A stretch of 64,000 bases of DNA from Thiorhodovibrio litoralis. GTDB taxonomy: Bacteria > Pseudomonadota > Gammaproteobacteria > Chromatiales > Chromatiaceae. The notes beneath the pieces are model-generated. The model saw nothing but the letters and a program-made list of their open reading frames with translations. It searched no databases and was not told the DNA's origin. The DNA is taken from positions 310,001-374,000 of the forward strand of contig NZ_CP121473.1 in NCBI RefSeq assembly GCF_033954455.1. The letters are read 5' to 3'. Position 1 is the stretch's first letter. Every line of letters starts with the position of its first letter. Shown one piece after another: positions 1 through 64,000 of this stretch. A program made the translations under genes and the position numbers.

Positions 1-451
1 GAAAGACTTCCTGCATCGAGGCGGCTTCGCCGATGATTTCAGGAGCTTGGTCGAGCATCTCCACTGCGCCGTCAGCATCCTCCTGGCAGCGACAGGCGCG
101 GCGCACTTGGTCGATGGCATCGTCGATATCAAACGGCTTGGGTAGGTACTCGAAGGCACCGCTGTCGAAGGATGAAACCGCGCTGTCTAAATCCGAATGG
201 GCGGTCATGATGATGACCGGCAGCCCCGGATGCTTGGCGTTGATCTGGCGCAGCAGCTCCAGCCCGTCGATTCCGGGCATGCGGATATCCGAGAGAATTA
301 CATCCGGGCGCTCGCGCTCGAGGTTGTCCATCACCCCCACACCGTTGGAAAAACTGGTTACATCCATGTGCTCCTGGCGCAGGGCGCGCTCGAGCACCCA
401 GCGGATGGAACGGTCGTCATCAATCACCCAGATCCGAGGCGGCCTGTTCAT
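1..451 (-). CDS. ntrC: Nitrogen regulatory response regulator NtrC (N-terminal part, cut by window edge)
   Basis: NtrC (NRI) is the response regulator that activates sigma-54 promoters under nitrogen limitation. Only the N-terminal part lies in the window. The visible residues form a receiver domain: an acidic pocket (WVIDDDRSIRWVLE), the phospho-acceptor Asp55 in VILSDIRMPG, the Thr in IIMTAHS and the Lys in YLPKPFD. A linker follows. The AAA+ and helix-turn-helix domains lie beyond position 1. The gene overlaps the end of ntrB by about 30 bases, so the two are probably translationally coupled. ATG at 451 gives the usual NtrC N-terminus; an in-frame ATG at 457 is an alternative. Its likely target, the glnA promoter, is in this window. 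Confidence 0.93.
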   Translation of the reverse strand, partial: MNRPPRIWVIDDDRSIRWVLERALRQEHMDVTSFSNGVGVMDNLERERPDVILSDIRMPGIDGLELLRQINAKHPGLPVIIMTAHSDLDSAVSSFDSGAFEYLPKPFDIDDAIDQVRRACRCQEDADGAVEMLDQAPEIIGEAASMQEVF

Positions 452-1538
452 CAGCATGTCTTAATGGTAAGTAAACGAAGAATTGGGTTTTGTGCGGCCG
501 GCTCTCGCATTCGATCAACCCGTCATGCTGGTTGATCAACTCCTGCGCAATCGGCAGGCCAAGCCCGGTGCCGCCGGAGCGGCCGGACACCATGGGGAAG
601 AAAATTCGATCCTGCAGGCTTTCTGGAATGCCCGGGCCGTTGTCCTCGATCTCGACTGACAGCACCAGACGGTGGCGCAGATTGCCGATGGTGAATTGCC
701 GCAGCACGCGGGTGCGCAAGGTCAGTTGTCCTTTCTCCCCGGCGGCTTCGGCACCATTGCGCACGATGTTGAGCAAGGCTTGGATCAACCGCTCGCTGTC
801 GGCTTCGAAATCCGGAATGCTCGGGTCATAGTCGCGGACCAGACTGGGGCCCTGCGGAAACTCGGCTGTGATCAGTCCGCGCACATGCTCAAGCACATGA
901 TGAATGTTGACATGGCTGACCTGGGGCAGCTGATTGGGCCCGAGCATGCGGTTGAGCAGATTTTGAAGGCGGTCGGCCTCGTCGATGATGATGCGGGTGT
1001 ATTCACGCAGATCGGTGTTCGGCAGTTCACGCTCGAGCAGTTGCGCGGCTCCGCGCAGCCCACCGAGCGGGTTTTTGATTTCGTGCGCAAGCCCGCGCAG
1101 CAGCGCCTGGCTCGCCCGGTGCTGCGCAAGCAGGTGCTCTTCGCGGGTGATGCGGATCTGGCGGTCGACCTGGTAAAGCTCCATCAACAAATCATTGCGC
1201 CCGTCTTCCTGATGCAATGGCAGGACAGTGCAATTGACGCGGATTAGTTGTCCATCAGGGCGGGTCAGCTCGACTTCGCGCTCGGTGTAGGGATGGCGCG
1301 TCTGCAGGGTATCGCGCAGACGCTGTTCCACCGGTTCCGACGGGCAGGGCACCAGGTCGCCGGCGGGAACGCCAAGCACGGCATTGGCACTGACAGACAA
1401 CAGGGTTTCTCCCGCCGGGTTGATATAGCGCAGATACAAATCGCGGTCGAACAGCAGCATGGCCGCGGTCATATTGTCGAGCACCCGCTCGGCAATGCGC
1501 GGGTCCACACGTGTGGCCACAGAGGCTGGCTTCTTCAT
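420..1538 (-). CDS. ntrB: Nitrogen regulation sensor histidine kinase NtrB
   Basis: NtrB (NRII) phosphorylates or dephosphorylates NtrC in response to PII. The protein has an N-terminal PAS domain (VLDNMTAAMLLFDRDL onward), a HisKA H-box (GLAHEIKNPLGGLRGAAQLL, with the phospho-His) and a HATPase_c domain with N (NIVRNGAEAA), G1 (DNGPGIP) and G2 (GGTGLGLPIA) boxes. There is no transmembrane segment, as expected for this cytoplasmic kinase. The reading frame is open to 1646. ATG 1538 gives about 372 residues, close to family size, and the upstream residues look non-conserved. ATG 1586 is the other option. No start has a strong Shine-Dalgarno sequence. It sits between the DUF4124 gene and ntrC, on the same strand. 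Confidence 0.93.
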   Translation of the reverse strand: MKKPASVATRVDPRIAERVLDNMTAAMLLFDRDLYLRYINPAGETLLSVSANAVLGVPAGDLVPCPSEPVEQRLRDTLQTRHPYTEREVELTRPDGQLIRVNCTVLPLHQEDGRNDLLMELYQVDRQIRITREEHLLAQHRASQALLRGLAHEIKNPLGGLRGAAQLLERELPNTDLREYTRIIIDEADRLQNLLNRMLGPNQLPQVSHVNIHHVLEHVRGLITAEFPQGPSLVRDYDPSIPDFEADSERLIQALLNIVRNGAEAAGEKGQLTLRTRVLRQFTIGNLRHRLVLSVEIEDNGPGIPESLQDRIFFPMVSGRSGGTGLGLPIAQELINQHDGLIECESRPHKTQFFVYLPLRHADEQAASDLGD

Positions 1539-1856
1539 GGTGGGAGGAATCTTCCACTTTGCACGCACGGCATCTGTTGCAAGCATGCCGGTTAATCGCT
1601 GAGGCGGTCCGCGGTGAGCCTGGCAGAAGCGAGTAGAAGCTGGCACCTTGGATTCAAGCCACGGCTTAGGGCCACGGACACCCTGAGGTAGTTAGCAATA
1701 ACCAGGCCAGCCGGCCTGAATCCGCATGAGTGCTTGCAGCGCAGCGCTGTTTGCGTTGACCGACGGGGCAGGGCGCAACGTCAACGGCGAGAATTCGCAC
1801 CAAAAATGTGCGGGCGCTGCCAGGGTGAATGACCCTGCTAGCGCGGCTCGGCATGA
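1539..1856. other. Intergenic region between the DUF4124 gene and ntrB
   Basis: About 320 bases without a convincing gene. It holds a hairpin directly downstream of the DUF4124 stop (listed separately) and open extensions of the ntrB frame up to 1646. The short open frame at 1666–1854 on the minus strand resembles nothing known. I see no clear promoter for ntrBC, so partial read-through from glnA is plausible. Confidence 0.5.
1799..1844 (-). terminator. Possible terminator hairpin after the DUF4124 gene
   Basis: An imperfect inverted repeat spans 1814–1844 (GCGCT and CAGGGT arms around a 4–5 base loop). On the minus strand it is followed about eight bases later by a run of five T. It lies 13 bases after the DUF4124 stop codon. 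The distance between stem and T-run makes it a weak terminator at best, or an attenuator between this gene and ntrB. Confidence 0.35.
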
Positions 1857-2474
1857 TCAGGGCTGATCTGCCGGGGTCGGGGTGGTCAGCAGGTTGAATG
1901 ACAAAAGCGCTGTCTGCGCCAGAACCGCGCCCGTTGGATCGAGAATCTGTGCCTGGACCTGATGGCTGCCGGGAGGCAGGCCCTGTAGCTGAAATTGCGT
2001 GCGCCCGTTGAGACCATCAACCGGCGTTCCGTCGACTTGCACCGCGAGCTTGTGCTCGGTCTCGAGCGGCGGGCTCAGCATCAGGCTGACCTGTACCTTG
2101 CCTTCGGCGGATTCCAGGGTCTCGCCCGCGGACGGCGCCACCACGGCGAACTGCTCGTAAGGGCCGAGCATGGCGCCTTGCTGCCCAGCATCTTCCCCCG
2201 TCTCCTGCCCGGCGTTTTCGCCTGAGGAGCGGCGTGGCAGCGGGATGGCTTCAGCATCCGGCAATGGCTGATCGGAATAGATGACACGTCCCTCGGCATC
2301 GACTCCCTTGTAGGCTTGGGCGCCGCACCAGGCTGGGAAGCTCAGCACCACACAGGTGAGTAGCAGGCGCGGTATCCAGAACCTGCGGGAGAGCGCGGAT
2401 CTCGGAAAAAGCCCAGGCTCTGCCCGAGGATGGTCGGCGCGGCGGTCGGTGGGGATGGCAGAAAGCGTCGGCAT
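1857..2474 (-). CDS. DUF4124 domain-containing exported protein
   Basis: A 205-residue protein of unknown function. After a basic N-terminus there is a hydrophobic stretch (about residues 36–50, LLLTCVVLSFPAWCGAQ) that looks like a signal peptide ending near AQA. The DUF4124 signature follows directly (AYKGVDAEGRVIYSDQP). The rest has a low-complexity linker and a beta-rich C-terminal half (KVQVSLMLSPPLETEHKLAV, then LPPGSHQVQAQI), perhaps an Ig-like fold. Family members often sit between glnA and ntrB in gammaproteobacteria, as here, but no role is established. A shorter start nearer the signal peptide is possible. The protein is probably periplasmic. Confidence 0.85.
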   Translation of the reverse strand: MPTLSAIPTDRRADHPRAEPGLFPRSALSRRFWIPRLLLTCVVLSFPAWCGAQAYKGVDAEGRVIYSDQPLPDAEAIPLPRRSSGENAGQETGEDAGQQGAMLGPYEQFAVVAPSAGETLESAEGKVQVSLMLSPPLETEHKLAVQVDGTPVDGLNGRTQFQLQGLPPGSHQVQAQILDPTGAVLAQTALLSFNLLTTPTPADQP

Positions 2475-2568
2475 GGCGATGCACCCAGCGGCGATGATTG
2501 GATATCCAGAATGTTAGTGCAGATATCCCGCGGCGACAACGTTGGTGGCGGTGCTCCGGGGTGGTGGC

Positions 2569-2604
2569 AAAAAAAACCCGCGGCCGGTTGCTCCGGCGCG
2601 CGGG
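2569..2604 (-). terminator. Rho-independent terminator of glnA
   Basis: A GC-rich inverted repeat at 2577–2604 (CCCGCG…CGCGGG arms with further pairing inside) is followed, on the minus strand, by eight consecutive T (A-run at 2569–2576 on the plus strand). It lies about 70 bases past the glnA stop codon, in the right orientation. It should separate glnA from the downstream DUF4124–ntrBC genes, at least partly. Confidence 0.88.
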
Positions 2605-2674
2605 CTGACTTGGCTGCCGTGGTTCGCGGAGCGCCAACCGGCACTCCGCGAGGCTCGCGGCCCCGGCAGCTGTA

Positions 2675-4081
2675 TCAGCAGCTGTAGTAGAGGTCGAACT
2701 CCACCGGATGGGTGGTCATGCGAAGGCGCGTGACTTCATCCATCTTGAGTGCGATGTAGCCGTCGATGACGTCGTCGGTGAAGACACCGCCGGCGGTCAG
2801 GAACTCGCGATCCTTGTCGAGTTCGTCGAGTGCCTGGTCGAGCGAATAGCACACTTGCGGAATGGTCTTTTCCTCCTCCGGCGGCAGGTCGTAGAGGTCC
2901 TTGTCCATCGGGTCGCCCGGATGGATCTTGTTCTGGATACCGTCGAGGCCGGCCATCATCATGGCCGCGAAGGACAGATAGGGGTTACCCGTGCTGTCCG
3001 GGAAGCGCACCTCGATACGCGCGGCCTTGGGGTTGGCATCATGGGGGATGCGCACCGAGGCCGAACGGTTGCGAGCCGAGTAAGCCAGCATGACCGGCGC
3101 CTCGAAACCCGGCACCAGACGCTTATAGGAGTTGGTGGAGGAATTGGTGAACGCATTCAGCGCACGCGCATGCTTGATGATGCCGCCGATGTAATAGAGC
3201 GCGTTCTCAGACAGGCCAGCGTACTTGTCGCCACTGAAAATATTCTGCCCGCCCTTGCCCAGGGACTGATGCACGTGCATGCCATTGCCGTTGTCACCGA
3301 CCAGCGGCTTGGGCATGAAGGTGGCTGTTTTGCCGTAGGAGTGCGCCACGTTGTGCACGCAGTATTTGAGAATCTGATTCATGTCAGCACGCTTGACCAG
3401 GGTGTCAAACACGGTGCCGATCTCACACTGACCTGCGGTGGCCACTTCGTGGTGGTGCACCTCGACCTTCAGCCCCATCTCTTCCATCGCCAGACACATG
3501 GCGGAGCGCAGGTCGTGCAGCGAGTCAACGGGAGGAACCGGGAAGTAGCCACCCTTGAGGCCCGGGCGATGGCCCATGTTGCCATCCTCGAACACGCGCT
3601 CTGAGTTCCACTGCGCTTCCTCGGAGTCAACTTTGTAAAAGGCGCCGCTGATGCTGGCACCCCAGCGCACGTCGTCGAGCACGAAGAACTCAGGCTCTGG
3701 ACCAAAGAAAGCCGTGTCGGCAATGCCGGTGGACTTGAGATACGCCTCAGCCCGCTTGGCGACCGAGCGTGGGTCGCGCTCATAGCCCTGCATGGTGGCG
3801 GGCTCGAGAATGTCGCAGCGGATGATCATGGTTTTTTCGTCGGTGAAGGGGTCCATCACCGCCGTGTCAGCCTCTGGCATCAGCACCATATCCGAGGCCT
3901 CGATGCCTTTCCAGCCGGCGATTGAGGAGCCGTCGAACATCTTGCCGTCCTGGAACAGGCTATCGTTAACCATGGACGCTGGCATCGAGACATGCTGCTC
4001 CTTGCCACGGCTGTCGGTGAAGCGCAGGTCGACGAACTTCACGTCCTCGTCTTTGATCAGTTTCATTACCTTTGCGGACAT
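2675..4081 (-). CDS. glnA: Type I glutamine synthetase
   Basis: GlnA makes glutamine from glutamate, ammonium and ATP and is the main ammonium assimilation enzyme; it acts as a cytoplasmic dodecamer. The 468-residue length is the family norm. Visible hallmarks are the beta-grasp N-terminus ([18 protein letters not shown]), FDGSSIAGW, the metal site around [10 protein letters not shown], the ATP-site stretch [11 protein letters not shown], and the adenylylation site Tyr397 in [11 protein letters not shown], so control by GlnE is likely. ATG 4081 has a GGAGA sequence eight bases upstream. Upstream lie a sigma-54 promoter and two NtrC boxes; a strong terminator follows. The downstream genes include ntrB and ntrC. 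Confidence 0.98.
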
Positions 4082-4194
4082 CTAGCAATTCTCCATTCGG
4101 GTGAGCGGAATTTTGGTCTGCCATTGCAGATCAGTTGGATGCAGATCAGTTGGATTTTGAGTGAGGGTAAATGCCAACGGCTGGCACAGCGGAA

Positions 4195-4210
4195 AGCAGA
4201 GATCATGCCA
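4195..4210 (-). promoter_or_regulatory. Sigma-54 promoter of glnA
   Basis: On the minus strand the sequence is TGGCATGATCTCTGCT. It keeps the invariant GG and GC ten bases apart and matches the consensus TGGCACG-N4-TTGCW at nearly every other position. The predicted transcript starts near 4185, giving a leader of about 100 bases before the glnA ATG at 4081. Confidence 0.85.
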
Positions 4211-4273
4211 TAAGGACGCAGGCAGAGAAGCAGCATCAGGACAGAGCGTTGCGCTCTTTTTGAATGCGGCTAC

Positions 4274-4288
4274 GCACCAGTGCTGTGC
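4274..4288 (-). promoter_or_regulatory. NtrC-binding site (promoter-proximal)
   Basis: The 15-base element GCACCAGTGCTGTGC is a GCAC/GTGC dyad of the NtrC type. It is centred about 96 bases upstream of the predicted sigma-54 start. It pairs with a second site about 31 bases further upstream. Confidence 0.72.
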
Positions 4289-4304
4289 AAGTGAAGCGCT
4301 CAGC

Positions 4305-4320
4305 GCACCACGTTCGTGCA
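4305..4320 (-). promoter_or_regulatory. NtrC-binding site (promoter-distal)
   Basis: The minus strand reads TGCACGAACGTGGTGC, very close to the classical enteric glnA NtrC site (GCACCAACATGGTGC). It is centred about 128 bases upstream of the predicted start. The two-site layout, three helical turns apart, mirrors the E. coli glnAp2 enhancer. Confidence 0.82.
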
Positions 4321-4401
4321 TGCTGCTGGCGAGCAGCACGGGTGCATCAGACCAAACGCATCAGACCGAGAACAGCGTTTGCGCGCCCGGCGGTCAAGGC
4401 A

Positions 4402-5583
4402 TCAGCCAAAGTAAACCCGCGCGTGGCGGAACACCGGGTCTTTGGTGATCGCGTGCCGGATGTGACTCGCGAGCTTCTCTGGCTCGCTTCCCGGATCGGT
4501 CGAGAGCCCAAGCGGCAGCAGAATCTCGACCTCAAGCGCGCCGTGCAGGTAATGCAGCAGCACCCGGCGGCGCTCGGCGAATTGCGGAATCCCGGCGCAG
4601 AGCTGCTCGAGCTTCTGCAGCGCCTCGGCACGCAATGGCAGGTCGGCCCTGACCGGGCGGGCTTCGTCATCTTCCGGGTCGATATGGACGATGACCTCGT
4701 TGATCTCGTCGAAGCCGGCCTTCAACCGCTGCTCCACCAGCACGGTGATCATGTGCCCTTCCGAGACGCTGATGTAGGGATCGACCAGTATATGGACGTC
4801 AGCGCTGGCCTGACCACCGTGGGTGCGGGTGCGCAGCATGTGCAAGTCGCGCACATCGGCAAGTCCGGCAATGGCTTGGCGAATCTCGCGCACGCGCGCC
4901 GGTTCCAGGCCAGCATCGACCAGCTCGCCAACCGCCTCCTTGCCCAGATCCCAGGAAATCTTGGCAATCATCACCGCTACCAGCACCGAAGCGATGGCGT
5001 CCAGATAGCTCAAGCCCGCCAGGGTGCCGGCGATGCCGATCAGCACTACGATGGATGAAATTGCGTCGCTGCGATGATGCCAGGCATTGGCGCGCAGCAT
5101 GTCTGAGCGCACCCGGCGAGCATAGACCAGGGTGTACCAGAAAAGCGCCTCATTGACCAAAATTGAGACCCCGGCAGCAGCCAGCGCCAACCAACTCGGC
5201 TGCAGCAGTTGCTCGGGCTGAAACAGGCGCTCCACTGCATCCCAGCCGATGCCAAGCGCCACCGCCGCCAGGAAGAAACCAAGCACCAGTGTCGCGACCG
5301 TCTCGAACCGCTGGTGCCCATAGGGATGTTCGGCATCCGGTGCCTCCCCGGCGTGCCGTCCGGCAAAGTAGACCAGCGCGTCCGAGGCCAAATCGGAGAC
5401 CGAATGCACCCCGTCGGCAATCAACGCATGGGAATTGCCAAACCAGCCGCAGAGGATCTTGCCCACCGCAAGCAGCGCATTGCTGATCGCCGCCACCAAA
5501 CTGGTGCGCGCGATGGCGCTCACGCGTTCCGCTTTCCAATCACTAGCGCCGCGCTCGTCCTGCTGATGGGCTTCACTACTCAT
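4402..5583 (-). CDS. Cation diffusion facilitator (CDF) family metal efflux transporter
   Basis: A 393-residue inner-membrane transporter of the CDF family, which exports divalent metals in exchange for protons. Six hydrophobic segments fill residues 25–220. The metal site is visible as HSVSD (His60/Asp64, TM2) and HHRSD (His169/Asp173, TM5). A pair of HxxxD motifs is usual for Zn(II)-type CDFs, though substrate cannot be fixed from sequence. The C-terminal half is a cytoplasmic dimerisation domain (ARVREIRQAIAGLADVRDLH…) followed by a longer tail (about residues 300–393) than in FieF. The gene points toward glnA but is probably monocistronic. ATG 5583 is the first plausible start. Confidence 0.92.
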   Translation of the reverse strand: MSSEAHQQDERGASDWKAERVSAIARTSLVAAISNALLAVGKILCGWFGNSHALIADGVHSVSDLASDALVYFAGRHAGEAPDAEHPYGHQRFETVATLVLGFFLAAVALGIGWDAVERLFQPEQLLQPSWLALAAAGVSILVNEALFWYTLVYARRVRSDMLRANAWHHRSDAISSIVVLIGIAGTLAGLSYLDAIASVLVAVMIAKISWDLGKEAVGELVDAGLEPARVREIRQAIAGLADVRDLHMLRTRTHGGQASADVHILVDPYISVSEGHMITVLVEQRLKAGFDEINEVIVHIDPEDDEARPVRADLPLRAEALQKLEQLCAGIPQFAERRRVLLHYLHGALEVEILLPLGLSTDPGSEPEKLASHIRHAITKDPVFRHARVYFG

Positions 5584-5663
5584 AATGCCTTCACCATGGT
5601 GACAGTGTACCGCTCCATTACCTTTGCTGCCTCGCCGCTAGCGCGCGATTTGCGACAAGCCTT

Positions 5664-5669
5664 TATACT
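5664..5669 (+). promoter_or_regulatory. Possible -10 element of the glyQS promoter
   Basis: TATACT lies 56 bases upstream of the GTG 5725 start of glyQ, in the gap after the divergent CDF gene. No good -35 hexamer is visible at the right distance, so this is only a candidate. Confidence 0.3.
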
Positions 5670-5679
5670 GGGGCGCTTT

Positions 5680-5703
5680 CCTGTTTGGTTGCCTGTTTGG
5701 TTG
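5680..5703 (+). repeat. 12-base tandem repeat in the glyQ leader
   Basis: CCTGTTTGGTTG occurs twice in direct succession (5680–5691 and 5692–5703), followed by a degenerate third copy beginning CCTATTTAATCG. It sits between the candidate -10 element and the GGAGG ribosome-binding site of glyQ, so it is probably transcribed into the leader. Confidence 0.75.
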
Positions 5704-5724
5704 CCTATTTAATCGGAGGTTTGC

Positions 5725-6701
<977 letters not shown>

Positions 6702-6705
<4 letters not shown>

Positions 6706-8810
6706 GCACTGCCACAACCACGAACCTGAGTAGCAATACGGGCGACCTGCTGATTGAAATCGGCACCGAAGAACTCCCGCCGGTCGCCCTGCCGCGCCTG
6801 GCGGAAGCCTTTCGTCAGGAGCTGATCAAACGCCTCGATGAACATCAGCTGGCCCATGGCGAGGCGCAGCTATTCGCCACCCCACGCCGTCTGGCGGTGC
6901 GCGTTGCCGATCTGGCGCTCGCTTCCCCCGATCAGCAGCAGACGCGTCGCGGTCCGGCGGTAGCGGCGGCATTCGGCCCCGATGGTCAGCCGACTCAGGC
7001 CGCGCTCGGCTTCGCGCGTTCCTGCGGAGTCGAGGTTGCAGAACTTGGCCGGCTGGAAAGCGGAAAGGGCGCCTGGCTGATTTACGAACAGAACATCCCT
7101 GGTCGCGCCGCCGCCGACCTGCTGCCGGACATGGTTGAGCAGGCGCTTGCCGCGCTGCCCATTCCAAAACGCATGCGTTGGGGCAGCGGCGAGGCCAGTT
7201 TTGTGCGACCGGTACACTGGGTCTGCGGCCTGCTTGGCGATGAGCCGGTCAGCGGCGAGGTGCATGGGATCGCCATTGGTCAGCAAACGCGCGGGCATCG
7301 TTTCCACGCACCAGAGCCCATTAGGGTCGAGCATCCGCGCGACTACGACCGCCTGCTGCGCGAGCAGGGCAGGGTGGAGCCGGACTTTGCCGCCCGCCGT
7401 GCGCGCATAGTTGAGCAGGTCGGCGCGCTCGCCGCCAATGCTGGCGGGCAGGCGCAGCCCACGGATGCGCTGCTCGATGAGGTCACCGCCCTGTGCGAAT
7501 GGCCGGTCGCGCTACTCGGGCGCTTCGATGCGGCCTATCTCGAAGTGCCGCCCGAGGTACTGATCGAGACCATGAAGAAGAACCAGAAGTATTTTCCGGT
7601 CTTCGGCAGCGATGGCGCCCTGATGCCGTGCTTCATCACCATCTGCAATATCGAAAGTCGCGACCCGGATGTGGTCCGCGCCGGCAACGAGCGGGTCATT
7701 ACCCCGCGCTTTGCCGATGCGCAATTTTTCTGGTCGCAAGACCTCAAAGACCCGCTGGCCAGCCGCACACCGAAGCTCGCGGACGTGGTCTTTCAGGACA
7801 AGCTTGGCTCCCTGGCCGACCGCGCTGCGCGTGTCGCCCAAGTGCTCGGCGCCATGGCGGAGCCGATGGGACTCGACCACACCGAGGCCGAGCGCGCCGC
7901 GCAACTGGCCAAGTGCGATCTGGTCACCCTGATGGTCGGGGAGTTCGGCAGCCTGCAGGGTATCATCGGGCGCTACTACGCCCAGCACGGTGGCGAGTCC
8001 GCCGCCATCGCCGAGGCCATGGCCGAGCAATACCTGCCGCGTCATGCTGGCGACCAACTGCCCGGTACGCCGCTTGGGCAGGCGCTGGCGCTGGCCGACC
8101 GACTCGACACCCTGGTCGGCGTCTTCGCCATCGGCGAGCGCCCAACCGGTGTGAAGGACCCCTATGGCCTGCGCCGTGCCGCCATCGGCGTGCTGCGCAT
8201 CCTGATCGAAACCCCGCTAAGGCTCGACCTCAAGGCGCTGCTCGGGCACAGCGCCGAGAGCTTCCCTGCGGCCATTAGCGCGCCAGCGGTGGTCGATGAG
8301 GTGCTCGGCTATTGTCTCGAGCGCCTGAGCGGTTACTATCAGGATCAGAAGATTGCCGCCGACCGGGTCGATGCGGTGCTGAGCCTTGGCCTCTCCGAGC
8401 CGGCCGAGATCGACCGCCGGGTGCGCGCGGTCGAGGCCTTCAGTGCCCTGTCCGAGGCCGCCGCGCTGGCGGCAGCGAACAAGCGCATTCGCAATATCCT
8501 CAAAAAAGCACCCCAGCAGGCTCCGCAGCATGCCCGCCAGCTGGACCCCGGCGCGCTGCGGGAGGCCGAGGAAATAGCCTTGGTGCAGGCCATGGATGAG
8601 GTCGAAACCAAGCTACAGCCGCTACTCGCGGCTGGCGATTACCGCGCGGCCCTGGTGGCCCTGGCCAGTCTGCGCGCTCCGGTGGATGCCTTTTTTGACG
8701 CTATTATGGTGATGGCCGAAGACGCGGGCGTGCGCGAAAATCGCCTGGCGCTGCTCGAGCGGCTGCAGCAGCTGTTCCTGCAAATCGCCGATATCGCGAA
8801 ACTGCAATGA
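6702..8810 (+). CDS. glyS: Glycine–tRNA ligase beta subunit
   Basis: GlyS is the beta subunit of tetrameric glycyl-tRNA synthetase and carries tRNA recognition functions. The 702-residue length fits the family. Visible landmarks are the N-terminal [22 protein letters not shown], the [10 protein letters not shown] region, [31 protein letters not shown], the HD-like stretch [24 protein letters not shown], and a C-terminal DALR-type anticodon-binding domain ([22 protein letters not shown]). It starts four bases inside the end of glyQ, so the two subunits are translationally coupled and made in equal amounts. Confidence 0.97.
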
Positions 8811-8888
8811 GCAAGCGCGCCGCGGCAGACATTGCTCGGGAGCACGCGAGAGTCCAACCTGATTCCGACCCTGATTCTGATAAGGCGC

Positions 8889-9266
8889 ATGGCTGAAGAC
8901 ACCACCAACCCAGACTCCTACGACGCCATGCTGGCGGAGGTGCAGGCCTTTCATGATAAGCACCGCTTTCGCGAGACTGGCGGTGAGGATCTGGTCTATC
9001 GCATCGCGCTCATGGCCGAAGAGCTTGGCGAGATCTCGGCCAGCGTGACCAAGGGCAAGCCCTACGGGCACTTGGCCGAAGAAATTGCCGATCTTTACAT
9101 TCTGTTGCTTGGCACCGCCATTTCCGCCAATGTCGACTTAAAAACCGCGTTCTGGAAAAAAATGGTCAAGCTCGAGTCGCGTGAGGCGCGCATGATCGGG
9201 GGTCGCATCCGCGTCTCCGCATTCAAGGATGAAACCGGTAGCGACCCTGGCCCCGAACACAAATGA
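8889..9266 (+). CDS. MazG-like nucleotide pyrophosphohydrolase family protein
   Basis: A protein of about 125 residues from ATG 8889. It carries the all-alpha NTP pyrophosphohydrolase signature: EELGE (E-x2-E) followed by HLAEEIADLYILL (E-x2-D). Members hydrolyse nucleoside triphosphates to monophosphate and pyrophosphate using Mg2+; the substrate here is unknown. The frame is open back to 8832, but those residues look non-homologous. The gene sits 78 bases after glyS and overlaps gmhB by four bases (ATGA), so it belongs to the glyQS–gmhB–plsC transcription unit. Its presence between glyS and gmhB is unusual. Confidence 0.78.
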   Translation: MAEDTTNPDSYDAMLAEVQAFHDKHRFRETGGEDLVYRIALMAEELGEISASVTKGKPYGHLAEEIADLYILLLGTAISANVDLKTAFWKKMVKLESREARMIGGRIRVSAFKDETGSDPGPEHK

Positions 9267-9835
9267 CTGTCAAGCTTGTCATCCTCGACCGCGATGGCGT
9301 CATCAACCAGGACTCGGACGCCTACATCAAATCGCCTGACGAATGGGTACCCATCGCCAACAGCCCACAGGCCATCGCCCGACTCAACAATGCCGGCTGG
9401 ACGGTGACGGTCGCGACCAACCAGTCCGGCATCGGCCGCGGCCTGTTCGATCACGACCAACTCGCGCTCATTCATCAGAAAATGGCCCGCGAGCTTGCCA
9501 CCGTAGGCGCGCGCATCGAGACTATTGCCTACTGCCCGCACCGCCCGGATAACGGCTGCACCTGCCGCAAGCCGCGCACCGGCCTGCTGGAGTCCCTCGC
9601 TCGGCGCTTTGGCGTTGAGCTCACAGGTGTTCCCGTCATCGGCGATGCGCTGCGCGATGTGCAGGCGGCCATGGCGGTGGGGGCGCGCCCGTTGCTGGTT
9701 CGCACCGGCAAGGGCGAGCGCACCTGCGCGACCCATGGGGTGGAGCTCAGCAATGTCGAGCAGTTCCCTGATCTTTTCGCCGTCGTCGATGCCCTGCTCA
9801 GCGAATCCCGGGCAGGGTCTGGGCGGCAGCCTTGA
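9263..9835 (+). CDS. gmhB: D-glycero-beta-D-manno-heptose 1,7-bisphosphate 7-phosphatase
   Basis: GmhB removes the C7 phosphate in ADP-heptose synthesis for the lipopolysaccharide inner core. This 190-residue HAD-family protein shows the nucleophile motif DRDGVIN, TNQSGIGRG (motif II), the structural zinc ligands of the subfamily (Cys91, His93, Cys99, Cys101 in CPHRPDNGCTCRKP) and IGDALRDVQAA (motif IV). The length is typical. It overlaps the upstream MazG-like gene by four bases and is followed by plsC, a pairing common behind glyQS in gammaproteobacteria. Confidence 0.94.
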   Translation: MTVKLVILDRDGVINQDSDAYIKSPDEWVPIANSPQAIARLNNAGWTVTVATNQSGIGRGLFDHDQLALIHQKMARELATVGARIETIAYCPHRPDNGCTCRKPRTGLLESLARRFGVELTGVPVIGDALRDVQAAMAVGARPLLVRTGKGERTCATHGVELSNVEQFPDLFAVVDALLSESRAGSGRQP

Positions 9836-9924
9836 GCTCAGAATCTGGCACCCAAGCCTGAAACCACTCCGCCATACTTACCACCCAGATGCTGCTTTTT
9901 CGCTGAGTCCAACACCGCCAAACC

Positions 9925-10677
9925 ATGCTGTATCTTCGCTCCGCACTTTTTATCCTGGTATTTAGCTTTACCAGTATTGGCTTTAGCATCGCTATTTTGC
10001 TTGCCACTCCCTTTGTGACCGAGTGCGCGCTGGGTCGGCTTGGTAATGCATGGTCACGCGCTTCGCTGACGCTGCTTCGTGTTATTTGCAAGATGGATTT
10101 TGAGGTCAGCGGGCGCGAGCATTTACCTTCAGGGGACGCAATCATCCTGTGCAAACACCAGTCCGCCTGGGAGACGGTCACACTGCGGACGCTTTTCCCG
10201 TGTCGACAGGCGTGGGTGCTGAAGCGGGAGTTGCTCGCCATTCCGTTCTTTGGCTGGGCACTGCGTTGTTTCCATCCCATCGCGATCGACAGGGGCTCGC
10301 CGCGCCAGGCACTCAAGCAAGTGCTGAGTCAAGGCGAAACCAGCTTGAATGCCGGGCGTTGGGTGATACTGTTCCCGGAAGGCACGCGCGTTGCTCACGG
10401 CGAGCGCGGGCGCTACAACATCAGCGGTGCCAAACTGGCTGAACGCACCGGAACTAACGTCGTCCCCATTGCACACAACTCCGGCGTCTTCTGGGGGCGG
10501 CGCGCCTTTGTCAAACAGCCAGGCTGCGTTCGTGTCGTGGTCGGGCCGCCAATTACCAGTCAAAACCGCAGCGCGGCTGAGATCAACCGCCTTGCCGAGG
10601 ACTGGATCGAAACCACGGTTGCCAGCTTGCCCGACAAACCAGGCATCCCATGCAAGGCCAAACCCGCAGGGCCGTGA
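9925..10677 (+). CDS. plsC: 1-acyl-sn-glycerol-3-phosphate acyltransferase (PlsC family)
   Basis: PlsC acylates lysophosphatidic acid to phosphatidic acid at the inner membrane. The 250-residue protein has an N-terminal hydrophobic segment (residues 5–28). The catalytic block reads KHQSAWET, so the usual H-x4-D is H-x4-E, a variant I associate with this gmhB-linked subfamily. The FPEGTR motif follows (ILFPEGTRVAHG), then VVPIAHNSGVFW and VVVGPPI. It lies 89 bases after gmhB on the same strand and converges on pseB with a gap of only 24 bases, in which I see no obvious terminator. Confidence 0.92.
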   Translation: MLYLRSALFILVFSFTSIGFSIAILLATPFVTECALGRLGNAWSRASLTLLRVICKMDFEVSGREHLPSGDAIILCKHQSAWETVTLRTLFPCRQAWVLKRELLAIPFFGWALRCFHPIAIDRGSPRQALKQVLSQGETSLNAGRWVILFPEGTRVAHGERGRYNISGAKLAERTGTNVVPIAHNSGVFWGRRAFVKQPGCVRVVVGPPITSQNRSAAEINRLAEDWIETTVASLPDKPGIPCKAKPAGP

Positions 10678-10701
10678 AGGGCTCACCCCGGGTGTTGGAC
10701 T

Positions 10702-11697
10702 TCAGGACGAATCCAGACTCGCGATCATCTCTTTGAGCTCATCGACCGACAGCCAGCGGTTGTTGGTGTCGCTCGCATAGCGGAAGCCTTCCTCGCACCA
10801 GTGGCCGGTTCCGCGTAGCCGCGCGTCGTCTGATGCGCGTCCACCGTGGTGGCGGTAGAGCGCAAAATAGTCATCGAACTCTATCGCATTGCGAGAGTCG
10901 TCCTCGGGCAGCAGCACCTCGTGCAGCTTCTCACCGGGGCGGATGCCGGCTTCCTCAATACCACAGTTCGGGCAGATGGCGTGGGCCAGATCGAGGATGT
11001 TCATGCTGGGGATCTTGGGGATGAACACCTCACCGCCCTGCATGCGCTCGAGGCAGGCAAGCACAAAATCCACCCCTTGATCGAGCGTGATCCAGAAGCG
11101 GGTCATGCGCCTGTCCGTGACCGGCAGGCGGCCTTCGGCACACAGGCGTTGAAAGTAAGGGATTACACTGCCGCGCGAGCCCACCACATTGCCGTAGCGC
11201 ACCACCGAAAAACGCGTGGTCTTGGGCCCGGAGAGGCTGTTGGCCGCCACAAAGAGCTTATCCGAGCAAAGCTTGGTCGCGCCATAGAGGTTAATCGGGT
11301 TGGCCGCCTTGTCGGTGCTGAGCGCAATCACCTTGCCGACATGGAAGTCGATTGCCGCATCGACCACATTGGACGCGCCGAGGATATTGGTATTGATGGC
11401 CTCAAGAGGGTTGTACTCGCAAGCCGGCACCTGCTTGAGCGCGGCGGCGTGGATGACGATATCGACGCCATCGAAAGCCCGGTGCAGGCGCTCCTTGTCA
11501 CGCACGTCGCCGAGAAAATACCGGATCGCGCGGTAGCGTTGCTCCGGAAAAACCTGCGCCATTTCATACTGCTTGAGTTCGTCGCGCGAGAAGATAATCA
11601 GCTTGCGTGGCTTGTAATCGCGCAGTACCCGGCGCGCGAAAGCGGTGCCGAAGGAGCCGGTCCCGCCGGTAATGAGAATGACCTGATCATCAAGCAT
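10702..11697 (-). CDS. pseB: UDP-N-acetylglucosamine 4,6-dehydratase (inverting)
   Basis: PseB performs the first step of CMP-pseudaminic acid synthesis, dehydrating UDP-GlcNAc with C5 inversion. It is a 331-residue extended SDR protein with the NAD(P) loop GGTGSFG, the PseB-type SRDELKQYEMAQ stretch, AALKQVPACEYNP, STDKAANPINLYGATKL and RYGNVVGSRGSVIPYF. The catalytic Lys occurs where a Tyr-x3-Lys is expected (YGATK). ATG 11697 has AAGGA seven bases upstream. It follows pseC on the same strand and sits beside the flg operon, which suggests flagellin glycosylation. Later pathway genes (pseF, G, H, I) are not in the window. Confidence 0.93.
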   Translation of the reverse strand: MLDDQVILITGGTGSFGTAFARRVLRDYKPRKLIIFSRDELKQYEMAQVFPEQRYRAIRYFLGDVRDKERLHRAFDGVDIVIHAAALKQVPACEYNPLEAINTNILGASNVVDAAIDFHVGKVIALSTDKAANPINLYGATKLCSDKLFVAANSLSGPKTTRFSVVRYGNVVGSRGSVIPYFQRLCAEGRLPVTDRRMTRFWITLDQGVDFVLACLERMQGGEVFIPKIPSMNILDLAHAICPNCGIEEAGIRPGEKLHEVLLPEDDSRNAIEFDDYFALYRHHGGRASDDARLRGTGHWCEEGFRYASDTNNRWLSVDELKEMIASLDSS

Positions 11698-11880
11698 GGC
11701 TGTGAGTCCTTCCCGCTGTCCTTTGCGCCCGCTGTTTTCCGCATCGCACTTGAATTGACCTGTTCGGATCTGATTTTAGCGCGATTGCGAAACTGCTTTC
11801 AGTTTCAGATCGACTTTGCAGCTTCAGCTTGGCTGGCAGAGCGGTCGACAGCCTTTTGATCGGACCAAACGCTCACGCTG

Positions 11881-13047
11881 TCAAGCTCGCAAGCCAAGCG
11901 TTTCCTCAATTAGACTCATGACCTCATCCTGCGCCGTCTCGCTCAGATCAGGGAACAGGGGAAGCGACAGAGCGCCGGCGTAAAAAGCCTCGGTTCCGGG
12001 GAACTGCTCCGGTCGCCAGCCGCGATGCGCAAACAACTCAAGCCGATACAGCGGTTGATAATGCACCTGCGCGCCAATGCCCGCGCGATGTAAAGCGTCG
12101 AACAGGCCTTGCCGCTCTTCTGCGTCCGCGCAAGCGATCCAATACAAATGCCAGGCACAGTGTTCATCGGCATCCATCGGCGGCAACTTGAGTGTTGTTT
12201 TGCCCAAGCGTTGATGATAACGGCGGGCCAGGGCGCGGCGGCGCGCAAGCAGACTGTCAATCCGCCTGAGTTGACTGCACCCAAGCGCGGCCTGCAAATC
12301 GCACAGACGAAGGTTGTAGCCCGGCTGTCGAATGCGATAGCGCCAGTCCGCCCGCCCATTGTCCGTCGGGCGCTCGATGTCATGACTGCGCAGCCGAGCA
12401 ATCCGCTCGGCCAGCAGCGGATCATTCGTCATCACCATACCGCCCTCGCCGGTGGTCAGCAGCTTGACCGGATGAAAGCTGAAGGCCACCGCATCGCTGT
12501 GGCGAGCGTTGCCGATGCGGCTGTTTGCGTCCTGTAACTCGGTCGCGCCCAACGCATGGGCCGCATCCTCAATCACCGCGAAGCCAAACTCTGCCGCCAG
12601 CGCGCCGATGGCCTCCATGTCGCACGGGCGCCCGGCATAATGGACGGGCACCAGAACGCGCGGCAAGCGACCCGCGCGTCGGGCTTGCCAGAGCTTTTCC
12701 TTCAAAGTGGTGATGGAAAGATTGCCGGTGCCAGGGTCGATATCGAGCAAGTCGACCTCAGCTCCGCAGTGCAGCGCACAGCTCGCGGAAGCAACAAAAG
12801 TCAGCGCCGAGGTCCACAGGCTTTGACCAGGTGCGAGTCCAAGGGCGCGGCAGGCCAGCAGCAGCGCCGAGCTGCCGGAGTTGCAGGCGATGCCATGGGC
12901 AGCGCCGCAGCAGGTGGCCAGCTCATGCTCGAAAAGCGCCACCTGCTCGCCTTGGGCGAGTTGGCCATGGCGCATGACATCGACGACGGCGGCAACATCG
13001 TCGTCTGTGATCTGATGCCAGCCGTAGGGGATTCGATTTTTGCTCAA
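11881..13047 (-). CDS. pseC: UDP-4-amino-4,6-dideoxy-N-acetyl-beta-L-altrosamine transaminase
   Basis: PseC is the PLP-dependent aminotransferase acting directly after PseB in pseudaminic acid synthesis. The 388-residue protein belongs to the DegT/DnrJ/EryC1 family. It shows IPYGWHQITDDDVAAVVDVM at the N-terminus, ACNSGSSALLLACRALGL, VIEDAAHALGA and SFHPVKLLTTGEGGM with the PLP-binding Lys. The start is TTG at 13047 with no strong ribosome-binding site; no ATG lies close, so this start is the best available. A 183-base gap separates it from pseB, and the flgL stop lies 65 bases upstream of its start. Confidence 0.92.
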   Translation of the reverse strand: MSKNRIPYGWHQITDDDVAAVVDVMRHGQLAQGEQVALFEHELATCCGAAHGIACNSGSSALLLACRALGLAPGQSLWTSALTFVASASCALHCGAEVDLLDIDPGTGNLSITTLKEKLWQARRAGRLPRVLVPVHYAGRPCDMEAIGALAAEFGFAVIEDAAHALGATELQDANSRIGNARHSDAVAFSFHPVKLLTTGEGGMVMTNDPLLAERIARLRSHDIERPTDNGRADWRYRIRQPGYNLRLCDLQAALGCSQLRRIDSLLARRRALARRYHQRLGKTTLKLPPMDADEHCAWHLYWIACADAEERQGLFDALHRAGIGAQVHYQPLYRLELFAHRGWRPEQFPGTEAFYAGALSLPLFPDLSETAQDEVMSLIEETLGLRA

Positions 13048-13112
13048 GAGCGTTGTGCCTTGAACCTCATATCTGGCTGGCGTCCATCCCTGACCACAGG
13101 CTATCCCTTACA

Positions 13113-14402
13113 TTAGAGGAAGTTGAAAAGCGACAGACGATTGGTCTGTACATAAGACTGCTGCGCGGCCTCAAGTGCAACCTGCTGAAACTTGAAGCGG
13201 CTGATGGCCTCAGCGTAATCGAGATCTTCGAGTTCGGACAGGGTCGAACGCAGATCAAGCTTGCGGCCCTCGTTCAGCTCGGTCTGGCTATCGATGACCT
13301 GCAGCCGGGTACCCACGGTGGCACGGATATCGCTCAAATGGTTGAAGCTTGCATCGAGATCCGTGAGGCCACGGTTAACGGCGTTGGTCAGATCAGCACG
13401 ACTGCTTGGCCCGCCAACCGGCGTCTCGAGGGCGGTGGCGATTGCATCAAGTGTGTGGAAGAGTGAGACGTTTTCGGCCGGACGTGACGTGACAATGTCG
13501 CTCGGGTTCCCGGCGCCTCCGGCATTGGGTAAGCGCGGCGTGCCGCTGAGGACGAGCGAACGGCCTGCAAATTCAACCGGGCTGCCAGGGGAATAGTCGG
13601 TTGGGCCTAGCTCCACCCCGTTGGAAGCGCCGTTTGGCCCGAAGCGCTCGACCTGGTATTGGACCGTGCCAGCATTATCGAGAAAGCTGATTTCAAATGA
13701 ATCAACGGCGTTATCGCCATCGAGAAAGACCCCGAGGTCGCTCACCTCCGTCTTTTCGATAACCACGGAGCCCCGAGGAATGGCGCCATTGTCAGCGCGA
13801 ATGACATCTGCCGACACCCGTCCGTCGTTCTCCCGGATATTCATGAAGACGTCAGCACCATTGTCACCAATGGCAACATTTCGGAGCGATGTCATCGCGA
13901 TTTCGCGCACCGACCCATTGCCTTCGGCACCGGTGTATGAAACAACCCCATCGCCGTCAATTTCGAAGGGTGTTGCAAGGGACTTGGTTCCAGCAAAGAG
14001 ATACTCGCTATTCGGATCCTTGGTGTTAGCGACATCGAAAATTGCATCGCGAATTTCGCGGACTTCGCGCGCCATAAAGCCGCGAGTTTCGTCGGTTTGG
14101 CTGTCGTTCGCGCCTTGAATCACTAATTCTCGTACTCGCTGAAGTTGATCCGTCACGCCAGCAATGGCCCACTCTTCCTGCTGCAAACGCGGTTGGGCAA
14201 GATCGGCATTACGCTGAAATTGCTCGATCGATTGAATGATTTCCCGGAATTGCGCGCTTTGAGTCGCGCCTGCTGGGTCATCGGAAGGCGACAGAATGCG
14301 CTTGCCGGTGGATAGCTGCTGCCCGGTGCGGCTAAGCTCGGCCTGAGCCCGCTGCATGGACTCACTGCCGGCTCGAAAGATCTGTTCCGTTGAAACGCGC
14401 AT
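13113..14402 (-). CDS. flgL: Flagellar hook-associated protein 3
   Basis: FlgL forms the hook–filament junction next to the filament. The 429-residue protein has conserved coiled-coil ends: N-terminal ISTE-like start (MRVSTEQIFRAG, then GQQLSTGKRILSPSDDPAGA) and C-terminal LEDLDYAEAISRFKFQQVALEAAQQSYVQTNRLSLFNFL-type helix with the usual terminal Leu. The central surface domain is larger than in E. coli (317 residues). It follows flgK by 19 bases and is the last flg gene of the run before pseC. Expression of such late genes usually depends on FliA, but I find no convincing sigma-28 site here. Confidence 0.95.
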   Translation of the reverse strand: MRVSTEQIFRAGSESMQRAQAELSRTGQQLSTGKRILSPSDDPAGATQSAQFREIIQSIEQFQRNADLAQPRLQQEEWAIAGVTDQLQRVRELVIQGANDSQTDETRGFMAREVREIRDAIFDVANTKDPNSEYLFAGTKSLATPFEIDGDGVVSYTGAEGNGSVREIAMTSLRNVAIGDNGADVFMNIRENDGRVSADVIRADNGAIPRGSVVIEKTEVSDLGVFLDGDNAVDSFEISFLDNAGTVQYQVERFGPNGASNGVELGPTDYSPGSPVEFAGRSLVLSGTPRLPNAGGAGNPSDIVTSRPAENVSLFHTLDAIATALETPVGGPSSRADLTNAVNRGLTDLDASFNHLSDIRATVGTRLQVIDSQTELNEGRKLDLRSTLSELEDLDYAEAISRFKFQQVALEAAQQSYVQTNRLSLFNFL

Positions 14403-14421
14403 TACTAGCTCCCAACCCGAA

Positions 14422-16620
14422 TTAACGGATTGCCGCGAACAGGGTATCGAAGATTTGGTTACCGACCGAAATTACTTGGGCGGCAGCCTGATAAGCCTTT
14501 TGATATTTGATTAAATTAGCGGCTTCCTCGTCGAGATTGACCCCAGACAACTCGTCGCGCTGAACCTGGGCCGATTCACGCAGTGCAATGCTCGAATCAC
14601 GAAATACCTGCGCCTGACGTGTGCGGGTCCCAACCAGCCCTAGGGTGCTGTTGTAGCTGTCGGCAAAGCTTTCTTGATTCTCGATGACTCGGTCCTCGGC
14701 CAGACCGGCTAGAGCGAGCATGTTACGGTTGTCACCTTCGCGGCCTTTGCTCAGTTCAACACCAAAGATATCACCCTCGACTGGGGTGCCTGCTATGTCA
14801 AGCTGCCAACCTTTACCCACAACCGTTGTTGGCGGAGGCTGATCTGCCACCGGTGGAGTTGAAGATTGCTGGATAATGTTAAAGGTGTCACCGTCTCCGG
14901 GGGTTCCCCGAATTTTCATCTCGAAACCATTTTCACTTATGGTTGTTGTGCCTGTCGGATCAATTGGAACAGAAGTGGATAATGGCGGCACGCCTCCCCC
15001 TGTGACCTCGAAAACCTGGTTGGTTTCGTCGTATTGAATATTGCTAGGCGCAAAATCCGTTGCATCGGTCACCTTGAATGACTCGATTTTGGTACCTCCG
15101 GCGTTTGGTCCGATCAAATTCGGTGGGTCGGCAAAATCATACTTCCCAGTAAATTCAGGGCTGAAAACCTGAAAATTGCCTCCTTGAAATAGCACGGCTG
15201 CGGGTACTTCGACATTTTCCTTGTCGGCTGGGGGCGGGTCATCCCGCCGCAGGTCGAGCATGCGCGTCGCGCCGTCATTGTCCGGGCTAGCGGTCGCGCC
15301 GGCGGCAGCAGCCACCTTACGCGGATCAACCATTTTGATGTCAAGTCGCTCAGCCGCGAAGCGGGTTGGTTGAATTATCCATTCATCCCTGTTCGCGGCT
15401 CCACCGATTGTGCTGGTGTCAACGATCAAACCGTCCACCTTGATAACCGGATCACCGGAAGAGTCAGCGACCACCGAGTTATCGTCCAGTCGCCTCAATT
15501 CAAAGTCAGACCCGTTGTAGCGCAAGGAATAATCGCTGGACGTCAAGTCCGTGATAGCGCCGGTGTTGAACTGCACATCAGGGTAATCGCTGCTGGCATT
15601 CCCGGGCTTTGCTCCAACGTACAGTTCCGGGGTGACAAAAATATCCTCGCCAGTGTCACCATTCAGATCCAGCCCGAGCTGGTTCTGTTGATTCATCGCC
15701 GTACTCATGACGACAGCAATCTGGCCGATGCTATTCTGTGCCGGGTCCAGTATCTGATCGCGAATTTCGATCAGACCGCCGAGTTCACCGCCGGTCATAA
15801 ACTTGGTGATATCGTTTGCGTTACCGCCGGCACTTTTGAAGCCGATCCCATAGTTGCGGATGTCACCTGACATATTGCCAACGGTCAGTTCGTTGGTGAT
15901 GCCGCCGAGCACTAGTGGTTGCCCGTTGCCGATAAAAACATTCATCGAGCGGTCTTCCTGCTCGAGCGTTCGGATGTCGATGATGTTGGAAAGCTCGGTC
16001 AGCACTCGCCCTCGTTCATCAAGCAAGTCGTTGGGCGCGCCACCTTGCCCCCCCGTCATGCCGTAGCCTTCAACAATGCGCTTGTTCAGGTCTTTTAGCG
16101 ATGAGGCCAGGGCATTGACTTCATCGACATTAACTTTAATGTCTTGGTTGACAAGCTTGCGTTGCTCTTCGATTCTGGAATTCAGCTCATTGAATCGGCC
16201 GACCATGGATTCTGCTTCACCCAAAAATACGGTGCGGGCGGTGTTCGAGGTCGGGTCGCTCGCCACGTCGTTGGCTGAATTGAAAAAAGTTCGCATGGGC
16301 GGTGCCAAGCCAGTTTCGACATCCGCTAGCAAACGGTCGATACGTTCACTATATTCCGCCCGGGCCTCGCCATTGGCAGCATCGGAGGTGCTGTTTCGCA
16401 GTTGCACATCGACGAACTCGTTTTGCATCCTGCGGATGGACGAAACCTGCACCCCCTGACCAATGAAGTTGCCACCGAGCATTTGCGGAGTGCGCGCTTC
16501 AAGGTCGACACGCTGACGGCTGTAGCCATCCTTGGTGGCGTTGGAGATATTGTGCCCGGTGGTCGCGAGCGCACGCTGGAATGCCAGCAGCCCGGCGGTG
16601 CCGGTGCTCATGATGCTCAT
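14422..16620 (-). CDS. flgK: Flagellar hook-associated protein 1
   Basis: FlgK is the first junction protein between hook and filament. The 732-residue protein has the conserved N-terminus (GLLAFQRALATTGHNISNATKDGYSRQRV) with the flagellar rod/hook motif, and a C-terminal helix (SGVNLDEEAANLIKYQKAYQAAAQVISVGNQIFDTLFAAI) that matches the FlgK/FlgE C-terminal domain. The middle (about residues 330–620) is much longer than in E. coli FlgK (547 residues) and carries low-complexity Pro and Asp-rich stretches, likely surface-exposed insertions. The coding DNA in the middle looks less GC-rich than its neighbours. Confidence 0.95.
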   Translation of the reverse strand: MSIMSTGTAGLLAFQRALATTGHNISNATKDGYSRQRVDLEARTPQMLGGNFIGQGVQVSSIRRMQNEFVDVQLRNSTSDAANGEARAEYSERIDRLLADVETGLAPPMRTFFNSANDVASDPTSNTARTVFLGEAESMVGRFNELNSRIEEQRKLVNQDIKVNVDEVNALASSLKDLNKRIVEGYGMTGGQGGAPNDLLDERGRVLTELSNIIDIRTLEQEDRSMNVFIGNGQPLVLGGITNELTVGNMSGDIRNYGIGFKSAGGNANDITKFMTGGELGGLIEIRDQILDPAQNSIGQIAVVMSTAMNQQNQLGLDLNGDTGEDIFVTPELYVGAKPGNASSDYPDVQFNTGAITDLTSSDYSLRYNGSDFELRRLDDNSVVADSSGDPVIKVDGLIVDTSTIGGAANRDEWIIQPTRFAAERLDIKMVDPRKVAAAAGATASPDNDGATRMLDLRRDDPPPADKENVEVPAAVLFQGGNFQVFSPEFTGKYDFADPPNLIGPNAGGTKIESFKVTDATDFAPSNIQYDETNQVFEVTGGGVPPLSTSVPIDPTGTTTISENGFEMKIRGTPGDGDTFNIIQQSSTPPVADQPPPTTVVGKGWQLDIAGTPVEGDIFGVELSKGREGDNRNMLALAGLAEDRVIENQESFADSYNSTLGLVGTRTRQAQVFRDSSIALRESAQVQRDELSGVNLDEEAANLIKYQKAYQAAAQVISVGNQIFDTLFAAIR

Positions 16621-16710
16621 CTGCTTGCCCTATGGTGCATTTAACTGCCTGTTTTCCGGTTCCGCGCGCAACACCGCTTGCGTCGCGAGGCTCCTGCATC
16701 GCAACTTAAA

Positions 16711-17742
16711 TTAACCTGCATGGGATGTAACGGTTGCGGAGGCGATTTCTTGAGTCGAATCCTTGGCCATCATAGCGTTCAGCCGGTCGTGAATGGACAA
16801 GATTTTGTTGGCATAGTTCGGGTCCGTGGCATAACCGGCGCGCTGCAAGCCCCGGACAAACTCGCGGCTGTTGGGGCTGGCGAGCACATCGCGGTAGCGC
16901 GGATTGCGATGCAAAAACTCGACATAATCCTGAAAGGATTCCGCAGGGCTCGGGTAGGCCCGAAAAGCCCAGCGCTCGCGCTGAGCCACGCCGTTGCGGT
17001 ACTCGAGCGTGCCGACCGAGACCCGGTCCCCAGTCCAGCCGCCATGCGCCTTGATGCCAAAGAGGTTGTAACTGCTTTGGCCGTCGGCATGGCGTGGCAC
17101 ACGGCGACCCCAGCCGGTCTCGAGCGCGCTTTGCGCCAACAGTACATTCGGGTCGAAGCCTAGCTTGGCGGCGGCTGCTTCGGCTTGAGGTCGTAGCACC
17201 CGTAGAAAATCTTCGGGCGAGGATGGGGGCCAGTCGTTGGGGTCGAGCGGTGGCGCCTCGACTGAGGCTGAGGTTCTTCGCCAAGTTTGTGCGCTTTCTG
17301 CACCTTCACCAGCCCCCGCGGCAGAAGAAAGGGGACGCATCGGACGCAGGTAGGGGTTGCGTTCCGGAACGCGCAGATCAGCAGGGTCGGCCGCCTGCGC
17401 GGCGCTCGCGCTGGTGCGGCCGAGTTGTTGCATCAGCAGACCACGAAAGCCAAGCCCAGGACCCTCGCTGACAGATTGTGCGATCTCCTGATCGAGCATG
17501 TCGCGATACATATCGCTCTGGGCGGAGTCGAACAGGCCATCCCCCAAAGAGGTTGCACGCATCTGCTTGAGCATCTGCCCAACGAGCATCGCCTCGAAGG
17601 CGCGGGCAGTCGCTTCCAGCCCTTCACTGTCACCAGAGGTGGCTTGCCGGCGCAGGTCATGCAGGCCGGCCGGGTCAGTGGCCAATGCTCTACTGGCCTG
17701 ATGGGTGGCCAGTGCCGAAATGCCAGTGTTGAGCTCGCGCAT
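16711..17742 (-). CDS. flgJ: Flagellar rod assembly protein / peptidoglycan hydrolase FlgJ
   Basis: FlgJ caps the growing rod and opens the peptidoglycan layer. Residues 30–110 form the rod-binding domain (EATARAFEAMLVGQMLKQMRATSLGDGLFDSAQSDMYRDMLDQEIAQ). Residues 175–330 form a glucosaminidase-type muramidase domain with the catalytic Glu208 in SALETGWGRR and a typical SYNLFGIKA stretch. This two-domain form is the beta/gamma-proteobacterial type. It lies between flgI (34 bases upstream) and flgK in the operon. The product is exported to the periplasm through the flagellar apparatus, so it lacks a signal peptide. Confidence 0.95.
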   Translation of the reverse strand: MRELNTGISALATHQASRALATDPAGLHDLRRQATSGDSEGLEATARAFEAMLVGQMLKQMRATSLGDGLFDSAQSDMYRDMLDQEIAQSVSEGPGLGFRGLLMQQLGRTSASAAQAADPADLRVPERNPYLRPMRPLSSAAGAGEGAESAQTWRRTSASVEAPPLDPNDWPPSSPEDFLRVLRPQAEAAAAKLGFDPNVLLAQSALETGWGRRVPRHADGQSSYNLFGIKAHGGWTGDRVSVGTLEYRNGVAQRERWAFRAYPSPAESFQDYVEFLHRNPRYRDVLASPNSREFVRGLQRAGYATDPNYANKILSIHDRLNAMMAKDSTQEIASATVTSHAG

Positions 17743-17776
17743 GGCAGCAGGTCCGTATTACCGGGGCAAGGGGCGG

Positions 17777-18928
17777 TCAGATTACCACCAGCTCTGCACG
17801 CAGGGCGCCAGCCTCGCGCAGGGCCTGGAGGATAGCGACCAGATCACCGGGGGCGGCGCCAACATTGTTGACAGCGCGGACGATCTCATCGAGCGAAGTG
17901 CCAGGATCAAACAAGAACATGCGGTTATCCTCCTGGGTGACGGCAATGTTTGTCTGCGGCGTTACCACCGTTTGACCACCTGCAAGTGCGTTAGGCTGCG
18001 TCACCTGCGGGTTTTCCGTGATGGTGACAGTCAGGTTGCCGTGAGAGACGGCGGCAGGCATGACCCGCACATTGGCGCCTATTACAATGGTGCCAGTGCG
18101 CGCGTTGATCACAACTCTGGCCGGCGGCGTACCGGGCTCAACCGGCAAATTCTCGAGTACCGCAACAAAGGCGACCCGGTCGCTTGGGCTGGTTGGCGCA
18201 CGCACCTTGACTGATGCGCCATCGAGTGCCTGCGCCACCCGCCCGCCAAAGGCATCGTTGATGACATCCATCATGCGGCTGGCGGTTGAAAAATCTGGCC
18301 GATTGAGGTTTAGCACCAGCGAGCCGCCCTGGGAAAAAGAGCTGGGTACCTCGCGCTCGACTGTGGCGCCGCGCGGAATACGCCCGACGCTCGGAATATT
18401 GACGGTCACGCTGCTGCCATCAGAACCATCAGCGGTCAAACCGCCAACAATCAGGTTACCCTGTGCAACGGCATAGACCTGACCGTCCGCGCCCTTTAGC
18501 GGCGACATCAGCAAGGTACCGCCGCGCAGGCTGGAGGCGTTGCCGAGCGAGGAGACAGTTACGTCAAAGCGCTGACCGGCCTTGGCAAAGGGCATCAGAT
18601 CGGCCGTGATCATGACGGCGGCAACGTTCTTGAGCTGCGGATTCACGTCCGCTGGCAAGGTGACGCCGAGCTGGGCGAGCATGTTCTTGAGGCTCTGCAC
18701 GGTGAAGGGTGTTTGGGTGGTGCGGTCGCCGGAGCCGTCCAGCCCCACCACCAAGCCGTAGCCGACCAGTTGGTTGTCGCGCACGCCGGCAAAGTTGGCG
18801 ATGTCCTTGATGCGCTCCTGTCCGGGGGCGGCACTAGGGATGGAATTGCCTGCTTGCAGCGGCATGCTGGCCATCAGGCCGACCAGCGCGGCGAACCAGG
18901 TGGCGGAGACGGTGGAGCGGTGTTTCAT
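17777..18928 (-). CDS. flgI: Flagellar P-ring protein
   Basis: FlgI forms the periplasmic P-ring around the rod. The 383-residue protein starts with a Sec signal peptide (hydrophobic segment about residues 9–24, cleavage after LQA). Conserved blocks follow: [30 protein letters not shown], then [24 protein letters not shown]-type region and the C-terminal [38 protein letters not shown]. Length and both ends match the family. Assembly normally needs the FlgA chaperone, encoded at 26.6 kb on the opposite strand. Confidence 0.96.
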
Positions 18929-19064
18929 CGGTCGACCTCGTCAAATTCTTGGCGATTACCCGGGGCATTTCTGGAAGATGTCCGGGTGAGTGGCCGGATT
19001 GTCGCCGGCTCACCCAGGTTGAAGCAAATCGCGAGCCAGAATTCTTCAGCGGGCAGCGAGGTGC

Positions 19065-19751
19065 TCAGAATGGCATCAGCGCACTGACGAAGAAGCGCAT
19101 GATCCAGCCCATCGCATTGCTGTCGGCCACAGCACCGGTTCCGCCGTAGTAGATTTGCACGTCAGCGACCTGAGTCGACAGCACGGTGTTCTCGGCGGTA
19201 ATGTCAATGGGCCGCACGATACCGCGCAGGCGCACATATTCCTTGCCCTGATTCAGGCCCAGCCATTTCTCGCCCTGTATGACCAAATTGCCGTTGGGCA
19301 GTACCTCAGCCACCGTGACCGAGATATTGCCTTCGAGACTATTGCTTTGCTCCGAGTCACCCTGGCCGTCAAAGTTAGTTCCCGATTCCAATCCGGCCCC
19401 GAAAAGATTCCCTGACGGTTCAACTTGATGGCCAAGGATGTCTAGGCGCGTAAAGTCAATCCCGGCGGTGGAATCCTTGGTGACCGATGTTTTGGCAGTT
19501 TTCGTGGCATCGGTCTTTTCGACCAGTTGCACATTTAAAATATCGCCCACCAGCCTTGCTTTATAGTCCTCGAACAGCCCGCGACTCTGCGCAGCCTGAA
19601 AGATGGCGCCGTTGTTGTACTGTTGCGGCATCGGCGCAGGCGCGGAAGCGGCAAGAAATTCCGGGCTATCTCCGCGCTTCACCGGCATGGAATCGCAACC
19701 AACGAGAATGGCGGCGGACATAGTCACTGTGAGTATCTTGTTAAGCATCAT
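19065..19751 (-). CDS. flgH: Flagellar L-ring lipoprotein
   Basis: FlgH forms the outer-membrane L-ring. The 228-residue protein begins with a lipoprotein signal peptide whose lipobox is ILVGC (Cys19), so it is lipid-modified and sent to the outer membrane. The family core is visible: GAIFQAAQSRGLFEDYKARLVGDILNVQLVEKTDATK, then VTVAEVLPNGNLVIQGEKWLGLNQGKEYVRLRGIVRPIDI. A double Met at the N-terminus leaves the start ambiguous by one codon. A 136-base gap separates it from flgI, the largest within the flg run, but no terminator is obvious there. Confidence 0.95.
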   Translation of the reverse strand: MMLNKILTVTMSAAILVGCDSMPVKRGDSPEFLAASAPAPMPQQYNNGAIFQAAQSRGLFEDYKARLVGDILNVQLVEKTDATKTAKTSVTKDSTAGIDFTRLDILGHQVEPSGNLFGAGLESGTNFDGQGDSEQSNSLEGNISVTVAEVLPNGNLVIQGEKWLGLNQGKEYVRLRGIVRPIDITAENTVLSTQVADVQIYYGGTGAVADSNAMGWIMRFFVSALMPF

Positions 19752-19778
19752 GGTGCATTACTCTTGATCAGCCTGGCC

Positions 19779-20570
19779 TTAGCGGGCGAGGTTGTTGTTC
19801 GCGAACTGAATCATCGAATCGGCAGTCGACAAGGCCTTGGAGTTGGCCTCATAAGAGCGCTGGGTCTCGATCATATTGACGAGTTCCTCTGCGATATTCA
19901 CGTTGCTGGTCTCAAGCATGCCTTGAATAAGACCACCTAGCCCGTTAATACCGGGTGTGGATTCCTGCGCGGCGCCGGATGCTGCCGTTTCCAGGAACAA
20001 ATTCTCACCCATTGGCTGGAGGCCAGCCGGGTTGATAAAGTCCGCAAGCTGCAGTTGTCCAAGCTGCTGAGGCTCGGGTTGGCCGGGTAACTGTGCGTTG
20101 ACGGTCCCGTCCTGGCCGATGGTAATCGAAAGGGTTTCTTCCGGGACGGTTAGCCCTGGCTGCAATGGATAACCGTTGGACATTACCACCTCGCCATCGG
20201 AGTTGACCTGGAAGCTGCCGTCGCGGGTATACCCCATGTCGCCATTGGGTAGCAGAATCTGAAAGAATCCGCGTCCTTCGATGGCGACATCTAAGGCGTT
20301 GTCGGTCAGAACCATATTGCCTTGTTGGAAGAGCTTTTCGGTTGCCACCGTGCGCACGCCGACACCCAACATCAGGCCGGATGGCAACTGAGTGTCCTGA
20401 GTCGCCTGAGCGCCTGGCTGGCGAATCGTCTGGTAGATGAGATCCTCAAAAACTGCGCGACCTTTTTTGAACCCAGTGGTATTGACGTTTGCGAGATTAT
20501 TCGATACCACGGTCATCCGCGTCTGCTGAGCATCGAGCCCGGTTTTTGCCACCCATAGCGCTTGGTTCAT
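19779..20570 (-). CDS. flgG: Flagellar distal rod protein
   Basis: FlgG builds the distal rod. The 263-residue length is the family norm. The N-terminal rod motif reads [40 protein letters not shown], and the C-terminal helix [40 protein letters not shown] is the standard FlgG end. The internal [27 protein letters not shown] block is also typical. It follows flgF by 86 bases. The product is exported by the flagellar type III apparatus. Confidence 0.97.
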
Positions 20571-20656
20571 GGTCTATTCCCTCCAGGCGGGCACTCATTG
20601 CCGCCCTGATTTTTGTTTCAGTTGCGCTCTGGAAATACGCGCAGATCAACTCGCAC

Positions 20657-21397
20657 CTAGCTCATACCGAGCAGACGGTTGCTGGTTTTGCCAAGAGTGT
20701 CGGCGGTGCTCATCATCTTGACCTGGGTCTCGTAATGACGGGTGAGCTCCATCATCCGCGTCAGCGCCGCCACTGTATTGACATTGCTTGTCTCAAGCAT
20801 GCCCGATGCCACCCGCACATTGGCATCGGCTGGTGCTTGAGCACCGTCGCGCTGCCGAAATAGCCCATCCTCGCCGCGAACCAAGTCTTCAATTGGCGGA
20901 TTGACCAAGCGCAGACGCTCAACGGCCGCAAGCCCCTGCGCGTCACCTCCCAGCGGACGAATGGTCACGGTGCCATCGGTGCCAATAAGAATGCTCTCAG
21001 CCGGTGGTATCGCAATGGGTCCGCCATCGCCGAGCACGGGCAAGCCGTTACCGAGACGCATAATGCCCTGCGCATCGATGCGAAGATCGCCGGCGCGAGT
21101 GTAACCTTCGGTGCCGTCCTTGGCTTGTACTGCCAGAAATCCGTCACCCTGTATGGCGACGTCCAGGTCCCGTCCAGTGGTCTGCATGGCGCCCTGCCTA
21201 AAATCTATGGCTTCATCGGCTACCTGTACATAGTCTCGGGAGTCGTAAACCGGACCTCGCATAGGCTCGGTGTAGGCATATACGAAGGATTCGCGAAATC
21301 CATGCGTATTGGCGTTCGCTAGATTGTTGTTGTTGACTGCCTGCGCGTACATGGTCTGCTTGGCGCCGGTCATTGCCACATACAGCATGCGGTCCAT
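20657..21397 (-). CDS. flgF: Flagellar proximal rod protein FlgF
   Basis: FlgF is a rod protein of the flagellar basal body. The 246-residue protein carries the rod motif near its N-terminus (AMTGAKQTMYAQAVNNNNLANANTHGFRE), then RQGAMQTTGRDLDVAIQGDGFLAVQ and a C-terminal helix ETSNVNTVAALTRMMELTRHYETQVKMMSTAD. FlgF differs from FlgG by its N-terminal start MDRMLYVAMTGAKQ, seen here. It lies 32 bases after flgE in the operon. Confidence 0.95.
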   Translation of the reverse strand: MDRMLYVAMTGAKQTMYAQAVNNNNLANANTHGFRESFVYAYTEPMRGPVYDSRDYVQVADEAIDFRQGAMQTTGRDLDVAIQGDGFLAVQAKDGTEGYTRAGDLRIDAQGIMRLGNGLPVLGDGGPIAIPPAESILIGTDGTVTIRPLGGDAQGLAAVERLRLVNPPIEDLVRGEDGLFRQRDGAQAPADANVRVASGMLETSNVNTVAALTRMMELTRHYETQVKMMSTADTLGKTSNRLLGMS

Positions 21398-21429
21398 GAA
21401 ATCCCTCCAGCCTCAAAGGCCCGTTTGGC

Positions 21430-22878
21430 TTAACGCTTGATCTGCAGAACCGTCTGTGTCATTTGGTCGGAGGTTGAAATTGTTTTGGAGTTAGCCTCAA
21501 AATTTCGCTGGGCAACGATCAAATTGACTAGCTGAGTAGCCAGATCCACATTCGATGCCTCGAGGGCACTGGATTGAATTGTTCCGAGATCTCCAGTACC
21601 AGCTGCGCTGTAGACTGGATCGCCAGCGGCGAAGGTAGCCGCCCAGTTGTTGTCTCCGACTGGTTGCAGACCTTGGACATTATTAAAACTGGCCATTGCG
21701 ACCTGCCCCAAGACCGACGACTGACCATTGGTGTAACGGGCAAATACCCTGCCTTCATTATCAATGTCAATCGTGGATATGGTCCCTGTTGTAAAGCCGT
21801 CCTGGTTAAGTTCGTTAATGTCGAACTGGGTGCCGTACTGGGTTGTGCCGTCTCCTGCGTTTTCCGGAGAGGTTGCACCAAAATTGATAGTGGTTACATT
21901 AGCCGCATCTGGGCTAAATTGGTTGGCTCCATTACCAAACGGTTCGCCATCAGGAAATGCCAAAGCCCAAACGAAAGCGTCATTATCCAGGGGCTGCGGT
22001 TGAGGACTCGGCATTTCCAAATAACCCTCAGGTGTAAAAACGAGTCTTGCTGCTTCTACCTCATTGCCAGGGCCTGTCGGGTCGCCACCGTTTGCACTTT
22101 GCATATACATCCGACCGTCGTCACCTTCAATCTCCATTCCCATGTAAACATCCCATTCCAAAGGGATTGGGTTGTCGTCGCCATCACGAGGCTTCACAAA
22201 ATACAGGGTCAGCGTTCTTGGGGTGCCCAAGGAATCATAGACTGTAACAGCGGTGGAGTAGTTGTAAGTATCTGGGTCAGGTCTAGTAGGACTGCCTGGC
22301 TCACCTGGGTCTGGCCAGCCATCGTTATCCTGGGCCGTCCAGTCTAGTAGCGGAGGCTCGGCATCCGATGGTAGGTTAACCACCACGTCGACCTCTTTGG
22401 TGGCACTGGGTTCTGCATTACCCGTCTGAAGTTGCAGATCAGTTAATTCACCAGTTGCAAAGATGGTATCAAGATTGTTCGGCTCTGCTGGCTCAAAGCC
22501 TTGCAGATATTGACCATTATTATTGATGATAAAGCCTTCGCGATCGACCTTGAGCTCACCATTTCGAGTGTATTCGAGGCTCCCGTTTATTTTATCCTCT
22601 ACCACAAAATAGCCATTTCCACTAATTGCAAGGTCTAGCGCATTATCCGTAAACTGAATGGTTCCCTGTGAGTGTTGCTGCGCCACATCAAGAACGCGAA
22701 CACCCTGACCTGCCGCCGTATTGGAAAGCCCGGTGGTTGTAGTGGCAAAGAGGTCGCCAAACTCTGCGCGCGAGTATTTAAACCCCGTGGTCCCTACATT
22801 GGCAATATTGTTCCCGGTTACGTCAAGGTCTTTACTCGCTGCGAACAAACCGCTAAGACCAACATTAAAAGCACTCAT
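21430..22878 (-). CDS. flgE: Flagellar hook protein
   Basis: FlgE is the hook subunit, the universal joint between rod and filament. The 482-residue protein has the N-terminal motif FNVGLSGLFAASKDLDVTGNNIANVGTTGFKYSRAEFGDL and the C-terminal helix SNVDLATQLVNLIVAQRNFEANSKTISTSDQMTQTVLQIKR. The core is longer than E. coli FlgE (402 residues), with a Pro/Asp/Gly-rich stretch around residues 170–215. Codons in the centre look more AT-rich than in neighbouring genes. It lies between flgD and flgF. Confidence 0.96.
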   Translation of the reverse strand: MSAFNVGLSGLFAASKDLDVTGNNIANVGTTGFKYSRAEFGDLFATTTTGLSNTAAGQGVRVLDVAQQHSQGTIQFTDNALDLAISGNGYFVVEDKINGSLEYTRNGELKVDREGFIINNNGQYLQGFEPAEPNNLDTIFATGELTDLQLQTGNAEPSATKEVDVVVNLPSDAEPPLLDWTAQDNDGWPDPGEPGSPTRPDPDTYNYSTAVTVYDSLGTPRTLTLYFVKPRDGDDNPIPLEWDVYMGMEIEGDDGRMYMQSANGGDPTGPGNEVEAARLVFTPEGYLEMPSPQPQPLDNDAFVWALAFPDGEPFGNGANQFSPDAANVTTINFGATSPENAGDGTTQYGTQFDINELNQDGFTTGTISTIDIDNEGRVFARYTNGQSSVLGQVAMASFNNVQGLQPVGDNNWAATFAAGDPVYSAAGTGDLGTIQSSALEASNVDLATQLVNLIVAQRNFEANSKTISTSDQMTQTVLQIKR

Positions 22879-22911
22879 GAGTTAACTCCCGTTTTTCAAA
22901 TCTTACTGAGC

Positions 22912-23583
22912 TTAGCTAATACGCCTGACGTCTGAGAAGCCGATCGATTCCATGCCTGGCACGCTAAGCTCCAGAGTTCCGTCCTCACCGATAGCGACGG
23001 TCTCTACCCGCTTGTTCAGAAATGTTTCCACCGCTTCGGTACCCTCATTTCCAACCACGTTTGCGCGGAATTGATAGACACCCGGTGTTGCGGGGGTGCC
23101 ATCACTCAGAAGACCGTCCCACTCGAACTGCTGCAAACCCGCGCCGGTATTTTCAAGCTCTAACGTGCGAACCGCCGCTCCACTAGCATCCAAAATCTCT
23201 ATCGAGGCAGATGTTGCAGCGGTTTGAAGGTCAATGGCCCCGGAAATTGTTTCGCCTTCGTCGAGTTGGCTAAACTCAGCCGGGATTAAGACTTCATGGC
23301 CTACGAGAGTCGCCGCTTGGAGTGCCTGACCCTGACTCAAGGACTGCGACAGGGTTTCGAAAGACTGTGTCAAACTTTCAATGCCGGTTAACGTCGAAAA
23401 CTGTGCCATTTGACCGATAAAGTCCGTGTTCTCGACGGGCTTCATTGGGTCCTGAGTAGAAAGTTGGACGGTCAGTAGTTTCAGGAAATCTTCTTGGCCT
23501 AATTCACCGCGCTGTTCAGTATTGACCTGGGGAGTCGGTGCGAGGCCAAGTGACTGCAAGGTCTCAGTAGAAAAATCTGACAT
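22912..23583 (-). CDS. flgD: Hook assembly scaffold protein
   Basis: FlgD caps the growing hook and promotes FlgE polymerisation; it is discarded when the hook is complete. The 223-residue protein has the conserved N-terminal block LGQEDFLKLLTVQLSTQDPMKPVENTDFIGQMAQFSTLTGIESL, followed by a beta-rich C-terminal half with a FlgD Ig-like stretch (FEWDGLLSDGTPATPGVYQFRANV). Length fits the family. It is 12 bases from flgC and 33 bases from flgE. Confidence 0.96.
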   Translation of the reverse strand: MSDFSTETLQSLGLAPTPQVNTEQRGELGQEDFLKLLTVQLSTQDPMKPVENTDFIGQMAQFSTLTGIESLTQSFETLSQSLSQGQALQAATLVGHEVLIPAEFSQLDEGETISGAIDLQTAATSASIEILDASGAAVRTLELENTGAGLQQFEWDGLLSDGTPATPGVYQFRANVVGNEGTEAVETFLNKRVETVAIGEDGTLELSVPGMESIGFSDVRRIS

Positions 23584-23595
23584 TGTGCGGATTCC

Positions 23596-24018
23596 TTATT
23601 GCTGTCCGCCAATCTGCAGGGTGCGCTGCAGCAACTGACGTGTGGTATTCATGACTTCGACATTGGCCTCGAAGCTGCGTGAGGCGGACATCATGTTGGC
23701 CATTTCCTGGACCACGTTGACCGCGGGACGGAAGACATAGCCCTCCTCGTTTGCCTGTGGGTGATGTGGCTCATAGGTGATGATGGGCTCGTCTGGTCTG
23801 TCGACGATTCCTGCGACCCGCACTGGCGTATCTGCTCGCTCCGGGTTGTTACGATCAAGCACCGTCTGGAACAGCACTTCCTTGGGTTGATAGGTTTCTT
23901 CAGGGGTAGGAGCGCCTACGCTGGAGTTGGCCAGGTTGGATGCCACGGTATTGAGTCGCACCGACTGGGCAGTCAGCGCCGAACCCGAGGTATTAAAGAT
24001 GCTAAAAAAGTTGCTCAT
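23596..24018 (-). CDS. flgC: Flagellar proximal rod protein FlgC
   Basis: FlgC is a proximal rod subunit. The 140-residue protein has the rod motif FNTSGSALTAQSVRLNTVASNLANSSV and a C-terminal helix VVQEMANMMSASRSFEANVEVMNTTRQLLQRTLQIG, both family signatures. Its ATG overlaps the flgB stop by one base (TGATG), so the two rod proteins are translationally coupled. Confidence 0.96.
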   Translation of the reverse strand: MSNFFSIFNTSGSALTAQSVRLNTVASNLANSSVGAPTPEETYQPKEVLFQTVLDRNNPERADTPVRVAGIVDRPDEPIITYEPHHPQANEEGYVFRPAVNVVQEMANMMSASRSFEANVEVMNTTRQLLQRTLQIGGQQ

Positions 24019-24431
24019 CAGCTGCCTCCGGATTGCAGGGCGGATTTCAGACCCGAGACCTTGCGGTTGAGGAATTCGACGCTGCTTTGAAACTGCATGG
24101 CATTCTCGGCAAAGGCGGCGTGCTCGAGTTGCGGATCGACGGTATTGCCATCCAGCGCCGGTTGCGCGGGGACGCGATAGAGTCGCTCCGGCGGCATGTC
24201 GACGGCTCCGGCGGTGTCAGGCGGCAAGTGGCGGTCGTTGGTGCGCTTGAGCGGCAAGCTATTGCCGCGTCCGGCTGCCTGTGAGAGCGCGTCGCGAAAG
24301 TCGACGTCGCGCGCCTTGTAGTTGGGGGTTTCGGCGTTGGCGAGGTTTGACGCCAACAACTCGGTGCGGTCCGCCCTGACCAGAAGGGCTTGCGGCGAAA
24401 TGCCTAGTGCTTTGTCGAGAGAGAGGCTCAT
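24018..24431 (-). CDS. flgB: Flagellar proximal rod protein FlgB
   Basis: FlgB is a proximal rod subunit exported before the hook. The 137-residue protein shows ALLVRADRTELLASNLANAETPNYKARDVDFRDAL near the N-terminus and HAAFAENAMQFQSSVEFLNRKVSGLKSAL at the C-terminus. It is the first gene of the flgBCDEFGHIJKL run. A sigma-54 promoter lies 43–58 bases upstream, consistent with a class II flagellar operon under a FleQ/FlrC-type activator. Confidence 0.96.
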   Translation of the reverse strand: MSLSLDKALGISPQALLVRADRTELLASNLANAETPNYKARDVDFRDALSQAAGRGNSLPLKRTNDRHLPPDTAGAVDMPPERLYRVPAQPALDGNTVDPQLEHAAFAENAMQFQSSVEFLNRKVSGLKSALQSGGS

Positions 24432-24473
24432 GGCTTGTCCTGCATGGCTGACCCAATGTCTTGGTCATGAACA

Positions 24474-24489
24474 AGCAATGCCCGTGCCA
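24474..24489 (-). promoter_or_regulatory. Sigma-54 promoter of the flgB operon
   Basis: On the minus strand the sequence is TGGCACGGGCATTGCT, a full match to the sigma-54 consensus TGGCACG-N4-TTGCW. The transcript should start near 24464, about 33 bases before the flgB ATG. It lies in the 132-base gap between cheR and flgB. Confidence 0.93.
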
Positions 24490-24563
24490 GCCGAAGTAGG
24501 GCGGAGCAAGCAGGAGGAAATCGATGGGCAATCGCGCGCGGGCGCGATTAGGGGATGAGGCGA

Positions 24564-25391
24564 TCAGACCCGGCGCAGGACCGAGCCGCGCGGGGTGCGC
24601 TCGAGTTCGAAGGCTTTGGTGTAGGGGGAGACAGACTCGGAAGCGCCAATGAAGAGATAGCCGCCCGGGTCCATCTGCCGGGCGATACCGTCAAAAACTC
24701 GACTCTTGGTTTCGGCGGAGAAGTAGATCAGCACATTGCGGCAGAAGACAATGTCGAACTTGCCGAGCGTGGCGTAGGAGTCGAGCAGGTTGAGCTTCTG
24801 AAAGCGCACCTGGCGCTGGAGCTCCGGCTTGATCTTGTGGCCGTTCTCGACGGTGTCGAAAAAACGCTTGCGGCGCTCCTCACTCAGGCCGCGCACGATG
24901 CTCAGGCCGTCGTAGATGCCAGTGCGGGCCTCGGCTAGCGCCGACTCAGACAAGTCGGTACCCACAATGCTGGCGCTTGGCGCTTTCATCGGATTGGCGC
25001 TGGCATACTCGCTCAGCACCATGGCAATGCTAAAAGCCTCCTGCCCGGTGGAAGCGGCGGCTGACCAGACGCGGATGGAGCGCTTGGAAGCAGCAAGGTC
25101 CGGCAGGATGATGTGGTGCAGCATCTCGAACGGGTAACCGTCGCGAAACCAGGAGGTTTCGTTGGTGGTCATGGCATCGATGACGCGCGACTTGAGCTTG
25201 GGCTGGGCCGAGCTGCGCAACGCTCGCAGCAGCTCCTCGACGCTGGCGAAAGAGAACTCCTCGAGCAGGCGCGACAGGCGGCTGGAGACCAGGTACTGGC
25301 GGTTTGAGCCGAGCACCAGCCCGCAGCATTCGCTCAAAAAGCGAGAAAATTCAGTGTAGTCCTGCGGGTCAATCACGGTAACATGGCGCAA
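24564..25391 (-). CDS. cheR: Chemotaxis protein methyltransferase CheR
   Basis: CheR methylates glutamates on chemoreceptors using S-adenosylmethionine. The 275-residue protein has the all-alpha N-terminal domain and a SAM-binding C-terminal domain: RVWSAAASTGQEAFSIAM (motif I), GTDLSESALAEARTGIY and FDIVFCRNVLIYF. The C-terminal GGYLFIGASESV is typical. The start is uncertain: TTG 25391 is used here because there is no nearby ATG, and GTG 25376 is an alternative; neither has a clear ribosome-binding site. cheV lies 76 bases upstream on the same strand, so the two are likely co-transcribed. Confidence 0.93.
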   Translation of the reverse strand: MRHVTVIDPQDYTEFSRFLSECCGLVLGSNRQYLVSSRLSRLLEEFSFASVEELLRALRSSAQPKLKSRVIDAMTTNETSWFRDGYPFEMLHHIILPDLAASKRSIRVWSAAASTGQEAFSIAMVLSEYASANPMKAPSASIVGTDLSESALAEARTGIYDGLSIVRGLSEERRKRFFDTVENGHKIKPELQRQVRFQKLNLLDSYATLGKFDIVFCRNVLIYFSAETKSRVFDGIARQMDPGGYLFIGASESVSPYTKAFELERTPRGSVLRRV

Positions 25392-25467
25392 TTATCTGGC
25401 AAGTTGATCTGGCAAGGTGGTCCGGCACGCATCGGAGTCTTTCCGGGTGCTTCAAGGGGTCGCTACT

Positions 25468-26412
25468 TCAAGCCTCATGCGTTAGCTGCTGGCGAGTATA
25501 TTTCAAGATGGCGGCGGCAAGCTCGTCAGGATCGAATTTTGGCAGAAAATGATCCGCGCCAGCACGTTTTACCAGATCGGCATTGAACTGACCGCTCAAC
25601 GAGGAATGCAAGATCACATTCAAGTGTCGCAAATGCGGGCTTTCGCGGATCTTGCGCGTCAGCGTGTAGCCGTCCATGCGTGGCATTTCAATGTCGGAAA
25701 TCACTAGCGCGATCTGCTCGTGCGCGGGTTGGGTCTGCTCAAGTGTCTCAAGGTACTCCAGCGCCTGGAGTCCGTCGGAACGCGCCTCGACTGCAAAGCC
25801 GAGATCCGACACGCTGCGCTCGATCTGTCTGCGCGCTACCATCGAATCATCCACCACCAGTACGCGTTGTGCGCCATCGCCCGCGACCGCACGCGCCTGC
25901 TCTTTGAACTCCGTTGAAACCTCGCGTGCAAGTGGGTTGACTTGCACGAATACCCGTTCAACATCGATGATTTCAACCCAGCGGTTGTCGATCTCCGTGA
26001 CCGCCACCAGAAAGCTCTCGTGCTCGGTGCCGCGCGGCGGGGGCTTGACCTTTTCCCAACTGACATTCACGATCCGGTCCACATTCGAGACCCAGAAGCC
26101 CTGCACCGAACGATTGAACTCGGTGACAATGACCTTGGCGTCCTGATTTGGCGAAATTGTCTGGGCGCCGAAGCCGATGGCGCTGGCCAGATCGATGATC
26201 GACACCGTCTTGCCGCGGATGTTGGCGACCCCGCAAACAATAGCCGCCGAGCCCGGCAGCTGGCGCAGTCGTGGCTTGGCGATGACCTCGCGCACCTTAA
26301 ACACATTGATGCCGAAGGTTTGGGTGCCACCGAGATGGAACAGCAAAAGCTCCATTCGGTTCTGCCCGACCATCTGCGTGCGTTGGTCGACATCGTCAAT
26401 AAATTGACTCAT
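25468..26412 (-). CDS. cheV: Chemotaxis protein CheV (CheW–receiver fusion)
   Basis: CheV couples receptors to CheA and can be phosphorylated. The 314-residue protein has a CheW-like domain (residues about 15–160, LLLFHLGGTQTFGINVFKVREVI, then CGVANIRGKTVSIIDLASAIG) and a receiver domain (RVLVVDDSMVARRQIERSVSDLGF, with the phospho-Asp in LVISDIEMPRMDGY). The start is fixed at ATG 26412 by GGAGG four bases upstream, although the frame is open further. It is divergent from flgA. Confidence 0.95.
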   Translation of the reverse strand: MSQFIDDVDQRTQMVGQNRMELLLFHLGGTQTFGINVFKVREVIAKPRLRQLPGSAAIVCGVANIRGKTVSIIDLASAIGFGAQTISPNQDAKVIVTEFNRSVQGFWVSNVDRIVNVSWEKVKPPPRGTEHESFLVAVTEIDNRWVEIIDVERVFVQVNPLAREVSTEFKEQARAVAGDGAQRVLVVDDSMVARRQIERSVSDLGFAVEARSDGLQALEYLETLEQTQPAHEQIALVISDIEMPRMDGYTLTRKIRESPHLRHLNVILHSSLSGQFNADLVKRAGADHFLPKFDPDELAAAILKYTRQQLTHEA

Positions 26413-26481
26413 TAAACCTCCAGACCCTTGGCCCCGATCGCATGGGTGCCACTCATTGGATGATAGCCTAAAAGCGGCAAC

Positions 26482-26495
26482 ATGGCTTAAGCCAT
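26482..26495. promoter_or_regulatory. Perfect 14-base palindrome in the cheV/flgA divergent gap
   Basis: ATGGCTTAAGCCAT is a perfect dyad lying between the divergently transcribed cheV and flgA genes. It could be an operator, but it matches no site I recognise and no promoter elements are clear around it. Confidence 0.3.
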
Positions 26496-26646
26496 CGGCG
26501 GTTTTTGGTCCGCTGGCTGGTCGCTGCAACCGCGACTACTGCTCGCGCCGGCGCGGTCGGTAAAAATGGCCTCGGTCTTGCATTCTCCTGCGCAACGAAC
26601 AGGAGCCGAAATCGCCTCATCGCCCATAGGCAAGACGGAGCAAGAG

Positions 26647-27459
26647 ATGCAAACTATCAACCTCAGAACCCCGCAACCGAGGCGCCAGCGTCTGGCGCCC
26701 AACTGGCGCTGGCTGATCAGTGCGCCCTTGCTATGCTTCAGCGCCCTTTTCCTGGTCCAAGGAATCAGCGGCCAAGTGGGAATCATCGCGCAGGCAAACG
26801 CGGCCGGCTTGGCCGCCACTGAAGAGATCGAGCCGGTTACCAATATCCAGCGCGCGGCCAAGACCTTTCTTCATCATGTGGCGGGCGGCGATGGCGGTGC
26901 GAAGGTCAAGGTCTCCGTCGACCCGGTCGACCCGCGGCTGCGCCTTAAGCTTTGCGAGCATGACCTTCAAGCCAGTCTGGCACCGGGTGCGCGCAAAACG
27001 GGTAACACCAGTGTGAAGATCCAATGTCAGGGGCCGGTGCGCTGGTCGTTGTTCGTATCCGCCCGCGTCGAGCGCTTTGGCGCGGTCGTGGTGGCCGCCG
27101 GCCCGCTGAACCGCAGCAGCATGGTCATGCCCACGGACGTCAAACTCGAGCAGCGCGAGACCGGTGCCTTGTTGGGCGGCTACTACGATGATCTGACCGA
27201 TACCGTCGGCATGCAGGTACGCCGCTCGCTACGCCCCGGTGACATCATCACCGATTCCCACCTGAAAACGCCGCTCTGGGTTGAGCGCGGTCAACTCGTG
27301 CGCCTGCTCTCCGAGGGCGGCGGCATACGCGTCAGCATGAGCGGCGAGGCGCTGGAGGACGGCGGCGCGGGGGATCGCATCCGGGTGCGCAACAACTCAA
27401 GCGAGCGGGTTGTCGAAGGTGTCATCGAATCCCCTGGCGTGGTCAGGATTCCGCTCTAA
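26647..27459 (+). CDS. flgA: P-ring assembly chaperone FlgA
   Basis: FlgA is the periplasmic chaperone for P-ring (FlgI) assembly. From ATG 26647, which has GGAG about eight bases upstream, the protein has 270 residues. It has a long hydrophobic export signal (ISAPLLCFSALFLVQGISG, ending near ANA) and a SAF-like C-terminal domain: ETGALLGGYYDDLTDTVGMQVRRSLRPGDIITDSHLK, then WVERGQLVRLLSEGGGIRVSMSGEALEDGGAGDRIRVRN. It heads a plus-strand group flgA–flgM–flgN–fliK-like–fhlB and is divergent from cheV. Confidence 0.94.
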   Translation: MQTINLRTPQPRRQRLAPNWRWLISAPLLCFSALFLVQGISGQVGIIAQANAAGLAATEEIEPVTNIQRAAKTFLHHVAGGDGGAKVKVSVDPVDPRLRLKLCEHDLQASLAPGARKTGNTSVKIQCQGPVRWSLFVSARVERFGAVVVAAGPLNRSSMVMPTDVKLEQRETGALLGGYYDDLTDTVGMQVRRSLRPGDIITDSHLKTPLWVERGQLVRLLSEGGGIRVSMSGEALEDGGAGDRIRVRNNSSERVVEGVIESPGVVRIPL

Positions 27460-27597
27460 CCCGCTGGTTGCATCGCGTTGAAGCGGGGTGGCACGATGAT
27501 GTTGACGCAATTCCATGGGTTTTCATTTCCCGTTGCCTTCGCCGTTAGGCTAAGATTCGGTTAAGGCCGCTAGCGAATTTTGACAGCAAGATGACCG

Positions 27598-27924
27598 ATG
27601 GACATCAAAAACCTGGGAGCGAATAAAGGTCGCGCGGAGCGAGTCGGGTCTAAGGGCTCCCCGCGATCCGCTGGCAAAAGCGGTGCTGCCGGCAAAGCGG
27701 CGGGCACATCTGCTGCTGCAAGCTCCGCTGCAAACCAGGGCGAGTCGCTTGAGCTGACAGCCCTTGCGCGCGCGCTCAGCGCCGCGCAGGCCGACGCAGC
27801 CACCGCGCCTTTCGACGCCGACCGGGTGCAGGAAATTCGCGACGCCATTGCCGAGGGGCGCTATCCGATCGACAACCGGCGCCTGGCGGACAAACTGATT
27901 GAACTCGAGGGGTTGCTCGATTAA
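27598..27924 (+). CDS. flgM: Negative regulator of flagellin synthesis (anti-sigma-28) FlgM
   Basis: FlgM binds and inhibits FliA until the hook is complete, when it is exported. The 108-residue protein has a disordered Ser/Gly/Ala-rich N-terminal half and the conserved C-terminal sigma-binding helices: FDADRVQEIRDAIAEGRYPIDNRRLADKLIELEGLL. The ATG at 27598 has no strong ribosome-binding site; ATG 27591 is out of frame. The sigma factor it controls is encoded at 38.1 kb. It lies 138 bases after flgA, leaving room for its own promoter. Confidence 0.93.
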   Translation: MDIKNLGANKGRAERVGSKGSPRSAGKSGAAGKAAGTSAAASSAANQGESLELTALARALSAAQADAATAPFDADRVQEIRDAIAEGRYPIDNRRLADKLIELEGLLD

Positions 27925-28005
27925 CAAGGGTTGATTATCCGCGGCAAGCCTTCAAAGTGAGCCTATACGTGAAACAGCAGCTTCATCCTCCGGGGATGAC
28001 GCACC

Positions 28006-28506
28006 ATGGACGTTAGCATGTCACAGCATCACAACTTTCTGCATGCACTCGATCACTCGATCGATCTCGCGGGCCAGCTCGAGAAGCTGCTGCTTGAGGA
28101 AACCGCCACGCTCGATGGCCGTGACCCTGAGCATCTGCAGGCCTTGGTGGAAAATAAGCAACGGGTGCTTGAGCAAATTGAACAAGCCACTGCGGGCTTG
28201 CAGCAGATTGTCGAGGCCGCCGGTCACACGTTCACCGCCGACGGCATGGACGCTTTTCTTAAGGATGGCGAGCCGACAGCGGCAGAGCACGAAACCGCCA
28301 CCGTCGGCTGGAAGCGGCTGCGCGAACTCGCGGCCAGTTGCGAGCTGATGAACCGCACCAATGCCCAGGCGATCGAGCGCGGTCGTCAGCGCGTCGCCAC
28401 CGCGCTGAAGTTAATCCGCGGCGAGGATGACAACGGCAATACCTATTCGGCACAAGGGCATTCGCAGTCCGGCACCGTGCTCGGTCGCACCCTGACCCAG
28501 GCCTGA
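28006..28506 (+). CDS. flgN: Flagellar export chaperone FlgN
   Basis: FlgN is the cytosolic chaperone for the junction proteins FlgK and FlgL. The 166-residue, mostly helical protein fits the FlgN family (LHALDHSIDLAGQLEKLLLEETATLDGRDPEHLQALVENKQRVLEQIE). Start is ATG 28006; ATG 28018 is an alternative. It follows flgM by 81 bases, the order usual in gammaproteobacteria. Confidence 0.9.
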   Translation: MDVSMSQHHNFLHALDHSIDLAGQLEKLLLEETATLDGRDPEHLQALVENKQRVLEQIEQATAGLQQIVEAAGHTFTADGMDAFLKDGEPTAAEHETATVGWKRLRELAASCELMNRTNAQAIERGRQRVATALKLIRGEDDNGNTYSAQGHSQSGTVLGRTLTQA

Positions 28507-28621
28507 CGCGCTCTGTGGCATCCCCACGTCTCGCCCGTTCGCCACCGCCCTTTCAGCACTCGGGCGGGGGTGTGCGAGAACCTGCTCCCGCAATCTGCTG
28601 CGATGGTGATCGGGTTTTGCG

Positions 28622-30136
28622 ATGACAGAGCCCAGCCAGATCAACACCGGCGCCAACACCGGCGCGCAGTCGGCGCGTGTTGCCGATGCCACGCGGACCG
28701 CGCGTGCGGCGGTCGATCAGGCGCGCGAAAGCACCCGCGTGGCACTTGGCTCGCGCGTCGAGGTGCAGGTGAAAGCGGTGCAGAGATCGGGTGAGATGGA
28801 GGTGCGGCTGCGCACCCAGGGCGAAGGCGGCCAGTGGTCGCAGAACATGCGTGTGGGCGTGACCGACAGCCTGCGCCCGGCCCTCCTGGACGCGCTGCGC
28901 TCGCTTGCAGCCAGTCAGGGACGGGGTGCCACGCTGAACGCCGAGGTGACCTCCCTGACGCCGCGGATCATGCTGAGGCTGTTGCTGCCCAGCGCCGACG
29001 GCGCGCCCGGCACCAAGGCCTGGTTCAACGCCCAACTGCGCAATCATCTGCCCGGCGCCCAGCGTTTGGCCACGACCTTCGCCGATTGGAGTCGCGGACT
29101 GCGCGAGGCGGGCAGCGAGCGCCCCGCGCAAGTGCAGAGCGCGCAGAACCAGGCGCTAAACCAGTCGGTCAAGCAACTGCTTGATCGCCTCGCGAGCCCG
29201 CGCGAACTGACTGACCCCGCGCGCCTGGCCGAAAGCCTGCGAAATTCAGGTGTCTGGCTCGAGGCTACCCTTGCCCGTGCCGGCGCCGCTCCTGCTTCAC
29301 ACCAAGCGCTAGATGCGGATTTGAAAGCACAATTACTGCGTTTGGCTGAACAAGTGCGCGCGCAGCAAGCAGCTAACCCAAAGCCCGGCCAACCCAAAAG
29401 CGCTCAACAAGCGGAAACCAAAGCAGGGCAACCCAGTGCTGGATCGCCAGCACAAACCAAAGCAGGCCAGGCCGCTGCTGGATCGCTAGCGCAAACCAAA
29501 GCAGGCCAATCCGCTACCGCATCGTTAGCCCAAACCAAAGCTGGTCAGCTCGATACCGCAACATTAGCCCAAAGTAGAGCTGGTCAGCCTAGCAACCCAA
29601 CACTCGCCCAAAGCAAGGCTGACCCCCAAGCCCCGCAACAACGCGCCGCCGACATGCAGATGGCCGGCGCGGATCGCCTCGCGCAGCTCTCAACAGGACT
29701 GTCGCGCGAGGTTGACGGTGTGCTCAAGCAGTTGGTCACGCTGCAGCTGCAAAACGCCGAAAACGGCCCGGACCAGCAGCGTTGGGCGCTTGAGTTGCCA
29801 TTTCGGACCGGTGCCGGATTATTGACGCTGGATGCCGACATTCAGCGGGAGGCGGATCAGGACCGTGATCAGGGCGAGAACTGGAGCATGCAGATTCGCC
29901 TCGACCTGCCGGTGCTTGGGCCGCTGCTGATTCGCCTCAGTCTCAGAGATAGCCGCCTGCACGGGAGTCTGGTCGCTGAGCAGAGCGCCAGTGCCGAACT
30001 GCTGCGCGAACGTCTGCCGGAGCTGCGTGCGCAGCTTGAAAGCCGCGATCTCGACATCGGCAGTTTGCACGCGCGCGAAGGCAACACGCAGAGCAAGCCA
30101 CCCGCGCGGGCGCCGCTGTTGCGGGAGCAGGCATGA
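28622..30136 (+). CDS. fliK: Flagellar hook-length control protein (FliK-like)
   Basis: FliK measures the hook and switches export specificity. The 504-residue protein has a helical N-terminal domain, a linker with six 13-residue repeats (about residues 264–341, consensus AQTKAGQxxxxSL), and a C-terminal Flg_hook domain (residues about 380–480, RWALELPFRTGAGLLTLDADIQRE…WSMQIRLDLPVLGPLLIRLSLRDSRLHGSLVAEQ). A repeat-rich ruler between folded ends is typical of FliK. It overlaps fhlB by four bases. The symbol is assigned on architecture and context. Confidence 0.83.
   Translation: MTEPSQINTGANTGAQSARVADATRTARAAVDQARESTRVALGSRVEVQVKAVQRSGEMEVRLRTQGEGGQWSQNMRVGVTDSLRPALLDALRSLAASQGRGATLNAEVTSLTPRIMLRLLLPSADGAPGTKAWFNAQLRNHLPGAQRLATTFADWSRGLREAGSERPAQVQSAQNQALNQSVKQLLDRLASPRELTDPARLAESLRNSGVWLEATLARAGAAPASHQALDADLKAQLLRLAEQVRAQQAANPKPGQPKSAQQAETKAGQPSAGSPAQTKAGQAAAGSLAQTKAGQSATASLAQTKAGQLDTATLAQSRAGQPSNPTLAQSKADPQAPQQRAADMQMAGADRLAQLSTGLSREVDGVLKQLVTLQLQNAENGPDQQRWALELPFRTGAGLLTLDADIQREADQDRDQGENWSMQIRLDLPVLGPLLIRLSLRDSRLHGSLVAEQSASAELLRERLPELRAQLESRDLDIGSLHAREGNTQSKPPARAPLLREQA
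29411..29644 (+). repeat. 39-base coding repeats in the FliK-like gene
   Basis: Six consecutive 39-base units encode the 13-residue motif AQTKAGQxxxxSL; the middle units are the most alike. They form the putative ruler linker of the hook-length protein. Copy number could change by slippage or recombination. Confidence 0.85.
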
Positions 30137-30468
30137 GCGAGGAGTCCCGACAAGCGCACCAGCGCGCAAATCAAAAAGCGGTTGCCCTGCGCTGGGACCG
30201 CGAGCATGCCCCGCGCATCACCGCAACGGGCACTGGCCTGACGGCCGAGGAAATCCTGCGCGTTGCCGATGAGCATGGCATTCCCTTGCAGCAGGACCCG
30301 GCGCTGACAGAGGCTCTGGCGCAAATCCCGCTGGGTGAAGAGATTCCGCCCGCGCTCTATGTTGCTGTCGCCGAGGTGCTGGCCTTTGTCTTCATGCTCG
30401 CGGGGATCGATCCGCGTCAGGATCAAGCCAAGGATGATTCAGTCGTTGCCGAGTCCCAGCCTTCCTGA
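30133..30468 (+). CDS. fhlB: FlhB C-terminal-domain homologue (FhlB/EscU-YscU-HrcU family)
   Basis: A 111-residue protein matching the cytoplasmic C-terminal domain of FlhB: NQKAVALRWDREHAPRITATGTGLTAEEILRVADEHGIPLQQDPALTEALAQIPLGEEIPPALYVAVAEVLAFVFML. It lacks membrane segments and the NPTH autocleavage site of full FlhB (present at 43.3 kb). Such homologues are known beside fliK and are thought to substitute for or modulate FlhB in export switching. ATG 30133 overlaps the fliK-like stop (ATGA). Its stop codon directly abuts that of the convergent DUF2802 gene. Confidence 0.9.
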   Translation: MSEESRQAHQRANQKAVALRWDREHAPRITATGTGLTAEEILRVADEHGIPLQQDPALTEALAQIPLGEEIPPALYVAVAEVLAFVFMLAGIDPRQDQAKDDSVVAESQPS

Positions 30469-30482
30469 TCAGCCTTCCTGAT
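30457..30482. repeat. 13-base tandem duplication across a tail-to-tail gene junction
   Basis: CAGCCTTCCTGAT is repeated exactly (30457–30469, 30470–30482). The duplication spans the point where fhlB (+) and the DUF2802 gene (-) end back to back with no intergenic base. Confidence 0.9.
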
Positions 30483-30906
30483 CGCCGCCCTGGCCAAGGG
30501 CGACGCCCTGTCCGTGCAGATTGAACAGTAAATCGACTTCCGATTCGGTCAGTGAGCACAGTTTGCGCACCTCAGAACGGGGCTGTCCGTGGCGAATCAG
30601 CTGGATCGCCTGGGTGTAGGGGCTGCCGTCCGCATCGCGCAGGCGCATCTCTAGACGCGTCTGCTGGTTGACCTCGCCGATGCGCTCGATTGCCCGACGC
30701 ACGCTGACGAGATCCTCGCGATGGGTGACGGCCTCACCGGAGAGCACCCTCACAGCGCCCTGAATCGCCAGCAAGGTCTGGGTTTGCTGCTCCTGCAACT
30801 GCTGCATCTGCATCAGGCGCCTGCGCAAACCCGCCAGCGCCAGCAGTGCCAGCAAGGCGATCCCGGAGGCCAGAAGCGTCAGAATGTCGGCGGTGGCGAT
30901 AACCAT
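30469..30906 (-). CDS. DUF2802 domain-containing membrane-anchored protein
   Basis: A 145-residue protein of unknown function. It has one N-terminal transmembrane segment (about residues 8–26, ILTLLASGIALLALLALAG), a Gln-rich coiled-coil and a small C-terminal helical domain (YTQAIQLIRHGQPRSEVRKLCSLTESEVDLLFNLHGQ) that is the DUF2802 signature. Such genes follow cheW in Pseudomonas-type chemotaxis clusters, as here. The role is unknown. The short helix-turn-helix-like C-terminus suggests binding to a partner. Confidence 0.88.
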   Translation of the reverse strand: MVIATADILTLLASGIALLALLALAGLRRRLMQMQQLQEQQTQTLLAIQGAVRVLSGEAVTHREDLVSVRRAIERIGEVNQQTRLEMRLRDADGSPYTQAIQLIRHGQPRSEVRKLCSLTESEVDLLFNLHGQGVALGQGGDQEG

Positions 30907-30993
30907 CTTTTAGCCTGAATGATCAGGATACGGGCGCGAAGTGTTAGCAATCACGAGCATTTGCGCTGGATCAAGACGCGCCGGTGGGCTGGG

Positions 30994-31479
30994 CTAGATG
31001 TTGCGCACCAGTTCCCATTCCTCATCCGAGAGCAGTTTTTCCAGGCTGACCAGTATAGTGAGCCCGTCCGGACTGCTGTACACGCCGAGAATGAAGCGGC
31101 TGTTCTGATCGTTACCAACCGCTGGTGCTGGATCGATGTCTTTGGAGGTAATCTGCACAACCTCCGCCACCGAATCCACCAGGATACCCACGTTCTGGTT
31201 GTCGACATCAATGATGACGATGCGCGACTGCTCCGTTGCATCATGGTCTGGCAGCCCCATGCGTCGACGCCCGTCGATAACGGTCACCACATCGCCGCGC
31301 AGGTTAATGATGCCGAGAATGTAATTCGGCACCCCGGGTACCGGGGCGATCTCGGTGAGCTTCAGCACCTCCTGCACCTGCAGCACGTCGATGGCGTAGG
31401 TTTCCTCGGCCAGACTGAAGGTGACAAAAGAAGAGGAATCGTGGGACGCGGCATCTTGGGCCTTTTGTGGCTCGGTCAT
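30994..31479 (-). CDS. cheW: Chemotaxis coupling protein CheW
   Basis: CheW links chemoreceptors to CheA. The 161-residue protein is a single CheW domain: FVTFSLAEETYAIDVLQVQEVLKLTEIAPVPGVPNYILGIINLRGDVVTVIDGRRRMGLPD, then VGILVDSVAEVVQI and FILGVYSSPDGLTILVSLEKLL. A sigma-70-like promoter lies upstream. It is followed on the same strand by the DUF2802 gene. In Pseudomonas a ParA-like gene and a second CheW-like gene precede this cheW; they are absent here. Confidence 0.96.
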   Translation of the reverse strand: MTEPQKAQDAASHDSSSFVTFSLAEETYAIDVLQVQEVLKLTEIAPVPGVPNYILGIINLRGDVVTVIDGRRRMGLPDHDATEQSRIVIIDVDNQNVGILVDSVAEVVQITSKDIDPAPAVGNDQNSRFILGVYSSPDGLTILVSLEKLLSDEEWELVRNI

Positions 31480-31508
31480 GTCTTTTCACTCCCGTTAAAC
31501 AGTGCGGC

Positions 31509-31538
31509 ATTATGCGGATTGTTCGGCCTTAGTGCCAA
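31509..31538 (-). promoter_or_regulatory. Sigma-70-like promoter upstream of cheW
   Basis: The minus strand reads TTGGCA, an 18-base spacer, then CATAAT, each hexamer one mismatch from consensus. The predicted start is about 23 bases before the cheW ATG at 31479. It lies in the 158-base gap after motD, so cheW and the DUF2802 gene may be expressed separately from the long upstream operon. Confidence 0.55.
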
Positions 31539-31637
31539 CCGGGCGCTGCGCAGTCCCTGGTCAAGGCGCCTGCCCTCGGCCACTGTGGCGCGATTGCCCC
31601 GTCAATTCACCTCAAGGCCCCGGCTTACGTCGGGCCT

Positions 31638-32570
31638 CTATCGGGCTTCCATCGGCGCCCGAGAATCGGATCTCAGCCGCTCGGGGGCGTGGTTCCCGTC
31701 CAATCCGTCATCGGTCGCGCTCGGCTGGGGCAGAATCATAACGGTAACCCGGCGGTTTTGCGCCCGCCCGGCGGCGGTGGCGTTGCTGGTAATAGGCGCG
31801 AATTCTCCATACCCCATGGCCACCATGCGCCGCGGGTCGACTCCCTCGCGGGCAAACAGATGTACTACGCTGGCTGCGCGCGCTGAGGACAGCTCCCAGT
31901 TTGAGGGAAAGGTCTCGCTGGCAATTGGCACGTTATCGGTATGGCCTTCCACATGAATCCGCACCGGACGCCCGACAAGGGTGTCTGCCACATCTGCCAG
32001 CACCGGGCGGGCACTTGCGGCGAGGGTGGCTGACCCGCTGGGAAATAACAGCTGAGTGTTGATCTGAATCTCGAGCCAGTAAGCCTCGCGCTTGACCTTA
32101 ATCACATCGTCGCGAATCAAATCCTTGAGCGAGGTTTCCAGCTGATCGGCAATATCGGCAATCGCAGAGAGCCGATCGTCGGGCTGAGGTGCGGCTAACG
32201 CCTCATTCGCCGCGGGCGTGGCGGGTGCCTGCGCCTCCACGCGCGCATCCGTTCGCACCGGCGCGATCTCGCCCGTGGGCAGATCAGCCAGCCCAAAGTA
32301 AATTTCGAGCGGTGCCACGGTGCGCGCCTGCGCATCGGCAATCTCACTGGCATCGTACCCCACCTCCCCGATCTCGATCGGACGCCCGGAGCCCGCATTC
32401 CCAAAGGCCTCGACCATGGAATCAGACAGGGCATGGAACTTCCCGGCGTCCACCGCCGAGATGGCGTACAAGACGACGAAAAACGCCAGCAGTAGCGTCA
32501 ACAGGTCGGCATAGGGAATGGCCCAGGCCTCGTGATTGCGTTCATCGGACTCGCGTCTGCGATTGATCAT
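31638..32570 (-). CDS. motD: Flagellar stator protein MotD (MotB family)
   Basis: MotD is the peptidoglycan-anchored stator subunit that pairs with MotC. The 310-residue protein has the single N-terminal membrane helix with the proton-channel Asp22 (WAIPYADLLTLLLAFFVVLY), a plug and linker, and a C-terminal OmpA-like domain (VRIHVEGHTDNVPI, then SNWELSSARAASVVHLFAREGVDPRRMVAMGYGEFAPI). The start overlaps the motC stop by four bases. The channel Asp and context support ion-driven torque generation; whether H+ or Na+ is used cannot be told. Confidence 0.95.
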   Translation of the reverse strand: MINRRRESDERNHEAWAIPYADLLTLLLAFFVVLYAISAVDAGKFHALSDSMVEAFGNAGSGRPIEIGEVGYDASEIADAQARTVAPLEIYFGLADLPTGEIAPVRTDARVEAQAPATPAANEALAAPQPDDRLSAIADIADQLETSLKDLIRDDVIKVKREAYWLEIQINTQLLFPSGSATLAASARPVLADVADTLVGRPVRIHVEGHTDNVPIASETFPSNWELSSARAASVVHLFAREGVDPRRMVAMGYGEFAPITSNATAAGRAQNRRVTVMILPQPSATDDGLDGNHAPERLRSDSRAPMEAR

Positions 32571-33310
32571 CGCCCAAGATAACCGCTGAGCTTGGTCTCG
32601 ATGGTGTATGGGTTCTCGCCCGCGCCAATGGCCACCAGCCCTTCGAGTAGCATGCTCTGATAACTGGTGCGGGCGTGCACGATGCTCTTGAGCTTATTGG
32701 ACGCTGGCAGGAATAACAGGTTGGCAAAGCCGATCCCATAGATGGTTGCGACAAAGGCCGCCGCGATGCCTTGACCCAGACGCGAGGGATCACCCAGATT
32801 TTGCATGACCGCCATCAGGCCCATGACCGCACCGATAATGCCGAGGGTGGGCGAGTAGATACCCATGCTCTCAAACACCCGCGCGGCCTGGATGTCGAAG
32901 GATTCCGCATGCTGCAGGTCCGATTCCAGCACCTCGCGCAATGCTTGCGGATCGGTCCCGTCCACCAGCAATCCCAGCGCCTTGCGCACGAAAGGATCGG
33001 CTTCTTTCTCCACCGCCGGCTCGAGTGCCAGCAGGCCATCCTTGCGCGAGAGGTGCGACCAGCTGACGATGCGCTTGAACATCCGCTCGGCATCCAGCTC
33101 CGGCGGCCGGAAGACCCAGGGGAAAATCCGCATGGCATGAAAAAAGGCGACCGGGCGCGAGTTGACCAGGGTCGCCGCCAGGGTGCCCAGCACGACGATC
33201 ATAAAAGCCGCCAGATTCCACAGCGCGGCCAGGCCGCTACCCTTGGCGACGGAGCCGCCGATTACCGCGAACAGTCCAAGTGCCAGGCCGATGATGCTCA
33301 GCGCATCCAT
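32567..33310 (-). CDS. motC: Flagellar stator protein MotC (MotA family)
   Basis: MotC is the four-helix stator subunit that contacts the rotor. From ATG 33310, preceded by a GAGG-like site, the protein has 247 residues. Membrane helices occur near residues 3–22, 28–48, 145–165 and 178–200 (IYSPTLGIIGAVMGLMAVMQNL, then GQGIAAAFVATIYGIGFANLLFLPASNKL), with the cytoplasmic torque loop between. The open frame extends to 33436, but those residues overlap cheB and are not conserved. It lies 10 bases after cheB. Confidence 0.95.
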   Translation of the reverse strand: MDALSIIGLALGLFAVIGGSVAKGSGLAALWNLAAFMIVVLGTLAATLVNSRPVAFFHAMRIFPWVFRPPELDAERMFKRIVSWSHLSRKDGLLALEPAVEKEADPFVRKALGLLVDGTDPQALREVLESDLQHAESFDIQAARVFESMGIYSPTLGIIGAVMGLMAVMQNLGDPSRLGQGIAAAFVATIYGIGFANLLFLPASNKLKSIVHARTSYQSMLLEGLVAIGAGENPYTIETKLSGYLGR

Positions 33311-33320
33311 GTTGCCAGCC

Positions 33321-34430
33321 TCAGCAGAACCCCTTGACCAGCGCTGGTCCCACCTCCGCAAGTGCCAGAATATTGTCGGCCAGACCCGCATCCACAACTG
33401 CCGCAGGCATGCCATACACCACGGATGAAGCCGCATCCTGCGCCCAGACTTTTGCCCCCAGGGCCTTCAGCGCTCGCGTACCTTCGCGCCCGTCTGCGCC
33501 CATGCCGGTCAGCACAACCGCAAGCACCTGGCCGCGCAGCACTCCCACGGCCGACTGAAAGCTGATATCGACGCTCGGCTTGTAGATGGTGCCAGGCGGG
33601 CTGTCGGTGATCTTGATGCGCGGGGCAGAGCCACCTTCGAGCACCATCTGCATACCGCCCGGCGCGAGTAACGCCAAGCCAGGTTTGAGCATGTCGCCGT
33701 TGGCTGCTTCGCGCACCTCGATCTGGCACAGCTTATTCAAGCGCTCGGCAAAGGCCGGCGTGAAGCTGGCCGGCATGTGCTGAATGAGTACGATCGGCAG
33801 CGGAAAGCTTTTGGGCAGGTGCTTGAGCACTTCCTGCAAGGCGACCGGTCCGCCGGTGGAGGTTCCGATCAACACCGCGCGGGCCGATTTGAGCGTGCCG
33901 GGATTGATGTCCGCCGCCTTGGTCCCTTGTGGCGCCGGACGCGCACCGGCGGTGGTGGCGCTCGTCGCTGGGCTGGGCGTGGTTGGAGTACCTGCCGGCG
34001 GTCTCGCGGTGGCAGCGGCGGACGGACGCACGCGACTTCGCGCCAGGGTGCGCACGCGCCGGCGCAGCAGCGCCTTGGCGCTATCCTCGTCGCCGGCCAT
34101 CTCGTTGAAGCGCTTGGGCATAAAGTCCATGGCCCCGGCATCAAGCGCGTCCAGCGTCGCTTGCGCCCCATCAGTGGTCAGGGTCGAGAACATGAGAATC
34201 GGGCACGGATTGTCCTTCATGATGTGGCGCACCGCCGTGATGCCGTCCATCACCGGCATCTCGATGTCCATGGTGACCACATCTGGCTTTACTTCCTTGA
34301 CGACCTTGATCGCCTCTTGCCCGTTTGCTGCCATCCCCACGACTTCAATGCCTACATCAGCATTGAGAATCTCGGCAATGCGTCGGCGAAAAAAGCCGGA
34401 ATCGTCAACCACGACAACGCGACACGACAT
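33321..34430 (-). CDS. cheB: Chemotaxis response regulator protein-glutamate methylesterase CheB
   Basis: CheB removes methyl groups from receptors for adaptation. The 369-residue protein has an N-terminal receiver domain (VVVVDDSGFFRRRIAEIL; phospho-Asp in DVVTMDIEMPVMDG), a Pro/Ala/Thr-rich linker (residues about 135–175), and a methylesterase domain with the triad Ser in GTSTGGP, His in QHMPASFT and Asp in GMGADGREG. The linker is longer than in E. coli. It lies three bases after cheA. Confidence 0.96.
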   Translation of the reverse strand: MSCRVVVVDDSGFFRRRIAEILNADVGIEVVGMAANGQEAIKVVKEVKPDVVTMDIEMPVMDGITAVRHIMKDNPCPILMFSTLTTDGAQATLDALDAGAMDFMPKRFNEMAGDEDSAKALLRRRVRTLARSRVRPSAAATARPPAGTPTTPSPATSATTAGARPAPQGTKAADINPGTLKSARAVLIGTSTGGPVALQEVLKHLPKSFPLPIVLIQHMPASFTPAFAERLNKLCQIEVREAANGDMLKPGLALLAPGGMQMVLEGGSAPRIKITDSPPGTIYKPSVDISFQSAVGVLRGQVLAVVLTGMGADGREGTRALKALGAKVWAQDAASSVVYGMPAAVVDAGLADNILALAEVGPALVKGFC

Positions 34431-34433
34431 GAA

Positions 34434-36731
34434 TTAAATCTCCGCTACGACTGCCCGGCTGTGCGCGCCGCGGCTGGTAAGTCCGCCCTTGCCCATGGTG
34501 CGCATGAGCTCGGGAATATCCAGAATCAGAGCAATGCCGCCATCGCCGGTGATGGTGGCACCAGCAAGCCCCGGTACGCCGCTCAAGCCCAGCCCCAGCG
34601 GTTTGATGACAACTTCCTCCTGCCCGACCAGGCCGTCCACGACCAGTCCGACCTTGCGCTGACCAACGTGAACCACCACGACATGCGCTTCCGCGCTCGC
34701 CGTGATCTGCGCATCCGGGCGCACCCAGCGCCCGACATAGACAAGCGGCAGGGCGTGCTTGCGCACCATTATAGTCTCCTGGTCGTCGACGAAATGGCTC
34801 TTGGTCAGGTCCAGGTCGAGAATCTCCGAGACCGACGCGAGCGGGATGGCAAAGCGGCGCCCGTCGAGGATCACCATGAGTGCAGGTAGAATTGCCAGCG
34901 TGAGCGGCAAACGCACCTGCAGGCTGGTACCACGACCCAACTCGGAATCGATCTCAACGGTGCCGTTGAGCTGGGCGATGCGGGTCTTGACGACATCCAT
35001 CCCAACGCCGCGGCCGGAGACGTCAGAGATTTGCTCCTTGGTGGAGAAACCGGCCATGAAGATCAGGTTGAACGCTTCGCGGTCGGGCATGCGCTCGGCC
35101 ATCATCGGGTCGAGCAGGCCTTTTTCGACGGCTTTCGCGCGCAGCACGTTGGCATCCATGCCGCGGCCGTCGTCCTCGATGATGAGCGCGATATGATCGC
35201 CCTCCTGGGCCGCCCCGAGCACAACCTTGCCTTTGCGTGGCTTGCCCTTGGCCACGCGATCCTCCGGCGACTCAATGCCATGATCGACGGCGTTGCGCAC
35301 CAGATGGACCAGTGGGTCGGCCAGCGCCTCGACCAGATTCTTGTCGAGATCGGTCTCTTCGCCGAAGGTCTCGAGGTCGATTTCCTTGCCCAGGTTGCGG
35401 GCCAGGTCACGGATCACGCGCGGGAAGCGGCCGAAGACCTTCTTCACCGGCTGCATGCGGGTTTTCATCACCGCGGTTTGCAGATCGGCCGTCACCAGCG
35501 CCAGCGAGCCGATGGCCTTGGAGACCTCGTCATCACCCATCTGCGAGCGCAGCATGCTGAGTCTGTTACGCACCAGCACCAGCTCACCGACCAGATTCAT
35601 GATCTCATCAAGACGATGCGTATCGACCCGCACAGAGGTCTCGGCGGGCGGGTTGGCGGCGTTGCGCGAAGCCGCCTTGGCGGGTGCCGCGCTGTCGTCC
35701 GCGGCAGGCTTGGCCTCCGCGCTTGCCGCAGCCGGCTGGGCAGCCTGAGCTGGGGGAGCCGCTGCTTCCGCCGGCTTGGGCTGCGCGGGCGCAGGTTGCG
35801 TAGCACTGCTGGCCGACTGAGGCGCCGGTTGGGCGCTTGGCTGAGCTGGCGGCGCTTCAACTGCCGGCAGCTCGGCTGGATCAGGCTCGGCTGGAGCTAA
35901 TTCGGCTAGGGCGGGATCAACAGGAGCAGGCTCAACGAGCGGCGGCGCCTCAACGGGCTTGGGCGGTCCGCCGGCACCGTGGAGTTGATCGAGCAGCGCC
36001 TCAAATTCGTCGTCAGTAATGGTATCGCCCCCGCCCGCAGCTGGTGGTGGGGGGGCTTTCGGCGCTGCCGGGGGTGCTTTTGGTGCTGCCGGTGGCGCAC
36101 TGGCATGCTCGCTGCTGATCGCATCGAGCAGATGATCATATTCCGCCTCGGTCATCATCTCGCCGCCGGCGGCAAGCGGACTCTCCCCGGCGTCCGCTTC
36201 CTGTGCCGGCTCTGGTTTGGGCTCAGGCTGTTCAACCGGAGGTGGTGTCGGCTGCTCAGCTGGCTCGGGGCTCGCAGCAGGAGGTGCTTCGGCCGCCGGC
36301 TCGGCGGCTGGGGTGGATGCAGTCGCGGGCGGGCTGGAATCGCCGGGCACGGCGAGCTTATCGAGGTCCCCGAGCAAGGCGGCGGGAGCGGGGTCCGGGT
36401 CCTGGCCGGACTTGATGTCGTTGAACATGACGTTCAGCACATCGAGTACGCGCAGGATGGTGTCCATCAGGAAAGCGTCGATGCGCTTTTCGCCGTTGCG
36501 CAGCAGGTTGAAAATGTCCTCGGCCCGATGGCAGACTGCCACCATGGAGTCGAGGCTCAGGAACCCGGCGCCCCCCTTGATGGTGTGGAAGCTGCGAAAA
36601 ACGGCGTTGAGCAATTCCCGGTTGTCTGGTTCCTGCTCAAGGTCGATCAGCTGCTCGTTTAGTCCCTCGAGCAGTTCGCCGGCTTCAACAAGGAAATCCT
36701 GGAGAATTTCGTCATTCGGGTCGATGGCCAT
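34434..36731 (-). CDS. cheA: Chemotaxis histidine kinase CheA
   Basis: CheA phosphorylates CheY and CheB in response to receptors. The 765-residue protein has an Hpt domain with His49 (FRSFHTIKGGAGF), a Pro/Ala-rich linker of about 240 residues replacing a normal P2 domain, a P3 dimerisation helix (VDTHRLDEIMNLVGELVLVRNRL), the HATPase domain (N box HLVRNAVDHGIE at 476–487; DDGRGMD; SGRGVGMD) and a CheW-like P5 domain. Inside the linker are two acidic peptides, TEAEYDHLLDAI (194–205) and ITDDEFEALLDQL (238–250), that resemble the CheY-binding peptide of FliM. The gene order cheY–cheZ–cheA–cheB is Pseudomonas-like. Confidence 0.97.
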   Translation of the reverse strand: MAIDPNDEILQDFLVEAGELLEGLNEQLIDLEQEPDNRELLNAVFRSFHTIKGGAGFLSLDSMVAVCHRAEDIFNLLRNGEKRIDAFLMDTILRVLDVLNVMFNDIKSGQDPDPAPAALLGDLDKLAVPGDSSPPATASTPAAEPAAEAPPAASPEPAEQPTPPPVEQPEPKPEPAQEADAGESPLAAGGEMMTEAEYDHLLDAISSEHASAPPAAPKAPPAAPKAPPPPAAGGGDTITDDEFEALLDQLHGAGGPPKPVEAPPLVEPAPVDPALAELAPAEPDPAELPAVEAPPAQPSAQPAPQSASSATQPAPAQPKPAEAAAPPAQAAQPAAASAEAKPAADDSAAPAKAASRNAANPPAETSVRVDTHRLDEIMNLVGELVLVRNRLSMLRSQMGDDEVSKAIGSLALVTADLQTAVMKTRMQPVKKVFGRFPRVIRDLARNLGKEIDLETFGEETDLDKNLVEALADPLVHLVRNAVDHGIESPEDRVAKGKPRKGKVVLGAAQEGDHIALIIEDDGRGMDANVLRAKAVEKGLLDPMMAERMPDREAFNLIFMAGFSTKEQISDVSGRGVGMDVVKTRIAQLNGTVEIDSELGRGTSLQVRLPLTLAILPALMVILDGRRFAIPLASVSEILDLDLTKSHFVDDQETIMVRKHALPLVYVGRWVRPDAQITASAEAHVVVVHVGQRKVGLVVDGLVGQEEVVIKPLGLGLSGVPGLAGATITGDGGIALILDIPELMRTMGKGGLTSRGAHSRAVVAEI

Positions 36732-36783
36732 GACCGTTACTCTTGCTGATGAAGCGCATGCGCGTCTGTGATGTCAGGCGGCG

Positions 36784-37554
36784 TCAGAAGCCGAGACTCG
36801 AGAGCAGGGCATCGACATCGTCCTGGCTGGACATGACTTCAGCCTCTGCATCCTTGGTGTTAGGCACGGCCGGTCCCTGAGCCGCGAGCGCGTCGGGCTC
36901 GGCGACCGCAGTCGTCGCTGACTGGTGAATTTTGTCGGGCTCCAGGCGCGCGCCGGAGAGGCGCACCAGGCCAACCAGGTTGCCCTCAACCTCTTGCACC
37001 AGTTTGATGACGCGCGCGATGATCTGACCGGTCAGGTCCTGGAAATCCTGCGCCATCATGACCTCGGACATCAGACTACCCATGCGCTTGGTTTCCGCCG
37101 TGGCATGGTGCAGAAAGTCATCGAGTTCGTGCGTGAGGTCGCGAAACTGCTCCACGCTCAGCTCGCGGCCGCGGAACTTGGTCCAGCTCTCGGCAAAGCG
37201 TGCGGATTTTTCATGCAACGCCTCGGCGATGGGCAGCCCTTCATCAACCGCGTTCAGGGTGCGGTGCGTGGCTTGTTCGGTCATGGTGATGACGTGGTTC
37301 AGACGCTCCTTGGCATCCGGAAACTCCGACTGCGTAAGCTCGATCAGGCGGGAGTCGTCGCGAAAACCGCGCAGGGCCTCGTGGAGCTCGCGGGTGAGGC
37401 GCCCGAGTTCCTCGAACAGCTCGCGCTCATAGGGGGCACCCAAGCGCTGGATGGTCAGCGCGGCTTCATCGGTTTGGCCGGATTCGAGTTGTTCGATCAG
37501 CAGCCGCGCCAGCTCAAGCTGGTGCTCGTTTAATTCTTCTTGCTGTTGTGACAT
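36784..37554 (-). CDS. cheZ: CheY-P phosphatase CheZ
   Basis: CheZ dephosphorylates CheY-P. The 256-residue protein has a long helical hairpin with the catalytic region MGSLMSEVMMAQDFQDLTGQIIARVI, where Asp-Phe-Gln-Asp-Leu-Thr-Gly-Gln is the family motif, and a separate C-terminal CheY-binding helix SSQDDVDALLSSLGF joined by a flexible linker. That terminal peptide resembles the FliM N-terminus. It lies between cheY and cheA. Confidence 0.95.
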   Translation of the reverse strand: MSQQQEELNEHQLELARLLIEQLESGQTDEAALTIQRLGAPYERELFEELGRLTRELHEALRGFRDDSRLIELTQSEFPDAKERLNHVITMTEQATHRTLNAVDEGLPIAEALHEKSARFAESWTKFRGRELSVEQFRDLTHELDDFLHHATAETKRMGSLMSEVMMAQDFQDLTGQIIARVIKLVQEVEGNLVGLVRLSGARLEPDKIHQSATTAVAEPDALAAQGPAVPNTKDAEAEVMSSQDDVDALLSSLGF

Positions 37555-37642
37555 AGTCCTGCCGTGCCGCGCTGACCTGGTTGGCGGTGCCCGTTTGGCG
37601 GCGTGAGGGTTGGCGGCCTAGAGCTTGCCCCTGGAAACCGTC

Positions 37643-38017
37643 TCAGCCTTGAAGACGCTCAAAGATTTTTTCGATTTTTTCCCTGAGCGTTTCCGCAGTG
37701 AAGGGCTTGACGATATAGCCGTTAACTCCTGACTGCGCGGCCTCCATGATCTGCTCGCGCTTGGCCTCGGCGGTGACCATCAACACTGGCAAGGTCTTGA
37801 GACGCTCGTCGGCGCGAATAGCCTTCAGCAACTCAATGCCTTGCATGATCGGCATGTTCCAATCGGTCACCAGGAAGTCGAAGTCGCCGTTTTTGAGCAT
37901 CGGCAACGCGGTACTGCCATCGTCGGCCTCCATGGTGTTGTTGAATCCGAGCTCGCGCAGGAGATTCTTGATGATGCGACGCATCGTGGAGAAATCATCC
38001 ACGATGAGAATTTTCAT
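37643..38017 (-). CDS. cheY: Chemotaxis response regulator CheY
   Basis: CheY-P binds the flagellar switch and changes rotation. The protein is a single receiver domain: [25 protein letters not shown], phospho-Asp in [26 protein letters not shown] and the conserved Lys in [11 protein letters not shown] 38017 gives 124 residues and the standard CheY N-terminus. A TTG at 38041 would add eight residues without better support. It follows fliA by 85 bases. Confidence 0.96.
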
Positions 38018-38102
38018 GCCTTTATCCACTTTCAGCTCCAAACCAACTCGATGAGTGATAATACGAAGATCGTAAGACCCCCGTCAGCCGATCAGCATCG
38101 GC

Positions 38103-38858
38103 TTATTTGTCCGATTCACCGGCACCGACCCACTCCTGCAGACGAGCCCTGAGCCGGTGGACGGACTGACTGCGTATCTGACACACGCGGGATTCTGTAA
38201 TACCCATGACGGCACCAATCTCGCGCAAATTCAATTCCTCATTGTAATAGAGCGCCAGCACCAGCCGCTCCTTCTCCGGCAGACTGGCCAGGGCCTCAGC
38301 CAGCGCATCGCGAAACGCATCGCGCTCTAGCGAATCGACCGGGGTCGAGCCATCAGCCGGCAGCAGACGATCATGATCGCGATCCTGACCGAAAAGCTCA
38401 TCCAGCCCGAGCAAATGCACACCGGCATTGTCCTGCAACATGCCATGGAATTCATCCAGGCTGACATCCAACTCGGCGGCAATCTCGCGGTCGCGCGCGG
38501 CGCGTCCTTCGCGCGCCTCGACGCTCTGAATGGCCACGGCCATCCGCCGGCTGTTGCGATGCACCGAGCGCGGCGCCCAGTCGGCCCGCCGCAACTCGTC
38601 GATCATGGCGCCGCGAATGCGAATTCCGGCATAGGTGGCAAAGGTGGCCCCCTGCCCGCCCTGGAATTGACGCGCCGCTTCGATCAGGCCAATCATACCC
38701 GATTGAATCAGGTCGTCGACCTGAACTGACGCCGGCAGCCGCGCCATGAGGTGATGCGCGATACGGCGGACCAGGTCAACGTGCTCGCTCACGAGCTGCT
38801 CTGGCGACTGCGCGTCCGCATCGCTCTGATAGCCCTGCAAGGGTCGCTTCGCGGTCAT
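38103..38858 (-). CDS. fliA: Flagellar RNA polymerase sigma-28 factor
   Basis: FliA directs transcription of late flagellar and chemotaxis genes and is held by FlgM. The 251-residue protein shows region 2 (LVRRIAHHLMARLPASVQVDDLIQSGMIGLIEAARQFQGGQGATFATYAGIRIRGAMIDELR), region 3 (RDREIAAELDVSLDEFH) and region 4 (ALASLPEKERLVLALYYNEELNLREIGAVMGITESRVCQIRSQSVHRLR). The start at ATG 38858 has a weak ribosome-binding site; GGGAGG lies 17 bases upstream. The 169-base leader contains three 16-base direct repeats. Confidence 0.96.
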   Translation of the reverse strand: MTAKRPLQGYQSDADAQSPEQLVSEHVDLVRRIAHHLMARLPASVQVDDLIQSGMIGLIEAARQFQGGQGATFATYAGIRIRGAMIDELRRADWAPRSVHRNSRRMAVAIQSVEAREGRAARDREIAAELDVSLDEFHGMLQDNAGVHLLGLDELFGQDRDHDRLLPADGSTPVDSLERDAFRDALAEALASLPEKERLVLALYYNEELNLREIGAVMGITESRVCQIRSQSVHRLRARLQEWVGAGESDK

Positions 38859-38880
38859 GACGGATGCAAGATCACGCCTC

Positions 38881-38928
38881 CCTGATATTCAACTGGCCTG
38901 ATATTCATCGGGCCTGATATGCAACTGG
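38881..38928 (-). repeat. Three 16-base direct repeats upstream of fliA
   Basis: CCTGATATTCAACTGG, CCTGATATTCATCGGG and CCTGATATGCAACTGG lie head to tail, 23 to 70 bases upstream of the fliA start codon, between flhG and fliA. Each keeps CCTGATAT. They could be a protein-binding array or part of an RNA leader; no known motif is recognised. Confidence 0.85.
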
Positions 38929-39027
38929 GTAATCGACTCGATCGGCCGTCGCTCGTGGCCCGATAAATGGTCTGACAATAGGCCACAGGGTTAAGGGTAG
39001 CCGCCACACAGAGACTGCGCCAGTCAC

Positions 39028-39852
39028 TCAGGCCCGCTCGAGCATGCGCTCGACAAAGAAACTGAGACCGCCGCTGCCGCTGCGCGCTGTTTTCCATCCG
39101 TCGACGCGCCGTGCCAGCTCGCTAAAAGCGCGGCCGGAGGGGCTTGACGGGTACAGGCTCACCACCGGCACGCGCTTCTGCACCGCCCGGCGCAAGTGCT
39201 CATCGAGCGGAATGGCTGCGGAGACATCCACCACCACCTCGGGCAAATATTGCGTCAGCACGGTTGTGAGCTTTTGCGCCAAGCGCCGAGCCGCCTCGGC
39301 GCTGGCGACCATGTTACAGACCAAGCGGAAGCGGCGCAGCCCATGATCTTGGTATAGCACCTTCATTAGTGCGTAAGCGTCTGTCATGGAGGCCGGCTCG
39401 TCACAGACAACGACCAGCACCTCCTGCACCGCTTTGCAGAAGCTGGTGACGGACTCCTGCACGCCGGCGGCGGTATCGACGATCAGCACATCGAGCGGGT
39501 CGCGGTAGGAGCTGAAGGCGCGAATCAACCCGGCATGCTCGGTCGGGGTGAGATTGGCCATGGAAGCGATACCCGAGGCCGAGGGAACCAGCAAGATGCC
39601 CTCGGGGCCTTCGACCAGCACGGCTTTCAGATCCTCCACCTCGCCGTTGACCAGATCGTGCAGCGTGCGCTGGGGGCGCAGGCCAAGCAGCAAATCGGCA
39701 TTCGCCAGGCCCAGGTCGGCATCGAACAGCATGACGCGACGACCAAGCCTGGCCAGTGCCACGGCGAGATTAACCGAAACATTGGTTTTGCCAACGCCAC
39801 CCTTGCCGCTGGCGATGGCGACGATTTTCAGCCCGGAGTCATAGGCCGACAT
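39028..39852 (-). CDS. flhG: Flagellar number regulator FlhG (FleN, MinD-like ATPase)
   Basis: FlhG/FleN limits polar flagellum number, partly by restraining the FleQ-type activator. The 274-residue P-loop ATPase has the deviant Walker A motif SGKGGVGKTNVSVNLA at residues 15–30, a switch region (FDADLGLANADLLLGL), DVLIVDTAAGV and a C-terminal amphipathic helix (FSELARRVDGW onward) for membrane contact. It overlaps flhF by 14 bases. With flhF, it implies a polar flagellum in low, controlled number. Confidence 0.95.
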   Translation of the reverse strand: MSAYDSGLKIVAIASGKGGVGKTNVSVNLAVALARLGRRVMLFDADLGLANADLLLGLRPQRTLHDLVNGEVEDLKAVLVEGPEGILLVPSASGIASMANLTPTEHAGLIRAFSSYRDPLDVLIVDTAAGVQESVTSFCKAVQEVLVVVCDEPASMTDAYALMKVLYQDHGLRRFRLVCNMVASAEAARRLAQKLTTVLTQYLPEVVVDVSAAIPLDEHLRRAVQKRVPVVSLYPSSPSGRAFSELARRVDGWKTARSGSGGLSFFVERMLERA

Positions 39853-41140
39853 GAGCGCTTTTCCTGAATGGAACCACCGACTCGAGGATCATACCCTGAT
39901 CCTGCGGGCCAAGGCGATCAGCAATGGGTGCCGAGCCCAAGGGGCGGGCTGTCACGCGCTCGCCCGCAGTGCGTTCCGCCGACGCGCGGATGGAGGAAGT
40001 GCGCGCGAAAGTGCTCCCGCGCAGAGGCGTTTCGCGCAGGGCCAGTCGCGTCAGATAGAGGGTGTCGATCGTATGGAAATGCTCGCCCAGCCCCTGGCCG
40101 TCGCTGTAAAAAGCAAGCCCGAGGCGTTGCTCGAGCAGTACCGAGAGCGTTTCGCCAAGCTGTTCGGCTTCGTCCACCTTAGTCAGCACCAGGGCACTCG
40201 GCGCACTGCCCTGGAAGGCTTGCAGCACCTGCCGCAGTACCCGTCCTTGATGAGTCGCTGCAATCACCAGCCAGGTTTTCAAATCGACCTCGGAGCGCAC
40301 CTGCGCGAACAGCCGTTGCTCGGCCACATCGCGCGCGGCCTGTCCGGCGGTGTCGATCAGCACCAGGCGCCCGTCGCCGGCACGCACCGAGAGATCGGCC
40401 AATTCGCGCTCGCTCTCAAGCAGCATCACCGGCACGCCAGCCATCTGCCCGAAGGCTTGGAGTTGCTTGTAGGCGCCCAAACGCTGACGGTCGAGCGTCA
40501 CCAGGCTGACGGCGTCGCGTCCCATGCGCCGGATCTGGCGCAGCGCAAGCCGGCTGATGGTGGTGGTCTTGCCCACGCCAGTCGGCCCGACCAGTGCCAG
40601 CATGCCGCCATGTTCAAGGATGTCGGGCTGCTCGGTGGCGAGCGCCGAGGACAGCCGCGCGCGCACGCGCGACCAGGCGGTTTCGACATTGGTATCTTCA
40701 GGAATGCCGCCGGTTACGCTGCGCGAGAGCTTCTCGTTGAAGCCGCACTCGGTCAGGCCGGCGACCAGCTCCGCCGCAAGCGGATGCCGCGCGGCCCACT
40801 GCGCGCTCTCGCTGGCGCCATTCTGCTGGACCAGCAAATGGCGCAGATCGCTCAGCTCGCGGCGCATGGCATCAAGCTCGGGATCGACCGGACCCTGACC
40901 GCGCGCGCTATGGTGACCTTGGGTGCGCGCACCGTTGCGTCGGGATGCGCTAGCTTCGCGGCTTTGCGCGCTCACGCGTGTTGGCTCGGCTGGAGCTCCG
41001 TCATGATCGAGCGCCGCGACGATTTCGAGCATCCCTTCCACCCGGCGACTGGAGAGAATCACAGCGTCAGCGCCCTGATGCTCACGCACCTGGCGCATTG
41101 CATCGCTCATGTCCTTCGCTCGATACCGCCTGACATTCAT
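39839..41140 (-). CDS. flhF: Signal-recognition-particle-like GTPase FlhF
   Basis: FlhF places the flagellum at the pole. The 433-residue SRP-type GTPase has an N-terminal FlhF-specific stretch (MNVRRYRAKDMSDAMRQVREHQGADAVIL), a basic linker, an NG domain with P-loop GPTGVGKTT (residues 185–193), VTLDRQRLGAYKQLQAFGQMAGVPV, LIDTAGQAARD and LTKVDEAEQLG. A hairpin in the 81-base gap upstream follows flhA. Its overlap with flhG suggests coupled expression. Confidence 0.95.
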   Translation of the reverse strand: MNVRRYRAKDMSDAMRQVREHQGADAVILSSRRVEGMLEIVAALDHDGAPAEPTRVSAQSREASASRRNGARTQGHHSARGQGPVDPELDAMRRELSDLRHLLVQQNGASESAQWAARHPLAAELVAGLTECGFNEKLSRSVTGGIPEDTNVETAWSRVRARLSSALATEQPDILEHGGMLALVGPTGVGKTTTISRLALRQIRRMGRDAVSLVTLDRQRLGAYKQLQAFGQMAGVPVMLLESERELADLSVRAGDGRLVLIDTAGQAARDVAEQRLFAQVRSEVDLKTWLVIAATHQGRVLRQVLQAFQGSAPSALVLTKVDEAEQLGETLSVLLEQRLGLAFYSDGQGLGEHFHTIDTLYLTRLALRETPLRGSTFARTSSIRASAERTAGERVTARPLGSAPIADRLGPQDQGMILESVVPFRKSAHVGL

Positions 41141-41179
41141 CTGTGTTCTCCATTAAGCTCAAAAAGTTTTCAAGCTCTC

Positions 41180-41202
41180 AAGGGCCGTATCAACAGGCCC
41201 TT
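41180..41202 (-). terminator. Hairpin between flhA and flhF
   Basis: A perfect 7-base stem (AAGGGCC/GGCCCTT) with a 9-base loop lies in the 81-base gap. On the minus strand a T-rich tract follows only after about 15 bases, so it is a weak terminator, an attenuator or an mRNA-processing structure. Confidence 0.35.
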
Positions 41203-41221
41203 GGATAGTGTTTGGTTGTCT

Positions 41222-43324
41222 TCAGGCCGCGCGTGCCTCGTTCTGTCCCACGGTCGCGACCACCCGGATGCGCCTGTTGTCCGGAATCTCAGTAAAGGCG
41301 ATCACTGTCAGATTCCGCACCGCGCCGCGCAACCAGCTCGAGATCCAGGAGCGGATTTCCGGCGCCACCACCAGGACCGCCGGTGCGCCTTCGACCTCCT
41401 GTCGGCGGGCCGCATCTGCCACGGACCGCTGCACCCGCTCGGCCAGGCTGGGCTCGATCCCGATGGTCTCGCCCTGACTGGTCTGAAGTGACTTATGCAA
41501 GAGCTGTTCCAATGAGGGGTCGAGCGCGATCAGCGGCAGCTCTTCGCTAGGGCCGATCAGGTCCTGCACGATGGAGCGCGCCAGCGCGACGCGCACGGCG
41601 GCCGTTAATGTGTCGGGATCCTGACTCGTCTGCGAGCGTTCCGCCAAGGTTTCGGCGATAGTGCGGATATCGCGGATGGACACCTGCTCGGCGAGCAGAT
41701 TCTGCAGTACCTTGAGGACCGCACCAAGGGAGAGCTGCTTGGAGAACAGGTTCTCGACCAGCTTGGGCGAACGCCGCCCGAGTTGATCGAGCAGATGCTG
41801 GACTTCTTCGTAGCCGATCAGCCGATAGGCGCTCTCGCGCAGCACCTGCGACAGATGGGTGGCGATCACGGTCGCGCCATCGACCACGGTGTAGCCGGCG
41901 CCTTGCGCGGCATCGCGGTCGGAGGGATCGATCCAGAGCGCGTCGAGGTTAAAAGTCGGGTCCTTGGTCGGCGTGCCCGGGACCTTGCCGAACACCTGCC
42001 CGGGGTTGATCGCGAGCTCGCGGTCCGGGAAGACCTCGGCACTGGCGACATTCACACCCAGCAACGCAATGCGGTATTGGTTCGGGCCAAGCTCCAGGTT
42101 GTCGCGAATGTGCACCGGCTGAATCAAGAAGCCCAGCTCCTGCGACAGCTTGCGACGCACGCCCTTGATGCGGCCCATCAACTGGCCGTCCTGACTGCGG
42201 TCGACCAGCGGAATCAGCCGGTAGCCGACCTCCAGCGCCACCAGATCGACCGCCGGCACATCCTCCCAGGACAGGTCGCGCTGCTCGGGTGAGGGCACGT
42301 CGACTCCGGGTGGCAGCGCTGCCTGAGCGTCAACGGCTTCTAGCTCGCGCGCGCGGCGGCTGATCTGATACCCAGCCCCTGCGAACATGCTCGCAAGCCC
42401 CAAGAACACCATGTTGGGCATGCCGGGAATCAAGCCCAAAATACCAATGATCCCGGAGGAGACATAAAGCACCTTGGGGTTCTGGAACAGCTGCTTGCTC
42501 ACCTGGCTGCCCATGTCCTGCGCGGTGGAGACGCGGGTGACGATGAGCGCGGTCGCGGATGACAGCAGCAGTGACGGCAATTGGGCAACCAGACCGTCGC
42601 CGATGGTCAGCAGCACGAAGTTGGATGCGGCGTCGCTGAACGTCATGTCGTGCTGCGTGGTACCGATGATCAGCCCGCCAATAACGTTGATGAACAAAAT
42701 CAGAATGCCGGCGACGGCATCCCCGCGCACGAACTTGCTGGCGCCGTCCATCGAACCGTAGAAATCAGCCTCCTGGGCAATCTCCTCGCGCCGCGTGCGG
42801 GCGGTATCCTGATCGATCAGACCGGCATTGAGGTCGGCGTCGATTGCCATCTGCTTGCCAGGCATGGCATCCAGGGTGAAGCGGGCGCTGACCTCAGATA
42901 CGCGTCCGGCGCCCTTGGTGACCACCACGAAATTGATAATGACCAGAATGGAGAACACCACCAGACCGGCGGCGAAGTTACCGCCGATGACGAAATCACC
43001 AAAAGCCTGCACCACGCGCCCGGCTGCACCTGTACCGTCGGCACCATTGAGCAGGATCACCCGCGTCGAGGCGACATTGAGCGCCAGGCGCAGCAGGGTG
43101 GCGACCAGCAACACGGTCGGGAAGATGGCGAACTCGAGCGGTCGCGGGGTGTAGATCGCGACCATGATCACGACCAGCGACAGCGCGATGTTGAAGGTAA
43201 AGAGAATGTCCAGAATGAAGGGCGGTAGCGGCAGCACCAACATAGACAATAAGGCCATAATGAGCACGGGCGCGCCAAGCCCGAAGCCGCGCAGGGATTG
43301 CAGTCTTTCGGCGATGGTGGCCAT
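41222..43324 (-). CDS. flhA: Flagellar export gate protein FlhA
   Basis: FlhA is the major export-gate protein of the flagellar type III system. The 700-residue protein has eight predicted membrane helices in residues 18–330 (PVLIMALLSMLVLPLPPFILDILFTFNIALSLVVIMVAIYT at the start), the FHIPEP-type loop block DAMPGKQMAIDADLNAGLID, and a large cytoplasmic nonameric domain (residues about 360–700). Its ATG overlaps the flhB stop by one base, so the two gate proteins are coupled. Confidence 0.97.
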   Translation of the reverse strand: MATIAERLQSLRGFGLGAPVLIMALLSMLVLPLPPFILDILFTFNIALSLVVIMVAIYTPRPLEFAIFPTVLLVATLLRLALNVASTRVILLNGADGTGAAGRVVQAFGDFVIGGNFAAGLVVFSILVIINFVVVTKGAGRVSEVSARFTLDAMPGKQMAIDADLNAGLIDQDTARTRREEIAQEADFYGSMDGASKFVRGDAVAGILILFINVIGGLIIGTTQHDMTFSDAASNFVLLTIGDGLVAQLPSLLLSSATALIVTRVSTAQDMGSQVSKQLFQNPKVLYVSSGIIGILGLIPGMPNMVFLGLASMFAGAGYQISRRARELEAVDAQAALPPGVDVPSPEQRDLSWEDVPAVDLVALEVGYRLIPLVDRSQDGQLMGRIKGVRRKLSQELGFLIQPVHIRDNLELGPNQYRIALLGVNVASAEVFPDRELAINPGQVFGKVPGTPTKDPTFNLDALWIDPSDRDAAQGAGYTVVDGATVIATHLSQVLRESAYRLIGYEEVQHLLDQLGRRSPKLVENLFSKQLSLGAVLKVLQNLLAEQVSIRDIRTIAETLAERSQTSQDPDTLTAAVRVALARSIVQDLIGPSEELPLIALDPSLEQLLHKSLQTSQGETIGIEPSLAERVQRSVADAARRQEVEGAPAVLVVAPEIRSWISSWLRGAVRNLTVIAFTEIPDNRRIRVVATVGQNEARAA

Positions 43325-44475
43325 CAGTGTGCCCTGCGCGCACGGCGCGCCGAGGTCGGATCGAGATACTCCTCAGGTACCGGCAGGTCGTGCGGCATGC
43401 TCGGGTGCGTATTCGGGCGCTTAAGCTGATAGACATAGGCCAGGATGCGCGCCACGGCGACAAAAAGTCCGCCGGGGATTTCCTTATTTAGCTCGGTGGT
43501 GAAGTAGATCGCGCGTGCCACCTTAGGCGCTTCCACGGTGGTAATCAGATGCTCCTCGGCCAGCTCGCGAATCTTGAAGGCCACATCGTCAACGCCCTTG
43601 GCCAACAGCCGCGGCGCGCTCATGGCGCCCGGCTTATAAGAGATTGCCACCGCATAATGGGTCGGGTTGGTAATGATGACGTCGGCCTTAGGAACTTCGG
43701 ACATCATGCGCCGTTGCGCCATCTCCATTTGCATCTGGCGGATTTTCCCTTTGACCTCGGGCTTGCCTTCCGTCTCCTTGTGCTCGTCCTTCACCTCTTG
43801 CAGCGTCATCTTGAGCTGCTTGTTGTGGTTCCACAGCTGAAAGGGTACATCGATCAGGGCGATCAGAATCAGCACCGCGGAGACCATCAAAAACACCCAG
43901 GCCGCCAGATGGGCGGAATGAATAATCGCTTCCTTGACCGGCTCCTCGCCCAGCATCAGAACCTCGTCGACGATGGTGGAAAGCACCATGGCGGCAACGC
44001 CGCCGACCAGTAAAAACTTACCAAGCGCCTTGCCAAGCTCCATCAGGCCGGTGGGCGAGACAAAGCGCTTCATGCCCTTTATCGGGTTGAGCTTGCTGAA
44101 TTTCGGCTGCAGTGCTTGTGACGAGAAATTGGCACCGCCGATGATCACTGGCCCGATCAAGGCGGCCACCGCTAGCAAACCGAGCAGCGGGGAGAGATTG
44201 AGCAATGCGCGGCCGAACTGTTCGCCAAAGTAGGCGGGAAGTACGGCAGGATCAAACAGCATGTCGCGCTCAAGCGTCAGGCTGTCGGCGAACTGATTGG
44301 CCATGCCGATGCCCAGATAGGAGCCGAACAGCAGCATGAAGGTGCTGGCCACAATCAGCTCAATGACGGTATTGAGCTCCTTGGAGCGGGGAACCTGGCC
44401 TTTCTCGCGTGATTCGCGGACCCGTTTGCCAGTGGGTTCTTCGGTTTTTTCTTGGCCGTTTTCGTTTTCGGCCAT
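43324..44475 (-). CDS. flhB: Flagellar export switch protein FlhB
   Basis: FlhB sets export specificity and self-cleaves. The 383-residue protein has four membrane helices in residues about 32–210 and a cytoplasmic C-terminal domain with the autocleavage site NPTH (Asn270-Pro271). The N-terminal EKTEEPTGKRVRESREKGQVPRSKEL is a family hallmark. The gene follows fliR and precedes flhA. A second, domain-only homologue is encoded at 30.1 kb. Confidence 0.97.
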   Translation of the reverse strand: MAENENGQEKTEEPTGKRVRESREKGQVPRSKELNTVIELIVASTFMLLFGSYLGIGMANQFADSLTLERDMLFDPAVLPAYFGEQFGRALLNLSPLLGLLAVAALIGPVIIGGANFSSQALQPKFSKLNPIKGMKRFVSPTGLMELGKALGKFLLVGGVAAMVLSTIVDEVLMLGEEPVKEAIIHSAHLAAWVFLMVSAVLILIALIDVPFQLWNHNKQLKMTLQEVKDEHKETEGKPEVKGKIRQMQMEMAQRRMMSEVPKADVIITNPTHYAVAISYKPGAMSAPRLLAKGVDDVAFKIRELAEEHLITTVEAPKVARAIYFTTELNKEIPGGLFVAVARILAYVYQLKRPNTHPSMPHDLPVPEEYLDPTSARRARRAH

Positions 44476-44598
44476 GTTCGTTCTCCAGCAGCCTGTGTCG
44501 GTCCGGCCATGTCGTTGCGCGATCTTTTGCTGCGATCGCCAAGCCGAGTGCGCGCGCCGGGGCGGCCCAGGACTTGACTCGCGAGCCTTCGGTTGCGA

Positions 44599-45375
44599 TC
44601 AGAGTCCAATCAGGCGCTGGATCAACTCAAAGCCCAGTGTCAATAACTCGCCTAATCGGGCAAAAACGCTCGGCAGCAAAATACTGAGAAGCACAAAGCC
44701 GGCCAACATCATGACCGGAAAGCCCACCGCAAAAATATTGAGCTGCGGCGCGGTGCGCGCCACCACACCCATGGCCAGATTGACCATCAGCAGCGAGGCA
44801 ACGGCTGGCAGCGCGATCAACAAGGCACCACTGAACATGGTGGTACCAAAATTCAGCAGCGTCCAGAAATCGTCCGGCACCAGACCGCCGACGCCGATCG
44901 GCAGACTGGAAAAGCTCAGCAGCAGCATCTCAAGCAGCACCAGATGGCCGTTCATGGCCAGGAACAGCAGGGTGGCGATGATGACGAAAAACTGCGAGAC
45001 GATGGGCACTTGCACACCAGCAGCCGGGTCAACCACCGAGGCAAAGCCAAGTCCCATTGACAGCGCCACGCTCTCGCCCGCCTGGGTCAGGGATGAAAAC
45101 ACCATCTGTAGTACAAAGCCCATGGCGATGCCGATCAGCACCTGCTGAATCGCAATGACCAACCCCTGCATGCTGAGCACGTCGATCATCGGCGGGGCTG
45201 GCAACTGGGGTGCGATCATCAAGGCCAGCAGCAGGCCAAAGCCGATGCGCATTCTGCCATTGACGCCGCGGGCGCCGAAGATCGGCGCCACCAGCAGCAT
45301 GGCGCTAATGCGCACGAAGGGCCAGATCACCGACAGGGTCCAGCTCATGATCTGATCGGCTGTGATGCTGATCAT
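44599..45375 (-). CDS. fliR: Flagellar export apparatus protein FliR
   Basis: FliR is a membrane component of the export gate complex FliPQR. From ATG 45375 it has 258 residues, almost entirely hydrophobic (WPFVRISAMLLVAPIFGARGVNGRMRIGFGLLLALMIAP, VLIGIAMGFVLQMVFSSLTQAGESVALSMGLGFASVVDP). The frame is open to 45450 but those residues are polar and not conserved. It follows fliQ and lies 123 bases before flhB. Confidence 0.94.
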   Translation of the reverse strand: MISITADQIMSWTLSVIWPFVRISAMLLVAPIFGARGVNGRMRIGFGLLLALMIAPQLPAPPMIDVLSMQGLVIAIQQVLIGIAMGFVLQMVFSSLTQAGESVALSMGLGFASVVDPAAGVQVPIVSQFFVIIATLLFLAMNGHLVLLEMLLLSFSSLPIGVGGLVPDDFWTLLNFGTTMFSGALLIALPAVASLLMVNLAMGVVARTAPQLNIFAVGFPVMMLAGFVLLSILLPSVFARLGELLTLGFELIQRLIGL

Positions 45376-45474
45376 CGCGCTTGCGCAGGCCAGACATGCC
45401 GACTGCCGAGGGTCATGGTCGCGCTCACGCCGAGAAATGAATCCTTGCATTCATTGTCTCTGAGCGCGGCCATC

Positions 45475-45744
45475 TCAGCCCAACAGCGAGGGAATGCTGT
45501 CGTAGAGTCCGGTGGTGTAGTCGGTAATGGTCGCCAACATCCAGTGGCCGGAAAAGAGCATGGCGGTAAAGACGCCAAGCAGCTTGGGGATGAAGGTCAG
45601 CGTCATCTCTTGAATCGAGGTCGCGGCCTGGATCATGCCAATCAGTACGCCGACGGCCAGACCTGTCAGCAGGGGGGGCGTAGCCAGCAATAACAGCACG
45701 GTTCCCGCATCTTTTCCGACATCGATCACCATTTCCGGAGTCAT
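45475..45744 (-). CDS. fliQ: Flagellar export apparatus protein FliQ
   Basis: FliQ is a small export-gate protein. The 89 residues form two membrane helices (TVLLLLATPPLLTGLAVGVLIGMIQAATSIQEMTLTFIPKLLGVFTAMLFSGHWML), matching the family in length and in the TSIQEMTLTFIPK motif. It lies between fliP and fliR. Confidence 0.96.
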   Translation of the reverse strand: MTPEMVIDVGKDAGTVLLLLATPPLLTGLAVGVLIGMIQAATSIQEMTLTFIPKLLGVFTAMLFSGHWMLATITDYTTGLYDSIPSLLG

Positions 45745-45806
45745 TGGATTTGCCTCTCAGCGCTTGTTGAATTGGGTTGACGTTGTGCTTGCTTGGAAGG
45801 TGATGC

Positions 45807-46607
45807 TCAGCTGTAAAAGCTGCGTGCCAGGGTGCCCATGATCAGCGACCAGCCGTCGATCAGCACGAACAGCATGATCTTGAACGGCAACGAGATAATC
45901 ATCGGCGAGAGCATCATCATGCCCATGGACATGAGCACACTGGCGACGACCATGTCGATGATCAGAAAAGGAATCAGGATCAGAAAGGCAATCTGAAATG
46001 CCGTCTTGAGCTCGCTGGTAACAAAGGCCGGCACGAGCAGGTTGAGCGGAATGGCGTCCGGGCTATCAAAGCCGTCGATACCGTTGATGTTGGCAAACAT
46101 CGCCAGATCGATCTCGCGGGTTTGCGCCAGCATGAAGGTCCGCAGCGGACCGACTGCCGTGCTCAGCGCCTCTTCGGTGCCGAGCTCTTCGTTCATGTAG
46201 GGCACGATGGCGTCGCTGTAGATGTCCTGAAACACCGGTCCCATAATGAACAGCGTCAAGAAGAGCGCGAGTCCGAGCAGTACCTGATTGGAGGGCGTCT
46301 GCGTGGTCCCCAGGCCCTGGCGCAGAATGCCAAGGACAATCACAATGCGCGTAAAGGAAGTCATCATGATCAGCGCCGACGGCAACAGCGTCAGCAGGGT
46401 CATGATGATCAGCACCTGCAGCGTGATCGAGTAAGTTTCCCCGCCGTTCGGCCCAGTGGTGACCGTCAGGGCGTTCAGGCCGCCGGTCTGTGCCCAGGAC
46501 TCAGGCGCGAACAGCAGGCAGGTCGTCCCGGCGGCGAGAGCCAGCAGGGTGATCAAGCCGGCTGTCGGTCCGGTGCGCGATGGATTGGGGGTTTGGATCG
46601 GGCTCAT
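45807..46607 (-). CDS. fliP: Flagellar export apparatus protein FliP
   Basis: FliP is a core subunit of the export channel. The 266-residue protein has a leading hydrophobic segment acting as a signal peptide ([25 protein letters not shown]) and conserved blocks [64 protein letters not shown] and [40 protein letters not shown]. It overlaps fliO by four bases. Confidence 0.97.
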
Positions 46608-47134
46608 GCGTCTGTGGTCTTGCTCATCTGCTTGCGCAGCAGAGAAGCAAAATCGACGCCAGCTTTCTTTCCAAGCGAAGGTTCCGATGCGGAGGGGGAT
46701 TTCAGCGGTTTCTCAAGCCGGTGCAGGGCGCGCATGCCGGTCGGGGAGACCCCGATCAACACCTGCTCCTCGCCGACCTGCACGAGCATCAACCGCTCGC
46801 GCGTGCCGACGGAGCGAACCGCCAGAATTTCGATCGCTCGCGGGAGTCCCCTGCTCGAGGTGCCAGAAAACCGACGCATGAACCAGGCAAACACCAGAAT
46901 GGCGATCACCACGAACGCCAGCCCGCCGATAAGCTGCGCCAAGTACCCCCCGGAGCCATAGCTGGCGCCGGCGAACTGACTGGCCGCAGCGGCGGCCTGC
47001 TCGCTCGCCGCAGGCGTTTGTGCAAAGAGCGCGTCCAGGGTTGCGAACTGGGCAGCCAACAGCAAGGCCAATTGACCGACCAGCCGCGAAGCGCCCGCGC
47101 GGAGCCGGCGTTGGCCGTAGTGTGCGGGTGTCAC
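46604..47134 (-). CDS. fliO: Flagellar biosynthesis protein FliO
   Basis: FliO helps assemble the FliPQR gate. The 176-residue protein has a probable signal sequence ([21 protein letters not shown]), one transmembrane segment ([22 protein letters not shown]) and a basic cytoplasmic domain ([33 protein letters not shown]) characteristic of FliO. It overlaps both fliN and fliP by four bases. Confidence 0.93.
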
Positions 47135-47682
47135 TTGTTGATCTTCCTGATGCGCTCGCTGGGGCTGATAACATCGGTCAGGCGAATGCCGAATTTTTCA
47201 TTCACCACCACCACCTCGCCATGTGCAATCAGGGTGCCATTGACCAGCACGTTCAGCGGCTCACCGGCGAGGCGGTCGAGCTCGACCACCGAGCCCTGGT
47301 TGAGCTGCAGCAAGTTGCGGATTGGAATCCGGGTGCGGCCAATTTCCATCGAGATGGTGACGGGAACATCCAGCACCATGTCGAGATTGACCGCATCAAC
47401 ACCATCGGGCACCGACTGGGCGAATTCCTCTGGCTGCATGGGTGTCGCGGCGCCCGGATCGCCGCCGCCACCCAGCCACTCTGGGCTGCGCGGGTCGGAG
47501 CTGCCGCCGCCAGGGGCGGCCGCCGCCATCGCGGCATCGACATCGGCCTGCGCGTCACCGCCGCCTTGTTGCTCTTCATGCCGCTGCTCCTCGAGCGCTG
47601 CGGCCCAGTCGTCGGCCGCGGATTGGTCGTTGCCACCGTCCTCCGCATCCTCGACAACCGCGTTTTCCTTGTCCTCGCTCAT
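47131..47682 (-). CDS. fliN: Flagellar motor switch protein FliN
   Basis: FliN forms the lower C-ring of the switch. The 183-residue protein has a long acidic, Gln/Ala-rich N-terminal region (residues 1–95) and the SpoA domain at the C-terminus (MVLDVPVTISMEIGRTRIPIRNLLQLNQGSVVELDRLAGEPLNVLVNGTLIAHGEVVVVNEKFGIRLTDVI). The N-terminal DWAAALEEQ (25–33) matches the conserved FliN peptide implicated in CheY binding. It is longer than E. coli FliN (137 residues). Confidence 0.96.
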   Translation of the reverse strand: MSEDKENAVVEDAEDGGNDQSAADDWAAALEEQRHEEQQGGGDAQADVDAAMAAAAPGGGSSDPRSPEWLGGGGDPGAATPMQPEEFAQSVPDGVDAVNLDMVLDVPVTISMEIGRTRIPIRNLLQLNQGSVVELDRLAGEPLNVLVNGTLIAHGEVVVVNEKFGIRLTDVISPSERIRKINK

Positions 47683-47772
47683 GAATCAGGGCTCTTCTGG
47701 TTGGTTGGCTGCCTTGGCATTGGAACTGCCCTCCAGGCATTGGAACTTTGGCCGGGCCTGACGCCAGTGGCG

Positions 47773-48750
47773 TCAGCGATGCAGGATTTCCTCAATTTTT
47801 ATCGCGTTCTGACCATTGAGGGTGCCGTACTTGCCGCGAAACAGTGGCACATCCTCCACGTTCAAGATCACTTGCTCCGGCAGATCGACAGGAATGATGT
47901 CGCCCGCGCGCACCCGCAGCAATTCTTCGACGCTCAATGTCGCCTCGGTCAGCATGGAGCTGATCTCGACCTCCGCGACCTGGACTTCTTCCTGCAGGGC
48001 CTTGAGCCAGCGCTGGTCAACCCCCGAGCGGTCCGATTGCAAGCCCGTATCCAGATGCTCGCGAATCGGCTCGATCATGGAGTAGGGCAGGGTGACGTGC
48101 AGATTGCCACCGCCGCCGTCGAGATCGATGTGGAAGTCGTTGATGACCACGATCTCGGTGGGGCTGACGATGTTGGCGAACTGCGGATTGACCTCGGAGT
48201 TGATGAACTCGAATTTCAGCTCCATCACGGGCTCCCAAGCTTTCTCCATGTCGCGAAAGGCCGTGTTGAGCAGATTCTGGATGACGCGCATTTCCATGGG
48301 CGTGAAATCGCGCCCTTCGATGCGGGTGTAGAAGCGCCCGTCGCCGCCGAAGAAGTTATCCACCAACACGAACACCAGCTTCGGGTCGAACACGAAAAGC
48401 GCTGTTCCATGCAGAGGGGCTACGCGCACCAGGTTCAGGCTGGTCGGCACGAACAGGGAATGGACATAGTCCGCGAATTTGGTCAGCCGGGTGCCGACCA
48501 CGGAAATCTCCGCCGAGCGCCGCAGCAGATTGAATAGATGCACGCGCAGGTAACGGGCGAAACGCTCGTTGATCATCTCGAGCGTCGGCATACGCCCGCG
48601 GACGATACGCTCCTGAGTTGCGAAATTGAACGACCGCGCCTCGCCGTCGGTGGGGAAGTCCTCGCTCTCCGTATCAATGTCGCCGCCATCAACACCGTGT
48701 AACAGGGCGTCGATTTCATCTTGGCTGAGGATGTCGGTTTGCTGGGCCAT
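47773..48750 (-). CDS. fliM: Flagellar motor switch protein FliM
   Basis: FliM is the middle C-ring protein that binds CheY-P. The 325-residue protein begins with the CheY-binding peptide ILSQDEIDALLHGVDGGD, followed by the CheC-like middle domain (RMPTLEMINERFARYLRVHLFNLLRRSAEISV) and a C-terminal SpoA domain (RAGDIIPVDLPEQVILNVEDVPLFRGKYGTLNGQNAIKI). Length fits the family. It follows fliL by 33 bases. Confidence 0.97.
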   Translation of the reverse strand: MAQQTDILSQDEIDALLHGVDGGDIDTESEDFPTDGEARSFNFATQERIVRGRMPTLEMINERFARYLRVHLFNLLRRSAEISVVGTRLTKFADYVHSLFVPTSLNLVRVAPLHGTALFVFDPKLVFVLVDNFFGGDGRFYTRIEGRDFTPMEMRVIQNLLNTAFRDMEKAWEPVMELKFEFINSEVNPQFANIVSPTEIVVINDFHIDLDGGGGNLHVTLPYSMIEPIREHLDTGLQSDRSGVDQRWLKALQEEVQVAEVEISSMLTEATLSVEELLRVRAGDIIPVDLPEQVILNVEDVPLFRGKYGTLNGQNAIKIEEILHR

Positions 48751-48783
48751 GGCGCGCGGTCTCTTAAGATCAGACGATAGGCG

Positions 48784-49290
48784 TCATTGCATGACGATCT
48801 CGTCGAAAAACACATTCTCTATTCCGGCGGGAGAGCCGGTGCGGACCAAAATTGCGGTGACGGTTTCATGCACCTGCTCGCGCAACTTTTCCTTCCCCTC
48901 GGGCGTGTTGAGCTCTTCGAAGGACTGGTTGCCGAACAGCACGAGCAGATCATTGCGAATGATCGGCGTATGCAGCTGCAACGCATCAATGACGGCCTGA
49001 TTCCGGCTAGCCAGCACCACATTAACCCGCAGGTGATTGGCCGGCTCATCGGGCGCCAGCGTCGCAGTGACCGGCTTGTCGAGGCGGTAGTAGATCAGGG
49101 GCGAAGGGCCGAGCTCCTGCTGCTCCGCCACCGCAGCTTCCTCACCTCCTCCGCGCAGCAGGAAAAACCAGGCTGCCGCACCACCACCCCCAAGCAAGAG
49201 CAATACCACTAAAATAATGACAATCAGCTTGCTCTTGTTGGCGCCGCCCTGGGCGTCCGCTGGTTCCTTTTTTGCCGGTTTCTTTGCCAT
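48784..49290 (-). CDS. fliL: Flagellar basal body-associated protein FliL
   Basis: FliL surrounds the stator and affects torque. From ATG 49290, with GGTGAAG upstream, the protein has 168 residues. It has a basic N-terminus, one membrane helix (SKLIVIILVVLLLLGGGGAAAWFFLL) and a periplasmic domain (YYRLDKPVTATLAPDEPANHLRVNVVLASRNQAVIDALQLHTPIIRNDLLVLFGNQSFEELNTPEGKEKLREQV). It is the first gene of the long minus-strand fli/flh/che/mot cluster. I find no clear sigma-54 promoter upstream. Confidence 0.94.
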   Translation of the reverse strand: MAKKPAKKEPADAQGGANKSKLIVIILVVLLLLGGGGAAAWFFLLRGGGEEAAVAEQQELGPSPLIYYRLDKPVTATLAPDEPANHLRVNVVLASRNQAVIDALQLHTPIIRNDLLVLFGNQSFEELNTPEGKEKLREQVHETVTAILVRTGSPAGIENVFFDEIVMQ

Positions 49291-49607
49291 TGTCGCTTCA
49301 CCCTGGTTGTTCGCCCGCGCCGCGATGGACTCATCGGACAAGCGCACTCTTTGGCGATGAGTTTAACAAAACTGCTTGAGAGAGGATGGCCGGCACGGCA
49401 ATTTTTGACGCGCTCCGCACGGTCGGCTTGCTACCATCGCTGCCGTCCAAGTCGCGAGCGCTGCAGCCGTGGCCTGCGCGCCGGTTTCTGGCATAGAATC
49501 CGCGCTGACAACAAGATCGCACCGCATGCACTCCGGGCACGGCCCGGGTGGGGGATCGCGCGCCCAACCCGGCAGGATCGGCAGGGCACAAACAAAGCAG
49601 GCCGCCA
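49291..49607. other. Divergent intergenic region fliL / AI-2E-family transporter
   Basis: This 317-base gap separates the divergent fliL and transporter genes, so both promoters must lie here unless elsewhere. A TAGAAT at 49494–49499 could be a -10 box for the plus-strand gene, but no good -35 is visible. I see no gene. Confidence 0.45.
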
Positions 49608-50879
49608 ATGAGCAAAGACCAGATCAATAATCTGACCATTCTGCTGATGACGCTTGGCATCAGCGCGCTCTTTTTAAGCATGATCCATCAGTTTCTGATG
49701 GTGATTTTCCTCTCCGGGCTGTTCAGCGCGCTGGCGCGGCCCTTTTACCTGCGCTTCGACCAGTTGTTTGGCGGTCGGCGCCATCTGGCGTCGCTGGTGA
49801 CCCTGCTGGCAATGGTTTTCATTATCCTGATCCCGCTCACCAGCCTGATCGGCGTTGTGGTCGCGCAGGCCATCGACGTCAGCCAGTCTGTCACGCCCTG
49901 GGTGAAAAAGCTTAGCGAACCCGGTGTTTTTGCCGCTAAGCTCGAGCATCTGCCGTTCTACGACGAGCTCGGACCTTACCGCGAGCTGCTGATTTCAAAG
50001 GCCGGCGAGGCGGTCAGCATCGTCAGCAAATTTTTGGTCGGCGGGCTGTCCTCGCTGACACTGGGCACCGCGAATGTGATCTTCATGGCTTTCGTGATGC
50101 TCTACACCATGTATTTTCTGCAAATGGACGGCGACAAGTTGGTGGAGAAAATTCTCTACTACCTGCCGCTCAAGAGCAGTGACGAGCATTTGATGCTCGA
50201 CAGGTTCACCTCGGTTACCCGCGCCACGCTCAAGGGCAGCCTGCTGATCGGTGCCGTGCAAGGCACGCTGGCCGGTATCGCCTTTGCCGTCGCCGGCATC
50301 GATAACGCCGTTTTCTGGGGCACCGTGATGGCGGTGCTTTCCGTCATCCCAAGCGTCGGCTCGGCCCTGGTGTGGATTCCCGCTGTGATTCTCCTGATCG
50401 TTCAGGGCCAGATGGTCAGCGGCATTCTGCTGGCGCTCTTTTGCGGTCTGTTCGTCGGCAGCCTGGACAATTTCCTGCGCCCGATTCTGATCGGCAAAGA
50501 CACGAAAATGCACGAGCTGATGATCTTCTTCGGCACCCTGGGCGGCATCATGATGTTCGGCATCTCGGGAATTTTCATCGGCCCGCTGATTGCCTCGCTC
50601 TTCATCACTGTGTGGGACATGTATGGCACCACCTTCAGGCACCTGCTGCCAGCGGTTGAGTGGACGCCCTCAGTGCTGCCCATCGGCCGGCGCAAGCCGG
50701 CCGATGGAGACGACAAGGAGCGGTCGGCCTCAGCTGACTCTCCCCTTGGCCGCGGCCCGCGCCGCGAGCGCGACGAACACATAGGACCAGCCGTTGAAGA
50801 TCAGCTCCACGGCGACGAAGAGTCCGATGACCCAAAGTCCAGAGGTGGGCCACTGAGCGATGATCAGGCCGCCAAGTAG
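49608..50879 (+). CDS. AI-2E family (PerM-like) membrane transporter
   Basis: A 423-residue inner-membrane protein of the AI-2E/UPF0118 family, whose members export or import various small solutes; the substrate cannot be assigned. Hydrophobic segments occur near residues 9–27, 32–48, 57–80, then in 150–175 and 205–345. Family stretches GTLAGIAFAVAGIDNAVFWGTVMAVLSVIPSVGSALVW and LRPILIGKDTKMHELMIFFGTLGGIMMFGISGIFIGPLIAS are clear. The last ~65 residues are a polar, charged tail (RKPADGDDKERSASADS…) that overlaps the convergent HdeD gene by 150 bases. ATG 49608 is chosen because upstream residues are not conserved. Confidence 0.85.
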   Translation: MSKDQINNLTILLMTLGISALFLSMIHQFLMVIFLSGLFSALARPFYLRFDQLFGGRRHLASLVTLLAMVFIILIPLTSLIGVVVAQAIDVSQSVTPWVKKLSEPGVFAAKLEHLPFYDELGPYRELLISKAGEAVSIVSKFLVGGLSSLTLGTANVIFMAFVMLYTMYFLQMDGDKLVEKILYYLPLKSSDEHLMLDRFTSVTRATLKGSLLIGAVQGTLAGIAFAVAGIDNAVFWGTVMAVLSVIPSVGSALVWIPAVILLIVQGQMVSGILLALFCGLFVGSLDNFLRPILIGKDTKMHELMIFFGTLGGIMMFGISGIFIGPLIASLFITVWDMYGTTFRHLLPAVEWTPSVLPIGRRKPADGDDKERSASADSPLGRGPRRERDEHIGPAVEDQLHGDEESDDPKSRGGPLSDDQAAK

Positions 50880-51326
50880 CAGCGAGATCACACCTGAAAT
50901 CAGTGGCCAATACCACCCGCTGGACGGGCGCAGCTGAAAGCTCATCAGCAGCCTCATGATACCGACCGCGATCAGTACGGCGCCCAGCATCAGTGTCAAG
51001 CTGACGGCCGTGACTTGAGGATACAGAACGATCATCAGCCCACCCGCCACATAAAGCAGAGCGATAAGCACATGAAACAGAATGCTGCGCCAACCGCGGC
51101 ATTTAATCGCCTGTAGCAATTGAAACACTCCGCCAACAATCAGCAAGGTGGCAAAGAAAAGCACGCTCGCCTCTGTCAGCAGGAAGGTCAGGCTCAGCCC
51201 CAAGGTGCCTAGCACGATGGAAAAAAGCCCGAAAGCGAGCAGCCATCCCCAGTGCTTTTCCAATTCGCCGAACAGTTCCGGTGGAATGACTGCTCCGTTT
51301 GGCGCGGTTTGATCTTCAGTCGCCAT
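50730..51326 (-). CDS. HdeD family acid-resistance membrane protein
   Basis: A 198-residue protein with six hydrophobic segments in pairs, typical of HdeD (DUF308): WGWLLAFGLFSIVLGTLGLSLTFLLTEASVLFFATLLIVGGVFQLLQAI, then AGGLMIVLYPQVTAVSLTLMLGAVLIAVGIMRLL and the final helix pair GLWVIGLFVAVELIFNGWSYVFVALAARAA. In E. coli the family is linked to acid tolerance at high cell density; here the role is unknown. Its 3' end is antisense to the tail of the AI-2E-family gene. Confidence 0.87.
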   Translation of the reverse strand: MATEDQTAPNGAVIPPELFGELEKHWGWLLAFGLFSIVLGTLGLSLTFLLTEASVLFFATLLIVGGVFQLLQAIKCRGWRSILFHVLIALLYVAGGLMIVLYPQVTAVSLTLMLGAVLIAVGIMRLLMSFQLRPSSGWYWPLISGVISLLLGGLIIAQWPTSGLWVIGLFVAVELIFNGWSYVFVALAARAAAKGRVS

Positions 51327-51456
51327 TTTGTTTCTCCAATTTTGGGTTGATATTACAAAACAACACGAATACTCATCGCGTTGCGTGTCGGACAGTATAG
51401 TGGCAGTTCAAGTCGCGACTGAGCCTTGCGCGGACGCTGCGCTCGCGCTTGCGCCG

Positions 51457-52317
51457 TCAAGTTCTTGCAGCAGGCCGCTGTAGGAGCAGATTATCGATCA
51501 GACGGGTGCTCCCAAGATAAGCCGCGACCAGGATGACCAACGCGGCATCGCACGGCTGCGCAGCGCCAAGATCGTGCGCGCGCCGCACGCTGAAATAGTC
51601 CGTGTTGAATCCGACCGCGTTCAGTGCCCGCTCGCCCTCGGCTTCAGCCGCCGCTGGGCTGCACCCATCGCGCAGGGCTTGTGCGGCCTGCTGGAGTTGC
51701 CGGTAGAGCGCTGGCGCAGCAACCCGCTCGGCATCCGAGAGATAGGCGTTGCGCGAACTCAGCGCGAGGCCGTCGACTTCCCGTACCGTGGGGCCAGAGA
51801 GAATCTCAATCGGTAGGTTGAGATCCCGCACCAGTCGGCGGATGACAACCAGTTGCTGAAAGTCTTTCTCGCCGAAGATCGCTATATCTGGCTGCACGGC
51901 ATTGAAGAGTTTGGTCACAACTGTTGCGACCCCGTCGAAAAATCCGGGTCGGCTCAGGCCGCAGAGCATGTCTGAAAGCCCGGGAACATGCACCCGTGTC
52001 TGCCCCTCGCGCCCGTCGGGATACATTTGCGCATCCGCTGGAGCAAAGAGTGCATGCACGCCGCGCGCATTGAGCAGCTCGCAATCGCGTTCAAAGGTGC
52101 GCGGATAGCGGTCGAAGTCTTCATTGGGGCCGAATTGCAGCGGATTGACGAACAGGCTCACGATGACACGGTCGGCGCAACTCAGCGCCTGAGCAACCAG
52201 CGACAGATGTCCGTCGTGCAGCGCTCCCATGGTTGGCACCAGCGCGATGCGCTGACCTGCACGGCGCCAATCGGCTACTTGCGCGCGGGTGGCGGGTATT
52301 TTCGTGAAGATTTCCAA
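51457..52317 (-). CDS. panC: Pantothenate synthetase
   Basis: PanC joins pantoate and beta-alanine using ATP to make pantothenate, the coenzyme A precursor. The 286-residue length is standard. The HIGH-like motif [33 protein letters not shown], and [22 protein letters not shown] are visible, with [12 protein letters not shown] near the KMSKS position. It follows panB by 144 bases on the same strand. Confidence 0.96.
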
Positions 52318-52461
52318 CGATCGCGTTCCTCAAATCACCTTACCGCTCATGCTCCTGGCCGGCCCGGACAATGGCTCGGTGAGATTCGCGGCAAAGGCAC
52401 TGGACTTGATGATCGGCAAGCGGAGCGGCAGCATTTGCTACCACTGCCAGGGCCAAAGCCG

Positions 52462-53259
52462 TCAAAACAGCGTCTGTTCCGGTCCCGGAAAGGCCCCGCA
52501 CTTCACTGCCGTTAAATAGGCGTCGACCGCACCGCGCAGCCCTTTGTCTTGGCCGGTCAGGAAATCCCGACTAAAGCGCGGCTGCGTGCCCGCCCCCAGC
52601 ATGTCGTGCAGCACCAGCACCTGCCCATCGCAGTCGGGACCAGCGCCGATGCCAATCACCGGCAGGCTGAGGCTCTGGGTCAGCTCTGCCGCCAATTGCG
52701 CTGGTACGCACTCCAGCACCAGCATGGCAGCTCCGGCCTGCTCGAGCGCCAGCGCCTCGGCGCGAATCCGCTCCGCCGCCGCGGCATCGCGCCCTTGATA
52801 ACGGTATCCGCCGAGCCTGTGCACCGACTGCGGCAGCAGGCCGAGGTGCGCGCAAACGGGCACGCCAAAATCACTCAGCGAGCGGACGCAATCGAGCATC
52901 CTCGGTTCGCCGCCCTCCAGTTTGATCATGCGGGCGCCACCTTCGCCCATCAGCCGGCGGGCGCTCTCAAGCGTCTGTGCCGGCGTGGTGTAGCTCAGAA
53001 AGGGCAGATCGGCAATCAGCAGCGGGCCGGAGGTGGCGCGCGCGACGCAAGCGGTGTGATACACCATGTCATCGAGCGTGACCGGCAGCGTACTGTCCTG
53101 ACCCTGAATCACATTGCCCAGAGAGTCGCCCACCAGCAGCACATCGACCCCGGCCTGCTCCAGCAGCCGCGCGAAGGTCGCGTCGTAACAGGTCAGGCAG
53201 GCAATCCGCTCACGCTCGCGCTTCATGGTGGCGAGGCGTCTCAGAGTCATGGGTTCCAT
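52462..53259 (-). CDS. panB: 3-methyl-2-oxobutanoate hydroxymethyltransferase
   Basis: PanB transfers a one-carbon unit to ketoisovalerate to form ketopantoate, the step before PanC action in pantothenate synthesis. The 265-residue TIM-barrel protein shows LTCYDATFARLLEQAGVDVLLVGDSLGNVIQGQDSTLPVTLDDM, ADLPFLSY, KLEGGEPRM and VIGIGAGPDCDGQVLVLHDMLG. It is followed by panC; pcnB precedes it with a 148-base gap. The folK gene often found between pcnB and panB is missing here. Confidence 0.96.
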   Translation of the reverse strand: MEPMTLRRLATMKRERERIACLTCYDATFARLLEQAGVDVLLVGDSLGNVIQGQDSTLPVTLDDMVYHTACVARATSGPLLIADLPFLSYTTPAQTLESARRLMGEGGARMIKLEGGEPRMLDCVRSLSDFGVPVCAHLGLLPQSVHRLGGYRYQGRDAAAAERIRAEALALEQAGAAMLVLECVPAQLAAELTQSLSLPVIGIGAGPDCDGQVLVLHDMLGAGTQPRFSRDFLTGQDKGLRGAVDAYLTAVKCGAFPGPEQTLF

Positions 53260-53347
53260 GGCTAGCAGTGTCGCAAGGACTGAGCGTCTTGGGCGATGCG
53301 TGGGCTTGCTTGTCTCATCGAGCAGGAGCGACGCGCCTCAGCAGAAT

Positions 53348-53398
53348 TGCTCATCAGGCAAGCGGAGCTGATCAAGCCAAAGCTGCTCATCCGGCAAG
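53348..53398. repeat. Pair of 15-base direct repeats between panB and pcnB
   Basis: TGCTCATCAGGCAAG (53348–53362) and TGCTCATCCGGCAAG (53384–53398) lie 36 bases apart, one mismatch different, in the gap between pcnB and panB. No function is recognised. Confidence 0.6.
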
Positions 53399-53407
53399 AG
53401 ATGTGCA

Positions 53408-54763
53408 TCAAACAGGGGGCACGGCAGGCGTGGATGCATCGCCCGTCGTGTTGGGCTGATCGGTGCGCACCTTGCGCCGGCGTCGCCGTCGGCGGGTCCC
53501 AGACGACTTTTGCTCGCTCGTCATGACGGCGCGCTCGGTCGCATTGACCTGCTGAAACTGGGTCCACCACTCGGCAAGTTCCGTATCCACCTCGCCCGAT
53601 TCCGCACGCAGCAGCAGAAAATCGTAGGCGGCGCGAAAGCGCGGATGATTGATCAAGGCAAAGGGGCGCTTGCCCCGCCGCCGCTCCAGCGCGGGCTGCA
53701 GAGACCAGATCTCGCGCATCGGCAGACCCAGGCGCTTGGGGATTGCCACCCGCCTTTGCTGGCGCCCGTTGATCGAGCCCGAGGCGACAGCCATCGCCTC
53801 CGATGGGCCATGACCAGCGTCAAGCAGTCGTTGATACTCCTGCCGCACCGGCTCCCACAGCAGCACCGCGAACAGGAAGAAAGGCGCGATTGGCTTGCCT
53901 TCCTGCAATCGACGGTCGGTATTGTCGAGTCCGCGATTAACGAAAGTAATCGGGAAATCCTGTTCCTCCGCCGCCAAGCAGTTTTCGGTTTCGGGGAAAA
54001 GCTCGGCAAAGAGCCCGTAATGGCGCAGCTTCTCAAACGCCGACAAGGCACAACCCGCTTGAAATAGCTTGAGAATCTCCTCGAACAGCCGCGCCGGGGG
54101 GACGTCGTGCAACAGCGGTGCGAGCTCAAACAAGGGTGCCTCGCAGCGCGGGTCGATCATGAAACCCAGTTTGCAGGCAAAGCGCACCGCCCGCAGCATG
54201 CGCACGGGGTCCTCGCGGTAGCGCGCGACAGGATCATCGCCAATCAGTCGCAAGCGACCGGCGGCGATATCGTCGAGCCCCCCGGCGTAGTCGACCAGCG
54301 AAAAATCCTCGATATTGTAATAGAGCGCGTTAACCGTGAAATCGCGTCGTAACGCATCCTCGGCAATGCTGCCAAAGACGTTATCGCGCAGGATCATGCC
54401 GTTTTCGATCTGGCGCGCGTCATCATCATCTCCGCTGGTCACGTTCGCGGCGCGGAAGGTCGCCACCTCGACGATCTCTGGCCCGAAGAACACATGCGCG
54501 AGGCGAAACCGCCGCCCGATCAGCCGGCAATTACGAAACACCCGCCGCACATCCTCCGGGAGCGCATCGGTGGCGACATCAAAGTCCTTCGGCTCATGCC
54601 CGAGCAGCAAGTCGCGCACACCACCGCCCACCAGATAAGCCTGATAGCCGCTCTGCTTCAGCCGGTTGAGCACCTTTACCGCATTCGAGCTGATATTCGC
54701 GCGCGAAATACTGTGCTCCGGGCGCGGCACAATGCGAGGTGAATGTTCAGTCACAGAAGACAA
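53408..54763 (-). CDS. pcnB: Poly(A) polymerase I
   Basis: PcnB adds poly(A) tails to RNAs and promotes their decay. The 451-residue class II nucleotidyltransferase has GGGVRDLLLGHEPKDFDVATDALPEDVRRVF with the catalytic Asp pair, the RRDFTVNALYYNI motif and RAVRFACKLGFMIDPR. The C-terminal tail is basic (RRRRRRRKVR), typical of PcnB rather than tRNA nucleotidyltransferase. The start is TTG 54763, without a strong ribosome-binding site; GTG 54754 is an alternative. It is followed by panB and panC. Confidence 0.94.
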   Translation of the reverse strand: MSSVTEHSPRIVPRPEHSISRANISSNAVKVLNRLKQSGYQAYLVGGGVRDLLLGHEPKDFDVATDALPEDVRRVFRNCRLIGRRFRLAHVFFGPEIVEVATFRAANVTSGDDDDARQIENGMILRDNVFGSIAEDALRRDFTVNALYYNIEDFSLVDYAGGLDDIAAGRLRLIGDDPVARYREDPVRMLRAVRFACKLGFMIDPRCEAPLFELAPLLHDVPPARLFEEILKLFQAGCALSAFEKLRHYGLFAELFPETENCLAAEEQDFPITFVNRGLDNTDRRLQEGKPIAPFFLFAVLLWEPVRQEYQRLLDAGHGPSEAMAVASGSINGRQQRRVAIPKRLGLPMREIWSLQPALERRRGKRPFALINHPRFRAAYDFLLLRAESGEVDTELAEWWTQFQQVNATERAVMTSEQKSSGTRRRRRRRKVRTDQPNTTGDASTPAVPPV

Positions 54764-54882
54764 GGAAACGAAAAGATCCGCATTTTTTTATGTTAAATGA
54801 TCGACTTGTCGAAGAACCCGCTGTGCCCAAAAGACAAGCAAATGGACAGGGGCCGCGCGAACAATAAATCTCTACCGCCCGC

Positions 54883-54910
54883 TTGAGCCCACCAGGGAAT
54901 ACCGTATAAT
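54883..54910 (+). promoter_or_regulatory. Sigma-70 promoter of the tRNA-Glu gene
   Basis: TTGAGC, a 16-base spacer and the consensus TATAAT lie upstream of the tRNA gene. The expected start is near 54917, 18 bases before the tRNA. Confidence 0.8.
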
Positions 54911-54934
54911 ACGCGACTCTCCACCGCACGTCCC

Positions 54935-55009
54935 GCTCCCTTCGTCTAGCGGTTAGGACGCTGGCCTCTCACGCCGGTAACAGGGGTTCGAATCCCCTAG
55001 GGAGCGCCA
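54935..55009 (+). tRNA. tRNA-Glu (anticodon CTC)
   Basis: A 75-base cloverleaf with CCA encoded. The acceptor pairs GCTCCCT with AGGGAGC, the anticodon stem is CTGGC/GCCGG and the loop CTCTCAC gives anticodon CTC (54968–54970), reading GAG. The T-loop GTTCGAATC is standard. CTC is a less common Glu anticodon; the TTC species must be elsewhere. Confidence 0.97.
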
Positions 55010-55098
55010 TTAAGCAAGGCTGTCTGCTCGCCAGCGCGTTAAAGGCCGCAGCGGTTAATGCCTGCTTGCTTTGCCCTTGAGTTGGCTAGGCATCCCGC

Positions 55099-57156
55099 CT
55101 AAAAGCGCTCGAAATCCTTATCGCCCCCATTGCTGCCAAAATCATCAGTTGCGACATCCGGTTCGCTGTGACGGGGGGGCGAGACCGCTTTTTTGATGGC
55201 CGGGCTTGAGCTTTCACGCTTGCCTGCTGACACCTTAAAGAACGCCATGGTTTCCTGTAGCTGCGCAGCCTGGCCGCTGAGTTCCTCGGCGGTGGCGGCC
55301 AGTTCCTCGGAGGCTGAGGCGTTCTGCTGGGTGGCTTTGTCGAGCTGGCCCATGGCCTCGTTGATCTGGCCGATGCCAGATGCCTGCTCGCCGGAGGCGG
55401 CGGTGATTTCCTCCACCAACTCGGCGGTCTTGACGATGTTGGGCACCATTTCCTCGAGCACGCGCCCGGCATCTTCGGCAATCGACAGGCTGTTGGTGGC
55501 GAGCTGATTGATCTCCTGCGCCGTGGTGCCGCTGTTCTCGGCGAGCTTGCGCACCTCGGCAGCGACCACGGTAAAGCCCTTTCCGTGCTCGCCGGCACGG
55601 GCGGCCTCGATCGCGGCGTTGAGAGCAAGCAGATTGGTCTTGTAGGCAATCTCCTCGATCATGCCGATTTTGCTGGCGATTTCCTTCATCGCCTTGACGG
55701 TGCGGTCGACTGCCTCGCCGCCCTGGCGGGCTTCCTCGGCCGAGCTTTTGGAAATGCCGTTGGTGACGCGTGCGTTCTCGGTATTTTGCTGCACCGAGGC
55801 GTTGAGTTGCTCGATGCTCGCGGTGGTCTCCTCGACGCTCGCGGCCTGCTCAGTGGCGCCCTGGCTAAGCGCCTGGGCGGTGGAGCTGACCTCACTCGAC
55901 GCGGAGCTGAGACTATCCGCGCCGACACGGACCTCGCTGACCACGGTTTTCAGCTTGTCGGTCATCAGCGACATCACCGCCATCACGCTGGTCTTGTCAC
56001 CGGCACGCACCTTAAGCGAACGAGTCAGGTCACCGTCGGCGAGCCGACCGGCGACATCCACCAACTCAGCCGGATCGCCGCCGAGCTGGCGCGAGGTGCC
56101 GCGCACGATGAGGATCGCCGCAGCAAGCCCGAGCAACAAGGCCACAATTCCAGCACCAATCAGCAGCGTAGTAGAGCTCTGGCCCGATGCCTCCATGGAT
56201 TCCTGCAACTCGGTGGCATCCGCTTGGAGCTTATTGCCCATTCCGGTGAGATTTTCCTGCACCTGGGCCAGGTTCGGCTCCGACTCGTTGCGGAAGATCG
56301 TTGCGGCCTCCTGCACATGCTGCAGTCGCTTTTCGGCGGCCTCGATGATGTCATGCAGATGGCCGGTAACGGTTTCCAGTGCCGGCATGGTCACCTCGCG
56401 GTAGATGCGCTGGGCCTTGGCGACACCATCGTTTCCCGTGTCTTCCTGTCCCCAACTGCTGACGCGACTGCCCTCGGCGAGTGCGGCGTTGATCTCCTTG
56501 GCCGACTCGTGCAGCGTGTTGTGGGGTTCTTCGATCTCCTTGAAGATGCGAGCAAGCTGCGGATCATTCTTTTCAATGCGCGCACGTTCCGGGCCGTAGA
56601 GCAGTTTGCCCAGCGCGCACTCGCGCGGATTCATTTGCACATCGATTTCGGTCGCTCCGCTCAGCAGAGCCTCCTGCACCGTCATGGCCCAACGCAGGTG
56701 GCCGCTTTCGATGTCGGAGATTTTCTGCACCAACGCCGGGTCTACAGGTTCGTAGACCTCATCAATGGCTTGGGCGGATGCGTGCAGCTGACGATGCGGG
56801 TCCTCGATCGCGGCAAGGTAAGGCTTGAGTCCCGGAAACATGGCCTCGGCACGCTTGCGTTCGTCGCTGTAGTACCAGCGGCCAAACGCACATTTGGTGG
56901 GGTCGAGCTGAACCTCCAGCTCATTGACGTCCTTATCGAAAACAAATGACTTCAGCGCCGATGCCCAGCTCAAATGCTCGGCTTCGCGGGTGACTAAATC
57001 GGTACGCAGATTATCCGCTGCTACCACCTCATCGGAGCTTGCCAATAGAGACATCAGGCTTTGGATTCCCAAGCCGACCCCGAAAACCAAGAGCACCAAC
57101 ACAGCAGCGAACCCGAGCGTGATCTTGGTGCTGAGGGTCATTTGGCTTTTTGCCAT
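55099..57156 (-). CDS. Methyl-accepting chemotaxis protein with tandem CZB-like sensor repeats
   Basis: A 685-residue chemoreceptor. It has TM1 (about residues 12–30), a periplasmic part, TM2 (331–351), a HAMP domain and an MCP signalling domain ([33 protein letters not shown], and [32 protein letters not shown] at the tip). The periplasmic part carries two similar repeats with the zinc-ligand pattern of CZB domains: His61, Cys89, His121, His125 and His153, Cys180, His212, His216. CZB domains usually sit in cytoplasmic parts, so this arrangement is unusual. ATG 57156 has AGGAG ten bases upstream. It faces toward tRNA-Glu. Confidence 0.92.
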
Positions 57157-57613
57157 TAGCGGAAACTCCTAGGATTTAGCCATATTATAAACGCGCATTG
57201 CAGGCGCTAAGCTAGGTATAGCACATGGAGCAATGCGCTGTTTCCGATAACGTCACGATTGACAATTCGCAACAAGAGTTCGCTCTGTTGTTTGCTCACG
57301 CAGCGCCGACATGTCCACCTTCGATCGTCCAGGCTTGCGGAAATTGCGTGCCATCTGTGGCACATTGCCCGAGACTGCGTGTGACCGCTTCGGGGACGCG
57401 TCGACCCAGATGGGGTGGATGCCTTGATGGCTCCGGCCGATGCGCGGCGCGAGCAGATGAAGGACAGCGCGGCGGACTAACGCGGTTTTGACATTTCGCG
57501 CGAATTGCGCGAGAACGGGTGGCAAATCCGGTCCCCTACGATGCCGGAGCATACCCAGAGCATGAAATGGATGGAGGATTTACCTCTTACGTGACTTCCC
57601 GCTCCGGCGCAGG
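57157..57613. other. Divergent intergenic region MCP / hybrid kinase
   Basis: A 457-base gap between divergent genes. It has a TATAAT-like sequence near 57184–57190 on the minus strand, a possible -10 for the MCP gene. It also includes the short remnant at 57311–57427 (listed separately). No intact gene and no recognised binding site were found in the rest. Confidence 0.45.
57311..57427 (+). pseudogene. Possible MmcQ/YjbR-family N-terminal remnant
   Basis: A 38-codon open frame reads MSTFDRPGLRKLRAICGTLP followed by ETACDRFGDAS. This resembles the start of MmcQ/YjbR proteins (FDRLRAICLALPE…). The remainder of such a protein is missing and stop codons follow. It may be a decayed gene or chance similarity; the match is judged by eye only. 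Confidence 0.22.
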
Positions 57614-59986
57614 ATGCCAGCCGACCCCATGATGACAACCACCGCTCACAGTCAGGATGACCACTCGCCAGCAGCGCCTGCGCTTTTACGCGCGCTGGTG
57701 GCTGCCTATCCTCGCGGCTGGCTTCAGGCGATCGATACCAATGGGCGCTGCCTGTTTGCCCATGGCCGCGGACTTGATGCCGCCGGCTTAAAGCGCGCGG
57801 ACATGACTGGCCGTCTGCTTGGCGAGTTTTTGCCGCCGGAGATTGCCGATCCCATCATGGCCGCCCTGTGCAGCCTTGGTGGCGATGAGGTGAAGGTTTT
57901 TGTCGGCGACCTGGCCGGGCAGCCGTTCCGCTTTGAGTTGACCGCCATCGCCGATCAGCCTGATCAGCCTGATCAGCCTGATCAGCCTGATCAGCTCGAT
58001 CAGCCCCCCGGATTCCTGCTGGTCGCGGATCGTGCATCTTTACCCGCGGAGCCGCCGCAATCGCGCGATGACTTGCAGCGCCAGTCTTATCAGCGCTTGC
58101 TGGAGGTGCTCGAAAGCACCACGGATGCATTCTTCGAGGTCGATCCCGACTTTCGCCTGCTCTACATGAACCGCACCGGCCGCGAGGCGCTTGGCTGCTC
58201 GGATAACGGCGAGCTGATCGGGCGCAACCTTTGGGATATCTTCCCCGAGGCGGTTGGCACCCGCTTCCACCAGGAGTATGAGCGGTCCTTGCGTGAGCAA
58301 GTGCCGGTCGAGTTCGAAGCCTATTACGCCCCGCACCAGAACTGGTACGAGGTTCACGTCTACCCCTCGGCGCGTTCGCTGTGCGTCTATTTTCGCGTCA
58401 CCAACGACCGCAAGGCCGAGGAGGCGCGGCTGCTCGCGAGTGAAAGCCGCTTTCGCGGGCTGTTCGAGCAGGCCGGCGATGCCATCCTGATCGCCGACGA
58501 CAACGGGCGCTATTTGGATGCCAATCCGGCCGCCTGCGCCATGCTCGGCTATGATTGCGACGCGCTCAAGCAGATGAGCATTGCCGAACTTGCCGCGCCC
58601 GATGAGGCTGGGTGCTTGAGTCGCCAGTGGCGCGGGTTTTTGGATGAGGGCGAGCAGTCCGGCGAGTTTACGCTGCGCTGCAAGGACGGCACCTTGCTGA
58701 TGACGGAATATCACGCGGTGGCAAACGTCATTCCCGGACAGCACATGTCGGTGCTGCGCGACATCTCTGAGCGCAAGCTCACCGAGCAGCGCCTGCTCGA
58801 GCGCTCCGAGCGCGCACAGGCGGCGAGTTCCGCCAAGAGCGCCTTTCTGGCCAACATGAGCCATGAACTGCGCACCCCGCTTAATGGCGTGGTTGGGATG
58901 CTGTCGCTGCTTGAATCGACTGTTTTATCCGCCGAACAAACAGACTATGTCGCCCAGGCCAGGCGCGCGTCGGAGCGTCTGACGCGGCTGCTGACGGACA
59001 TTCTCGACCTCTCGCGTGTCGAGGCCGGGCGCCTGTTGCTGAGTCACGAAACCTTCGATTTTCACGAGTTCATCGACTCACTCAGACAGCTCTTCGCGCC
59101 CGCCGCGCGCCAGAAAGGGCTTGAGCTTGACATCACCCTGGACCCCGAGACTCCACGCCAGGTCAAAGGCGACCCGATCCGCGTTCATCAAATCCTCGGC
59201 AACTTGCTCGGCAATGCGATCAAGTTCACCGAGCACGGCAAGGTCAGCTTGACGGTCCGCTGGCTTGGCCACGGGCGGGGCGATGATCAACTGATTCTGT
59301 TCAGTGTCCGGGATACAGGCGCGGGTATCGCGGAGCTTGACCTGGATCATCTGTTCGAGCCTTTCGCGCAAGTCGATAACATCTTTACTCGCACCCACGA
59401 CGGTGTCGGCCTGGGCTTGTCGATCGTGCGTAATCTGCTAAAGCTGATGGGCGGCTCCCTGTGCATTGGCAGCCAGCCGGGTATCGGCACCGAGTTCACG
59501 CTCTCCATTCCCTTTGCCCGGGCGGCAGCGCCAGCCAGCACCGCCCCGCAGGCCGACGCCGTGACAGCGGACCCGCTGCAGGGACTGCGGGTGCTGGTCA
59601 CCGATGACGAGGCGGTCAATCGGCTGGTGGCGAAGAAGCTGCTTGAGAAAGCCGGCTGTCAGATTCATGCCGTCAGTGACGGCTACCAGGCACTCGATGC
59701 GCTGCGCGAGCAGCACTTCGACCTGCTGCTGCTCGACGTGCGCATGCCGGGCATGGATGGCATCGCCACCACCGCGGCCATCCGCGCCGGTGAGGCGGGC
59801 GAACACAACCGCCTGCTGCCCATCGTCGCCCTGACCGCCCATGCGATGAGCGGTGATCGCGAGCGCTTCCTCGGCGCCGGCATGGATGCCTATGCCGCCA
59901 AGCCAATCGATCTCGCGCAGCTGCGCGAAGCCATGGCCGTCGCGCTTGAGGCGCAACCGGGGCACGCCGCTAGCAACAGCTGGTAA
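57614..59986 (+). CDS. PAS-domain hybrid sensor histidine kinase / response regulator
   Basis: A 790-residue cytoplasmic hybrid kinase. It has an N-terminal PAS-like region (residues about 25–112), an Asp-Gln-Pro repeat linker (114–131), two PAS domains (about 158–265 and 277–390), a HisKA domain with His417 (NMSHELRTPLNGV), a HATPase_c domain (NLLGNAIKFTE, DTGAGI, GVGLGLSIV) and a receiver with Asp708 (LLLLDVRMPGMDG). No transmembrane segment is seen, so it probably senses an internal signal. The partner Hpt protein or output regulator is not adjacent. The start at ATG 57614 has a weak site; Met6 or Met7 are alternatives. Confidence 0.88.
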   Translation: MPADPMMTTTAHSQDDHSPAAPALLRALVAAYPRGWLQAIDTNGRCLFAHGRGLDAAGLKRADMTGRLLGEFLPPEIADPIMAALCSLGGDEVKVFVGDLAGQPFRFELTAIADQPDQPDQPDQPDQLDQPPGFLLVADRASLPAEPPQSRDDLQRQSYQRLLEVLESTTDAFFEVDPDFRLLYMNRTGREALGCSDNGELIGRNLWDIFPEAVGTRFHQEYERSLREQVPVEFEAYYAPHQNWYEVHVYPSARSLCVYFRVTNDRKAEEARLLASESRFRGLFEQAGDAILIADDNGRYLDANPAACAMLGYDCDALKQMSIAELAAPDEAGCLSRQWRGFLDEGEQSGEFTLRCKDGTLLMTEYHAVANVIPGQHMSVLRDISERKLTEQRLLERSERAQAASSAKSAFLANMSHELRTPLNGVVGMLSLLESTVLSAEQTDYVAQARRASERLTRLLTDILDLSRVEAGRLLLSHETFDFHEFIDSLRQLFAPAARQKGLELDITLDPETPRQVKGDPIRVHQILGNLLGNAIKFTEHGKVSLTVRWLGHGRGDDQLILFSVRDTGAGIAELDLDHLFEPFAQVDNIFTRTHDGVGLGLSIVRNLLKLMGGSLCIGSQPGIGTEFTLSIPFARAAAPASTAPQADAVTADPLQGLRVLVTDDEAVNRLVAKKLLEKAGCQIHAVSDGYQALDALREQHFDLLLLDVRMPGMDGIATTAAIRAGEAGEHNRLLPIVALTAHAMSGDRERFLGAGMDAYAAKPIDLAQLREAMAVALEAQPGHAASNSW
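57953..58006 (+). repeat. 9-base coding microsatellite in the hybrid kinase gene
   Basis: Four perfect copies of GATCAGCCT and two variants (GATCAGCTC, GATCAGCCC) run from 57953 to 58006, encoding Asp-Gln-Pro repeats between PAS domains. Units of nine bases keep the frame, so copy-number change would alter only linker length. Confidence 0.93.
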
Positions 59987-60053
59987 TCAGAGCGGATGAC
60001 AAGAGGCTTGCCGTCTCTTACCTATCCGGGAAAATCTGGAATATTCTGACGCG

Positions 60054-61142
60054 ATGTCCCGCCCCATTCGTGCCCAGGTCAATCTTGCGGCAATTCAGCA
60101 CAACCATCGCCTGGCGCGACAACTCGCCGGTGGCGCCCGTGTCGTGGCGGTCATCAAGGCCAATGCCTACGGGCATGGGGCCGTCACGGTCGCGCGCGCG
60201 CTGGCAGCGGAGGCGGATGCCTTTGCCGTCGCCTGCAGCGAGGAGGCGTTGGAGCTGCGCGAGTCGGGCATCCACAATCCAATCCTGCTGCTTGAGGGCA
60301 TTTTCGACCCCGTCGAGTTGGAGACGCTTGAGCGCCTGGCGCTGATGACGGTGGTGCATGACCAGCGCCAGCTCCAGTGGCTGCTGAACGCCCGCCCGCG
60401 CCAGCCGCTGCGGGTCTGGCTGAAGGTCGACACCGGCATGCACCGGCTCGGACTCGCCCCCGAGCAGGCCGTCGCAGCCTATCGCCAGCTTGCCAGTTGC
60501 CCGCATGTCGGGGAACTGGTGCTGATGAGCCATTTCGCTCGCGCCGACGAGGCCGATCCGGCACCGACCGACCGGCAGCTCGCGCGCTTCGCATCCTTGT
60601 CTGACACGGCCGCCGGACCCCGCAGCCTGGCCAATTCCGCCGCCATTCTCACGCGCCCTGACACCCACGCGGATTGGGTGCGCCCGGGAATCATGCTCTA
60701 TGGGCTAAGCCCGCTGGAGCAGGGGCATCCGCATGCTGATGCCCTGCAACCGGCCATGTGCTTTGAATCTGAGCTGACTGCGGTGCGCGAGCTGCCTGCG
60801 GGTGCAGCCATCGGCTATGGCGGGCGCTTCGTGTGCCAGCGTCCGACTCGCGTCGGCGTGGTCGCGGCCGGCTATGCAGACGGCTATCCGCGCCACGCCC
60901 CTGACGGAACGCCTGTCGCCGTCAATGGCCAGCGCACCCGTTTGATCGGCCGCGTCTCAATGGACATGCTTACCGTCGACCTGACCGATCAGCCCCAAGC
61001 CAAGCCCGGCGATCCCGTCGAGCTCTGGGGCAACCTGGTCAGCGCCAATGAAGTCGCCGCCGCCAGCGGCACCATCAGCTATGAGCTGCTCACCGGGCTC
61101 TCGCGCCGGGTGCCGTTGCGCTACCCCGCAGTGCTCTCTTGA
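60054..61142 (+). CDS. alr: Alanine racemase
   Basis: Alr interconverts L- and D-alanine with PLP, supplying D-alanine for peptidoglycan. The 362-residue protein has the PLP-lysine motif VVAVIKANAYGHG (Lys35), the substrate-pocket motif WLKVDTGMHRLG and the second catalytic Tyr region AIGYGGRFVC, and ends in the beta-domain GRVSMDMLTVDLTD. It begins 68 bases after the hybrid kinase; the nrd promoter lies downstream. Confidence 0.96.
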   Translation: MSRPIRAQVNLAAIQHNHRLARQLAGGARVVAVIKANAYGHGAVTVARALAAEADAFAVACSEEALELRESGIHNPILLLEGIFDPVELETLERLALMTVVHDQRQLQWLLNARPRQPLRVWLKVDTGMHRLGLAPEQAVAAYRQLASCPHVGELVLMSHFARADEADPAPTDRQLARFASLSDTAAGPRSLANSAAILTRPDTHADWVRPGIMLYGLSPLEQGHPHADALQPAMCFESELTAVRELPAGAAIGYGGRFVCQRPTRVGVVAAGYADGYPRHAPDGTPVAVNGQRTRLIGRVSMDMLTVDLTDQPQAKPGDPVELWGNLVSANEVAAASGTISYELLTGLSRRVPLRYPAVLS

Positions 61143-61164
61143 TAGCGTCATAGCGGTGCATTAA

Positions 61165-61178
61165 TTGATCCAGATCAT
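61165..61178 (+). promoter_or_regulatory. FNR/Anr-type box upstream of nrdD
   Basis: TTGATCCAGATCAT matches the FNR consensus TTGAT-N4-ATCAA at nine of ten positions. Its centre is about 70 bases upstream of the start predicted from the TATACT at 61229–61234, near the -71.5 class I position. It suggests anaerobic activation. Confidence 0.75.
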
Positions 61179-61208
61179 GTTTTCGCGATTTTGGCGTCAT
61201 TACAACAT

Positions 61209-61224
61209 TCACAATATCTAGTGT
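61209..61224 (+). promoter_or_regulatory. NrdR box 1
   Basis: TCACAATATCTAGTGT fits the NrdR box consensus (acaCwAtATaTwGtgt). It pairs with a second box exactly 31 bases downstream; the two flank a TATACT -10 element, the usual layout for NrdR repression of ribonucleotide reductase genes. Confidence 0.85.
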
Positions 61225-61228
61225 CTTC

Positions 61229-61234
61229 TATACT
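61229..61234 (+). promoter_or_regulatory. Candidate -10 element of the nrdD promoter
   Basis: TATACT lies between the two NrdR boxes, 43 bases before the nrdD ATG. The -35 region is poor, consistent with a promoter that needs an activator such as FNR. Confidence 0.55.
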
Positions 61235-61239
61235 CTGTA

Positions 61240-61255
61240 ACACAATATCTTGTGC
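61240..61255 (+). promoter_or_regulatory. NrdR box 2
   Basis: ACACAATATCTTGTGC fits the NrdR consensus and lies 31 bases (three helical turns) from box 1, overlapping the predicted transcription start. Confidence 0.87.
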
Positions 61256-61276
61256 CTTAGCCTGAGAGGACGCCTC

Positions 61277-63349
61277 ATGGCGCATTCCCAATCCAGCCTC
61301 GCCAGCCTGCCGCGGCGCGTGCTTAAGCGCGACGGGGAGGAAGTGCCATTCGCGTCCGCGCGGATTGAGTCGGCGATCCTGCGCGCCGGGCGCGCGAGCG
61401 GGGAGTTTGATGAGCTCGAGGCCGGCCTGCTGACCGCCCAGGTGGTCAAGGTATTGGCGCACCGCTTCGATAACGGGCGCGTTCCGGATATCGAGGACAT
61501 CCAGGATGTCGTCGAGCAGACTCTGATCAGCGCCAATCATTTCGAGACCGCGCGATCATACATCGTCTATCGCGAGCAGCATCGCAAACTGCGCCACGAC
61601 CATCGCACCCTGGTCGATGTCGCGGGCTCCATCAATGAATACCTCGACCGCTCCGACTGGCGCGTCTCAGCCAACGCCAACCAGGGCTATTCTCTCGGCG
61701 GGCTGATCCTGAACACCTCGGGCAAGATGATCGCCAATTATTGGCTCAGCCACGTCTATACGCCCGAGATCGGCCAGCCGCACCGCGACGGCGATTATCA
61801 CATCCATGATCTCGACATGCTCTCCGGCTACTGCGCCGGCTGGTCGCTGCGCACCTTGCTCAACGAGGGGCTGAACGGCGTCCCCGGCCGGGTCGAGGCC
61901 GGCGCGCCTAAGCACATGTCCTCGGCCATCGGCCAGATCGTCAATTTTCTCGGTACCCTGCAGAACGAATGGGCCGGTGCCCAGGCGTTCTCGAGCTTCG
62001 ATACCTATCTTGCGCCCTTCGTGCGGGTGGACCAGCTTGACTACAGCCGTGTGCGCCAGTACATCCAGGAGCTGATCTACAACCTGAATGTTCCCTCGCG
62101 CTGGGGTACTCAGACACCCTTCACCAATCTCACCTTCGACTGGGTCTGCCCGGAAGATTTGCGCGACCAGGTGCCCCTGATTGGCGGCGTCGAGCAGTCT
62201 TTCACCTATGGTGAACTGCAAGCCGAGATGGACATGATCAACCGCGCTTACATCGAGGTGATGACCGCGGGCGATGCGAAGGGCCGAATTTTTACCTTCC
62301 CGATTCCGACCTACAACATCACGCCGGATTTTATCTGGGACAGCGAGAATGCCGAGCGGCTGTTTGAGATGACAGCCAAGTACGGGCTGCCCTACTTCCA
62401 GAACTTTATCAACTCCGAGCTCACCCCCAACATGGTGCGTTCCATGTGCTGCCGGCTGCAGCTCGACCTGCGCGAGCTGCTCAAGCGCGGCAACGGGCTG
62501 TTCGGCTCGGCCGAGCAGACCGGGTCGCTCGGGGTGGTCACCATCAACTGCGCGCGCCTAGGTTATCTGAGCAAGGGCAACGAAGACGATCTGTTCGGGC
62601 GCCTGGACCACCTGCTGCAGCTAGCGCGTCATAGCCTTGAGCTCAAGCGAAAGGTTATCCAGCGCCATCTCGATGCCGGGCTCTTCCCTTATTCAAAGCG
62701 CTACCTGGGCACTCTGCGCAATCATTTCTCGACCATCGGCGTGAATGGCTTAAACGAGATGATCCGCAACTTCACTGCCGACTCGCAGGACATCACGAGC
62801 GAGTGGGGCCGCGAGTTTGCCAGCCGTTTTCTCGATCATGTGCGCGAGCGCATGGTGACCTTTCAGGAAGAAACCGGCCATATGTATAACCTAGAGGCGA
62901 CACCGGCCGAGGGCACGACCTATCGCTTCGCGCGCGAGGACAAGAAACGCTACCCGGACATCCTGCAGGCCGGCAGCGAGGAGTCGCCCTACTACACCAA
63001 CTCCTCACAACTCCCGGCCGGCTTCACTGACGATCCCTTCGAGGCCCTGGCCCTGCAAGAGGGTCTGCAATCCAAATACACCGGCGGCACCGTGCTGCAT
63101 CTCTATATGAGCGAGAAGATCAGCTCCACCGACGCTTGCAAGCGATTGGTAAAGCGAGCACTTGAGAACTTCCGCCTCCCTTATGTCACGGTGACGCCGG
63201 TTTTTTCTATCTGCCCGCATCACGGTTATATCGCCGGCGAGCATGAGTTCTGCCCCAAGTGCGATCAGGAGTTGATCGCGCGTAAGCGCGCTGAGGCCCA
63301 GGGCGCAGAGCTTGCCAGCACCGGCGGAACGCCGGCGCTAACGCACTAA
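61277..63349 (+). CDS. nrdD: Anaerobic ribonucleoside-triphosphate reductase, large subunit lacking the glycyl-radical tail
   Basis: NrdD reduces ribonucleoside triphosphates without oxygen. From ATG 61277 (GAGAGGA about six bases upstream) the protein has 690 residues. It has an ATP-cone (residues about 10–100, RVLKRDGEEVPFASARIESAI) and the reductase barrel with Cys186 (SGYCAGWS) and Cys425 (TINCARLGY). The C-terminus has a zinc-type cluster (CPHHGYIAGEHEFCPKC). The glycyl-radical motif that should follow is absent; the protein ends with LTH. The motif is encoded by the next gene. An upstream TTG at 61250 lies inside NrdR box 2 and is unlikely to be the start. Confidence 0.93.
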   Translation: MAHSQSSLASLPRRVLKRDGEEVPFASARIESAILRAGRASGEFDELEAGLLTAQVVKVLAHRFDNGRVPDIEDIQDVVEQTLISANHFETARSYIVYREQHRKLRHDHRTLVDVAGSINEYLDRSDWRVSANANQGYSLGGLILNTSGKMIANYWLSHVYTPEIGQPHRDGDYHIHDLDMLSGYCAGWSLRTLLNEGLNGVPGRVEAGAPKHMSSAIGQIVNFLGTLQNEWAGAQAFSSFDTYLAPFVRVDQLDYSRVRQYIQELIYNLNVPSRWGTQTPFTNLTFDWVCPEDLRDQVPLIGGVEQSFTYGELQAEMDMINRAYIEVMTAGDAKGRIFTFPIPTYNITPDFIWDSENAERLFEMTAKYGLPYFQNFINSELTPNMVRSMCCRLQLDLRELLKRGNGLFGSAEQTGSLGVVTINCARLGYLSKGNEDDLFGRLDHLLQLARHSLELKRKVIQRHLDAGLFPYSKRYLGTLRNHFSTIGVNGLNEMIRNFTADSQDITSEWGREFASRFLDHVRERMVTFQEETGHMYNLEATPAEGTTYRFAREDKKRYPDILQAGSEESPYYTNSSQLPAGFTDDPFEALALQEGLQSKYTGGTVLHLYMSEKISSTDACKRLVKRALENFRLPYVTVTPVFSICPHHGYIAGEHEFCPKCDQELIARKRAEAQGAELASTGGTPALTH

Positions 63350-63396
63350 TCAATTGTTGTAAAAGACATCCTTCGCCCCTTAATCGGAGACATCTC

Positions 63397-63627
63397 ATGC
63401 TGACCGACGACAACATCGAAATCCGCGACGAAGAACGCACCCGCTGCGAGGTCTGGACCCGGGTGATGGGATATCACCGTCCGGTTTCAGCCTTCAACGC
63501 CGGCAAGCAGTCCGAGCATCGCGATCGCGTCATGTTCTGCGAAACACCGCAGGGCCAGGGGGAACGGTCAAACGCGCACGCGGGCCAATCCGCATTCGAA
63601 GAAGAGCGCCATCTCCAGGCGGCCTGA
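63397..63627 (+). CDS. Separate glycyl-radical subunit of anaerobic ribonucleotide reductase
   Basis: A 76-residue protein containing the NrdD glycyl-radical motif: RCEVWTRVMGYHRPVSAF then NAGKQSEHRDRVMF. Gly25 in RVMGYHRP is the expected radical site. It has its own ATG and ribosome-binding site (GGAGA six bases upstream) and is 47 bases after nrdD, in a different frame. A single frameshift would not join them. A non-conserved polar tail follows residue 50. The likely job is to complete NrdD in trans after activation by NrdG, encoded next. Confidence 0.83.
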   Translation: MLTDDNIEIRDEERTRCEVWTRVMGYHRPVSAFNAGKQSEHRDRVMFCETPQGQGERSNAHAGQSAFEEERHLQAA

Positions 63628-63658
63628 TTCGCCTTTACTCGCAACTTACGAAGCTGCC

Positions 63659-64000
63659 ATGTCCGACGCTGTTCAAACCGTTGAGCCAAGGCTGACCTTA
63701 GGCTGTGCGCCAGAGGTCGGTTGTCAGACCACGGCTGCGGAAATGCGCGAGCGATCCAATCTTGAGCAAGCTACCACGGACTTAGCTTCCGCACCGGATG
63801 CAGCAGAGGCACTGCGCCTTGGGGGCCTGACCGCGATGACCACCGGCGATTATCCCGGCGAGTTGGCGGCGACTCTCTTCTGTCATGGCTGCCCGTGGCG
63901 CTGCCCCTATTGCCACAATGCGCATCTGCTCGATGCTGGCCAGGCGCCAGCGCTCGACTGGGCAGAGGCGCGGGAGTTTCTTGCCCGACGTCAGGGGCTG
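63659..64000 (+). CDS. nrdG: Anaerobic ribonucleotide reductase activating protein NrdG (cut by window edge)
   Basis: NrdG is the radical-SAM enzyme that installs the glycyl radical. The first 114 codons are in the window. The radical-SAM cysteines are visible in CHGCPWRCPYCHN (C-x3-C-x2-C), after LRLGGLTAMTTGDYPGELAATLF. The first ~55 residues are not conserved, so the true start may be a later Met such as the one in AMTTGDYPG; ATG 63659 is the first. The gene follows the glycyl-radical gene by 31 bases. Confidence 0.9.
   Translation, partial: MSDAVQTVEPRLTLGCAPEVGCQTTAAEMRERSNLEQATTDLASAPDAAEALRLGGLTAMTTGDYPGELAATLFCHGCPWRCPYCHNAHLLDAGQAPALDWAEAREFLARRQGL

Follow-up and report, generated by a model that had tools for sequence, protein, structure and literature searches.

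The closest described relatives of the enzyme studied here are the one-piece NrdD proteins (E. coli, T4, T. maritima, Prevotella copri), which share with it the NRDD barrel, the finger-loop cysteine and the zinc-type motif, as well as the ATP-cone (where present), a glycyl motif of the RVxGY type and a NrdG-type activase. Unlike in these enzymes, the radical domain of the enzyme described below is carried on a polypeptide of its own. Small free glycyl-radical domains (GRDs) expected to act in trans, with phage-borne versions, are represented by YfiD/GrcA and T4 Y06I, and in these respects they resemble the NrdD-type GRD. However, they serve pyruvate formate-lyase (PFL), restoring the enzyme after cleavage by O2 (PMC8683613), whereas the GRD reported here is of NRDD type and its host enzyme lacks the domain by design. 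In the same paper, YfiD and Y06I are the only validated spare parts, and parts for other glycyl-radical enzymes are considered possible (PMC8683613). Among ribonucleotide reductases (RNRs), the class II catalytic subunit of P. aeruginosa is made in two pieces, NrdJa and NrdJb, from consecutive ORFs (PMC4009431 and PMC4860495). It is thus naturally two-piece, like the RNR described here, but it depends on B12 and has no glycyl radical. The class I NrdA of Aeromonas phage Aeh1 is another case of genes in pieces, with a homing endonuclease between the parts of the RNR gene; one viral locus discussed below (L275) resembles it in this, while the locus that we started from has no endonuclease.

Gene structure of the window locus

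The window, i.e. the whole stretch of 64,000 nucleotides of Thiorhodovibrio litoralis DNA that was analysed, contains a catalytic nrdD chain at 61277..63349 on the forward strand (690 aa, TAA stop; NCBIfam NF006126, 1139 bits), which is over the cut-off of both NF006126 and TIGR02487. The protein has an ATP-cone (PF03477, E 4.5e-22), the NRDD barrel, the finger loop SMCCRL (residue 389) with its cysteines and a C/H/C/C zinc-type motif (CPHHGY at residue 646, CPKC at 659), all expected of a class III RNR. The chain lacks the GRD expected at its C-terminus: the stop comes past the zinc motif and no glycyl-radical motif is present. After a gap of 47 nt, and with a frame offset of 2, there follows an ORF of 76 aa at 63397..63627 on the forward strand, with GGAG 7 nt upstream of its ATG, a cysteine at position 17 and the radical-type glycine, Gly25, in RVMGYHRP. 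The two products complete a single family model. Of the 562 positions of Pfam NRDD (PF13597), the large protein covers 2-529 (E 2e-172) and the small one supplies the last 31 (532-562, E 5e-9); the small protein also matches the final positions of NF006126 (649-682 of 684). An earlier note, made from the letters of the window, had described a large NrdD ending at residue 690 without the radical motif, followed 47 bases downstream by a 76-codon gene carrying this motif in a different frame and with its own ribosome-binding site, and both observations agree with the domain coverage and gene structure found here. Given the joint coverage of the NRDD family and an arrangement that is kept in relatives (see below), a chance arrangement is excluded. 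The closest named catalytic chain on our tree is that of Thiococcus pfennigii (Chromatiaceae), at 87% identity.

The GRD stop is followed after 31 nt by the start of nrdG2 (63659..64000, forward strand, continuing beyond the window end; 275 aa, L032:7660-8487), a cognate radical-SAM activase over the cut-off of TIGR02495 NrdG2 (192 bits) and also matching the Radical_SAM domain. TIGR02491 suits these activases poorly, the H16 control itself staying below its cut-off; PF04055 was added and TIGR02495 used for naming. Upstream of nrdD we located three candidate regulation sites with NrdR and FNR/Anr consensus sequences. The FNR/Anr-type box, TTGATCCAGATCAT (61165..61178, forward strand, one mismatch), is the sole match in the window, where 1.14 are expected by chance, and what speaks for it is only its position upstream of nrdD. 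Two NrdR boxes lie at 61209..61224 (forward strand, one mismatch, with a chance expectation of 0.02 matches for the window) and, 31 bp from the first, at 61240..61255 (forward strand). When 112 nrdD upstream regions, split and one-piece, were counted at three mismatches or fewer, 19 had two NrdR-like boxes, 52 had one and 41 none, and the 31-bp spacing recurred in 15 of the 19 two-box regions. The catalytic nrdD, the GRD gene and nrdG2 thus look like a single operon under RNR control, with the regulation sites as candidates.

The genome is closed (one contig, 5,466,623 bases, 100% complete) and no second NrdD was found in it, its NRDD matches being both window ORFs only; there is also one class I/II-type catalytic domain match (PF02867). 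The natural split proposed in the earlier note is therefore not contradicted by a second full-length nrdD. This also bears on the idea that the small ORF is a GrcA/YfiD-like repair part for another, intact glycyl-radical enzyme and not an obligatory subunit. The protein is indeed a small free radical domain, of which free copies exist in viruses and plasmids, and YfiD and Y06I are validated in such a role for PFL (PMC8683613). Nevertheless we consider it very improbable here: the genome is without an intact NrdD to be repaired, the adjacent catalytic chain is without the domain entirely, the small protein matches PF13597 and no further Pfam family at E≤1, and nrdG lies downstream in 72 of the 74 split loci described in the next section. 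Homology to the PFL C-terminus, as YfiD/GrcA would have, is not seen (judged by Pfam), nor is a coexisting full-length target. The likeness to YfiD/GrcA drawn in the earlier note holds up as an analogy, but not as a statement of function, since the small protein matches NRDD and appears obligatory here.

The locus very probably encodes a class III (anaerobic) RNR made of two polypeptides, a 690-aa NrdD and a 76-aa radical-loop chain. We infer that the two chains form a complex in which the small one would dock on the large chain where the C-terminal domain sits in one-piece NrdD. NrdG2 would then abstract hydrogen from Gly25 of the small chain, and the resulting glycyl radical would pass to a finger-loop cysteine and start ribonucleotide reduction. 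Such a split probably makes the O2-cleavable part cheap to replace.

Spread and evolution of the split architecture

Among 55 kin genomes (the one analysed here included), 26 have NrdD, of which 23 are split, two fused (G026, G046) and one cut (G020), the last with a stop past the zinc motif and a contig end at the expected GRD position. We then scanned the genome collection with the 48-aa core of the small ORF as query, which biases the outcome to the motif. This gave at least 563 confirmed places, of which 80 were kept. These named loci comprise 74 split, two fused (L092, L104) and four with a GRD and no catalytic gene in the flanking DNA examined. Their sources are Chromatiaceae, Ectothiorhodospira, Thiobacillus, Pseudomonas (11 named loci, 11/11 split), Vogesella, Marinobacter, Holosporales, and Omnitrophica and Verrucomicrobiota MAGs. 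In an even, motif-independent draw of 398 Pseudomonadota genomes, NRDD was over cut-off in 56, and reading of the match table and sequences assigned 15 of them to the split and 41 to the fused form; in this draw the split NrdD is common but not the rule, with the one-piece form in the majority. One Pseudomonas-like genus (family f26) has NRDD in 14 of 25 genomes and all 14, each checked on sequence, are split (in G265 the start of the catalytic chain is in another frame). Two of the 15 split cases (G433 and G501; loci L255 and L252) have an E. coli-like NrdD type, with a stop followed by a same-frame short ORF bearing an RRITGY GRD, and represent an additional fission, separate from the others.

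Plasmids also carry the split gene. Of 29 plasmid records with a match, 17 were analysed by HMM, giving 11 with a separate GRD plus catalytic gene, four fused loci (L228, L233, L234, L235) and two orphan GRDs; on one plasmid (L230) the catalytic gene beside the separate GRD also extends over two frames. The gene tables of PLSDB are incomplete; they usually give the name nrdD to the small ORF and, for Cereibacter, list neither part. Some catalytic chains have an insert of ~330 aa (L049, L050, L081, L023, L024; larger in L099), situated near NRDD position 157 in the chains scanned and containing a LAGLIDADG_3 domain in three of three, which is probably an intein.

Plasmid pHG1 of C. necator H16 (L219) has nrdD split into 676 aa and 66 aa, the 66-aa ORF overlapping nrdG. 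In the C. metallidurans CH34 genome paper, the H16 NrdDG is reported as essential for denitrification, with evidence at the operon level and not for the small ORF alone, and the nrdDG of CH34 is given as Rmet_5137 and Rmet_5139 (PMC2864759). The denitrification-essential H16 operon is of the same split type as the window locus. Going by tag order, the locus number between Rmet_5137 and Rmet_5139 is presumably the GRD that we see in L223, and the CH34 listing would then exemplify how easily the small ORF is overlooked. In the 676-aa H16 protein, residue 650 falls on the glycine of CPTHGY, its zinc motif, and it is the 66-aa ORF that carries the radical motif. A G650A mutant of H16 NrdD was reportedly taken by Siedow et al. 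in 1999 as identifying the glycyl radical; if so, that assignment of the radical site needs revision and the mutant phenotype had another cause.

Could readthrough of the stop codon or programmed frameshifting join the two ORFs after all into a fused NrdD? On the tree, fused forms occur intermingled with split ones, and both architectures seem workable. Still, this is very unlikely, given how the two parts are placed. Across the 43 split pairs with an assignable ATG, the gap has a median of 18 nt and a range of -52 to 549 nt, with frame offsets evenly distributed (15/14/14), which argues against a recoding signal. Moreover, in L258 the GRD abuts nrdG and the catalytic gene is 9 kb off with other genes between, so that at least in this case the GRD must act in trans as its own polypeptide. 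Other ORFs are also found between the parts, exactly so at L275:4211-4576, where an HNH_3/NUMOD4 homing-type endonuclease ORF separates a viral catalytic chain from its GRD, and in L339 (catalytic gene itself in several frames), where the intervening ORF is of the radical-SAM type. A GRD directly adjoining an nrdG-like gene is seen in three Holosporaceae loci (L059, L075, L098), with no catalytic gene within the 3.8-8.1 kb examined; in the two that were scanned, L059 and L098, the model assigns the neighbour to NrdG2. In L088 neither a catalytic gene nor nrdG was identified in the DNA examined.

A quick tree built from 62 catalytic chains, of which 50 are split and 12 fused (two outgroup rows very long), needs eight changes of the split/fused label, at least four of them forced by starred branches, and the fused L003 and L092 fall among split rows. 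A single origin of the split is not demonstrable on this tree, in which long branches meet and support is weak for 30 of the 59 inner branches. Among viral catalytic NrdDs (80 kept of 220 confirmed), a scripted call gave 57 fused, 20 split-like and three without a GRD in the flank; of the split-like ones, L280 and L339 are doubtful (catalytic gene in several frames) and several others are near-copies. An endonuclease ORF between the parts, as in L275, is a possible route to fission.

The 28-codon core of the GRD has a pN/pS of 0.126 (60 pairs; 123 distinct cores from bacterial genomes and plasmids, the prophage copies of G029 included), indicative of purifying selection on the small domain. 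In these 123 cores the Met of RVMGY is conserved in 100% and the leading Cys in 99%, several other positions, the Gly among them, being fixed by the search pattern. This conservation, together with the retained NrdG2 activase, leaves hardly any room for a large chain that uses another radical source and a small ORF that is only vestigial, a reading in whose favour we found nothing. The signature Cys-EVWTRVMGY characterizes split hosts (107 of 109 distinct frames) without being confined to them; the Cys before EVW was considered as a mark of split forms only and dropped, because the fused L092, L104, L228, L233 and L235 carry it too. As for the possibility, also raised in the earlier note, that a sequencing error or fresh frameshift has broken a single nrdD in two, the ORFs are indeed adjacent, in different frames and jointly complete one family model, but it can be dismissed with near certainty since 74 of 80 named loci have the same break (isolates and a record titled complete genome included), some GRDs are not adjacent to a catalytic gene at all, a GGAG and an ATG of its own precede and start the small ORF, the GRD core has the low pN/pS given above, and the genome has no other NrdD.

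We modelled a natural one-chain relative (L092, 732 aa) from 58 rows, with a mean pLDDT of 88.3 and a pTM of 0.82. Residues C392, C393, C647, C660 and C663 are invariant across the 58 rows, their roles being assigned by analogy. The GRD blocks at 691-720 have pLDDT 88-92; the linker at 671-680 is weaker (mean 71) and is the site of the chain break in split relatives, and residues 393-412, from the second finger-loop cysteine onward, fall below 50. A first model of this type, with few GRD rows, had given the GRD a pLDDT of ~50 and was replaced after viral one-piece rows were added; aligning the large chains together with the small ones misplaced the latter, and this alignment was left unused. 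The top 36 fold matches to the final model in the PDB are all NrdD chains (8p23, 9dca, 4u3e, 4coi, 1hk8 and others), with TM-scores by query length of 0.53-0.66. The model shows a predicted joined NrdD compatible with the fold, and is one of a natural fusion rather than of the two-chain complex.

Free glycyl-radical domains in viruses and plasmids

One single-contig genome (G029) has two extra GRDs (L034, L035) within prophage-like clusters, whose ORFs include capsid- and tape-measure-like ones as judged from their translations. The viral collection contains 75 GRD loci (L117-L190 among them), with a catalytic NrdD in the flank of two only (L184, L191). Sixty-five IMG/VR records, corresponding to the distinct GRDs minus that of L191 and plus that of L190, were searched whole: 64 had GRD matches only, without a catalytic NrdD (in one, G336, the GRD match is below the Pfam cut-off), and the record of L184 also had the catalytic domain. 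By listed length, 27 of the 64 GRD-only records reach at least 30 kb, and because none of the 64 is rated 90% complete the missing catalytic NrdD is no proof. A radical-SAM domain was found in one of 46 virus records (a 485-aa frame), and TIGR02491 NrdG, a weak model for these activases, in none of the 46.

The neighbours of 63 distinct orphan GRDs (108 upstream and 109 downstream proteins) were compared with PHROG. Among the first 25 of the 124 and 122 families matched were portal (5/108), terminase, tape measure, neck, endolysin, head and integrases; these families have few members each and the output does not give the number of hallmark-adjacent loci, so that some contigs could be cellular. 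PHROG 4132 (function unknown) matches 10 of 10 GRDs scanned, the window GRD included. The GRD cores of the virus records (that of L184 included) are likewise under purifying selection (pN/pS 0.184, 29 pairs), and the Cys-EVWTRVMGY signature is retained in them, with the Cys in 95%. Two plasmids, pALVIN01 of A. vinosum (L220) and pAt1 of A. tepidum (L229), likewise have a GRD only, without a catalytic nrdD over their full length.

A tblastn search of INPHARED with the window ORF gave no match at 1e-3, and with an E limit of 10 two viral GRDs hit 13 and 8 records with no convincing free GRD, some being annotated full NrdD and the rest unannotated or weak. This argues against a wide spread of the GRD among cultured phages. 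Two records (L190, from G337, and G334) have GRD matches with in-frame TGA codons, and these phages may read TGA as sense. Several phage GRDs (L140, L130, L133, L157, L177 and similar) have an N-terminal Cys-rich extension that was not noticed among the cellular GRDs inspected.

We lean slightly towards the view that in viruses and some plasmids a free GRD, carried with neither a catalytic NrdD nor an identifiable activase, is charged by the host NrdG and docks on the host NrdD, often itself split, and so would sustain or renew anaerobic dNTP synthesis during infection or after O2 damage. The free viral GRD is a strong candidate for a spare part of ribonucleotide reductase; if this is true, it would be the first protein of this kind to serve a glycyl-radical enzyme other than PFL.

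A probable detachable radical-storing subunit

In the open full-text literature we found no description of a split or separately encoded NrdD or of a free phage GRD. Nor does any appear in the accessible portions of PMC3019208, PMC11528403, PMC4390871, PMC4860495, PMC9669993, PMC9531940, PMC11226230, PMC4009431, PMC8683613, PMC4493059 and PMC2864759.

The split is real, widespread and more general than the earlier note supposed, and very probably makes an obligatory two-chain class III RNR. The part of the enzyme that would store the radical is a detachable subunit in Chromatiaceae, Pseudomonas, Thiobacillus, Cupriavidus, Bradyrhizobium and others, and for this reason a model that has NrdD as a single chain overlooks an entire architecture. 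As viruses carry such a free domain, the question of spare parts for enzymes other than PFL, which is in print (PMC8683613), becomes directly testable, and the two-chain NrdD is in itself a natural reconstitution system for radical transfer.
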